NCBI GenBank assembly: GCA_903946925.1
Contig: CAJAXK010000315.1
Span: 1-39,916, forward strand
Direction: 5' to 3'
DNA from: an uncultured Bacteroidales bacterium
GTDB taxonomy: Bacteria; Bacteroidota; Bacteroidia; Bacteroidales; UBA4417
DNA length: 39,916 bases
Shown: positions 1-39,916 of the stretch, piece by piece
Numbering within the stretch: position 1 is the first letter of the stretch
How the letters are laid out: the number at the start of each line of letters is the position of its first letter
Notes under the pieces: generated by a model
Database searches by the model: none
Told to the model about the DNA's origin: nothing
Seen by the model: the letters and a program-made list of their open reading frames with translations, nothing else
Made by a program: the position numbers and the translations under genes

Positions 1-140
1 GATTAGAAACACATTGTATTTTAATACAGCCTTGATTTTTGGTTACTTTTTGATCAAGCAAAAAGTAAAAAATCTAAACCATTTTGACCAAAGTTTTGGT
101 TTTGATAACAGTCAGATAGCACCTCAAAATAAGAATTAGC
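1..140. repeat. Dispersed repeat, left copy (inverted partner at right end)
   Basis: This stretch is the reverse complement of 39618-39802. From 29 to 140 the two copies agree except for two substitutions and a one-base T-run difference. Positions 1-16 match again after a block of about 40 bases that is present only in the right copy. It contains small palindromes: TACTTTTT (44-51) with AAAAAGTA (60-67), CTTGAT (31-36) with ATCAAG (53-58), and ACCAAA next to TTTGGT near 88-101. There is no open reading frame. It looks like a non-coding dispersed repeat of the kind common between Bacteroidota genes. Confidence 0.85.
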
Positions 141-358
141 CCTATTCGAATGTAAAAGCTTGGTTATTAAAGCAGTTAAAATTAGCAAGGAACTTTAGGC
201 ATTTAAAGGCACTCACTACTTTAGGCACTGAATGCTTACTATCGAACAAATGTGATACAATTTTAAAAAACCATGCAACCTTTGACATTTAGTTTTACCC
301 TTTTAACATATCTTAATAAACAGTCCAAAAGTTAACAGATTAGGCAGAGGCTTTTCCC
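141..358. other. Gene-free stretch upstream of the first gene
   Basis: AT-rich intergenic DNA with no convincing reading frame. A short repetitive patch near 190-230 carries the words CTTTAGGCA and CTTTAGGCACT, which resemble eroded intergenic repeat. Nothing else is recognisable apart from the promoter at its downstream edge. Confidence 0.5.
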
Positions 359-366
359 TACTTTTG
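359..366 (+). promoter_or_regulatory. Bacteroidota -7 box, TACTTTTG
   Basis: TACTTTTG matches the Bacteroidota -7 consensus TAnnTTTG and lies 15 bases before the ATG at 382. No good TTTG -33 box is visible. The predicted transcription start, about 372-374, leaves a very short leader and argues against the TTG at 364 as the start codon. Confidence 0.5.
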
Positions 367-381
367 CACAAAAATGAAAAA

Positions 382-1365
382 ATGCTTAAAATTGGGGTCA
401 TAGGAGCTGGTCATCTTGGAAAAATCCACTTGAAATGTATTAGGCAAATTCCTGATTTTCAACTTGTAGGCTTTTATGACAAGGAAGAATGGAATTCGGT
501 TTCTGTGAGCAAAGAATTTGGAGTGCGAAGTTTTGATTCGATGCAAGAGTTGGTAAAAGTAGTTGATGTTATTGATATTGTAACCCCAACACTGGCCCAT
601 TTTGAAATTGCTTCTTACGCATTGAAACAATTCAAACATGTATTTATTGAGAAGCCAATTGTAGCATCGGCCGAAGAGGCAAAAAAATTAGTTGATATTG
701 CCCTCGAAGCAAATGTAAAAGTGCAAGTTGGTCATGTTGAGCGTTTTAATCCGGCTATGATAGCTGCACTGCCGTTCATTGACAATCCAATGTTTATCGA
801 AGTACACAGGCTCGCCACCTTCAACCCTCGTGGAACTGATGTGCCTGTAATACTGGATCTTATGATTCATGATATTGATATTGTGTTGCATACAGTTCAT
901 GCCAACCTGCGAAAAGTTAGTGCAAGCGGGGTTGCTGTAATAACCAATACTGCCGATATTGTGAGCGCAAGGCTCGAATTTGACAACGGTTGTGTGGCAA
1001 ACCTTACTGCAAGCCGAATTTCGTTGTCTCCCATGCGCAAAGCCAGGTTTTTTCAGCGTGATGCATATATTTCGGTCGATTTTTTAAACAAGAAAACGGA
1101 AGTAGCCCGGCTGCAACCCATACATGGTGGTTCTACTTCTTCAGTTTTCCCAATATTTGAACCCGGAAATGGGAAAGAAGCCAAACAGGTGCTTTTTGAA
1201 AAACCCGAGATAAAGCACACAAACGCAATACAGGAAGAATTGGTAAGTTTTGCCAAAGCGATTATCGAAAATACAACCCCCTTAGTTACGGTTTCTGATG
1301 GCTATTTGTCGCTTAAAGTTGCTTATCAGATAATTGAAAAAGTTGAAAATTCAGTACAATCATAA
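382..1365 (+). CDS. Gfo/Idh/MocA family NAD(P)-dependent oxidoreductase
   Basis: A 327-residue protein beginning MLKIGVIGAGHLGKIH, a Rossmann GxGxxG nucleotide-binding motif. The family motif EKP follows near residue 95 and GHVERFNPA near 120, then a C-terminal beta-sheet substrate domain. Such enzymes oxidise or reduce hydroxyls of sugars and inositols, or biliverdin-like substrates, using NAD(P); the substrate cannot be read from sequence. An in-frame TTG at 364 would add six residues, but it lies inside the -7 box, so ATG 382 is chosen. The next two genes follow on the same strand and end in a polyprenyl sugar transferase. A role in making a sugar nucleotide for surface polysaccharide is therefore plausible but inferred. 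Confidence 0.85.
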   Translation: MLKIGVIGAGHLGKIHLKCIRQIPDFQLVGFYDKEEWNSVSVSKEFGVRSFDSMQELVKVVDVIDIVTPTLAHFEIASYALKQFKHVFIEKPIVASAEEAKKLVDIALEANVKVQVGHVERFNPAMIAALPFIDNPMFIEVHRLATFNPRGTDVPVILDLMIHDIDIVLHTVHANLRKVSASGVAVITNTADIVSARLEFDNGCVANLTASRISLSPMRKARFFQRDAYISVDFLNKKTEVARLQPIHGGSTSSVFPIFEPGNGKEAKQVLFEKPEIKHTNAIQEELVSFAKAIIENTTPLVTVSDGYLSLKVAYQIIEKVENSVQS

Positions 1366-1416
1366 ATATTTACTGAAAATCAACATATTGAGAATAAATA
1401 AATTGAACTAAAACAA

Positions 1417-2298
1417 ATGAAATTAACGCACTTACATACTTTTCAAATTTTTTTCCTTGCCGGTATGTCCCTCTTATTGGGATGTTCCAAAACTTCTGTG
1501 GAGGATATACCTTCGTACCTTGCAATTGACACCATAAGTATTAAGGTGAATGCAATACAAGGCACAGCCTCGCATAAAATTGTTGATTCCTGGGTTTATG
1601 CCAACAATGAACTTATTGGTGGGTTTGAGCTTCCATCCCGATTTCCGATTTTAAAAAGCGGTTCTACCAACCTCACTATTTTTGCCGGGGTAAAGTTAAA
1701 TGGCATGAACGAAACCCGTTCGCCATACCCATTTTATCAGCAAATAACTAAAACGGTAAATCTTGTACGCGACTCAATATTGGATCTTGGCCATTTAAAA
1801 TACTCATATACTGAAGGAACCAAATTTGCCTGGCAAGAGAATTTTGAGCAATATAATTTATCAATTGATACCACGGCACGAAGTGAAATTACCTTGGTAA
1901 GGGCAAAGCTGCCTGAACTCGCCACTGCATTTCCGTTCGAAGACAACGAATATGCCGCGAAAGTTGTGATTCCTAACGATTCTTTGGTTTTTGAATGTGT
2001 TACGCATAATTCATTTAAACTTCCAACTGACGGATCTTCTGTTTTTTTGGAAATGAACTACAAAACCAACAACCCATTCACTATGGGTTTGTTGATAAAT
2101 GGTTCTGTTGCAAGCCAACGACCAGTGCTTGTTATCAATCCAAGCAGTATCTGGAATAAAATATACATTAACCTAACACCTTCTACTGCAGCCAATAGCG
2201 GGGCAAGCAGTTTTAAGGTATATTTTACCGCCAGGAAAAGCAACAAAGAGCCTAATGCGGAGATATTGTTCGATAACCTTAAACTCCTGCATTTTTGA
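1417..2298 (+). CDS. Conserved Bacteroidota lipoprotein
   Basis: A 293-residue protein with a signal peptide ending in the lipobox LLGC (Cys at about residue 23, followed by SKT), so it is probably lipid-anchored and exported. The mature part looks beta-rich. It contains a segment on an added display such as VDSWVYANNELIGGFELP, a 'NGMNETRSPYPF' block and a jelly-roll-like C-terminal half. I recognise the pattern as a recurrent uncharacterised Bacteroidota lipoprotein, not a named enzyme. It begins 51 bases after the oxidoreductase and ends 13 bases before the sugar transferase, so the three are likely co-transcribed. That suggests an envelope role. No catalytic motif was seen. Confidence 0.75.
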   Translation: MKLTHLHTFQIFFLAGMSLLLGCSKTSVEDIPSYLAIDTISIKVNAIQGTASHKIVDSWVYANNELIGGFELPSRFPILKSGSTNLTIFAGVKLNGMNETRSPYPFYQQITKTVNLVRDSILDLGHLKYSYTEGTKFAWQENFEQYNLSIDTTARSEITLVRAKLPELATAFPFEDNEYAAKVVIPNDSLVFECVTHNSFKLPTDGSSVFLEMNYKTNNPFTMGLLINGSVASQRPVLVINPSSIWNKIYINLTPSTAANSGASSFKVYFTARKSNKEPNAEILFDNLKLLHF

Positions 2299-2311
2299 TT
2301 TCCCCCAAACC

Positions 2312-3730
2312 ATGATGAACAAAAAGATACAAATTGCTAAATTCGTTGTTGCTGACTTGTTTTCGGCGGCTTTGGCGTGGAGCATTTTTTTCTTTCTGCG
2401 CAAGTCGGTTGAAATGCAAGCCATGAACGATACCTTGCAAATTGTGATTCATGATTCAAAGTTTTATTTTGGCGTAACTGCCATCCCTGTTTTTTGGCTG
2501 TTCTTGTACCTTATTTCTGGTTCGTACCATAATATTTACCGCAAAGCAAGGATGAGCGAATTGGGCCAAACCCTTTTAATCAGCATTATTGGAGTTATCA
2601 TTATTTTTTTCGCACTGATTTTAGATGATGTTATACAATCCTATAAAAATTATTACACGCTGTTTTTTAACCTTTTTCTGTTGCATTTTTTGATAACTGT
2701 TACATTCAGGCTAATACTTACCTCGCGTAATCTTTATAAACTCAAAAAAAGGCAAATAGGCTTTAATACGATAATAGTTGGAAGCAATGGAAACGCAATT
2801 TCTATTTATAACGAAATTGAGAGCCAGCCCCAATCCGCCTTCAATAAGTTTGTGGGCTTTGTACATGCTGTAAAATACCCAAGCTATAAACTCGAAAGGC
2901 ATATTCCTAACCTTGGCCATTTCTCCAACCTGCGCCATCTGATTTCGGAAATGAATATCGAGGAAGTAATAATAGCAACCGAACGTTCGGAGCATGATAC
3001 AATTGAAAAAATAATTTCTGAAATTGAAGATACTGATGTGTTAATTAAAGTAATTCCTGATATGCAAGACTTCCTGTTAGGTACAGTGAAAACCACCTCA
3101 ATTTACCAAACGCCGCTTATTCAAGTGTCTTTCGACTTTATGCCTCCTTGGCAACTGAACATTAAGCGTTTTTTGGATATAGTTTTATCGGCTCTTGCAA
3201 TAATCATTCTTTCGCCGGTGTATTTGTTCTGCATTATTGGGGTTAAAATTACATCGAAAGGCCCCGTGTTTTATACACAGGAGCGGATTGGTATAAGTGG
3301 TAAAAGTTTTTTGATCCCAAAATTCAGATCAATGTTTGTAGGGGCCGAGCACGGTACACCTATGCTTTCGTCGAAAAATGATTCGCGGGTTACTACTTTT
3401 GGCCGCTTGATGCGCAAAACCCGGCTCGACGAAATCCCACAATTTTTCTCAGTCCTTATTGGCGATATGTCGCTTGTGGGGCCACGACCTGAACGCCAGT
3501 ATTTTATTGATCAGATAACACAGAGAGCGCCTCACTACCGTTTGCTGCTTAAGGTGAAACCCGGAATAACGTCGTGGGGACAGGTCAAATACGGCTATGC
3601 CGAAAATATTGATCAAATGATAGAACGTTTAAAATACGATATACTGTATTTAGAAAACATGTCGCTTGCAATGGATATTAAAATTATGGCTTATACTTTG
3701 CTTACGGTTTTGAAAGGAAAAGGGCAGTAG
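2312..3730 (+). CDS. Polyprenyl-phosphate sugar-1-phosphate transferase (exopolysaccharide type)
   Basis: A 472-residue membrane enzyme of the WcaJ/WbaP/EpsL class that starts glycan assembly by moving a sugar-1-phosphate from a nucleotide sugar to undecaprenyl phosphate. About four N-terminal membrane segments (residues 5-150) are followed by a Rossmann-like CoA-binding-type domain (about 155-275). The catalytic sugar-transferase domain (about 285-470) opens with [18 protein letters not shown]. It carries [16 protein letters not shown], the DEIPQF block, the signature [11 protein letters not shown] and the [10 protein letters not shown] block, all expected. An earlier in-frame start at 2255 would overlap the lipoprotein gene by 44 bases. 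ATG 2312 gives the N-terminus [11 protein letters not shown], so it is preferred. It could also add a sugar to a capsule or EPS lipid carrier; the sugar is unknown. Confidence 0.9.
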
Positions 3731-3876
3731 AATTTGAAAATTTGGGAATTTGAAAATTTGAAAATGTGGGGATTTGAGGATTTGGGGATGTGAGGATTTG
3801 GGGATTTCGGGATGCGATGCACTGAGCAGGTCGAAGTGAGGGGATGCTATGCACTGAACGGGTCGAAGTGAGGGGT
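3731..3876. repeat. Low-complexity ATTTGAAAATTTG / GGGATTTG repeat plus 32-bp direct repeat
   Basis: Directly after the transferase stop, 3731-3808 consists of degenerate short units (ATTTGAAAATTTG changing to GAGGATTTGGGG). It is followed by two adjacent 32-base copies at 3809-3840 and 3841-3872, both containing ATGCACTGA and GGTCGAAGTGAG and differing at only a few positions. The patch has no reading frame of interest. Similar intergenic patches are common in Bacteroidota, from general knowledge. Confidence 0.8.
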
Positions 3877-3940
3877 TTAAATGTTTTCTGATTTCAATCG
3901 TTTACTATCAGCCAAATGTATTTCCCTATCAAGAAGCTAA

Positions 3941-4537
3941 TTATATACTCCCGTTTTCAATTAATAAAACAATCCTTTCAATATCAGCATCTTCGCCTAA
4001 AGGATCGTATTTAACTTTAAGGTTGTACCCGAACACACGTGCAAACGACTGATAAAAGAAAGCACGGAAATTCCCCCTAAAATCTTTAACAATATCGTAC
4101 GAACTATTGCTCGTTTCCCTGTCTATCAGTTTTAATAATATTTTACCTTGCGTGATTGTCAATTCTTTTAATTCGGAGCCAAACTTAGCCTCAAGCTCCT
4201 CCTCAGCCTGTTTCATCAAGGCTTTTTGAACCGATTTGCTTTGAATACCTGCAATTTTCTGATTGTATTCGTTAAATTTTTGACCAGCAATTTTCGCGTA
4301 CGGATATGCTTTTTTAACATTCCTCACCAAGCGGTCCCATTGCCGCGCCTCAGCCGAATTGCGTGCTGATTTGTTGCCCCAAACAGATACTTCGCCAATA
4401 TAAATTACAGGGATTGTATCTGCACCAATAACTTTGGCCGAACAAGGAAAACCAGTGGTATCAGTTGGTTTTGAAGTGTTTTGTGCCAAAATCAGGAAAG
4501 GGGAAAGTGCTAAAAAACCAAACAGGATAAACCTCAT
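3941..4537 (-). CDS. DUF4294 domain protein, exported
   Basis: A 198-residue protein with a signal peptide (MRFILFGFLALSPFLILAQ) and a body that matches the DUF4294 pattern. A short beta-strand lead-in (IPVIYIGEVSVWG) precedes helical segments containing RQWDRLVRNVKKAYPYAKIA and an ELTITQGKILLKLIDRET stretch. The C-terminus is a FFYQSFARVFGYNLKVKYDP block. The family is found widely in Bacteroidota and has no established function. A periplasmic location is inferred from the signal peptide. It lies 109 bases downstream of clpX on the same strand. An imperfect -7 box (TACCTTTA, 4571-4578) may give it its own promoter. Confidence 0.8.
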   Translation of the reverse strand: MRFILFGFLALSPFLILAQNTSKPTDTTGFPCSAKVIGADTIPVIYIGEVSVWGNKSARNSAEARQWDRLVRNVKKAYPYAKIAGQKFNEYNQKIAGIQSKSVQKALMKQAEEELEAKFGSELKELTITQGKILLKLIDRETSNSSYDIVKDFRGNFRAFFYQSFARVFGYNLKVKYDPLGEDADIERIVLLIENGSI

Positions 4538-4646
4538 TGTGTGGGTTTTTTCTGAACCGTTGAAATTCTATAAAGGTAATAACTTAACCTAATCCAATTT
4601 ATTGGATAAAAGGGAAGAATATTTTAACGCAGCGAAAACAGATTTC

Positions 4647-5885
4647 TTAAGCAACTTTGAGCCTCGCCAAGTTGGTTTTGCCGAGTTTTGAGGTTGCATA
4701 TTCGCGATCAATTATCAGTTCCGAATGTTTGTTGTCGGAGGGTATATCGAACATGGCATCCGTGAGTATGGCTTCTAGTATTGAACGCAAACCACGTGCC
4801 CCGGTGCGGAATTCAATGGCTTTGTCAACAATGTATTCGTACACATCATCAGTAAAACTGAGCTTAACATTGTCCATTTCGAACAAACGCACAAATTGCT
4901 TAATTAGGGCATTTTGTGGTTCGGTAAGTATCCTAATCAACACTTCGCGGCTTAACGGATCCAAGTAGGTAACTACCGGAAAACGGCCAACAAGCTCGGG
5001 TATCAGCCCAAAACTCTTTAAATCCTGTGGCGCAACATATTGCAGGAGGTTATGCCTGTCAATCAAATCACGTTCACGATCGTTGGAGTAGCCAATGGTA
5101 TTTGTTTGCATGCGGGCGGCAATTTTCTTGTCGATGCCATCGAATGCACCTCCCGAAATGAAAAGTATGTTCCTGGTATTCACCAAAATCATTTTTTGTT
5201 CAGGATGCTTGCGGCCGCCTTGCGGAGGTACATTAACATCTGCGCCTTCGAGCAATTTGAGCAAAGCCTGTTGAACCCCTTCGCCCGAAACATCTCGGGT
5301 AATGGAAGGGTTATCGCTTTTGCGCGAAATTTTATCAATTTCGTCAATAAAAACAATGCCTTTCTCGGCGGCAGGCACATCAAAATCGGCGGCTTGCAAC
5401 AAACGGCTTAAAATGCTTTCAACATCCTCGCCAACGTAGCCTGCTTCAGTCAATACAGTAGCATCGGCAATACAAAAAGGAACCTGTAGCAACTTCGCAA
5501 TTGTGCGGGCCAGCAAAGTTTTGCCCGTTCCGGTTTCACCAACCAAAATAATGTTGGATTTGTCAATTTCAACTTCGTCTTTATTTTTTGAAACAGGTTG
5601 GTTTATACGCTTGAAATGGTTGTAAACAGCAACGGCCAATACGCGTTTCGAGTCATCCTGCCCAATCACGAATTTATCAAGGTACGCTTTAATTTCCTGT
5701 GGTTTTGGAACTTTTAGCGCTGTGTTTAAGCTTTTTTGTTTCGAATGGGTATTTTCCTCGCGTAGTATATCCCTTGCCTGGTCAATGCAGTAATCGCAAA
5801 TATGTGCCTCAATGCCAGCAATCAACATATTGGCTTCCCGCCTTGGTCGTCCACAAAAGGAACAGTGCTCTTCTTTTTTTGCCAT
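4647..5885 (-). CDS. clpX: ATP-dependent Clp protease, ATP-binding subunit ClpX
   Basis: A 412-residue AAA+ unfoldase that feeds substrates to ClpP. The N-terminal zinc-binding domain has C8, C11, C30 and C33 (CSFC and CDYC). The AAA+ core shows Walker A GETGTGKT, the pore loop GYVGEDVE, Walker B VFIDEID and the sensor region LVGRFPVV. The ClpP-docking tripeptide appears as IGY (in NTIGYSN) rather than the textbook IGF. Length is normal for the family. It follows tig and clpP on the same strand, but 219 bases separate it from clpP, and that gap holds an intrinsic terminator. ClpX therefore probably has its own promoter or depends on read-through. Confidence 0.97.
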
Positions 5886-5986
5886 AAAATTCGTTACTTT
5901 TTACAGGTTTTTAATCTGCAGATAAGATAATTTTAAACCGAAACCCAAGGCTAAACCCGCATTGGAAAGCTTTTTGTTTTGAATTT

Positions 5987-6026
5987 AAAAACCGGTAAAA
6001 GCTTAGGATAAACCTGCTTTTACCGG
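5987..6026 (-). terminator. Intrinsic terminator between clpP and clpX
   Basis: On the minus strand, CCGGTAAAAGC (6026-6016) pairs perfectly with GCTTTTACCGG (6002-5992) around a 13-base loop, and is followed at once by TTTTT (5991-5987). That is an 11-bp stem and a U-tract just after the clpP stop and about 100 bases before clpX. Confidence 0.8.
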
Positions 6027-6104
6027 AAGTTTGGTATTTGTTAAGTACGCTGATGAAATGAAAGTTTTACCGCCATTGAGTTTCTTAGCTATTAAAGAGC
6101 AGTA

Positions 6105-6791
6105 TTATTTGCTATCCTTAGGCTCACGAACCAATAATTCATCTATCATGCCATAAGCTTTGGCTTCTTCGGCAGTCATCCAATAATCGCGGTCAGAATC
6201 TTTCTCTATTTTTTTGAAAGGCTGTCCGCTATGCGAAGAAATAATCTCGTACAGTTCTTTCTTTAATTTCAGTATTTCGCGCGTTGTGATTTCGATATCC
6301 GAGGCCTGTCCTTCGGCTCCGCCCATTGGTTGGTGTATCAAAATCCTTGAATGGCGCAAAGCAGTACGTTTGCCTTTTTGACCTGCACAGAGTAAAACTG
6401 CGCCCATTGAGGCTGCCATTCCGGTACAGATTGTAGCAACATCGGGAGCTATGTATTGCATAGTATCGTAAATGCCCAAGCCTGCATATACCGAACCGCC
6501 AGGGGTATTGAGGTATATTTGTATATCGCGTTTCGAATCAACCGATTCGAGAAAGAGCAATTGGGCCTGAATTATGTTTGCAACATAATCGTCAATAGGA
6601 ACACCTAAAAAAATAATCCTGTCCATCATCAAACGCGAAAAAACATCCATCGTGGCAATGTTTAACTGCCGTTCTTCGATAATGGTAGGCGAAATGTAGT
6701 TTTGCGAAATGGAAGTATATCTGTTCAGCGTTGTGCTGCTGATGCCGCGGTGATGAACGGCGTATTTGCGGAATTCGTTTTGCATGTTCAT
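6105..6791 (-). CDS. clpP: ATP-dependent Clp protease proteolytic subunit ClpP
   Basis: A 228-residue serine peptidase that forms the tetradecameric chamber of ClpXP. The catalytic Ser is S128 in MAASMGA, His is H153 in RILIHQP and Asp is D202 in DRDYWM. The oligomer-forming handle and the LNTPGGS oxyanion region are present. The N-terminus runs about 30 residues longer than in E. coli ClpP, as is usual for Bacteroidota, and may include a propeptide. Two Met codons (residues 1 and 3) could start translation. Its start is only 3 bases from the tig stop, so the two are surely co-transcribed. A strong terminator follows it. Confidence 0.96.
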   Translation of the reverse strand: MNMQNEFRKYAVHHRGISSTTLNRYTSISQNYISPTIIEERQLNIATMDVFSRLMMDRIIFLGVPIDDYVANIIQAQLLFLESVDSKRDIQIYLNTPGGSVYAGLGIYDTMQYIAPDVATICTGMAASMGAVLLCAGQKGKRTALRHSRILIHQPMGGAEGQASDIEITTREILKLKKELYEIISSHSGQPFKKIEKDSDRDYWMTAEEAKAYGMIDELLVREPKDSK

Positions 6792-6794
6792 GGT

Positions 6795-8156
6795 TTAGTG
6801 TTTTTCAGCATCAATTTTCACGAATTCATCGTAACTAATCTCTTTTTCGACCAATGTAACTTTTGATTTTACCACTCCTGCAATTTTTTGCATGTATAGC
6901 GAATCTGTCAACCGGCGGATTTCATTTGGCTTATCCTTCATAAATTTTTCGGCCATGGCTTCAAGTTTTTCCAGCAAGTCCTCGGTCAATTGAAGTGTGC
7001 GCCAACCTTGCCAGTAATAATCTTTAACTGTATCTTTTATTTCTTCGTCACTTACTGAAATGCCTTCGTTGATAATGATTTTATTTTCGATCAACTGCCA
7101 TTTCATGCCGTCGGCATATTTGGTATAATCCCTTTCAAGGTCTTCAGCGGTCAGTTTGCCTTCGTTTGTTTCTATTAGCCATCGTTTTAAAAATTCATCG
7201 GGCAGTGAAATGTTGGTTATTTCCAACAATTTTTCCTGCAAATGATGGGTAAACAAATGGTTACTGTCGGGAATAAATGATTTTTCCGATTCGTTGCGGA
7301 TTTTGTTCCTGAATTCGGCTTCGGTTTCTATACCTACGCCAGGGAAAACTTTTTCAAAAAGTGCAGCATCCATTTCGGCTGGGACCATTGAGCTGATTTC
7401 GTTGATATGGTACCGGAAGTCGGTTCCGATTTCGGCAGCCGCTTCTTTGCTGATACCTAGCATTGCTGACGCTTCAACTTCATTTCCTGTGGCTTTCAAT
7501 GGGTTGAAAACAATTTCATCGCCTACTTTTGCGCCAATCATTTTGCTCCTGACATCATTATCCGAAATCAAATTAATAGCAACTTTGGCCGAGTGCGTTA
7601 AGCCACCTTCAAGCACATTGCCATCTTCGTCCAACTGGACAAATTCCCCAAAAAGAACATCTTTTTCTTCAGCAACTTCTTTGTTTGCAAGTTCGCCGAA
7701 CCGCTGGGCCAAATCAACAAGGTGTTTGTCAACCATGGTTTCATCCACCTTAATAACATGGTAATCAATGGCTAAAGTATCGTTTAATACAACATCAAAC
7801 GAAGATGCAAAACCCAGGTCGAAATAAAATTCCAGATCCTGTCCTTCGGTATAATTGTGTTCATTGGTTTTTTCGGTGTTAGCCAAGGGTTGTCCAAGGA
7901 TATCCAGCTTTTCATCCGCAATGTAATTATGCAGTTTTTCGGAAACAAGTTTGTTAACCTCTTCGGCAAAAACTGCCCCTCCGTAAAGTTTTTTTATCAT
8001 ACCAAAAGGCACATGTCCAGGACGGAACCCAGGCACATTCGCCTTGCGCTGATAGTCTTTCAAAATTTTTGTAACATTTTCCTGATGGTCAGAAGGGCTG
8101 ATCACCATCTTTAAGGTAGCGGTCAATTCGCCGGTATTCTCCCTGGTAATTTCCAT
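6795..8156 (-). CDS. tig: Trigger factor (ribosome-associated chaperone)
   Basis: A 453-residue chaperone that binds nascent chains at the ribosome exit. The N-terminal ribosome-binding domain contains the signature GFRPGHVP near residue 42. A divergent FKBP-like peptidyl-prolyl isomerase domain (about 150-250) follows, in which the usual FKBP signature is weak, as in other Bacteroidota. The long helical C-terminal chaperone arms carry the substrate cradle. It heads the tig-clpP(-clpX) group. A -7 box (TACCTTTG) lies about 90 bases before the ATG. Confidence 0.93.
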   Translation of the reverse strand: MEITRENTGELTATLKMVISPSDHQENVTKILKDYQRKANVPGFRPGHVPFGMIKKLYGGAVFAEEVNKLVSEKLHNYIADEKLDILGQPLANTEKTNEHNYTEGQDLEFYFDLGFASSFDVVLNDTLAIDYHVIKVDETMVDKHLVDLAQRFGELANKEVAEEKDVLFGEFVQLDEDGNVLEGGLTHSAKVAINLISDNDVRSKMIGAKVGDEIVFNPLKATGNEVEASAMLGISKEAAAEIGTDFRYHINEISSMVPAEMDAALFEKVFPGVGIETEAEFRNKIRNESEKSFIPDSNHLFTHHLQEKLLEITNISLPDEFLKRWLIETNEGKLTAEDLERDYTKYADGMKWQLIENKIIINEGISVSDEEIKDTVKDYYWQGWRTLQLTEDLLEKLEAMAEKFMKDKPNEIRRLTDSLYMQKIAGVVKSKVTLVEKEISYDEFVKIDAEKH

Positions 8157-8244
8157 TGTAATAAAAAAGAGGGGTTAAAATATTCTGTATTTGATTGATT
8201 TATTGATACTTATTGCTATTTTTCGTAAAAAGCAAATAAGTGTG

Positions 8245-8252
8245 CAAAGGTA
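8245..8252 (-). promoter_or_regulatory. -7 box for tig-clpP
   Basis: On the minus strand TACCTTTG fits TAnnTTTG, and the base following it is a C as in several other boxes here. The predicted start, near 8238, leaves a leader of about 80 bases before the tig ATG at 8156. No clear TTTG -33 box is seen. Confidence 0.5.
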
Positions 8253-8259
8253 TTGTTTT

Positions 8260-8413
8260 TAATGGTTTGTTATACCATAATTGAGAAATATTGTTTCATA
8301 TTTATAATGATCTTCCAATGGATGGTATCTGGATGGTTTTCATATCATTGAGAAATCTGTAATCAGGCCAATGGTGTTACATTTCAGGCAGTTCGGCTTG
8401 AAAAATTAACAGC
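8260..8413. other. Gene-free stretch upstream of tig
   Basis: About 150 bases of AT-rich DNA before the TIR element. I see no reading frame, no strong hairpin and no recognisable motif. Confidence 0.5.
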
Positions 8414-8616
8414 TGAGTCCACTCCGACAAGTCTTTTTTCGCCACTAAGGCACTAAATCTCAAAGTTTACTCATAATTGCTAATTTTAAAGGAATTCGTG
8501 ATATCGCTTCGCTAAGTTCACAAAGTTTATAGTGCTGATTAACAACTCTCTGTGTACCTCTGTGTCCTCTGTGCCTCCGTGGTTTTCTTTTTTTTAGGGT
8601 TATCGGAGTGGACTCA
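8414..8616. mobile_element. MITE-like element with 17-bp terminal inverted repeats
   Basis: A 203-base non-coding element bounded by TGAGTCCACTCCGACAA (8414-8430) and TTATCGGAGTGGACTCA (8600-8616), which are inverse complements at 16 of 17 positions. The inner arms also pair partly: CACTAAGGCAC on the left against GTGCCTCCGTG on the right. The right half holds a ten-base periodicity built on CTCTGTG (CTCTGTGTAC, CTCTGTGTCC, TCTGTGCCTC). No target-site duplication is obvious. A diverged copy in the opposite orientation lies at 30154-30398. With no coding capacity, any movement would need a transposase encoded elsewhere. Confidence 0.75.
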
Positions 8617-8647
8617 CAAATGGATATTTATACTATTCAAGTACGTT

Positions 8648-9166
8648 TTACTTTATGCTTTTGTAACATGAGATTATTTCACCAATATACATACGGTGAT
8701 AATCCTTTTTTGGATAGTTGGCATTTATTTTGTCAGCCAAAAAATGTTCGGGATCAATATCTGTGAAGTAGAGTTTTCGGCATTCGATCAGTAATTTTGC
8801 CTGCTCATAAAAAATTGAACCTTCAGGCGAAACCATTGGAATTAAACCGGTCGATTTCATTTTATCGGTTTGCCGCCCCGAAACTTTTCCGCATAAGTTC
8901 AGCGCTTCCCGGTTGTCTTCGTTAAAGAAACTCATGGTAAACAATTCGTTCGATTCCATAAATTTGTAGGTATATCGTTGAGGCCGCACAAAGCAGAAAA
9001 CCACAGGCTTGTTCCAAAGTATCCCCATTCCTCCCCAACTGGCTGTCATGGTGTTAAATGAATCGGGCTTTCCGGCAGAAAGAAGGAACCAGTCATCATC
9101 AATCAATGTAAATGTATTTTGATGAATTTCGTATGGTTCGATTTTTTTAAAGTTGTCAGTTGTCAT
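8648..9166 (-). CDS. Flavin reductase-like protein (FMN-binding split barrel)
   Basis: A 172-residue flavin-reductase-like domain protein. Recognisable blocks are the flavin-phosphate region FNTMTASWGGMGILWNKP, the CFVRPQRYTYKF strand, FTMSFF and the loop CGKVSGRQTDKM. Members bind FMN and either reduce it with NAD(P)H for a partner oxygenase or act as small flavoprotein oxidoreductases; the partner here is unknown. Its ATG lies inside the 3' end of the peptide-binding lipoprotein gene (11-base overlap), so translation is probably coupled. The TIR element lies just 31 bases after its stop. Confidence 0.88.
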   Translation of the reverse strand: MTTDNFKKIEPYEIHQNTFTLIDDDWFLLSAGKPDSFNTMTASWGGMGILWNKPVVFCFVRPQRYTYKFMESNELFTMSFFNEDNREALNLCGKVSGRQTDKMKSTGLIPMVSPEGSIFYEQAKLLIECRKLYFTDIDPEHFLADKINANYPKKDYHRMYIGEIISCYKSIK

Positions 9167-10802
9167 TTTGTTTTTTTACTTGTTTTAAGTTTAGTAAATT
9201 TAGGGGGTTGGAGCTTAACCCAGAAATGTTTTTACGGCTAAACCGCAGCACTTCATCATAATAGAGTACAACAACCGGTGCCTCTTCAATCAGTATCCTA
9301 TCCATTTGCATGTATTTTTGTCCGCGTATGGAATCATTGCTTTCGCGGATACATTCATTATAAAGTTGGTCGAAAAGTGCCGAAGAAAAATGGGTGTAGT
9401 TAGGCCCCGAAGGGCTAAAATTCGGGGAATAGAACAAAGATAGGTAATTTTCGGCATCGGGATAATCTGCTATCCACGAGCCACGGAAAAAGTTCACTTT
9501 CGATTGTGCGATCATTTCACGCAAAGTGGCCGGGGGCGTAACATCAATCCGTACGTCGAATCCAATTTCGCCGAGTTGGCTTTGGATAAATTTGCAAAGA
9601 TCAAGGTAAGATGCGTTGGTTGTAAGTGTAATTGGAGGAAGCCCTTTCCCGTTGGTAAAACCGGCTTTTGTTAGCAATTGTGCCGATTTTAACGGATCGA
9701 AATTGTAACCTTTAATTTGCATCTGGTCAACCCATGGCATCCCTGCAGGGATAAATCCTGCTGTTCCTGCAATACCAATGTTATTGCGGAGGTACCGCAT
9801 CATTTTTACCCTGTCGAAACCATAATTTATGGCCTGCCGGATCAATTTATGCCTAAGTGGGCTTTCGGCGGCAGCTTTATAATTTGTATCTATCAGTATG
9901 CCAAGGTATTCTGTATTCAAATAGGGCTGTTTTGTTAGGTTTATGCTGGATGAATATTTGCTTCGCAACATGCCTTCATTTGTTAGTAATTCATCCTTGT
10001 AGCTTGCATCGATTCCCGAAATAAAATCGAGGTTTCCTTTTATAAACTCCAAAAATGCCGATTGCTTGTCAACTATAAACGAAACTGCCACAGCATCCAG
10101 ATAGGGTAGGGGACTGCCATCAACAGATTCAAAATACTGCTTGTTTTTCAACATCACCAGTTTAACGCCTTCTTTCCACATCCCAAAAGTAAACGGGCCT
10201 GTACCAACGGGATGTTGCCTGAAATCAACACCATATTTATCAATAGCCTCGTATGGCACAACCGAGCAATATTGCATGCAAAGCAAACCAAGAAAAGGCG
10301 GGAAAGGTGCTTCGAGGTTGATGATCAGCGTACTGTCGTTTAGGGCTTCAAATGATTTTAGTTTTTCTTTTTTTACTTGTGCCAGCACCCATGCACCTGG
10401 TGATGCTAATTTTTCGTCGAGTATCCTATTGAAACTGTACACAAAATCCTTGGCAACCACTTTTCGGCTTTTCTTTTCGGCAAAAACCTCGCTTTGGTGA
10501 AAAAAAACATCGTTTCGGAGATGAAAAGTGTACGACAAGCCATCTGGTGAAATTTCCCAACTTTTGGCAATACACGGTTTCACTTTCAGATTATCATCAA
10601 GCTGAACCAAACCATTAAACAATTGGTTTACAGCCCAAATATTGGCCTGGTTTCGTGCAAAGGCCGGATCTAAGGAGGTAATTCCTGCTGATTCGTTGTA
10701 TTTGAACACAGTCCGCCCATCATTTTCAAAAAGCTTTGGTTTACATGATGCTAGCAAGAGCAAAGCAAAAAGAATGAAGTGATTTGACCGGTATATTTTC
10801 AT
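9156..10802 (-). CDS. Peptide/oligopeptide ABC-type substrate-binding lipoprotein (SBP_bac_5)
   Basis: A 548-residue extracytoplasmic binding protein of the DppA/OppA family. The signal peptide ends in the lipobox LLASC (Cys about residue 20). The mature protein shows the family's early YNESAGITSLDPAFARNQ and LVQLDDNLKVKPCIAKSWEIS blocks, the TYTFHLRNDVFFH-like strand and VGTGPF. A C-terminal ADYPDAENYLSLFYSPN block matches known members. It binds peptides, or possibly nickel or sugars. No ABC permease or ATPase gene is adjacent, so this is an orphan binding protein or works with a transporter elsewhere. Promoter -7 box TATTTTTG lies 23 bases upstream. Confidence 0.9.
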   Translation of the reverse strand: MKIYRSNHFILFALLLLASCKPKLFENDGRTVFKYNESAGITSLDPAFARNQANIWAVNQLFNGLVQLDDNLKVKPCIAKSWEISPDGLSYTFHLRNDVFFHQSEVFAEKKSRKVVAKDFVYSFNRILDEKLASPGAWVLAQVKKEKLKSFEALNDSTLIINLEAPFPPFLGLLCMQYCSVVPYEAIDKYGVDFRQHPVGTGPFTFGMWKEGVKLVMLKNKQYFESVDGSPLPYLDAVAVSFIVDKQSAFLEFIKGNLDFISGIDASYKDELLTNEGMLRSKYSSSINLTKQPYLNTEYLGILIDTNYKAAAESPLRHKLIRQAINYGFDRVKMMRYLRNNIGIAGTAGFIPAGMPWVDQMQIKGYNFDPLKSAQLLTKAGFTNGKGLPPITLTTNASYLDLCKFIQSQLGEIGFDVRIDVTPPATLREMIAQSKVNFFRGSWIADYPDAENYLSLFYSPNFSPSGPNYTHFSSALFDQLYNECIRESNDSIRGQKYMQMDRILIEEAPVVVLYYDEVLRFSRKNISGLSSNPLNLLNLKQVKKQNDN

Positions 10803-10824
10803 TTGGAAGCATTAAACGAAACCT

Positions 10825-10832
10825 CAAAAATA
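10825..10832 (-). promoter_or_regulatory. -7 box for the binding-protein/flavin-reductase pair
   Basis: Minus-strand TATTTTTG fits TAnnTTTG and lies 23 bases before the ATG at 10802. It faces away from the M1 peptidase promoter about 55 bases further right. No clear -33 box was found. Confidence 0.45.
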
Positions 10833-10885
10833 CAAGTTTGATACATGCCGTTGTTATTCATTCCAATAGTTGCTTGAAAAAAATA

Positions 10886-10893
10886 TACTTTTG
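10886..10893 (+). promoter_or_regulatory. -7 box for the M1 aminopeptidase gene
   Basis: TACTTTTG followed by C, the same octamer seen at 359 and 18456. It predicts a start near 10900 and shows that translation begins at ATG 10918, not at the upstream TTG at 10870. Confidence 0.55.
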
Positions 10894-10917
10894 CCTGCTT
10901 TTAAAAACATTCGCATA

Positions 10918-12915
10918 ATGAAAAAGACACTCTTTCCAATAATTTTAGTGCTAATTGCCACTATTGCCACCTATTCCCAGAAATCTAGTTCGTTAAAAGG
11001 CTCTGAAATATGTTCGCACAAAAAAGCTAATGGCAAAAAACTGGCTGTTAAATCATCCCGTTCGGAAAATTCGCCAAAACATGCGTTTGATGTGCTAAAT
11101 TATACCATCAACCTCGATTTGGTGAACTGCCTAAAAAGCCCATACCCAAACAATTTCACGGCTGATGTAAAAATACTTTTCCGCATTGATAGTACATTAA
11201 GCCAGATTGTACTGGATGCAACCAACTCTTCCTTAACCATTGACTCAGTGAGGATGAATGGGCTATCTTATTCACATTCAGGGGATAAATTAATTATCCA
11301 AATGGATAGGACCTACAATGCAGGCGAACAGGCAGAAGTGCAGGTTTACTACAAACATAAAAATGTAAGCGATGGTGCGTTTTATGCTTCTGGTGGCTTT
11401 TTGTTTACCGATTGCGAACCCGAAGGAGCGCGAAAATGGTTTCCTTGTTACGATAAACCAAGCGATAAAGCTACAACAGACATAACCACTAAGATTCCTT
11501 CAAATGCAAAATTGGGTTCAAATGGAAGGCTTCAGGATTCCATTGTGGATGGGACCAACATCAGTTACCATTGGATAAGCCGCGATCCGATTGCAACTTA
11601 CCTTGTTGTGCTTACAGCCCGGGTTAATTACAAACTCGATATTGTTAACTGGACAAACCCAAATACTTCCGAAATTGTGCCAATAAGGTTTTATTACAAC
11701 CCCGGTGAGGACCCAACGTATATTGAAAGCATTATAGGTGAAATGACCACATTTTTTTCCACTGAATTTGGCGATCATCCCTTTGAAAAAAATGGTTTTG
11801 CCACACTCAACAACGAATTTGCCTGGGGTGGTATGGAAAACCAAACACTCACAAGCCTTTGTCCCGATTGCTGGAGCGAATCGCTTGTAGCCCACGAATT
11901 TGCCCATCAATGGTTTGGCGATATGGTTACTTGCGCAACCTGGGCCGATATTTTCCTCAACGAAGGTTTTGCAACTTGGGCAGAAGCGCATTGGACTGAA
12001 AACCAAAGTGGTTACGATGCTTATAAAAATGAAATGCTTGGCAATGCCAGTTATTATTTGTCCTCAAACCCGCACTGGCCCATTTCCTCACCTTCCTGGG
12101 CAGTTACAACCCCAAATGTAAATACCTTGTTTAATTATGCGATTACTTATATGAAAGGGAGTTGCGTTATGCACATGTTGCGTTATACAATGGGCGATGC
12201 GGCATTCTTTCCTGCACTGAAGGCTTATGCAACCGATACGGCTGATTTTAAGTACAAGTCGGCAACTATTGAGGGCTTTAAAAATAAAATGGAAACTGTT
12301 TCGGGACAGGAATTAGATTGGTTTTTTAATCAATGGGTTTATAAACCCGACCACCCTATTTATGAAAATGTGTATAGCATCGAGCACCCAACAAAAGGGG
12401 AATGGATGGTTTATTTTACAGCCAAACAGGCAGAGCAGGCTTTTTTGCCCTATTTTCAAATGCCTATCGATTTGAAAATCAATTTTAAAGATGAAACCGA
12501 TACCCTCGTTAGGGTGTTCAATAGTTTTGATAGCCAGATATTTTCTTTCAGTTTTGATAAAGAACCCATTCTGCTGACTTTTGATCCAAACGATGATATT
12601 TTGCTAAAGCTAGCTTCAACCACGGTAAGTGTTGATGAAGTTGCAAAAAGCGCTTTAGGGCTATCTTTGGAATCGGTGCCAAACCCGTTCAACCAGAAAA
12701 CCCAAATCAATTTTAGTTTGGATAAACCAACTTTTGTTACTGCCCATCTGTACGACAATATGGGCAGGGAAATTAAATCCTTGACTGAAAAATATTATAC
12801 AATGGGCGATTATTCCATCGAAATACAAGGTGACGGTTTAAACCCTGGAATTTATTTCGTTGTCTTTAGGGCTGATAACCGAACCGAAACGCTTAAGATT
12901 ACAAAAACCCAATAA
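10918..12915 (+). CDS. Secreted M1-family zinc aminopeptidase with type IX sorting domain
   Basis: A 665-residue metallopeptidase that removes N-terminal residues from peptides. The signal peptide is MKKTLFPIILVLIATIATYSQ. The exopeptidase motif appears as GGMEN (in the family GAMEN position). The zinc site HEFAH (H326, E327, H330) has the third ligand E349 in FLNEGFATW, the exact HExxH-18-E spacing. The last ~80 residues (SVPNPFNQKT... to LKITKTQ) are a Por/type IX secretion C-terminal sorting domain. The enzyme should therefore cross the outer membrane and be released or surface-anchored. It is divergent from the peptide-binding lipoprotein, so the pair may jointly serve peptide feeding. 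That link is inferred. Confidence 0.94.
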   Translation: MKKTLFPIILVLIATIATYSQKSSSLKGSEICSHKKANGKKLAVKSSRSENSPKHAFDVLNYTINLDLVNCLKSPYPNNFTADVKILFRIDSTLSQIVLDATNSSLTIDSVRMNGLSYSHSGDKLIIQMDRTYNAGEQAEVQVYYKHKNVSDGAFYASGGFLFTDCEPEGARKWFPCYDKPSDKATTDITTKIPSNAKLGSNGRLQDSIVDGTNISYHWISRDPIATYLVVLTARVNYKLDIVNWTNPNTSEIVPIRFYYNPGEDPTYIESIIGEMTTFFSTEFGDHPFEKNGFATLNNEFAWGGMENQTLTSLCPDCWSESLVAHEFAHQWFGDMVTCATWADIFLNEGFATWAEAHWTENQSGYDAYKNEMLGNASYYLSSNPHWPISSPSWAVTTPNVNTLFNYAITYMKGSCVMHMLRYTMGDAAFFPALKAYATDTADFKYKSATIEGFKNKMETVSGQELDWFFNQWVYKPDHPIYENVYSIEHPTKGEWMVYFTAKQAEQAFLPYFQMPIDLKINFKDETDTLVRVFNSFDSQIFSFSFDKEPILLTFDPNDDILLKLASTTVSVDEVAKSALGLSLESVPNPFNQKTQINFSLDKPTFVTAHLYDNMGREIKSLTEKYYTMGDYSIEIQGDGLNPGIYFVVFRADNRTETLKITKTQ

Positions 12916-12919
12916 ACAG

Positions 12920-12948
12920 AAAAACCGGAGAAATTCTCCGGTTTTTTT
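12920..12948. terminator. Bidirectional intrinsic terminator (M1 peptidase / lon)
   Basis: AAAACCGGAG (12921-12930) pairs with CTCCGGTTTT (12936-12945) around AAATT. A T-run lies on the right and an A-run on the left, so the hairpin works on both strands. It is placed 5 bases after the peptidase stop and 18 before the lon stop. Confidence 0.85.
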
Positions 12949-12966
12949 ACTTTAAAATTGTTCCAT

Positions 12967-15399
12967 TTACTTTTTCTTTATCAAAGCAATATCCAAAACA
13001 TCAATCATATTGGTGAGGTAGTGGAATTTTATGCCTTTAATGTAGTCTTGTTTAATTTCAGATATATCCCGTTTGTTGTCTTCCGATAGGATTATATCGG
13101 TGATTTTTGCCCTTTTTGCAGCCAATATTTTTTCCTTTACACCGCCAACAGGAAGTATGCGCCCACGCAAAGTTATCTCACCCGACATAGCCAATTTGTC
13201 GTTTACAGGTTGTTTGGTGAATGCCGATGCCAATGCGGTAAACATGGTAATACCGGCTGAAGGCCCATCTTTTGGCGTAGCTCCTTCAGGAACATGGATA
13301 TGTACATTCCATTTTTCGAAAACCTCGTTTTCAATATTCAACTGGCTTGCGTGCGATTTAAGGTATTCGTAAGCTAATGAGGCCGATTCTTTCATTACAT
13401 CGCCAAGGTTTCCGGTAACGGTAAGGTTGCCTTTTCCTGGGCTGAGGCTCACTTCAACAAAAAGTATTTCGCCACCAACCGCAGTCCAAGCTAATCCCGT
13501 TGCTACTCCGGGTGTGCTGCCCGAATAACTTTTTTCGTTGTTGAATGGTGCTGCCCCTAATATTTTTTCAACATCCACATTTGTGAGGCTGTTAGGTATT
13601 TCTTCGTCCATGGCAATAAAGCGCGCACGGTTGCGGATAACCTTTGCTATTGTTTTTTCAAGTAACCTAACACCAGATTCCCGCGTGTAGTTTTCAATAA
13701 TTATTTGTAGTACAGGCTTGCTAAATGCTATTTTCTTTTTATCAATCCCATGTTCTTTCAACTGTTTGGGGACAAGGTGTTTGCGGGCTATTTCGATTTT
13801 TTCCTCAATCAAATATCCGCTAAGGTCAATAATTTCCATCCTGTCGCGCAGTGCAGGGTGTACATTATTGAGCGAATTGGCGGTGGCTATAAACATTACT
13901 TTCGATAAGTCGTATTCCACTTCCAGAAAATTATCATAAAACGCGCTGTTCTGTTCAGGATCAAGTACTTCCAATAAGGCAGCGGAAGGATCGCCATTAA
14001 CGGTCATTCCCGAAACCTTATCAATTTCGTCTAACACAAAAACAGGGTTCGATGATTTGGCTTTGCGCAAGCTTTGCACTATCCTACCAGGCATTGCGCC
14101 AATGTAGGTCCGACGATGGCCACGGATTTCGGCCTCATCGTGCAGCCCGCCCAGCGACATACGGATGTAACTGCGGCCAATTGCCCGGGCTATAGATTTT
14201 CCTAACGAGGTTTTGCCAACCCCGGGAGGGCCGACAAGGCACAAAATGGGCGATTTCATGTCGCCTTTAAGTTTAAGTACAGCAAGGTATTCGATAATGC
14301 GTTCTTTCACTTTTTCCATGCCGTAATGGTCTTTGTCCAAAACCTTTTGTGCGTGGTGCAAATCGAAATTGTCTTCTGTAAAAGTATCCCACGGCATGTC
14401 AACCATTACTTCGAGATAGTTTACCTGCATACCAAACTCCATGGCCATTGGGTTCATGCGTTGCAGTTTCGCAATTTCCTTTTCGAAAACCTTAAATGCA
14501 ATTTCGGGCCATTTTTTCGAATATGCTTTTGCTTTTATTTCATTTATTTGTTGTTCGTTGGGGTTGCTGCCCAGTTCGTCTTGTATCTGTTTTAGTTGTT
14601 GGTTCAGGAAATAATCGCGCTGCTGCTTGTCCATATCCACTTTTACCTTGCTCTGAATCTGGTTTTTTAGGTCCAACATTTGCAAATCCTTGGTTAGCAA
14701 TACCAAAACACGGTTTGCACGCTCTTCCAAATCGAGGATACCTAGCAGGTTCTGCTTTTCGTTAATCTCAACGTTAAGGTTGGATGCCACAAAATTGACT
14801 AAAAAAACTGGGCTTTCGATGTTCTTTATCGCGAAAGCAGCTTCGCTCGGCAGGTTAGGCGACTGATTTATTATTTGGATGGAAAGATCTTTAATGGAAG
14901 CAATTAACGCCTCAAAATTCTTATCCTTGTTTGACACAAATACCTGCTGGTCAATGCTGCGGACTTCGGCTTTAAAATAAGGCTCCGATTGGAGTATTGC
15001 GCCAAGCTCAAACCTTTTTTTGCCTTGGATTATGGCGGTTGTGTTGCCATCGGGCAGTTGAAGGATTTTTATGATATACGCAACAGTACCAATTTTGTTA
15101 AGGTCGTCGTAACCTGGATCTTCGATGTCGGCATCTTTTTGCGAAACAACACCAATAATTCGTTCGCCCTTATAAAATTCCTTTATCAACCTGATGGATT
15201 TATCGCGGCCAACGGTAATTGGAATTACAACACCAGGGAATAAAACCGTGTTTCGCAAAGGTAAAATTGGCAATATTGGGGGAACATCTTCGGCATTTAT
15301 ATTTTCTTCATCCTCAGCCGAAAGCAATGGGATAAATTCGGTTTCATCCTCCATTACATTCGAAAGATGCAATTCTGCAATGTTGATAGTATTATCCAT
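12967..15399 (-). CDS. lon: ATP-dependent protease La (Lon)
   Basis: An 810-residue homo-oligomeric AAA+ serine protease that degrades misfolded and some regulatory proteins. The N-terminal LON substrate-binding domain starts with [18 protein letters not shown]. The central AAA+ module has Walker [10 protein letters not shown] and Walker [10 protein letters not shown]. The C-terminal peptidase has the catalytic Ser in [14 protein letters not shown] and the Lys in [10 protein letters not shown] (Ser-Lys dyad). An acidic extension of about 35 residues precedes the LON domain. Length and order are those of Bacteroidota Lon. It is transcribed alone, ending at the bidirectional terminator. Confidence 0.97.
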
Positions 15400-15571
15400 A
15401 AGTAAATATGACAGATTGGCTTATTAAGGGCCTGTTTATTTGACGGCAGATGGTTGTCAATAACCATGCCAGTACATTAACAACAATTTTTAAGGAAAGT
15501 TTCAAGGTTTGGTTTGAATATATTCTTGAGAGCGAAATCCGAATTTGGATTTATGGTTTAAAAGTGATCTA

Positions 15572-15602
15572 CCATCCGCAATCCGCAATCCGCAATCCCC
15601 AA
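15572..15602. repeat. Short tandem repeat ATCCGCA x3
   Basis: The heptamer ATCCGCA is repeated three times in a row, followed by ATCCCCA, in the gap between the GlmU-like gene's stop and the lon start. It is a small intergenic tandem array with no coding role. Confidence 0.7.
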
Positions 15603-15607
15603 TTCCT

Positions 15608-16795
15608 CTACAATAACCTATTTTCTCCCGCCAATTCAAAAACTGCTTTAAATACTCCCTCTTCTACTGAATCAAAAGGCAATTCCCGGCGGGCATAAAC
15701 TGCTTTTGCAGTTTCCATTACTTCTTCCAACTTGTGTTTCCTGAAACCAGAATTCCCTCCCCAAACAAATGAAGGGATAAAATTGCGATGATAATTTACG
15801 CCAAAAATGTTGGAACAAACCCCAACTGTTGTGCCTGAATTGAACATCGAACTTATTCCTGTTTTACAATGATCGCCCAAAACCAAGCCACAGAATAATA
15901 ATTGCGTGTTAACGAACTTGCTTTTGCCATAACTCCATTGTTTTACAGGCTCATAATTGTTTTTGAGGTTGCTGGTAGTGGTTCCAGCACCTAAGTTGCA
16001 CCATTCGGCTATAACCGAATCGCCCATAAATCCATCATGTGCTTTGCTCGAATAACCAAACATTACGCTGTTGTTTATTTCCCCACCGGCCTTGCACCAA
16101 GGGCCAATCGTGGTTCCTTTGTACAATAATGTTCCCATTTTTAACACCGCATGATCCCCTATCGATGCAGGTCCTTCAATATGGCAACCTTGCATTATTT
16201 CTGCATTTTTTCCAATGTAAACAGGACCTTTTAACGTATTGATGTTTGAACATTCGATTGTTGCTCCTTCTTCAACAAATAAATTATTTCCCAGTATTTG
16301 GTTAGTTGGCGAAATCCTTCCTGATTTACGATTATTGGTAAGCAAAGTAAAATCATCAACGATTGCTTTTTTGTTGTTCCCGAAAATATCCCAAGTGTTG
16401 CTCAGTTTGATGAAATGGGATTCGGCAATTCTGTTTTTTAGTTCTGGGGCAATCCCCTGCCTGAATTGTTTTAAGTTTTCAGCCGAAAGCCTCAATGCTA
16501 TAATCGCTTCATTTTTGATAAGTGAAGTGTCAGTGCTTAATGACAAAATTTCAGTTACCAGCTCTTTGTTTGGAAGTATAGAGCTGTTTATGAGGTAATT
16601 ATCAGTGCCAACTTTAAGTGGGAATTTTTCCTGCAAGTATGGTTCTGTGAGAAAGGATACCGTTGATTGTAGTTGTAGTTCCCATTTCGCAGTTATTGTA
16701 AGTATGCCTATGCGTATTTCGCTTACAGGTCTGAAAAACGTTAAAGGACGTAACGAAATCCGGCTATCGTCATCAAAAAGGATAAAATTTGGCAT
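15608..16795 (-). CDS. GlmU-like bifunctional enzyme, alternative Bacteroidota type
   Basis: A 395-residue protein with an N-terminal domain beginning NFILFDDDSRISLRPLTFFR and a C-terminal left-handed beta-helix. The helix contains hexapeptide-repeat stretches such as GPVYIGKNAEIMQGCHIEGP and IGDHAVLKMGTLLYKGTTIG. This matches the 'alternative GlmU' family that Bacteroidota use in place of classical GlmU, which would make UDP-GlcNAc from glucosamine-1-phosphate for peptidoglycan and lipid A. The classical LAAGxGTRM nucleotidyl motif is absent, as expected for this type. It has its own perfect promoter (TTTG-19-TAATTTTG). Acetyl- and uridylyl-transfer roles follow from the family and are not shown by sequence. 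Confidence 0.85.
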   Translation of the reverse strand: MPNFILFDDDSRISLRPLTFFRPVSEIRIGILTITAKWELQLQSTVSFLTEPYLQEKFPLKVGTDNYLINSSILPNKELVTEILSLSTDTSLIKNEAIIALRLSAENLKQFRQGIAPELKNRIAESHFIKLSNTWDIFGNNKKAIVDDFTLLTNNRKSGRISPTNQILGNNLFVEEGATIECSNINTLKGPVYIGKNAEIMQGCHIEGPASIGDHAVLKMGTLLYKGTTIGPWCKAGGEINNSVMFGYSSKAHDGFMGDSVIAEWCNLGAGTTTSNLKNNYEPVKQWSYGKSKFVNTQLLFCGLVLGDHCKTGISSMFNSGTTVGVCSNIFGVNYHRNFIPSFVWGGNSGFRKHKLEEVMETAKAVYARRELPFDSVEEGVFKAVFELAGENRLL

Positions 16796-16820
16796 TGTGA
16801 GGTTGATTTTTAAAACACAT

Positions 16821-16851
16821 CAAAATTACACCCATAAATTTGTTTGGCAAA
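16821..16851 (-). promoter_or_regulatory. Complete promoter for the GlmU-like gene, TTTG-N19-TAATTTTG
   Basis: On the minus strand a TTTG -33 box (16851-16848), a 19-base spacer and TAATTTTG -7 box (16828-16821) match the Bacteroidota housekeeping consensus exactly. The -7 box ends 25 bases before the ATG at 16795. Confidence 0.8.
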
Positions 16852-16888
16852 ACAAAATGATGGTTCATATCCATTTTTTGGCGGGCAT

Positions 16889-16915
16889 AAAAAAAGCTAC
16901 CTTGAAAGGTAGCTT
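16889..16915 (-). terminator. Intrinsic terminator of rpmE
   Basis: On the minus strand AAGCTACCTT pairs with AAGGTAGCTT around a two-base spacer (real loop 4-6), followed by T's down to 16889. It separates rpmE from the GlmU-like gene, whose promoter lies just beyond. Confidence 0.85.
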
Positions 16916-16937
16916 AAGTATTTTGTATCTGCTTGAT

Positions 16938-17210
16938 TTACTTGGCTTTGTTCTTAATCAGTGCCGATTTTTCCATTTTTTGACGGAATTTGTCAACACG
17001 GCCAGTTGTATCAACTAATTTGATTTTGCCAGTATAATAAGGATGAGATGTGTTCGAGATTTCCAATTTTACAAGTGGATATTCTTTACCGTCTTCCCAT
17101 TTCACGGTTTCCTTTGTATTTACTGTCGAACGTGTTATAAACGAAAAATCGTTCGATATATCTTTAAAAACTACAAGGCGGTAATCCTTTGGGTGAATGT
17201 CTTTTCTCAT
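16938..17210 (-). CDS. rpmE: 50S ribosomal protein bL31, type B
   Basis: A 90-residue ribosomal protein starting [17 protein letters not shown], with SFITRST and the type B C-terminal block [24 protein letters not shown]. It lacks the zinc-binding cysteines of type A bL31 and so is the zinc-independent form, which is standard in many Bacteroidota. It stands as a single-gene unit with a perfect promoter upstream and an intrinsic terminator downstream. Confidence 0.96.
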
Positions 17211-17238
17211 GATGCTTTCTGCTTTATTTTCAGGGCTG

Positions 17239-17269
17239 CAAAATTATACATTTTTTGCTCACAAACAAA
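17239..17269 (-). promoter_or_regulatory. Complete promoter for rpmE, TTTG-N19-TAATTTTG
   Basis: Minus strand: TTTG (17269-17266), a 19-base spacer, then TAATTTTG (17246-17239). It is identical in architecture to the GlmU-like gene's promoter. The ATG at 17210 follows 28 bases later. Confidence 0.85.
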
Positions 17270-17322
17270 TATTACTGTTATTTTATTCAACAATATTCTG
17301 TTAGCGCTTATTTCGACCATTT

Positions 17323-18396
17323 TTAAAGTTTGGCCAAGAAATCCATTGTATCAATCCCATCGGCATAATCGGCCAATCCCGGGTTCTGGGTGCAACCTAT
17401 TTTTGCGGTTTTTTCGTTCGTAAATATATCAGTGGCAATACATTGTATATTTCCACCATCGTCTGAAAGCTTTCTTTTTAAGTCTTCTGTATTTTTGTAA
17501 AACTGGTAATAAAGCACAGGGATGGGCGAGGCATAGTTTTCGGATTCGGCAAGTATAAAAACCCCATTATCCAAATGCGGCGTGTTGTTAAGCAACAAAA
17601 TGGATCTTTGGTAGCTGTAATTGTTCATATATTTGTAATGATCCGACAAAGTTTTTATGAAAGGCTCAATGGCAACAAAAAGTTTTTTTTGGTCGAAGCC
17701 GACCGGGATAAATATTTTGGAAACATTGCGGCAGCCAAGCCCAAAATAAGAACAAATATCAAAACCTAGTTTTCTTAATGTTTCGTCACTTTCGTTGCCA
17801 TCAAGTACAGCAACCCCATTCCGGTTTTTGCGGATAATATGGGGATATTTCGAAAAGTAGTATTCAAAATAGCGTGCCGAATTGTTGCTCCCAGTAGCTA
17901 TAATGGCATCAAAATCTTTAATAGTGCTTTCAGTAAAATGAATGTATTCCTTTAATCTAGGTTCAAAACCCAACAAGACTTCGGCAATAGCAGGAAAAAG
18001 TACTTTATCATCTGACGAAAGTTTACCGATAAAAATATTCCCCGACAGCACAACACTTAAAAAATCGTGAAATCCCACGAGTGGTATATTGCCTGCCATA
18101 ATTACCACAACCCGTTTTGGTTCAATAGATTGTGTAGGCAATTTGTACTCATCAACCCAGGATTTGATCCCTTCTTCCGAAAGTGTTTTTTCCCAAGCTT
18201 GCAGTGCGAAGGCAATATTTTCAGATGTGAACCAAGGATTGTATAGGCTGGCCTCCTGAATAGCTGAATGAAGCAATGGATACTTTTCGTTGAAATCTGG
18301 TTTTTCAGAAATAAGGCTGTCGGCAGCCAATCCCATTACTTTTCCAAGTTCAACAAATGCTGAAATACGATTGCCGAGTGATACGATTTGTTTCAT
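17323..18396 (-). CDS. Acyl-CoA reductase, LuxC-like
   Basis: A 357-residue member of the LuxC-type acyl-CoA reductase family within the aldehyde dehydrogenase superfamily, expected to reduce an acyl-CoA or acyl thioester to aldehyde with NADPH. Motifs include the nucleotide-binding VVVIMAGNIPLVGFHDFLSVVLSGN, IIATGSNNSARYFEYYF and the catalytic cysteine C222 in FGLGCRNVSK. Bacteroidota commonly carry one copy outside any luminescence operon, so this does not imply light production. The physiological substrate is unknown. It is divergent from the exported hypothetical gene, with a short shared upstream region of about 85 bases. Confidence 0.88.
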   Translation of the reverse strand: MKQIVSLGNRISAFVELGKVMGLAADSLISEKPDFNEKYPLLHSAIQEASLYNPWFTSENIAFALQAWEKTLSEEGIKSWVDEYKLPTQSIEPKRVVVIMAGNIPLVGFHDFLSVVLSGNIFIGKLSSDDKVLFPAIAEVLLGFEPRLKEYIHFTESTIKDFDAIIATGSNNSARYFEYYFSKYPHIIRKNRNGVAVLDGNESDETLRKLGFDICSYFGLGCRNVSKIFIPVGFDQKKLFVAIEPFIKTLSDHYKYMNNYSYQRSILLLNNTPHLDNGVFILAESENYASPIPVLYYQFYKNTEDLKRKLSDDGGNIQCIATDIFTNEKTAKIGCTQNPGLADYADGIDTMDFLAKL

Positions 18397-18455
18397 GAAA
18401 TCTTGTATAAGGGTGTGATGAATGAAACCTGTGGCGAAATTACCTGTAAAAATTA

Positions 18456-18463
18456 TACTTTTG
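18456..18463 (+). promoter_or_regulatory. -7 box TACTTTTG for the exported hypothetical gene
   Basis: TACTTTTG followed by CC, 18 bases before the ATG at 18482. It lies inside the upstream in-frame extension that begins at 18422, so the later ATG is chosen. Confidence 0.55.
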
Positions 18464-18481
18464 CCAATGTTAAATAAAATT

Positions 18482-19378
18482 ATGAAGATTTCTTTGGTAA
18501 AGGCTGCTTTTCTAATTCACTTCACGTTTTTCGTGTTATTCGCAGAAATGGCTTATTCTCAATTTAATAGTAATAATGATGCGGTACAGGATACTCTAAG
18601 CAAATTGAGTTCGGTTATTTGGAAACAAAAAACGGATTCAGCCCGTTTTGCTGCAAACGAAATATTCTTTACAAAATTACAAACCCTACTGGAACCCAAA
18701 TCTTCTGTTTTGCTCACATTGGATTCGATAAAAGGAATTACCCTTGCTATTTCCGATGATAAAAAAATGCGCATCTTTTCTTGGAATATACCTGTTTCGG
18801 ATGGCACAAATAAATATTTTGGCTTTATTCAATTTAATTCTGATAGCATAATTTTAGTTCCTTTAAAGTCTGGACAGATTCAGAATGGCAATTTGTCTCA
18901 ATCACAACTTAGTCCTCAAATGTGGTATGGGGCAATTTATTATAAAATAATTCAGGTTCAATTTACTGGAAAGCAAGCATATACATTACTTGGTTGGGAT
19001 GGGTACAACCAAAGCTCGAACAGAAAAATCATTGATGTTTTGAGCTTATCCGATAATGGCAAATTTGTTTTTGGATTGCCAGTTTTTAAAACCGATGCTG
19101 GTATAAAATCGCGTGTAGTATTTGAATATGCCGAAAAAGCTAATATGCTGATGCGTTACGATTACCAGTCGATTAGGGTGCAAAAACGAAAAAAAGTAGT
19201 AAAGGAAAATGCCTGGCTTATTGTGTTGGATCATTTGATCCCAATGGACCCCTCGATGAAAGGAATGCGAAATTACTACGTTCCGGCAGGGGATATGTAC
19301 GATGGGTTTGTTTTTAAAAATGGATATTGGGTGTTGGTAGAGGATATAGAAGTTGCCAACAAACCGGCTAACAAATAA
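18482..19378 (+). CDS. Conserved exported hypothetical protein
   Basis: A 298-residue protein with a clear signal peptide (MKISLVKAAFLIHFTFFVLFAEMAYSQ) and no lipobox. The mature region begins polar (FNSNNDAVQDTLSKLSSVIWKQ), then looks beta-rich with blocks LTLDSIKGITLAISDDKKMRIFSW, WYGAIYYKIIQV, YTLLGWDGYN and VFEYAEKANMLMRYDYQ. I recognise the pattern as a widespread uncharacterised Bacteroidota periplasmic or surface protein but cannot assign a function. An earlier start at 18422 would give 318 residues, but the promoter position and signal peptide both favour 18482. It is divergent from the acyl-CoA reductase. Confidence 0.75.
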   Translation: MKISLVKAAFLIHFTFFVLFAEMAYSQFNSNNDAVQDTLSKLSSVIWKQKTDSARFAANEIFFTKLQTLLEPKSSVLLTLDSIKGITLAISDDKKMRIFSWNIPVSDGTNKYFGFIQFNSDSIILVPLKSGQIQNGNLSQSQLSPQMWYGAIYYKIIQVQFTGKQAYTLLGWDGYNQSSNRKIIDVLSLSDNGKFVFGLPVFKTDAGIKSRVVFEYAEKANMLMRYDYQSIRVQKRKKVVKENAWLIVLDHLIPMDPSMKGMRNYYVPAGDMYDGFVFKNGYWVLVEDIEVANKPANK

Positions 19379-19390
19379 CAAGCTGTCGAA

Positions 19391-19443
19391 AACACTGTTA
19401 GTCGTTATTTTTCTGAAATCAAGAAAATATTCCAGTGTTTTTT
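19391..19443 (+). terminator. Possible terminator after the exported hypothetical gene
   Basis: AAAACACTG (19391-19399) pairs with CAGTGTTTT (19435-19443), 12 bases after the stop. Part of the 35-base loop can pair again (TTTTCT with AGAAAA). The T-run is short, so efficiency is uncertain. Confidence 0.5.
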
Positions 19444-19471
19444 ACCAACAGAAAACCCAATTTGAGGGTTA

Positions 19472-19541
19472 AATTTCACACAAAATTATTCTTTCGATTT
19501 TGTAAAGTTTTATAAAACATTTAATAGCTTTGTGTGAAATT
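19472..19541 (+). promoter_or_regulatory. serC promoter with overlapping 13-bp inverted repeat (operator candidate)
   Basis: TTTG (19499-19502), a 22-base spacer and TAGCTTTG (19525-19532) form a near-consensus Bacteroidota promoter. AATTTCACACAAA (19472-19484) and TTTGTGTGAAATT (19529-19541) are perfect 13-bp inverse complements separated by 44 bases. The right arm covers the end of the -7 box and the presumed start site, and the left arm lies just upstream of the -33 box. A looping or dimer-of-dimers repressor site would look like this. The regulator is unknown. Confidence 0.6.
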
Positions 19542-19629
19542 AATAACAGTAACCGCAGCAATAATTTTGTTGTTGTGAGTGATAAAATAGGTCAATAAAC
19601 CAGTACTTTAAATCAAATAATCTAGCAAA

Positions 19630-20700
19630 ATGGAAAAACACAATTTTAATGCAGGGCCTTCAATCCTTCCACGGATTGCAATTGAGAATACGGCCAAAGC
19701 AATTTTGGATCTCAATGGAATAGGGATGTCGCTCCTTGAAATTTCGCACCGTAGCAAGGATTTTCAAGCTGTAATTGACGAGGCTGTTGCTTTGTTCAAA
19801 GAAGTACTCAATATCCCTGAAGGTTATCAGGTACTTTTCCTCGGTGGCGGGGCAAGTTTGCAGTTCTGCATGATACCTTTCAATATGCTAAACAAAAAAG
19901 CAGCGTATCTCGAAACGGGTGTTTGGGCAAAGAAAGCAATTAAGGAAGCAAAATTGTTTGGAGAAGTTGCTGTTATTGGTTCTTCTTCCGACAAAAACTT
20001 TAATTACATACCTTCGGGTTGGCAAATTCCGGCTGATGCCGATTATTTCCACATTACCACCAACAACACCATTTATGGAACCGAAATCAGGGAAGACTTT
20101 GATAGCCCTGTTCTATTGGTTGCCGATATGTCGAGTGATATACTGAGCCGTCCGGTTGATGTTTCCAAATATGCCATGATTTACGGTGGCGCACAAAAAA
20201 ATGCTGGCACAGCGGGTGTTACCTTTGTAATTGTACGCGACGATGTTTTAGGAAAAGTGGATCGCGCCATCCCTTCGATGCTCGATTACCGCATCCATAT
20301 CAAAGAGGGTTCCATGTTCAACACACCTCCTTGCGTGAGCATTTTTACCCTAAAAGAAACTTTGAAATGGGTTAAAGAAATGGGCGGTGTGGCAAAAATG
20401 GAAGAACTTGCCAAGGAAAGGGCAAAATTGTTATACGATGCCATCGACACCAGCAAAATGTTTGAAGGCACGGCAGTGAAAGATGCCCGTTCGTTGATGA
20501 ATATTTGCTTTGTTATGAAAGAGCAATATAAAGATAAAGAAGATGCTTTTATGGAACTCGCCAAAACCCGTGGAATGGTTGGTATTAAAGGCCACCGGTC
20601 GGTTGGTGGTTTTAGGGCTTCTACCTACAATGCTTTACCTTTATCGAGCGTACAAGCACTTATCAATTGCATGCACGAGTTCGAGGCGGCAAATAGCTGA
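19630..20700 (+). CDS. serC: Phosphoserine aminotransferase
   Basis: A 356-residue PLP-dependent class V aminotransferase that converts 3-phosphohydroxypyruvate and glutamate to O-phosphoserine and 2-oxoglutarate, the second step of serine synthesis, and probably the equivalent step of PLP synthesis. It starts [12 protein letters not shown], a family hallmark. It has [10 protein letters not shown] for phosphate binding, and the PLP lysine is K190 in [31 protein letters not shown] closes the active site. It is followed by serA after a 188-base gap, so it is first in a serine cluster whose promoter carries a candidate operator. Confidence 0.96.
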
Positions 20701-20765
20701 TCCTGAATTTACCAAAAGATAGGGCTGCGATTTGTTCCAATTGCTTAGTTGCTATCTTATAACAA

Positions 20766-20846
20766 ATAAAAAGAGGCAAGAATTTGAACGAAAAAGTTGG
20801 TTTTATCCCTTTTCTATCTTCTTGTCTCTTTCTTTTAGTTTACGAA
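20766..20846. repeat. Long-arm inverted repeat between serC and serA
   Basis: AAAGAGGCAAGAA (about 20769-20781) and TTCTTGTCTCTTT (about 20819-20831) match at 12 of 13 positions around a loop of nearly 40 bases. It could be an mRNA structure or a remnant of a dispersed repeat. It is too loose to call a terminator with confidence. Confidence 0.45.
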
Positions 20847-20888
20847 TTCAAAATTGGATTTTAAATTCACAAAAACAACCCCAATACT

Positions 20889-21812
20889 ATGAAAAAAATA
20901 TTAGTTGCAACTGAAAAACCATTTGCAAAAGCTGCGGTGGAAGGAATCAGGAAGATAATTGTTGACGCCGGTTTCGAAATGGCATTGCTTGAAAATTATG
21001 TTCAAAAAAGTGAATTTTTGGCAGCTTCCTCCGATGCCGATGCCATAATTATCAGAAGTGATATTGTTGACTCCGAGGTGTTTGAGGCAGCTAAAAAATT
21101 AAAAATCGTTGTTCGTGCTGGTGCAGGATACGATAATATCGACCTCGTGGGTGCAACAGCACATGGTGTTGTTGCCATGAATACGCCGGGCCAGAATTCA
21201 AATGCTGTGGCAGAGCTTGCAATCGGAATGATGGTTTTTGCGGCTAGGAACAACTTTAATGGTTCGTCGGGCACCGAACTCAGAGGTAAAAAACTTGGCT
21301 TGCATGCTTTTGGCTATGTTAGCAAAGCCGTTGCAGCTATTGCCCAAGGGTTTGGAATGGAAGTATTTGCTTACGATCCTTTTGTTGACAAAAAGAGCAT
21401 TGAAGCTGATGGTGTTCAATATGTTGACGATGTTAAAGATTTGTACGGGAAATGCCAGTACGTTTCGTTGCATTTGCCGGCAAATGCCCAAACAAAGAAG
21501 TCGATAAACTTCGATTTGCTTTCGCTAATGCCCAAAGGCGCAACATTGGTAAATACAGCCCGTAAGGAAGTGATTGATGAGGAGGGTTTGCTTAAAATGT
21601 TTGCTGAAAGACCTGACTTTAAATACGTTTCGGATGTTGAACCTGATTGTAAAAGCTTTATTGCTGAAAAATTTACCGGAAGGTTCTTCTTTTCGCCTAA
21701 AAAAATGGGAGCCCAAACCTCCGAAGCCAATAATAATGCAGGTCTTGCCGCAGCACATCAAATTTTAAATTTCTTCACCAACGGAGATAAAACATTCCAA
21801 GTCAACAAATAG
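20889..21812 (+). CDS. serA: D-3-phosphoglycerate dehydrogenase, lysine-type (type IIIK)
   Basis: A 307-residue D-2-hydroxyacid dehydrogenase that oxidises 3-phosphoglycerate with NAD, the first step of serine synthesis. The catalytic Arg is R225 in VNTARKEV and the Glu is E251 in DVEPD. Where most relatives have His in the PHxGAxT motif, this protein has K272 in PKKMGAQT. The nucleotide-binding loop reads GLHAFG (137-142) instead of GxGxxG. Both features mark the short type lacking regulatory ACT domains that is known from Bacteroidota and Entamoeba ('IIIK'). It is therefore probably active, not degenerate. The lack of an ACT domain means no classical serine feedback site. Terminator at 21867 follows. 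Confidence 0.92.
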   Translation: MKKILVATEKPFAKAAVEGIRKIIVDAGFEMALLENYVQKSEFLAASSDADAIIIRSDIVDSEVFEAAKKLKIVVRAGAGYDNIDLVGATAHGVVAMNTPGQNSNAVAELAIGMMVFAARNNFNGSSGTELRGKKLGLHAFGYVSKAVAAIAQGFGMEVFAYDPFVDKKSIEADGVQYVDDVKDLYGKCQYVSLHLPANAQTKKSINFDLLSLMPKGATLVNTARKEVIDEEGLLKMFAERPDFKYVSDVEPDCKSFIAEKFTGRFFFSPKKMGAQTSEANNNAGLAAAHQILNFFTNGDKTFQVNK

Positions 21813-21866
21813 ATTTTCAGCGTATTAAAGCGTGGATTTATTTAAATTGAAAGTAGTTAGGGTAAA

Positions 21867-21905
21867 GGACGATTCATTAATAATTGAATCGTTCTTTCAT
21901 TTATT
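21867..21905 (+). terminator. Intrinsic terminator after serA
   Basis: GGACGATTCA (21867-21876) pairs with TGAATCGTTC (21885-21894), ten pairs with one G-T, around an 8-base loop, followed by the T-rich TTTCATTTATT. It would end a serC-serA transcript. Confidence 0.7.
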
Positions 21906-22020
21906 CTTTATTTTCAGTCAATGACAAAACAACTTTTTTGTTTACTTGTGTTTTTCTTTATACATTAGCTGAAAATTTTGGTAGGTTGAAAATGTTTTAG
22001 CCATACCGGAGTGTTTAAAA

Positions 22021-22052
22021 ACCAAAAACCACTAACCAAAACCAAAAACCAC
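22021..22052. repeat. Direct repeat ACCAAAAACCAC x2
   Basis: ACCAAAAACCAC occurs at 22021-22032 and 22041-22052 just before the four-helix-bundle gene start. It is a small low-complexity patch and may be an eroded repeat. Confidence 0.6.
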
Positions 22053-22059
22053 ATACTAA

Positions 22060-22470
22060 ATGGAAACTGAACTCGACAAAATTGCGACTTTTTTTCGTTT
22101 CGAGGATTTGAGGATTTACATGAAGGCCCTTGAATACATTGATTGGGTGTATAAAAATGTAAATGAATTCCCCGAAACAGGAAGGATTTCGTTAGCCACC
22201 CATTTCTACAGTTCTGCTCAGGCAATAGCTTTGCATATTGCTGAAGGCTCGGCTCGCAACAAACCACAATTTATCCATTATCTTAAAATGGCAAAGAGTT
22301 CGGTTCGCGAATGTGTTGTACATAGCGCAATGGCTGCGAGACAGAATTTGTTCACAACCAAGGAGTTGGATGATTCGCGCAATCAATTAATGGAAATGAC
22401 AAAAATGTTAGGTGCCTTAATTGGTTCCCTTCAGCGTTCAGCAGGTATTGTTGATAGCGATGATGATTGA
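22060..22470 (+). CDS. Four-helix-bundle protein (S23/IVS-type family)
   Basis: A 136-residue all-helical protein of the family first found encoded in intervening sequences of 23S rRNA genes and related to the diversity-generating-retroelement accessory protein Avd. The pattern is FEDLRIYMKALEYIDWVYKN, then the hallmark AQAIALHIAEGSARNKPQFIHYLKMAKSSVREC, and MEMTKMLGALIGSLQRS in the last helix. Molecular function is unsettled; members form pentameric bundles. Here it lies between serA and the DUF1015 gene with its own terminator behind it, not in an rRNA gene, so it may be a chance neighbour. Confidence 0.85.
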   Translation: METELDKIATFFRFEDLRIYMKALEYIDWVYKNVNEFPETGRISLATHFYSSAQAIALHIAEGSARNKPQFIHYLKMAKSSVRECVVHSAMAARQNLFTTKELDDSRNQLMEMTKMLGALIGSLQRSAGIVDSDDD

Positions 22471-22503
22471 TAATCAGGTAGTTTAACTACTATTTTATAA
22501 AGG

Positions 22504-22537
22504 CCCAATGACGATAATTGTTATTGGGTTTTTTTTT
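22504..22537 (+). terminator. Intrinsic terminator after the four-helix-bundle gene
   Basis: CCCAATGAC (22504-22512) pairs with GTTATTGGG (22520-22528) with one G-T pair and a seven-base loop, followed by nine T's. Position and T-run are textbook. Confidence 0.88.
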
Positions 22538-22622
22538 GTTTATTGTTGTTTCATTCAATTCTTATGCATTATTTTGCCACTGAAAAATCCATTTCGTAAA
22601 AACCCAATTAAATTTAAAATCG

Positions 22623-23873
22623 ATGGCAATACTTAAAGCATTTAAAGGTTTACGCCCTCCTGTTGAAATTGTAAAGCAATTAGCATCAAGGCCTTATGAT
22701 GTACTTAATTCGGAGGAAGCCCGTGCCGAAGCCTATGGGAACCCATACTCGCTTCTTAGGGTAACAAAAGCTGAAATTGATTTGCCTGTTGGTATTGATG
22801 TTCATGGGCAGGAAGTGTACGATAAAGTTGTAGAAAACTTTGATATGTTTAAAAATGAAGGTTGGCTAGTTCAGGATGCTGAGGACAAACTTTATATTTA
22901 TGCGCAAACCATGAATGGCCGCACCCAGTATGGGATTTTAGGATGTACAAGTATTGAGGATTATTTCAACAACAACATAAAAAAGCATGAACTTACCCGC
23001 AAGGATAAGGAAGAGGATAGGATGATACACGTGCGCATAACAAATGCCAATGTTGAACCCGTATTTTTCTCATATCCTGCAAATGAAACTATTGATTCGA
23101 TAGTTGAAAATATAGTAGCGAAAAACAAACCTGTGTACGACTTTGTTGCTGACGAAGGTTTTGGACACCATTTCTGGACTATCGACGATAAAGAAACCAT
23201 CGCTAAGATCATCGAAATTTTTGCCAACGAAATCCCGAGCCTTTATGTAGCTGATGGCCACCATCGTACAGCCGCCGCTGCACTTGTAGGACAGGAAAAA
23301 CGAAAAAATAACCCAAACCACAATGGCACCGAGGAATATAATTTTTTCATGTCGGTTCTTTTTCCTGATAACCAACTCAAGATAATTGATTACAACAGGG
23401 TAGTTAAAGATTTGAATAACCTGAACAGTAACCAACTGATCCAAAAACTTGAAAAAGTTTTTATAGTCGAAAATAAGGGTAGCGAAATATATTCGCCAGT
23501 GTGTTTACATAATTTTGCCATGTACCTCGAAGGGAGTTGGTATTCGTTAACAGCAAAACCAGGGACTTACAACGATACTGATCCTATTGGTGTGCTTGAT
23601 GTTACAATACTTTCGGGTTTGGTTTTGGATCAAATTCTCGATATCAAAGACCTCCGTACTTCAACGCGCGTTGATTTTGTAGGTGGGATACGCGGCTTAG
23701 GCGAACTTGCAAAACGTGTTGATAGCGGTGAAATGAAAGCTGCATTTGCCTTGTATCCGGTTTCGATGAAACAACTTATAGATATTGCCGACACCGGAAA
23801 TATTATGCCACCCAAGACCACATGGTTTGAACCAAAACTCCGCAGTGGACTGGTGGTGCATTTGCTCGATTAA
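22623..23873 (+). CDS. DUF1015 family protein, possible serine-pathway enzyme
   Basis: A 416-residue cytoplasmic protein starting MAILKAFKGLRPPVEIVKQLASRPYDVLN, the standard DUF1015 opening. The strongest motif is D211-G-H-H-R215 (YVADGHHRTAAAA), which resembles the DGHHR signature of the ParB/sulfiredoxin-like fold that includes free serine kinases such as SbnI and SerK. In Bacteroidota it commonly sits beside serC and serA, as here. I recall, without being able to check, that mutant-fitness work tied members to serine synthesis. Candidate roles are a substitute for phosphoserine phosphatase (no serB is visible in this window) or another serine-phosphate reaction. All are inference. Confidence 0.82.
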   Translation: MAILKAFKGLRPPVEIVKQLASRPYDVLNSEEARAEAYGNPYSLLRVTKAEIDLPVGIDVHGQEVYDKVVENFDMFKNEGWLVQDAEDKLYIYAQTMNGRTQYGILGCTSIEDYFNNNIKKHELTRKDKEEDRMIHVRITNANVEPVFFSYPANETIDSIVENIVAKNKPVYDFVADEGFGHHFWTIDDKETIAKIIEIFANEIPSLYVADGHHRTAAAALVGQEKRKNNPNHNGTEEYNFFMSVLFPDNQLKIIDYNRVVKDLNNLNSNQLIQKLEKVFIVENKGSEIYSPVCLHNFAMYLEGSWYSLTAKPGTYNDTDPIGVLDVTILSGLVLDQILDIKDLRTSTRVDFVGGIRGLGELAKRVDSGEMKAAFALYPVSMKQLIDIADTGNIMPPKTTWFEPKLRSGLVVHLLD

Positions 23874-23897
23874 AAACAGGATTTTCCCAACTTTTTA

Positions 23898-26702
23898 TCA
23901 GCCCTGATTCCTAAGGTGCTTATCAAGCATCGGAATCAGGGTTTCTGTTTTTATTGGCTTGGTTATAAAATCAGCAAATCCAGCTTTCAGGCTTTTGTCC
24001 CTTTCGTGTGGCAAAGCAAAGGCAGTATAGCTTATTATTGGCAAATTTGGCCTCCATGCGGATATTTCCCTTAATGCTTCGTACCCGGTTTTTATTGGCA
24101 ATTGTATATCCATCAATACCAGATCAATGGAGGGTTCGGCTTTGACCATATCAATGGCAATTTGTCCGTTAATTGCATGTAAAAGTTTTACGCCAGTCCT
24201 CTTCAGCAAGGCTTCCATAAGTTGGTAGTTTTGGATAATATCCTCGGCAACCAATATCGTTTTGCCTTTCCAATCGGCGGTATTAAGGTCAACATTGTCT
24301 ATTTTTCCTGCCACTTTAATAATTGGCTTAAAAGGCAACTTAAAATAAAAATGGGATCCTTTCCCTGGGTTTGAGTCCATGCCAATGGAACCGCCCAATA
24401 ATTCAGTGAGGTTTTTCGAAATGGCAAGCCCCAAACCTGTGCCTCCATATTTTCGTGTGGTACTGGGGTCAACCTGGCTAAAGCGTTGGAACAGTAGCTT
24501 TTGCTTTCCAGGCAAAATTCCGATTCCGGTATCCTTTACGAAAAATGACAGCCAATCCTGTTGAATTGTATAACCAAACTCAATACTTCCAATTTCGGTG
24601 AATTTCAAAGCATTGCCCAATAAATTGGTGAGTATTTGTTGCAATCTCATTGGGTCGGTCAATATCATTGTTTTCTTGTTTGGATCCGGGAGTACCAAAC
24701 TCAACTCAATAGTATGTTTTCCCAATGTGTTTTTTAATTCTCCGAAAGTGCCATGCAAATCAGTAAGCAATTGGTTTAAGTCGCACACCGATTCGGATAT
24801 TACAAGCTGTCCGGCTTCAATTTTGGCAATATCAATAATATCATTAATTAAAACCATTAACGATCGTCCGGCACTTTTGATTTTTGAAATAAAGTCCACT
24901 TTTTCTTCTTGGGTAAGGTCGTCTTCGCCAAGCAAATCCGAAAAACCTATAATGGCGTTCATTGGGGTCCGTATTTCGTGGCTCATGTTTGCCAGGAAAG
25001 CAGTTTTCAATTTGTCTGATTCCTCAGCTTTATCCTTGGCAAGTATCAAGCGTTGCCGGGTTTCTTCCATTTCGGTTATGTCGCGGCTAATTCCAATTAT
25101 GCCTAACAAATGGTTTTCGGAATCAAAATAGGGGGTTTTTAACGTATAATACAAACATCTTTGCCCATCAGGGTATTCCACCCAGTTTGTTGTACGTATT
25201 GGTTCGGTTGAATCAATAATTTGCTTGTCGGATTGCACATAAGCCGCTGCCTCCGATTCGCCAAATAAATCATGTTCGGACAATCCAATTATGTCTTCCG
25301 ATTTCTTGTTGATATATTTTTCGAATGCTTTGTTGCACCCAAGAAACTTACTATCGGCATCTTTAAAGAAAATAAGGTCGGGGATTGCTTCGATCATGTA
25401 CCGTAACCGCGATTTTTCAGCCGATAGCACCGATCTGATCCTTTCCCTTTCGTAAATCATTTGGTTTGCGGCTTGAGCCAAGGTGTCAAATTCGGTAAAG
25501 GTTAGTTGGCTTGAATCAATTATTTGCATCCCTTGAGCAGCACGTTTGAAAAAATGCAGGAAAAGCAGGATATTTGATTTTGCTTTTTTTGCTAAAGCAC
25601 GCATTATAAAATAGGTTAACCCACTAATTAGCATTAAAAAAACCAAAAAACTGGCCAGGTTTTTCAATATTTCAAACCATAAATCTGTTTTCATTTTATT
25701 GATCAAAGGCTCTATATCGTTATGAAAAAAGCCTGTACCAATTATCCAGCCCCAATCGGTAACGCCTGTAAAATATGAGGTTTTTTCTGTCCTTTCATCC
25801 CCAATCCTATTGCTCCATGAATAAGTATAGAACCCACCTTCGCTACTCTGTGCACACTCCAGTTCTTTGGCAAAAATTTTCTTCCAGCTTGTATCCGTGC
25901 TTTCTTTGATGCAAATTGGAGGGGTTTGTAATATTCCCTTCGAGAGGAGTGCAAAGCCATCAAAAGTATTTATGATTATATATTCGTTGTTGGAATACTT
26001 GATTTTACCCAGGCTATCGAGTACCAATTCCTTCAAAATCAGTTCTTTTTGTTCAGGTGAAAATGAAATTCCAATCTTTACCCCTTTCCAATCGCTATTC
26101 TTAATGAAAAGGTAACCTGCACTTAAATTGTTGTTTTGGAACGACTTGCGTATTACGGAATCAGCAATGGAATAATCGGCTTTTAAAAAAATAGTTGATG
26201 ATTGTTTATCTGAAAAAGATTCTGTGCCAAGGGTTGCAGGCTGTTCCTGATACAGTATGTTGTTATTAGCATTAAACAGTGTTATTTTTAACAGTGATTT
26301 ATGGTTTAATTTGTTTAATGAATCGATGAGATCAACTGGGATTTCGCCTTTGTATAAATTTTGTGCGTTAGTGTAATTACTCAGTATAAATTCTGTTTCA
26401 GCGAAGCGTTGGCCAAGGTATTTTGCGGCATATTGGTCAGGGTGCGACTTTACCCACGAAATGTAATCCTTCAATTCTAATATTTTCGACTTTAATTCGG
26501 CACGTTGGTTTGCAGGAAACCCAATCTTCAACTCCTCAACTTCTTTCTGGTACTTATAAATTTGTATGCCTGAATAGTAGGCAGAAACTGCAAACAACCC
26601 AATTAGGAACAAACCTATTGGATAAACATAAAGAATTTGTATTAAGCTCACTTTTTTTTGCCTTGACCGGTTCAAGGTATGTTTTTCCTGGGTTTTAAGC
26701 AT
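23898..26702 (-). CDS. Hybrid sensor histidine kinase (Cache sensor, PAS, HisKA, HATPase, receiver)
   Basis: A 934-residue inner-membrane kinase. A membrane segment (about 18-42) leads into a periplasmic Cache-type sensor (about 45-340, with YFTGVTDWGWIIGTGFF near its end) and a second membrane segment (about 345-370). Then come a PAS domain (about 430-545), the HisKA phosphorylation site H575 in MSHEIRTPMNA and an ATPase domain with NLLGNALKFTE, DTGIGI and GGTGLGLAIS. The C-terminal receiver has acceptor D865 in LVLMDIQLP, plus SYTAFA and TKPIK. There is no output domain, so phosphate should pass to a separate regulator or Hpt protein not seen here. It is convergent with the DUF1015 gene, whose terminator lies inside this gene's 3' end. 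Confidence 0.93.
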   Translation of the reverse strand: MLKTQEKHTLNRSRQKKVSLIQILYVYPIGLFLIGLFAVSAYYSGIQIYKYQKEVEELKIGFPANQRAELKSKILELKDYISWVKSHPDQYAAKYLGQRFAETEFILSNYTNAQNLYKGEIPVDLIDSLNKLNHKSLLKITLFNANNNILYQEQPATLGTESFSDKQSSTIFLKADYSIADSVIRKSFQNNNLSAGYLFIKNSDWKGVKIGISFSPEQKELILKELVLDSLGKIKYSNNEYIIINTFDGFALLSKGILQTPPICIKESTDTSWKKIFAKELECAQSSEGGFYTYSWSNRIGDERTEKTSYFTGVTDWGWIIGTGFFHNDIEPLINKMKTDLWFEILKNLASFLVFLMLISGLTYFIMRALAKKAKSNILLFLHFFKRAAQGMQIIDSSQLTFTEFDTLAQAANQMIYERERIRSVLSAEKSRLRYMIEAIPDLIFFKDADSKFLGCNKAFEKYINKKSEDIIGLSEHDLFGESEAAAYVQSDKQIIDSTEPIRTTNWVEYPDGQRCLYYTLKTPYFDSENHLLGIIGISRDITEMEETRQRLILAKDKAEESDKLKTAFLANMSHEIRTPMNAIIGFSDLLGEDDLTQEEKVDFISKIKSAGRSLMVLINDIIDIAKIEAGQLVISESVCDLNQLLTDLHGTFGELKNTLGKHTIELSLVLPDPNKKTMILTDPMRLQQILTNLLGNALKFTEIGSIEFGYTIQQDWLSFFVKDTGIGILPGKQKLLFQRFSQVDPSTTRKYGGTGLGLAISKNLTELLGGSIGMDSNPGKGSHFYFKLPFKPIIKVAGKIDNVDLNTADWKGKTILVAEDIIQNYQLMEALLKRTGVKLLHAINGQIAIDMVKAEPSIDLVLMDIQLPIKTGYEALREISAWRPNLPIISYTAFALPHERDKSLKAGFADFITKPIKTETLIPMLDKHLRNQG
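23902..23955 (+). terminator. Terminator of the DUF1015 gene, inside the opposing kinase gene
   Basis: CCCTGATTCC (23902-23911) pairs perfectly with GGAATCAGGG (23932-23941); the loop holds a second stem TGCTT/AAGCA. On the plus strand it is followed by TTTCTGTTTTTATT. The hairpin is also the last codons of the minus-strand kinase, so the same DNA encodes protein and a terminator. On the minus strand no T-run follows. Confidence 0.7.
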
Positions 26703-26762
26703 ACTGATTTGTTTATTACTTGTGTTCTTGTATTAAAAAGCAACAAAAAAAGGAATTGGTAA

Positions 26763-26789
26763 ATTGTTTAATTAATTGATAAACAATTA
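26763..26789. promoter_or_regulatory. Palindrome upstream of the hybrid kinase gene
   Basis: AATTGTTTA and TAAACAATT are perfect inverse complements separated by ATTAATTGA. It is too short and AT-rich to be certain, but it sits where an operator for the minus-strand kinase gene would lie. Confidence 0.4.
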
Positions 26790-27098
26790 GTAACAGGTAA
26801 TTTGCTTGAATATAATGTGCCAAATTGGAATGCTTGGCATATATATTGGCTAAAAATTTAGTCCCATCAAGTATTTTTTATAGCCTCGGTGGAAGGTTGC
26901 CATTAAAACCAAAAGTAAGCAGTCCCCTTTACTTGTTCGTTTTTTATTTCTACTTGTCGAATGGATCTTGCTTATTGATATTTATCGTATTGTTTATCAG
27001 ATTTGTGGCAAGATTCATTTGGTGATACAATACTACAAAAAAAAATTGTTTTCGTAAAGAAAATACGAGGCAGATGGGCAAATGCTGCATGATTTATG

Positions 27099-27106
27099 TA
27101 AGTTTG
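27099..27106 (+). promoter_or_regulatory. -7 box TAAGTTTG for yggS
   Basis: TAAGTTTG fits TAnnTTTG and lies 20 bases before the ATG at 27127. It lies within the longer in-frame extension that starts at 27082, so the later ATG is chosen. No clear -33 box was found. Confidence 0.5.
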
Positions 27107-27126
27107 TGGGGTTAAAGAAAAAAACT

Positions 27127-27792
27127 ATGGATTGCGTAGATCGATTTAAAGCTATTAGGGGTAAAATTTCCCCAGAAATTAAAATTGTGGCCGTTTCAAA
27201 AACAAAACCGGCTTCGTTAATAGACCAGCTTTATTTGGATGCCGGGCATAGAATATTTGGCGAAAACAAAGCCCAGGAGTTAAGCCAGAAGCACTCCCTT
27301 TTGCCTAAAGATATAGAGTGGCATTTTATTGGACATCTCCAAACCAATAAAATTAAAAACATAGCCCCTTATGTATCAATGATTCAAAGCGTTGATAGTT
27401 TTAAGCTATTGATTGAAATAAACAAAGAGGCAAAAAAGTTGAACCGGGTAATACCCTATTTAATACAGTTTCATATTGCAACCGAAGAAACCAAATACGG
27501 GTTTTCGATTGAAGAGGCCAAAAGCATGTGCGACGACCCGCTTTTCATCGGTTTATCCAATGTTTTGCCTTGCGGGGTTATGGGTATGGCCACATTTATC
27601 GATGATGAATCTGTGATTAGGAAGGAATTCAGAACATTGAAAAATTATTACCAAATATTAAAAACTTCCTATTTCAATCAACAGGCTGATTTTTGCGAAA
27701 TATCAATGGGTATGTCTGACGATTATAAAATAGCAATTTCTGAAGGAAGCACAATTGTAAGGATAGGGTCAGGGATTTTTGGTGGAAGGTGA
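27127..27792 (+). CDS. yggS: YggS family PLP homeostasis protein
   Basis: A 221-residue alanine-racemase-fold protein that binds pyridoxal phosphate and controls PLP and amino-acid homeostasis; it has no known enzymatic turnover. The PLP lysine is K25 in VAVSKTKP. FGENKAQEL, WHFIGHLQTNKIK, the IQSVDS block and the phosphate-binding SMGMSDDYKIAI near the C-terminus are all family hallmarks. Translation from 27082 would add 15 residues, but the -7 box at 27099-27106 excludes it. It is convergent with the phosphate transporter gene across a terminator. Confidence 0.93.
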   Translation: MDCVDRFKAIRGKISPEIKIVAVSKTKPASLIDQLYLDAGHRIFGENKAQELSQKHSLLPKDIEWHFIGHLQTNKIKNIAPYVSMIQSVDSFKLLIEINKEAKKLNRVIPYLIQFHIATEETKYGFSIEEAKSMCDDPLFIGLSNVLPCGVMGMATFIDDESVIRKEFRTLKNYYQILKTSYFNQQADFCEISMGMSDDYKIAISEGSTIVRIGSGIFGGR

Positions 27793-27891
27793 TTTGAACC
27801 AGCGGATTAAGCCGTTTGTTCAAAAAACTACATACCATTAGTATTGGGTTTAATATTGCAATTGCCAAATAATAAATACTCTGATAGAAAT

Positions 27892-27926
27892 AAAAAAGCG
27901 GGCCCAAATACTCCATTCGGGCCCGC
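27892..27926 (-). terminator. Intrinsic terminator of the phosphate transporter gene
   Basis: On the minus strand GCGGGCCC (27926-27919) pairs perfectly with GGGCCCGC (27905-27898) around a 13-base loop, followed by TTTTTT (27897-27892). The GC-rich stem stands out in this AT-rich DNA. On the plus strand only a broken T-rich tail follows, so it may also weakly end yggS transcripts. Confidence 0.85.
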
Positions 27927-27952
27927 CATTGTTTTATTTAGAGAAGCCGTTC

Positions 27953-28999
27953 TTAACTGTAACCCATAAAATTGAACAGGTAATAAACCAAGGCAGCAAT
28001 ACCCATTGAAACTGGTATGGTAAGTATCCATGCGTAAAGCAGGTTTATTGTAACACCCCAACGTACTGCGGTAACGCGTTTTGTAAGCCCTGTGCCCATA
28101 ATAGCACCTGTAATGGTATGGGTTGTACTAACCGGAATGCCAAAAGCATCGGTTCCAAAAAGCAACAATGCACCAGCAGTTTCGGCTGTAACACCTTCGA
28201 ATGGAGTTAATTTGGTAATTTTGGTCCCCATTGTTTTTACAATTCGCCAACCTCCCGAAAGTGTTCCGGCACCAATGGCAGCATAACATCCAAAAACTAC
28301 CCAATGCGGTATGGCATGGATTTTACCTTGATCGTTTAGGGTTATATGCGCCCAAGAAGGTATTGCCGAAGGATCAACTCCATGAAAATAAACCATTAAT
28401 GTGGCTGCAATTATTCCCATAACTTTTTGGGCATCATTTCCTCCATGTCCAAGGCTGAATAAGGCGGAGGATAGTAACTGCAATTGTTTGAAGTATTTTT
28501 CGAGAATATGGGGGTTGCCTTTTTTTAGCAGGTTCAATAATAATACAGATAAGAAGTAGGAAATAATCATCCCTAAAATTGGTGCCAAAAAGATGAATGA
28601 CGCAATTTTGATGATTTTTTCCGAATGTACCACACCCCAACCGGCATGTGCTATGGCTGCACCAGCAAACCCACCAACCAAAGTATGCGACGAACTTGAA
28701 GGAATACCAAGATACCATGTAAGCAGGTTCCACAAAATTGCGGCAATAATGCCTGCCAATATTACATGAAGGGTAATAAAATTGGTATCAACAACTTTTG
28801 CAATGGTATCCGCAATTTTAAGTTCAAATATGGCATACGCTAAAAAATTGAAAAACGCTGCCCATAATACTGCTTGAAATGGGGTTAACACTTTGGTTGA
28901 TACGATGGTTGCTATTGAATTGGCAGCATCGTGAAAACCATTGATGAAATCGAACAAAAAAGCAAGTATTATTATAACTATAAGTAGTGTAAAGTCCAT
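27953..28999 (-). CDS. PiT family inorganic phosphate transporter
   Basis: A 348-residue integral membrane protein that moves phosphate (often as metal phosphate) with a cation gradient. Both repeated PiT signatures are present: FDFINGFHDAANSIATIVST at the N-terminus and GIPVSTTHTITGAIMGTGL near the C-terminus, with GIPSSSSHTLVGGFAGAA in the first half. About ten hydrophobic segments are visible. It follows the DUF47 gene on the same strand after 167 bases; this gene order is the usual PiT/DUF47 pairing. Confidence 0.94.
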   Translation of the reverse strand: MDFTLLIVIIILAFLFDFINGFHDAANSIATIVSTKVLTPFQAVLWAAFFNFLAYAIFELKIADTIAKVVDTNFITLHVILAGIIAAILWNLLTWYLGIPSSSSHTLVGGFAGAAIAHAGWGVVHSEKIIKIASFIFLAPILGMIISYFLSVLLLNLLKKGNPHILEKYFKQLQLLSSALFSLGHGGNDAQKVMGIIAATLMVYFHGVDPSAIPSWAHITLNDQGKIHAIPHWVVFGCYAAIGAGTLSGGWRIVKTMGTKITKLTPFEGVTAETAGALLLFGTDAFGIPVSTTHTITGAIMGTGLTKRVTAVRWGVTINLLYAWILTIPVSMGIAALVYYLFNFMGYS

Positions 29000-29034
29000 T
29001 ATTTACAGGTTATGCGGTTGTTTGTAAAGTTTAT

Positions 29035-29083
29035 GGGTTAAGTGGTTGATGGGTTGATAGGTTGAGTGGTTGATGGGTTGATT
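29035..29083. repeat. Short tandem repeat GGTTGA family between DUF47 and PiT genes
   Basis: Degenerate tandem units GGGTTAAGTGGTTGAT, GGGTTGATA, GGTTGAGTGGTTGAT and GGGTTGATT follow each other 36 bases upstream of the PiT start. It lies where the transporter's leader would be. Unit length is irregular and there is no reading frame. Confidence 0.75.
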
Positions 29084-29166
29084 GCAAGATGTACCATAGT
29101 AAAAGTACCTAAAGTATTATGTTAATCTGAAAAAGCACTTCTTGCCAATTGCCCAACGCTGTAAAA

Positions 29167-29814
29167 CTATCCCATTTTGACCGTCAGGGTCGAAAATACA
29201 TTGGCCACATCATCGCATTTATCAATTGCTTTTTCGAGGGCAGTGAGAATATCGCGTTTTTTTATAAGGTCGATTGCATTTACTTCGTGCTCGAACAAGT
29301 TTGCAAGGTACGATTGGTAAATGTCGTCCACTTGACTTTCCATGTCACTGATTTTTTGGCAGGATGAAGTATAAAGCTTGAAATCGTTTACATTTTTAAC
29401 GCTTCTCAACACCATTTGTATTTCCTTGTTGGCCGAATGTATTATGTCGGCAATAAGAACAAACTCTTCGGGAAAAGTTGATAATTTGTAAAAATGTATC
29501 CTTTTGGAAGCAGCATTTATATAATCAACAACACCATCCATTTTGCTCACTAACTCATGTATGTCTTCCCTATCGAAAGGGGTTATAAAAGTGCCATTAA
29601 GTTCATCCATCAACTTACGGGTGATGTCGTCGCCTACATGTTCGGCATCTTTAATTGCTTTCATATATCCTTGCCTTTTATCAAGGTCGGCTTCCCTGAT
29701 AAGCTTAATTAGCAACTCAGAGGCTAATACAAGGTTATCGGCTGCCAAATTAAAAAGGGGGAAAAACTTACGGTCTTTAGGGACCAGAAAACCAAAGATT
29801 TTATCGAGTTCCAT
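29167..29814 (-). CDS. DUF47 (PhoU-like) protein, PiT partner
   Basis: A 215-residue all-helical protein of the DUF47 family, structurally related to PhoU. It starts MELDKIFGFLVPKDRKFFPLF and shows metal-binding-type acidic helix motifs such as DAEHVGDDIT, PFDREDIHEL and the C-terminal KCDDVANVF. Members are encoded next to PiT transporters and are thought to control or gate them. The near-consensus TAATTTCG box upstream is weak. The gene is the first of the pair and probably co-expressed with PiT, although the 167-base gap with a tandem repeat could allow separate control. Confidence 0.9.
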   Translation of the reverse strand: MELDKIFGFLVPKDRKFFPLFNLAADNLVLASELLIKLIREADLDKRQGYMKAIKDAEHVGDDITRKLMDELNGTFITPFDREDIHELVSKMDGVVDYINAASKRIHFYKLSTFPEEFVLIADIIHSANKEIQMVLRSVKNVNDFKLYTSSCQKISDMESQVDDIYQSYLANLFEHEVNAIDLIKKRDILTALEKAIDKCDDVANVFSTLTVKMG

Positions 29815-30153
29815 TATGGTTTGGAATTAGTTTGTTTAAAAACAGTGACGGGTGCGAAATTAGAAAAAAATACAACTTCATGTTAATAATTAATAAGTTG
29901 TTATTAACAAAGTTGGTTAATTGGTTGTTAAATAAAGGTTTATGCTGTAAATGATAAAGCAAATCTTTTTGCATGGAAAAAGACAATGCACTGAATTGAA
30001 GAAGTTGCTTTTCGACTGATTAGGTTGTAAATAAGTAGTCCTTAGTAAAAAATCCCGGCTTAATCCTTTTGTTTTATAAAAACGTCAGCTCATTTCCGGC
30101 TTATTTCATGGTTTATCCATGGAATTGCCAACTCGATTCGTGTTTCTAAATGG
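29815..30153. other. Gene-free stretch upstream of the DUF47 gene
   Basis: About 340 AT-rich bases with no supported gene. A run of AATAATTAATAAG and GTTATTAAC words near 29884-29910 could be a promoter region for the DUF47 gene. The rest shows nothing recognisable until the diverged TIR element begins at 30154. Confidence 0.5.
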
Positions 30154-30398
30154 TGAGTCCGCTTCGCTAACCCTAAAAAAGAAAAAACCACGGAGCGATG
30201 TGCTGAGTGCCACACAGAGCATTGTTAATCAGTGCTATAAACTTAGTGAACTTAGCTAAGCGGCATCACAAACACCTAAAGAATAAAAATTCAGAGTAAA
30301 CTTAGAGGTTTTGGGCCACTTCGGAAGGCATTTCGGCAGGCTCATTGTATCACTCATTGTAACACTTTGTGGCGAAAAAACATGTTGGAATGGACCCA
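30154..30398. mobile_element. Diverged inverted copy of the TIR element
   Basis: Starting TGAGTCC (30154-30160) and ending GGAATGGACCCA, this stretch aligns along most of its length with the reverse complement of 8414-8616. Shared blocks include ACCCTAAAAAA, AACCACGGAG, TTGTTAATCAG, CTATAAACTT and GTGGCGAAAAAA. It carries about 45-50 extra bases near 30313-30361, with TCATTGTA repeated twice. The terminal repeats have decayed. Its right end once looked like the start of the following reading frame (30367), which is artefactual. Confidence 0.75.
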
Positions 30399-30543
30399 AG
30401 TTTCAAGCTATTGGAAGTTTGGTATTGGCTTTACTTTCAAAGGCCAAATTATGTATCTCACTGAACGGTTTACTCCATTCACCGGATTCTTCTTATTTTT
30501 CCTGTTCAGCCTTTGTAGTATTGCAAAAAAAATCAAATTAACC
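30399..30543. other. Upstream region of the DUF116 gene
   Basis: About 145 bases between the diverged element and the chosen ATG at 30544. It can be read in frame with the gene, giving a hydrophobic stretch (TGFFLFFLFSLC), but a near-consensus -7 box (TAGTATTG at about 30516) suggests it is promoter DNA. No strong -33 box was found. Confidence 0.4.
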
Positions 30544-31737
30544 ATGCCAAAAACCATCACCTATTCGTTAATGGATTTTCAGGAAGAATCTGGGCGTTTT
30601 TATAAAGAATTGGAGGAGTTTACAAATTCTTGGTTAAATGGTGTTGATTTGGAAGTGAACGGGATTATATCGGATTTCTGTGATTTTATCGGTAATAACA
30701 AAACTGAAAATTTACGTTCGCGGAATGAATACCTGGTTGAATTACTGATGATTGGCATGTATTGGAATAACTATTCCGGAAATGCAGTAAAAACAGGTCC
30801 TCTATCGAAAAAACTACTGAAATCGTTGTATAAACAGCGAACAAAATTCCCGAGATATAAACCCGAAATAGATAAAGCAAGAGGATTCATAGCGAATTTG
30901 TTTCTCGAAAAAAACAACAAAAATCGCTGTGGTACCCTAACTGTAAAAATGCTAATACACCTTTTGGACTGGCTTAGCGCAACCGGTGAGTTTAACGAAG
31001 AAGTACGCCGGCTCAAGAACTGGACAGCGTTTTTAAATACCAAAGATGCCGTTTATACAGGAGATCTCATCAAATCCTCTCTGCTTTTTGCTGAGCGTTT
31101 CTCGCTGAAAGGGATGGAAATGCTTGGCAAATACATGAAGAACCTCAGTGATTTTCACCAAAACTCATTGCCGGCTTATAAATACAGGGAAGACTATTTT
31201 TTTGCCAGCCGCCGCGAAAATGAATATTACCTTAACATGTTTGCCGCCGAAGTTATAAACCGTGGATTGCAGAAAGGATTTACGGAATCAACAAAAAAAG
31301 TGCTACTGCTTCCAACTTGTATGCGTAAAGAACCGGCAAGCGGATGCAAAGCTAAATCCGACGGGCATGAACCTGTATGCGCTTCCTGTTCAAGCGAATG
31401 TAATATCGGAAAAGTATCATCCGAAATGAAGAAGGAAGGAATAACTTCCTACCTGATTCCACATTCGTCAGAGTTTTCAAAATTCCTTGTAAAATGGAAG
31501 GATTGCCCCGATACCAGCCTGATTGGCGTGGCCTGTGTGCTGAACCTAATTACCGGCGGATACGAAATGAAAAGGCTGGGAATTTCCTCCCAATGTGTTT
31601 TCCTCGATTACTGCGGCTGTAAAAAGCACTGGGATAAAGATGGAATTGCTACTTCGCTGAATATTACCCAACTAAAAAACATAGTTCAGGAACGGGATGT
31701 AAGTTCAAAAAAAGCAACACTGGTTTTAGCCGACTGA
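30544..31737 (+). CDS. DUF116 family cysteine-rich protein
   Basis: A 397-residue protein. The N-terminal half is helical, starting MPKTITYSLMDFQEESGRFY. The C-terminal half is the DUF116 domain, with ten cysteines in about 120 residues: LPTCMR, SGCKA, VCASCSSECNIG, DCPD, VACVLNL, SSQCVFLDYCGCKKHW. This suggests an iron-sulfur or other metal site. Family function is unknown. A longer start at 30367 would include TIR-element sequence, so ATG 30544 is used; a hydrophobic N-terminal extension cannot be wholly excluded. It is followed closely by the methyltransferase-like gene (29-base gap) and an exported protein gene, so all three are likely one operon. Confidence 0.78.
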   Translation: MPKTITYSLMDFQEESGRFYKELEEFTNSWLNGVDLEVNGIISDFCDFIGNNKTENLRSRNEYLVELLMIGMYWNNYSGNAVKTGPLSKKLLKSLYKQRTKFPRYKPEIDKARGFIANLFLEKNNKNRCGTLTVKMLIHLLDWLSATGEFNEEVRRLKNWTAFLNTKDAVYTGDLIKSSLLFAERFSLKGMEMLGKYMKNLSDFHQNSLPAYKYREDYFFASRRENEYYLNMFAAEVINRGLQKGFTESTKKVLLLPTCMRKEPASGCKAKSDGHEPVCASCSSECNIGKVSSEMKKEGITSYLIPHSSEFSKFLVKWKDCPDTSLIGVACVLNLITGGYEMKRLGISSQCVFLDYCGCKKHWDKDGIATSLNITQLKNIVQERDVSSKKATLVLAD

Positions 31738-31766
31738 AATCAAAAAGAATAAAAAACATCAATACT

Positions 31767-32249
31767 ATGAATAAAAAAATGACTTTCATCGGAATAGGGT
31801 CAAAACTGGCGTTGATATCCTTGCCGTATTTTATCCTGGCAATTCTTGTTATGTTTAGAGATCCGCAATTTTTAAAACTGGATTTCATCAATTATACGTT
31901 GATAACATGGGCTGGTTATGCCTGGATTGGTATTGGGATTGTTTTTTACATAGCAACTGTAATTGTTTTCCTGGCCGACTTCAAAAAAGGATTGCTGGTT
32001 ACACGAGGCACTTTCAACCTTTGCCGCAACCCGATTTACGCGTCGTTCATTGTATTTTTTTTCCCCGGAATAGCTTTGGTTTTTCAATCGGGGATGATCT
32101 TGTCAATGGCGTTAGTTCTATATCTAAACTTTAAACTATCGATACATGGTGAGGATATAGTTTTAGAGCGCGAATTTGGAGAAGCCTATAAAACATACCG
32201 GAAACGTGTAAACAATATTGTGCCATTTCCCCGTTTCCGGAATAAATGA
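31767..32249 (+). CDS. Isoprenylcysteine carboxyl methyltransferase-like membrane protein
   Basis: A 160-residue integral membrane protein with about four hydrophobic segments. The ICMT/phospholipid methyltransferase signature is NLCRNPIYASFI (SAM-binding region), then EDIVLEREFGEAYKTYRKRV, a typical C-terminal E..L...FG..Y..Y pattern. Eukaryotic relatives methylate prenylated cysteines, and bacterial ones often act on unknown small or lipid substrates. Its substrate is unknown. Gaps of 29 and 27 bases to its neighbours imply co-transcription with the DUF116 gene and the exported protein. Confidence 0.88.
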   Translation: MNKKMTFIGIGSKLALISLPYFILAILVMFRDPQFLKLDFINYTLITWAGYAWIGIGIVFYIATVIVFLADFKKGLLVTRGTFNLCRNPIYASFIVFFFPGIALVFQSGMILSMALVLYLNFKLSIHGEDIVLEREFGEAYKTYRKRVNNIVPFPRFRNK

Positions 32250-32276
32250 TTTTTGTTTATCTACAACCTCAATCAA

Positions 32277-32900
32277 ATGAAACGGTTTCCCGCGCTTTTG
32301 CCTGTCTTTCTGCTTTTAGCTTGCAATCTGTACTCGCAAAACACTGAATACGAATACCTTTTAAATAAAAACCAGTTTAAAAAGGCTACAAAAGGTGTAA
32401 AGTTATACTGTGGATTAACCCACCAGCATCAGAGTTTTTTCAACAAACCTTTTTCGCTTACAGGCATCGAAGCCGGGATAATTTCAGGACGTAATATTCT
32501 GCTGGGAGTTTATGGTTCCTCATTTTTATCCAACCTGGAAATTGAAAATTCAGTCTCCAAAACGTATTTTTCTTCAATGCAAGGCGGCCTTGCTATCGGA
32601 GTCCTGCATCACGGGAACAAATGGCTCCATGAAGGCGTACTTTTAAATGCGGGATATTTTTCGATAACAGGAAGTTCTTCTAATTTTCAATTATTTGCTA
32701 TTCAAAACTCAACAGCCATTATTCATGGTTTGGTGATTACACCCATGGCTTTCGCTGAAATAAATGTACTGAGATGGATGAAGTTCAGGACAGGACTTGG
32801 CTATAGTTTTTATAATTTCAAAGATCAGTCCTCAGTATCAGTGAGCGATTTGCAGAACGTGTCGATAAATTTTGGGTTCCTTTTTGGGAAATATTTATAA
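32277..32900 (+). CDS. Exported beta-rich protein, possible outer-membrane barrel
   Basis: A 207-residue protein with an N-terminal signal (MKRFPALLPVFLLLACNLYSQ). LLAC could be a lipobox, but cleavage after YSQ is equally likely. The mature part has alternating beta-like stretches (GVKLYCGLTHQH, SLTGIEAGIISGRNILLGVYG, FRTGLGYSFYNF) and ends VSINFGFLFGKYL, typical of small outer-membrane barrels. I cannot assign a family. ATG 32277 is chosen over an in-frame start 24 bases earlier because it begins the signal peptide. It is third in the DUF116 cluster. Confidence 0.72.
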   Translation: MKRFPALLPVFLLLACNLYSQNTEYEYLLNKNQFKKATKGVKLYCGLTHQHQSFFNKPFSLTGIEAGIISGRNILLGVYGSSFLSNLEIENSVSKTYFSSMQGGLAIGVLHHGNKWLHEGVLLNAGYFSITGSSSNFQLFAIQNSTAIIHGLVITPMAFAEINVLRWMKFRTGLGYSFYNFKDQSSVSVSDLQNVSINFGFLFGKYL

Positions 32901-33026
32901 TCTATCAAATCGTACATGATTAAGTCTTTTTGAGCTTGGATTGAAGGACTCTCTTTTAAAGCTTAAAAAACTGCCTTACCCTCTCTTTTCCCATATTCAA
33001 CACTCCATATCAGGTATTCAATGGGT

Positions 33027-33062
33027 TTTGATTTTCTTATGTAAAACCCTTAAATATCTTTG
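33027..33062 (+). promoter_or_regulatory. Candidate promoter for the LytS-type kinase operon
   Basis: TATCTTTG (33055-33062) fits TAnnTTTG, with TTTG at 33027-33030 and a spacer of 24 bases, a little long. It lies about 104 bases before the chosen ATG at 33166. The 265-base gap after the exported-protein gene suggests a separate transcript. Confidence 0.45.
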
Positions 33063-33165
33063 TGATTCATTTAGCGAAAGGTAAAAAACTACTGTTAGAA
33101 GCTTTTATACGAGTGCATTGATTCAGAAAAAATACATAAATTGGCAGTTCAAAAATCTTTTTAAA

Positions 33166-36100
33166 ATGACATTCAACGAACTGAACAGAATAAACGGCGA
33201 AAGCGCATTCAGGGAGTCGCGTTTGAGCCGGTTAAAGAGCATTTTATTATTGCTTAGCTTAGGTGGTTTAGTAATTGTGCTTTTATGGCAATTGTTCGAC
33301 AAATACTATTTAAACGAATCGGATAGCACCTTGTTTTGGCTATGTACAGTTACAGTGAGTGTGTATGTTTTGAATTTTTTGATCGCATTGGTGCGGAATT
33401 CAAATCAGGCTTACAAGCAGCACCTTACCGCTGGCTTCTATTTTGGTACAGTTTTCTGCACTTTGCTGGCCATGTTTACCGGGGCAAGCCAAAGCCCTTA
33501 CTGGTTCGGACTGTTTTTTATCTTTATCGCCTGGTTTGTACTTGTACCGTTTACATACCGCGAATTGATCTCGCATGGTTTCATGTTTTTCATCCTTTTT
33601 ATGGCTGGGTTGTTTATACAAACCGAATTTAAACTTATTGATTATGAGATAGCTAAAATTATTTTCCTTTATTCCGGGACGCTGTTTATTGGGTTTTATG
33701 CAGCCTTCAGCCGTAACCAGGGCGAAGCGGAAAGCTACCTGCTCACCGAAGCTTTAAGGGTGAAAAACAAGGATTTGAATAAATACCTGAAAGTTTTGGA
33801 GCAGGCTCCGGGCTCGGTTATAATTATGGATACCAAAATGAATTTTGAGTATATCAATCCTATGTTTACACAACTTTCGGGATATACCGAAGAGGATCTG
33901 CTCCATAAAAATATTAACGACACCATTTACAAAGGAAAAGCACCCGAATCGCGAACTGGTGTGATTCAAACCCTGGCCAAAGGCGAAAAATGGCAAGGCG
34001 AATTGCTTACCTATCATAAAACGGGCACTCCATACTGGGCCAATACTATTGCGGCACCCTACAAGGATGAGCAAGGCCAGGTGGAAGGATATATAGTTAT
34101 ACAGCAGGATATCAGCGAACATAAAAAGATGGAGATTGCTCTCAGGGAAAGCGAAGAACTCTACCGGACACTTATCGAGAAATCGCTTGACGGAGTTGCA
34201 CTGACCGTAAGCCGTAAGTTTTACCTGTTCAACAAGGCTTTTTGTGAAATACTTGGCTATTCGGAAGAAGAACTACTTTCAATTGACCCAACTGAACTAC
34301 TGGCTCCCGATGACAGGGAAAGGGTTGTGGCATTGCATGATAAGCGCATGATTGGAGAAATGGGTTCATTACACTACACTGCAAAATTTATCCATAAATC
34401 GGGTAAGCTGCTTATGGTTGAATTGAATACTACCACAGTTCAGGTTAATGGGCAGAATGCCTCTTTTGTAACCCTGCGCGATATCACTGACCAGCATGCG
34501 ATGAAAAATGCACTGGAATTAAGTATGCAAAAATACCATGATCTTGCTGATTTGCTTCCGCAAACGGTTTATGAGCTTGACATGCAAGGTAAAATTGTAT
34601 TTATGAATCAGGCAGGGATTAATGCTTTTGGGAAAGTACTGCCTCAAAATGATTTATTTGCTCTCGATTTTGTAGCTCCTGAGGACCATCAGCGATTAAT
34701 GCAAAATATGCAAGCAAGCTACCGGGGCGTAAAACCTCCCTCAGATAGCGAATACACAGCACTGAGAGCTGATGGAAGCAGGTATCCGATAATGGTTTAC
34801 AGTTCTCCCGTTTTTACTGATGGTGTACTATCAGGAACCCGTGGAATTATTATAGATATTTCGGAAAGGAAAGAAATTGAAAATGCACTTCGCGAGAGTG
34901 AATCAAAATATAAAACCCTGGTTGAAAACTCAAAGGACGGAATCCTCATAATCAGAGATAACAAAGTGCTTTTTGCAAATAATACAATTTCAAAACTGCT
35001 CGGCTACCCACTTGATGAGTTTTACCAGATGTCGTCCGTCAATTTACTCCATCCTGACGACAGGTACAAGGCCGCGCTGATTGCTCAGAAGCGTAAAAGC
35101 CAGGACTTTTCAACTATCAATGAAGAGTTTCGTATGGTTACAAGGAACGGTGAGGTGAAAGAATGCGAAACATCCTCCACCTTAATTGAATTCGATGGAC
35201 AATGGGCAAGTTTCTTCACCATTCAGGATATTACCGAAAGCCGGCGCATGCAAACTGAACTGAAGGAAAATGAAGAGAAATACCGGCAATTGTTTGTAGC
35301 CGAATCGGATGCAATTTTTATGATTGATGCCGATACCGGTGAAATTTTGGATGCAAATCCTGCCACATCCTCGATATACGGTTATTCTCATATTGAGTTG
35401 CTCACCATGAAAAATACAGACATATCGGCTGAACCTGAAAAAACGAGTGAAGCTACGCATTTGCATCTCAGCCTGGTGCCGATACGATACCATAAAAAGA
35501 AAGACGGAACCGTTTTCCCTGTTGAGCTTAGTGCCGGATTTACAACAATGGGCAACCGGAATATTCAGATTGTTACCTCGCGCGATATTACCGAACGCAT
35601 TCGCATACAGGAAGCTTTGAGTAATAGTGAACAAAAATACCGGGAACTCACCGAAATGCTACCCCAGGCAATTTATGAGCTTGATGCACAAGGAAATCCC
35701 AAATATATGAACAAAGCCGGATTGAAAATATTTGGCATCGAAAACCGCACCGGTGATAAAAAAGCTTTTGAATTTTTTATCCCTGAGGATATGCAACGCA
35801 TGAAACAAGCCTTGAAAACGGAAGCAGCCAGAATGGTTGACGAAGAGGGGGTGAAGGAACCTGTGCCTTCCGAACCGGTGGAATATACTGCACAACGGAC
35901 CGATGGAAGTAAATTCCCGGTTTTAATCTATGGAACTTCCATTGTCGAAAATGGAGAAGTAACAGGATCGCGGGGAATGATCATCGATATTTCCGAACGC
36001 AAAGCAATGGAAAACGCTATCCGCGAAAGCGAAGAGAAATATAAAACCCTGATTGAAAATTCGCAGGATGGTATATTTGCCATAGTTGGCGACAAAGTGC

Positions 36101-37446
36101 AGTTTGTAAACAATACTTTTTGTAAAATGTTGGGCTATACCGCTCAGGAGATTTACGATATGCCTGCAATCAGTCTGGTGGTGCCCGACGACCGACAGCG
36201 AGGAAATGAAATAAGCCAACGGAGGAAAAATGGCGACTGGTCAACAGTAAATGGCATTTTTCACTTCCTTACAAAAGATGGCTCGGTTAGGGAATGCGAC
36301 ACTTTTTCATCGGTGCTGGAACTGAACGGACAGATTGTGAGCTACTTAACCGTTCATGACCTTACCGAAAACCGACGAATGCAGGAGCAGTTGCAACTAA
36401 GCGAGGAAAAATACCGAACCGTTATCGAAAAAGCTACCGATGGAATTGTGATAACGCAGCAAGGCAAGCTCAAGTTTATGAATAGGTCGATGATTGATAT
36501 GTTGCAATATGATGAAAACGAAATCATCGACAAGCCCTTTATTAATTTTGTTGTTGAAGACGAGAAGCAGGTGATGATTGATTTTCATAAACGCCGTATG
36601 GCAGGCGAGGACTTTTCGTCGCTGTACCGCAGCCGCTTAATCCGCAAGGATGGAAAAATAATTGCCGTGGAGTTAAACGCCCGGACCTCCAACTACAATG
36701 AGGAACCGGCCGCCTTTATTATTATCCGCGATATTTCGGACAGGGTAAAAATTGAAAATGAATTACAAACAGCAAAAAGTAACCTCGAAATGCTGAATCG
36801 CGATCTTGAACAGCGGGTAATTGAAAGTTCCGAAAGCCTTACCGAGGCGCGTACTCAACTGATAAACCTGCAAAAGGAAAACCTGCAGTCACAGTTCGAT
36901 GTGCTCAAACAACAAGTGAATCCGCACTTCCTGTTTAACAGCCTTAACGTTCTCACCTCGTTGATTAAGCTCGAACCCGATTTGGCCGAGAAGTTTTCGG
37001 AACACCTGTCGAAGGTATACAGGTATGTTTTAGAAAATAAGGATAATGAACTCGTCGATCTGAATACCGAGCTGAACTTCCTTGATGCCTACATTTTCCT
37101 GCTTAACATCAGGTTTGTAAATAAACTGCACGTTAACATTGATATCCCGCAGTCGAAACGAAGTTGCCAGGTTATTCCCCTGGCCATGCAACTTTTGATT
37201 GAGAATGCTATCAAGCACAATATAATGTCGAAATCAAACCCTTTGAAGATTGATGTTTTTATTGACAAAAATAATTTCCTGAACATTGTGAATAACCTGC
37301 AGGAAAGGCCGTCGCAAATAATTTCGACAGGAGTGGGACTGAAAAATATCCAGAACCGCTACCTGTTGTTAAACAATACCGAACCTGTGTTTGAAAAAAC
37401 AGAAACACATTTTATTGCTAAAGTACCCCTGATACTAATTGATTAA
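33166..37446 (+). CDS. LytS-type sensor histidine kinase with eight PAS domains
   Basis: A 1426-residue sensor. About six membrane segments (about 20-185) precede eight successive PAS domains starting near residues 205, 330, 455, 581, 704, 823, 957 and 1081. Most are joined by a PAC-to-PAS link such as RESEELYRTLIEKS. A short coiled-coil (about 1205-1245) leads into the His_kinase (LytS/YehU-type) domain with H1254 in VNPHFLFNSLN, the ATP-site asparagine region LLIENAIKHN and the GVGLKNIQNR box. PAS 3 and 6 (both LPQ..YELD), and PAS 4 and 7, are near copies, pointing to internal duplication. ATG 33166 is preferred to the TTG at 33118. Its partner regulators follow directly. The ligand is unknown. 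Confidence 0.92.
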   Translation: MTFNELNRINGESAFRESRLSRLKSILLLLSLGGLVIVLLWQLFDKYYLNESDSTLFWLCTVTVSVYVLNFLIALVRNSNQAYKQHLTAGFYFGTVFCTLLAMFTGASQSPYWFGLFFIFIAWFVLVPFTYRELISHGFMFFILFMAGLFIQTEFKLIDYEIAKIIFLYSGTLFIGFYAAFSRNQGEAESYLLTEALRVKNKDLNKYLKVLEQAPGSVIIMDTKMNFEYINPMFTQLSGYTEEDLLHKNINDTIYKGKAPESRTGVIQTLAKGEKWQGELLTYHKTGTPYWANTIAAPYKDEQGQVEGYIVIQQDISEHKKMEIALRESEELYRTLIEKSLDGVALTVSRKFYLFNKAFCEILGYSEEELLSIDPTELLAPDDRERVVALHDKRMIGEMGSLHYTAKFIHKSGKLLMVELNTTTVQVNGQNASFVTLRDITDQHAMKNALELSMQKYHDLADLLPQTVYELDMQGKIVFMNQAGINAFGKVLPQNDLFALDFVAPEDHQRLMQNMQASYRGVKPPSDSEYTALRADGSRYPIMVYSSPVFTDGVLSGTRGIIIDISERKEIENALRESESKYKTLVENSKDGILIIRDNKVLFANNTISKLLGYPLDEFYQMSSVNLLHPDDRYKAALIAQKRKSQDFSTINEEFRMVTRNGEVKECETSSTLIEFDGQWASFFTIQDITESRRMQTELKENEEKYRQLFVAESDAIFMIDADTGEILDANPATSSIYGYSHIELLTMKNTDISAEPEKTSEATHLHLSLVPIRYHKKKDGTVFPVELSAGFTTMGNRNIQIVTSRDITERIRIQEALSNSEQKYRELTEMLPQAIYELDAQGNPKYMNKAGLKIFGIENRTGDKKAFEFFIPEDMQRMKQALKTEAARMVDEEGVKEPVPSEPVEYTAQRTDGSKFPVLIYGTSIVENGEVTGSRGMIIDISERKAMENAIRESEEKYKTLIENSQDGIFAIVGDKVQFVNNTFCKMLGYTAQEIYDMPAISLVVPDDRQRGNEISQRRKNGDWSTVNGIFHFLTKDGSVRECDTFSSVLELNGQIVSYLTVHDLTENRRMQEQLQLSEEKYRTVIEKATDGIVITQQGKLKFMNRSMIDMLQYDENEIIDKPFINFVVEDEKQVMIDFHKRRMAGEDFSSLYRSRLIRKDGKIIAVELNARTSNYNEEPAAFIIIRDISDRVKIENELQTAKSNLEMLNRDLEQRVIESSESLTEARTQLINLQKENLQSQFDVLKQQVNPHFLFNSLNVLTSLIKLEPDLAEKFSEHLSKVYRYVLENKDNELVDLNTELNFLDAYIFLLNIRFVNKLHVNIDIPQSKRSCQVIPLAMQLLIENAIKHNIMSKSNPLKIDVFIDKNNFLNIVNNLQERPSQIISTGVGLKNIQNRYLLLNNTEPVFEKTETHFIAKVPLILID

Positions 37447-37457
37447 AATCTATTGAA

Positions 37458-37874
37458 ATGAGAATTGTAATTATTGAAGACGAAATGTTTGCCGCCCGCA
37501 GGCTTGAGAATATGATCAGGGAGTTTGACCCCCGGATTGTTGTTGCGGCAAAGCTTGAATCGGTTACTGAATCAATAGCCTGGTTTAAAGCAAATGAGGA
37601 GCCTGACCTGATTTTCCTCGATATCCACCTAGAAGACGACCTGAGTTTCGCCATCTTCAAGGAAGTGCCTATTTGTTGTTCCATTGTGTTCACCACAGCT
37701 ACCGACGAACTGGCGGCACGTGCTTTTCACCTGAAAGGAATTGATTACCTGTTGAAACCAATCATACAGACTGATTTGTTTACCATGCTCAATAAATACA
37801 AAAACCAGCCTAAATCACTTTGTCCGGTAAATGCAGATATTTTTAACGAAATAATCAATCCTGTAAAATCATGA
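37458..37874 (+). CDS. Receiver-only response regulator, LytTR-regulator paralogue
   Basis: A 138-residue CheY-like receiver with the acidic pocket E7/D8, phospho-acceptor D55 in LIFLDIHL, T79/T80 and K100 in YLLKP, so all key residues are there. It stops after about 20 further residues and has no LytTR DNA-binding domain. Compared with the next gene, roughly 70 of the first 115 residues are identical by eye, so it is a tandem duplicate that has lost its output domain. It starts 11 bases after the kinase and overlaps the next gene by ATGA. A phosphate sink or competitor for the kinase is plausible. Confidence 0.9.
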   Translation: MRIVIIEDEMFAARRLENMIREFDPRIVVAAKLESVTESIAWFKANEEPDLIFLDIHLEDDLSFAIFKEVPICCSIVFTTATDELAARAFHLKGIDYLLKPIIQTDLFTMLNKYKNQPKSLCPVNADIFNEIINPVKS

Positions 37875-38632
37875 AGACTATCATTATTGAAGATGAAGAC
37901 TTTGCTGCACGCCGCCTCGAAAACATGATCCGCGAATGCGACAGCTCCATCGAAATTGTTGCCAAACTCCAATCAGTAAAAGAATCGGTTGCCTGGTTAA
38001 CAACTAATCCACATCCTGAGTTGATATTCCTTGATATTCAGCTTGATGACGACCTGAGTTTCGCCATTTTCGAACAGGTTAAAGTTCAATCGCAGATCAT
38101 ATTTACCACAGCTTTCGATGAGTACGCCATTAAGGCATTCAAACTCAAAAGCATCGATTACCTGCTAAAACCCATCATCAAGGAAGAATTATGCTTCGCA
38201 ATAAAAAAATACAGGGAAATGGTAGTTCCGGCAAACCAATCTGTTGATCTGTCATCTCTTTTCGATCTTATAAACAGGAAAAATATTACCTACAAGGAAC
38301 GGTTTTCAATTACGGTTGGCCAGAAGATTAAAACCTTCACCATCCCCGAAATCGCCTATTTCTACTCCACCGAAGGGATTTCCTTTATGGTATTGAAAAA
38401 CAAATCGGAATACCCCGTGGACGATAGCCTCGAAGAACTTGCACAGCAACTCAATCCGAAGGATTTTTTCCGCATTAACCGCAAATACCTGGTTAAGATT
38501 GATTCCATTGCCAATGTTCACATTTTTCCGAAAAGCCATCTGAAACTTGAACTCTCGCCCTTGCCTAAAGAAGAGGTTTTTGTGAGTATTGATAAGGTAA
38601 CGGCATTTAAGAAATGGCTGGATAATAAATAG
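37871..38632 (+). CDS. LytTR-family response regulator (receiver plus LytTR DNA-binding domain)
   Basis: A 253-residue regulator of the AlgR/LytR type. The receiver (about 1-120) has E7/D8, D55 in LIFLDIQL and K100 in YLLKPII. A linker of about 20 residues is followed by a LytTR domain (about 145-250) with IKTFTIPEIAYFYS, LEELAQQLNPKDFFRINRKYLV and a final strand-helix. It is the probable output of the upstream LytS-type kinase, which fits the usual LytS/LytTR pairing. DNA targets are unknown. Translation overlaps the receiver-only gene by 4 bases. Confidence 0.93.
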   Translation: MKTIIIEDEDFAARRLENMIRECDSSIEIVAKLQSVKESVAWLTTNPHPELIFLDIQLDDDLSFAIFEQVKVQSQIIFTTAFDEYAIKAFKLKSIDYLLKPIIKEELCFAIKKYREMVVPANQSVDLSSLFDLINRKNITYKERFSITVGQKIKTFTIPEIAYFYSTEGISFMVLKNKSEYPVDDSLEELAQQLNPKDFFRINRKYLVKIDSIANVHIFPKSHLKLELSPLPKEEVFVSIDKVTAFKKWLDNK

Positions 38633-38734
38633 AAAGGGAGACTTGGAGAGGGGAGACACGGCGAGGAGCGGCAAGGCGAAGAATTGTAAAGCAATGAGAT
38701 AATGTAAGTATTTAACCCAAATCAAAGTTAAAAA
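38633..38734. repeat. Purine-rich short repeats after the response regulator
   Basis: After the stop, GGGAGACTTGGAGAGGGGAGACACGG and GGCGAGGAGCGGC words form a purine-rich patch of about 55 bases, unlike the AT-rich surroundings. It probably belongs to the intergenic repeats of Bacteroidota. No terminator hairpin is clear. Confidence 0.5.
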
Positions 38735-39085
38735 ATGAAACCTTCCCAAATACCTTTTCAGTTAATCGACTGGTCAATAGTTCCTAAAACTATGCACCCT
38801 GGAGAAAGTGGCATGGCTACATGGCAAACAATAGAATTTGAAGGACTCCGGATCCGTATTGTTGAATATCCTGCCGGTTACATTGCCGATCATTGGTGCC
38901 GCAAAGGGCATATTGTCCATTGCCTCGAAGGAGAGTTCATCAGCGAAATGGAGAATGGAGAAAACCATAAATTAACCAAAGGCATGACGTATGTGGTTTC
39001 GGATGAGCTGAGTTCACACCGTTCAGTTACAGAACAAGGCGTAAAGTTGCTGATTGTTGATGGTGATTTCCTGAAAACTGAGTAA
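38735..39085 (+). CDS. DHCW-motif cupin-fold protein
   Basis: A 116-residue single cupin domain. The stretch YIADHWCRKGHIVHCLEGEF contains the DHWC motif and the metal-binding-type histidines of a cupin, followed by GMTYVVSDELSSHRSV. This matches the small 'DHCW motif cupin' family, whose function is unknown. Its start is well placed after AAAAAATG with a purine-rich leader. The OsmC-like gene follows after 26 bases, so the two are likely co-transcribed. Confidence 0.85.
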   Translation: MKPSQIPFQLIDWSIVPKTMHPGESGMATWQTIEFEGLRIRIVEYPAGYIADHWCRKGHIVHCLEGEFISEMENGENHKLTKGMTYVVSDELSSHRSVTEQGVKLLIVDGDFLKTE

Positions 39086-39111
39086 AAGGGATTTTATTAA
39101 AAGAAAATATC

Positions 39112-39564
39112 ATGCCTGACAAATCAAAAGAACTAACTGCTTCTATCCGGCTGTTAAACGAAAAACTCCATTTCGAAGGAAATGTGGATGGCAATGAACC
39201 CCTATCAATTGACTATACACCTCCGCTTGGCGACAACCTGGGTTATACTTCGCTCGAATTGTTGCTTTTAAGTCTTTCATCCTGCGTGGGTAGCGCGTTA
39301 CTTACATTTCTTCGCAAAATGCAGAAAACCATTACTGCCTGTGAGATTTCCGCCAAAGGAATCCGCAGAGAGGAACACCCTACAGGATTTAAAACCATTT
39401 CGCTTTTTATAGATATAAGTTCGCCAAACACTACTTCCGATGATTTGGAAAAGGTGCTCAAACTCTCCGAAGAAACCTATTGCCCGGTTTGGGCCATGCT
39501 CAAAGGGAATGTTGAAGTAATTGTAAAGCATTCGATTTCTGATGATTCCATCAAAAATATTTAA
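39112..39564 (+). CDS. OsmC-like protein
   Basis: A 150-residue member of the OsmC/Ohr family. It has the thiol-peroxidase cysteines in LSLSSCVGSALL and EETYCPVWAML, the typical spacing for the pair that reduces organic hydroperoxides. LGYTSLELLLLSLSS and the C-terminal strand VEVIVKHSI fit. Members detoxify hydroperoxides, though some have other thiol roles. It follows the cupin gene directly and may share its transcript. Confidence 0.9.
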   Translation: MPDKSKELTASIRLLNEKLHFEGNVDGNEPLSIDYTPPLGDNLGYTSLELLLLSLSSCVGSALLTFLRKMQKTITACEISAKGIRREEHPTGFKTISLFIDISSPNTTSDDLEKVLKLSEETYCPVWAMLKGNVEVIVKHSISDDSIKNI

Positions 39565-39916
39565 AATGCTGTCTGATAAGGGATAACCGATTTTGGATCT
39601 GCGTTTATGTTAATAAAGCTAATTCTTATTTTGAGGTGCTATCTGACTGTCATCAAAACCAAAACTTTGGTCAAAATGGTTTAGATTTTTTTACTTTTTG
39701 CTTGATCAAAAAGTAAACAAAAAATCAAGGCTCTATAAAAATTACTCATGGCTTACTTATTTTTACGGGTATTCGTGAGAGAAGTTCAATGTGTTTCTAA
39801 TCTGAAGGTATCTTCCCGCAATACAAGGCATGGAAGATGGCACAATCCCATACTTTTGTTGTTGCTGTGTATTGCTACGCACATGCCTTCCGCACATACC
39901 TCCGGCTAAGAACCAC
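39565..39916. repeat. Dispersed repeat, right copy, and trailing gene-free end
   Basis: 39618-39802 is the inverted copy of 1-140, with an additional block of about 40 bases (about 39733-39786). 39565-39617 and 39803-39916 carry no gene; the last hundred bases hold words such as GCACATGCCTTCC but no supported feature. The window ends inside this repeat-bearing region. Confidence 0.75.

Follow-up and report, generated by a model that had tools for sequence, protein, structure and literature searches.

LytS/LytTR two-component systems such as BtsS/BtsR, YpdA/YpdB and LytS/LytR consist of a PF06580 kinase and a regulator with a receiver (REC) and a LytTR domain, encoded in one operon. A different arrangement, in which one kinase is paired with two receivers and one of these has no known output of its own, is described for Sinorhizobium meliloti chemotaxis and the yeast SLN1-YPD1-SSK1/SKN7 pathway (PMC4214558). 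Theory and reconstitution have established this sink motif of one histidine kinase and two response regulators as a device for setting a threshold and terminating a response quickly, with a sharper effect if the sink autodephosphorylates faster, and the same work cautions that the architecture by itself is no proof of a sink (PMC4214558). The locus described here, in a 39,916-nucleotide stretch of DNA from an uncultured Bacteroidales bacterium (contig CAJAXK010000315.1; hereafter the window), has features of both. A PF06580 kinase adjoins a REC-LytTR regulator, as in LytS/LytTR systems, but unlike those systems the locus has a gene for a receiver-only paralogue between the two, and its kinase contains many PAS domains. 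With the sink motif it shares the layout of one kinase and two receivers, one of them without a known output; however, the sinks of PMC4214558 belong to chemotaxis and yeast osmoregulation, whereas here the partner is a LytTR regulator, the receivers are paralogues within one operon, and sink kinetics are only predicted.

The three genes form an operon-like run on the forward strand near the end of the window, in the order kinase, receiver-only regulator (R1), full regulator (R2). The sensor histidine kinase (coordinates 33118–37446) has a hydrophobic N-terminus, about eight stretches matching Pfam PAS families, and a C-terminal LytS-type His_kinase domain (PF06580, E 2e-21) with an NPHFLFN H-box; an ATG at 33166 is a likelier start than the TTG at 33118, as it aligns with the ATG of the kinase in a related locus, L040. 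R1 (37458–37874; 138 residues) begins after a spacing of 11 bases, and its stop codon overlaps the start of R2 (37871–38632; 253 residues) in an ATGA at 37871–37874, an overlap that is also present in L040 and suggests translational coupling. R2 matches Response_reg (E 7e-12) and LytTR (E 6e-16; residues 152–250, coordinates 38324–38620), and R1 matches Response_reg alone (E 9e-10; 39.1 bits against a gathering cut-off of 30.2). The open reading frames and Pfam assignments, together with the ATGA overlap, thus confirm the preliminary description of this DNA as encoding a full LytTR regulator in tandem with a receiver-only paralogue, and its estimate of about 60% identity over 115 residues agrees with the 61% that we find between the two receivers over 117 residues (residues 1–117). 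Directly 3′ of R2 lies a gene for a DHCW-motif cupin-fold protein (38735–39085; NCBIfam NF038084) that likewise follows R2 in L040, and in the closest relatives it is possibly part of the regulated unit. The two open reading frames 5′ of the kinase, of 456 residues (30367–31737) and 215 residues (32253–32900), have no NCBIfam match, and the shorter one has no Pfam match either.

R1 is an intact and conserved member of the receiver family (PF00072), a single-domain response regulator without an output domain. Its AlphaFold2 model has a receiver fold (pLDDT 86) that matches receiver structures, the closest solved one being the Staphylococcus aureus LytR receiver (6m8o). The residues E7, D8, D55 and K100 noted earlier are all present, as is T80, and these five are invariant in 18/18 R1 proteins, including the predicted phosphorylation site D55 (codon 37620–37622). 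The same 18 proteins are also uniform at the kinetic positions D+2, T+1, K+1 and K+2, T+1 being Ala throughout. With every key phosphorylation residue present, a pseudo-receiver was rejected, and R1 can probably be phosphorylated but not bind DNA, as judged from its residues and domain content. The proposal that R1 lost the DNA-binding domain holds for LytTR itself, but not everything beyond the receiver is gone: in the alignment the tail corresponds to the linker that joins REC and LytTR in R2, and R1 stops at about the expected start of LytTR. The retained segment (residues 126–133, coordinates 37833–37856) contains a Phe, F129, that is invariant among R1 proteins, and DSSP assigns a short linker helix to residues 126–133 of the R1 model and 127–134 of the R2 model, at low to moderate confidence in both.

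When 84,980 species genomes were scanned and the loci returned were annotated for domains, the kinase, receiver-only and REC-LytTR order recurred in about 20 Bacteroidales genomes, on the same strand wherever the locus is complete; the arrangement is thus no chance feature of the window. Complete triads are present in the window and in L038 (the same as the L009 locus), L039, L040, L041, L043–L049, L051, L054, L085 and L090; in L042 and L053 the contig with R1 stops short of one of the partners, and whole-genome searches supplied two further R1 genes (L121 and L122). Some loci have one extra gene between the kinase and R1. An apparent fused double receiver in L067 (4956–5648) was set aside as an assembly scaffolding artefact, a single R1 split by a run of Ns with a repeated edge. 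The arrangement had been called uncommon, and indeed R1 occurs in 5/295 genomes sampled evenly across the order, in 3/16 of a family and genus sample, where most congeners lack it, and only in the genome of the window in a phylum sample of 395 genomes. It is neither absent nor decayed in all close relatives, as the nearest one retains R1 at 91% identity. R1 is therefore real and old, yet rare.

The kinases of the triads are closely similar in their catalytic part (mean identity 0.77). In the window, L039, L043, L046, L049, L054 and L085, however, the sensor part varies in size and in its number of PAS stretches (616 to 1442 residues), which suggests that PAS domains are rapidly gained and lost. 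The six triad kinases examined besides that of the window all have PF06580 and several PAS domains (6/6).

All 18 R1 sequences fall into one clade (support 100/97), apart from all R2 and single regulators, in a tree of 129 receivers, although this tree is built on few columns and leaves its deep forks unresolved. This single supported clade indicates that R1 arose once rather than repeatedly from the neighbouring gene; recent duplication and repeated independent truncation were both rejected, since the R1 proteins group together and not each with its own R2. Few pairs are free of saturation at synonymous sites; in these the dN/dS of R1 is 0.049 (window and L038), 0.054 (window and L040), 0.068 (L042 and L044) and 0.170 (L038 and L040), values that point to purifying selection. 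A decaying copy was rejected on this basis and on that of the old single clade with its invariant active site. Averaged over pairs of loci, sequence identity is highest in the catalytic part of the kinase (0.77) and the R2 receiver (0.74), followed by R1 (0.67) and LytTR (0.61). The distance matrices of R1, R2 and the kinase catalytic part are correlated (Mantel r 0.63–0.80, p 0.0002; r 0.72 for R1 and kinase), as expected for genes that are inherited together.

A tree of the kinase catalytic region joined to the full regulator, built by a quick method, contains a 22-row clade (SH-aLRT 97) of 7 kinase-regulator pairs lacking R1 and 15 triads, which are all the usable ones. Mapping presence and absence of R1 on this clade requires five changes, at least three of them forced by well-supported branches. 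As R1 forms a single clade, the most economical history would be one gain and then three or more clean losses that left the rest of the kinase-R2 operon intact, with the putative losses in L011, L055/L062, L058/L071, L065 and L079. Whole-genome searches of the seven genomes with such pairs, all draft assemblies, returned long REC-LytTR matches and no receiver-only copy elsewhere. The gap between kinase and regulator is 17 bases in L011 and 21 bases in L079; in L058 and L071 it holds no R1 remnant and is occupied by a complete metallo-beta-lactamase gene. The seven loci inside the triad clade that have kinase and R2 without R1, again in draft assemblies, led us to reject an obligatory Spo0F-like relay intermediate, and the persistence of kinase and R2 in them argues that R1 is accessory and tunes rather than relays.

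In L048, too, a complete gene (5249–5983) separates the PAS kinase from the LytTR regulator(s), with similar genes at the same position in L047, L058 and L071, and its product matches the NCBIfam subclass B1 metallo-beta-lactamase model (262 bits against a cut-off of 200). A beta-lactamase-like gene is unexpected within a two-component operon of environmental Bacteroidales metagenome-assembled genomes.

In a comparison with 111 DNA-binding paralogues, R1 stands apart at very few positions, namely residue 77 (Val in R1, Ile in paralogues), T+2, T+5 and residue 94. At T+2 (residue 82; codon 37701–37703), which adjoins the phosphorylation pocket, Thr is present in 18/18 R1 proteins, and in 20/20 of the enlarged set, as against Phe or Tyr in 110/111 paralogues; no other change close to the active site is wholly specific to the clade. 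T+5 is Leu, Met or Lys in the 18 R1 proteins and Tyr or Phe in the 111 paralogues, but as a strict R1 signature it is weakened by L122, in which R1 retains Tyr. K-3 is Phe in half of the R1 proteins and Tyr in 111/111 paralogues. Published work shows that T+2 influences phosphoryl-group kinetics and the coupling of the active site to output; hydrophilic residues at D+2/T+2 are predicted to enhance dephosphorylation (PMC8510515), and T+2 is also involved in Y-T allosteric coupling (PMC12632262). With the residues of the chemistry kept and T+2 changed, the R1 lineage has therefore altered the position at which chemistry is coupled to lifetime and output. Because of the second role of T+2, the Thr may reflect altered output instead of altered kinetics.

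The reading that we favour, and hold about equally likely to be right or wrong, is that R1 is a phosphate sink or a competitor that tunes the LytS/LytTR system, as predicted from the sequence and layout of these loci. The adjacent LytS-type kinase would phosphorylate both R1 and R2, and phosphorylated R2 would act on DNA through its LytTR domain. Phosphorylated R1, having no DNA-binding domain, would drain phosphoryl groups or compete for the kinase, and would presumably lose its phosphoryl group faster; the consequence for R2 would be a higher activation threshold and a quicker shut-off. The ATGA overlap would hold the two proteins at similar amounts. We favour this because one kinase precedes both receivers, the phosphorylation residues are conserved and no output domain is present, and also because several lineages do without R1 and the T+2 change falls at a position that affects phosphoryl-group kinetics. 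The sink or tuner role suggested in the preliminary description thus fits this evidence, although the sink function itself is something that we infer. Besides the second role of T+2, two points count against it. Residue matching between R1 and its own R2 in excess of expectation, compared by segment, gives no signal (mean excess 0.007), including alpha1, the expected kinase-docking helix (0.02), although this comparison is of little informative value, and a pure sink has no need of the retained linker segment. The kinetics proposed for R1 are moreover extrapolated, as the published sinks do not involve LytTR regulators. Alignments of four loci contain no clear repeat that would represent a conserved LytTR operator, either 5′ of the kinase or after R2.

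The retained linker also bears on an unlikely alternative, in which phosphorylated R1 and R2 would associate, by way of either the dimer face of the receivers or the linker helix, into a heterodimer with one LytTR domain, either dominant-negative or with a different site preference. The roughly 61% identity of the receivers, the linker segment with its invariant F129, and an overlap that favours production of R1 and R2 together are all consistent with this. However, R1 deviates at T+2, usually at T+5, in half of the proteins at K-3, and at residue 94, positions in and around an alpha4-beta5 face that is near-invariant in the paralogues, and at this face there is no co-variation of R1 and R2 above background. 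An improbable extension of this idea is a regulated heterodimer of phosphorylated R1 and R2 with a single LytTR domain, in which phosphorylation would determine how many DNA binders are one-armed relative to two-armed ones; the searchable literature yielded no precedent for such dose control of LytTR regulators.

It is also rather unlikely that R1 is a CheY-like messenger whose phosphorylated form binds a separate protein, such that the kinase would drive transcriptional and non-transcriptional outputs together. Many single-domain regulators act through protein targets (e.g. the exopolysaccharide activator of PMC12802240), and the altered alpha4 region, which purifying selection maintains, could serve as the surface for such a target, but the triad has no constant partner gene beside it, the neighbours varying between loci, and R1 has been lost repeatedly while kinase and R2 remain.

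Direct allosteric inhibition of the kinase, with R1 occupying it rather than draining phosphate, is quite unlikely as well. A response-regulator-like protein inhibits CckA directly (PMC9430884) and non-cognate regulators sequester kinases and so set a threshold (PMC10368727), but a pure inhibitor needs no full set of phosphorylation residues, and all are invariant in 18/18 R1 proteins. The data weigh modestly against the heterodimer, separate-target and kinase-inhibitor readings. That R1 is a functionless leftover of a tandem duplication is very improbable: it is missing from most congeners, with several losses, but dN/dS is about 0.05 with near-saturated synonymous sites, the clade is old with an invariant active site, R1 is better conserved across loci than LytTR (0.67 against 0.61), and no frameshifts or stops were seen in R1 of close relatives.

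Receiver-only proteins are common, and the role of each can rarely be predicted from sequence. The loci described here provide a natural series of about 20 operons with R1, seven close relatives without it and a single-residue signature at T+2, which permits a direct test of whether single-domain regulators evolve into phosphate sinks through a shorter phosphoryl lifetime. If R1 is a sink, the sink or threshold motif, best known from chemotaxis, would extend to LytTR transcriptional control in the Bacteroidales.

A literature search, with most subscription journals outside its reach, found no published description of a receiver-only LytTR partner, and two systems provide the nearest comparisons. 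BlpS, encoded beside BlpR/BlpH in Streptococcus gallolyticus (PMC8545106), is like R1 a shortened paralogue of a LytTR regulator within an intact kinase-regulator operon, but is its mirror image: BlpS consists of LytTR only, competes for DNA and antagonises BlpR, whereas R1 is receiver-only and could compete for phosphate or for the kinase. MrrA (PMC5964349) is, as R1, a stand-alone phosphorylatable receiver without an output domain; R1 differs in its descent from the LytTR-regulator lineage, its place in an operon with its own paralogue and its Thr signature at T+2. The motif of one kinase and two regulators is thus known, and what is new is its variant with a receiver-only paralogue in a LytTR operon.
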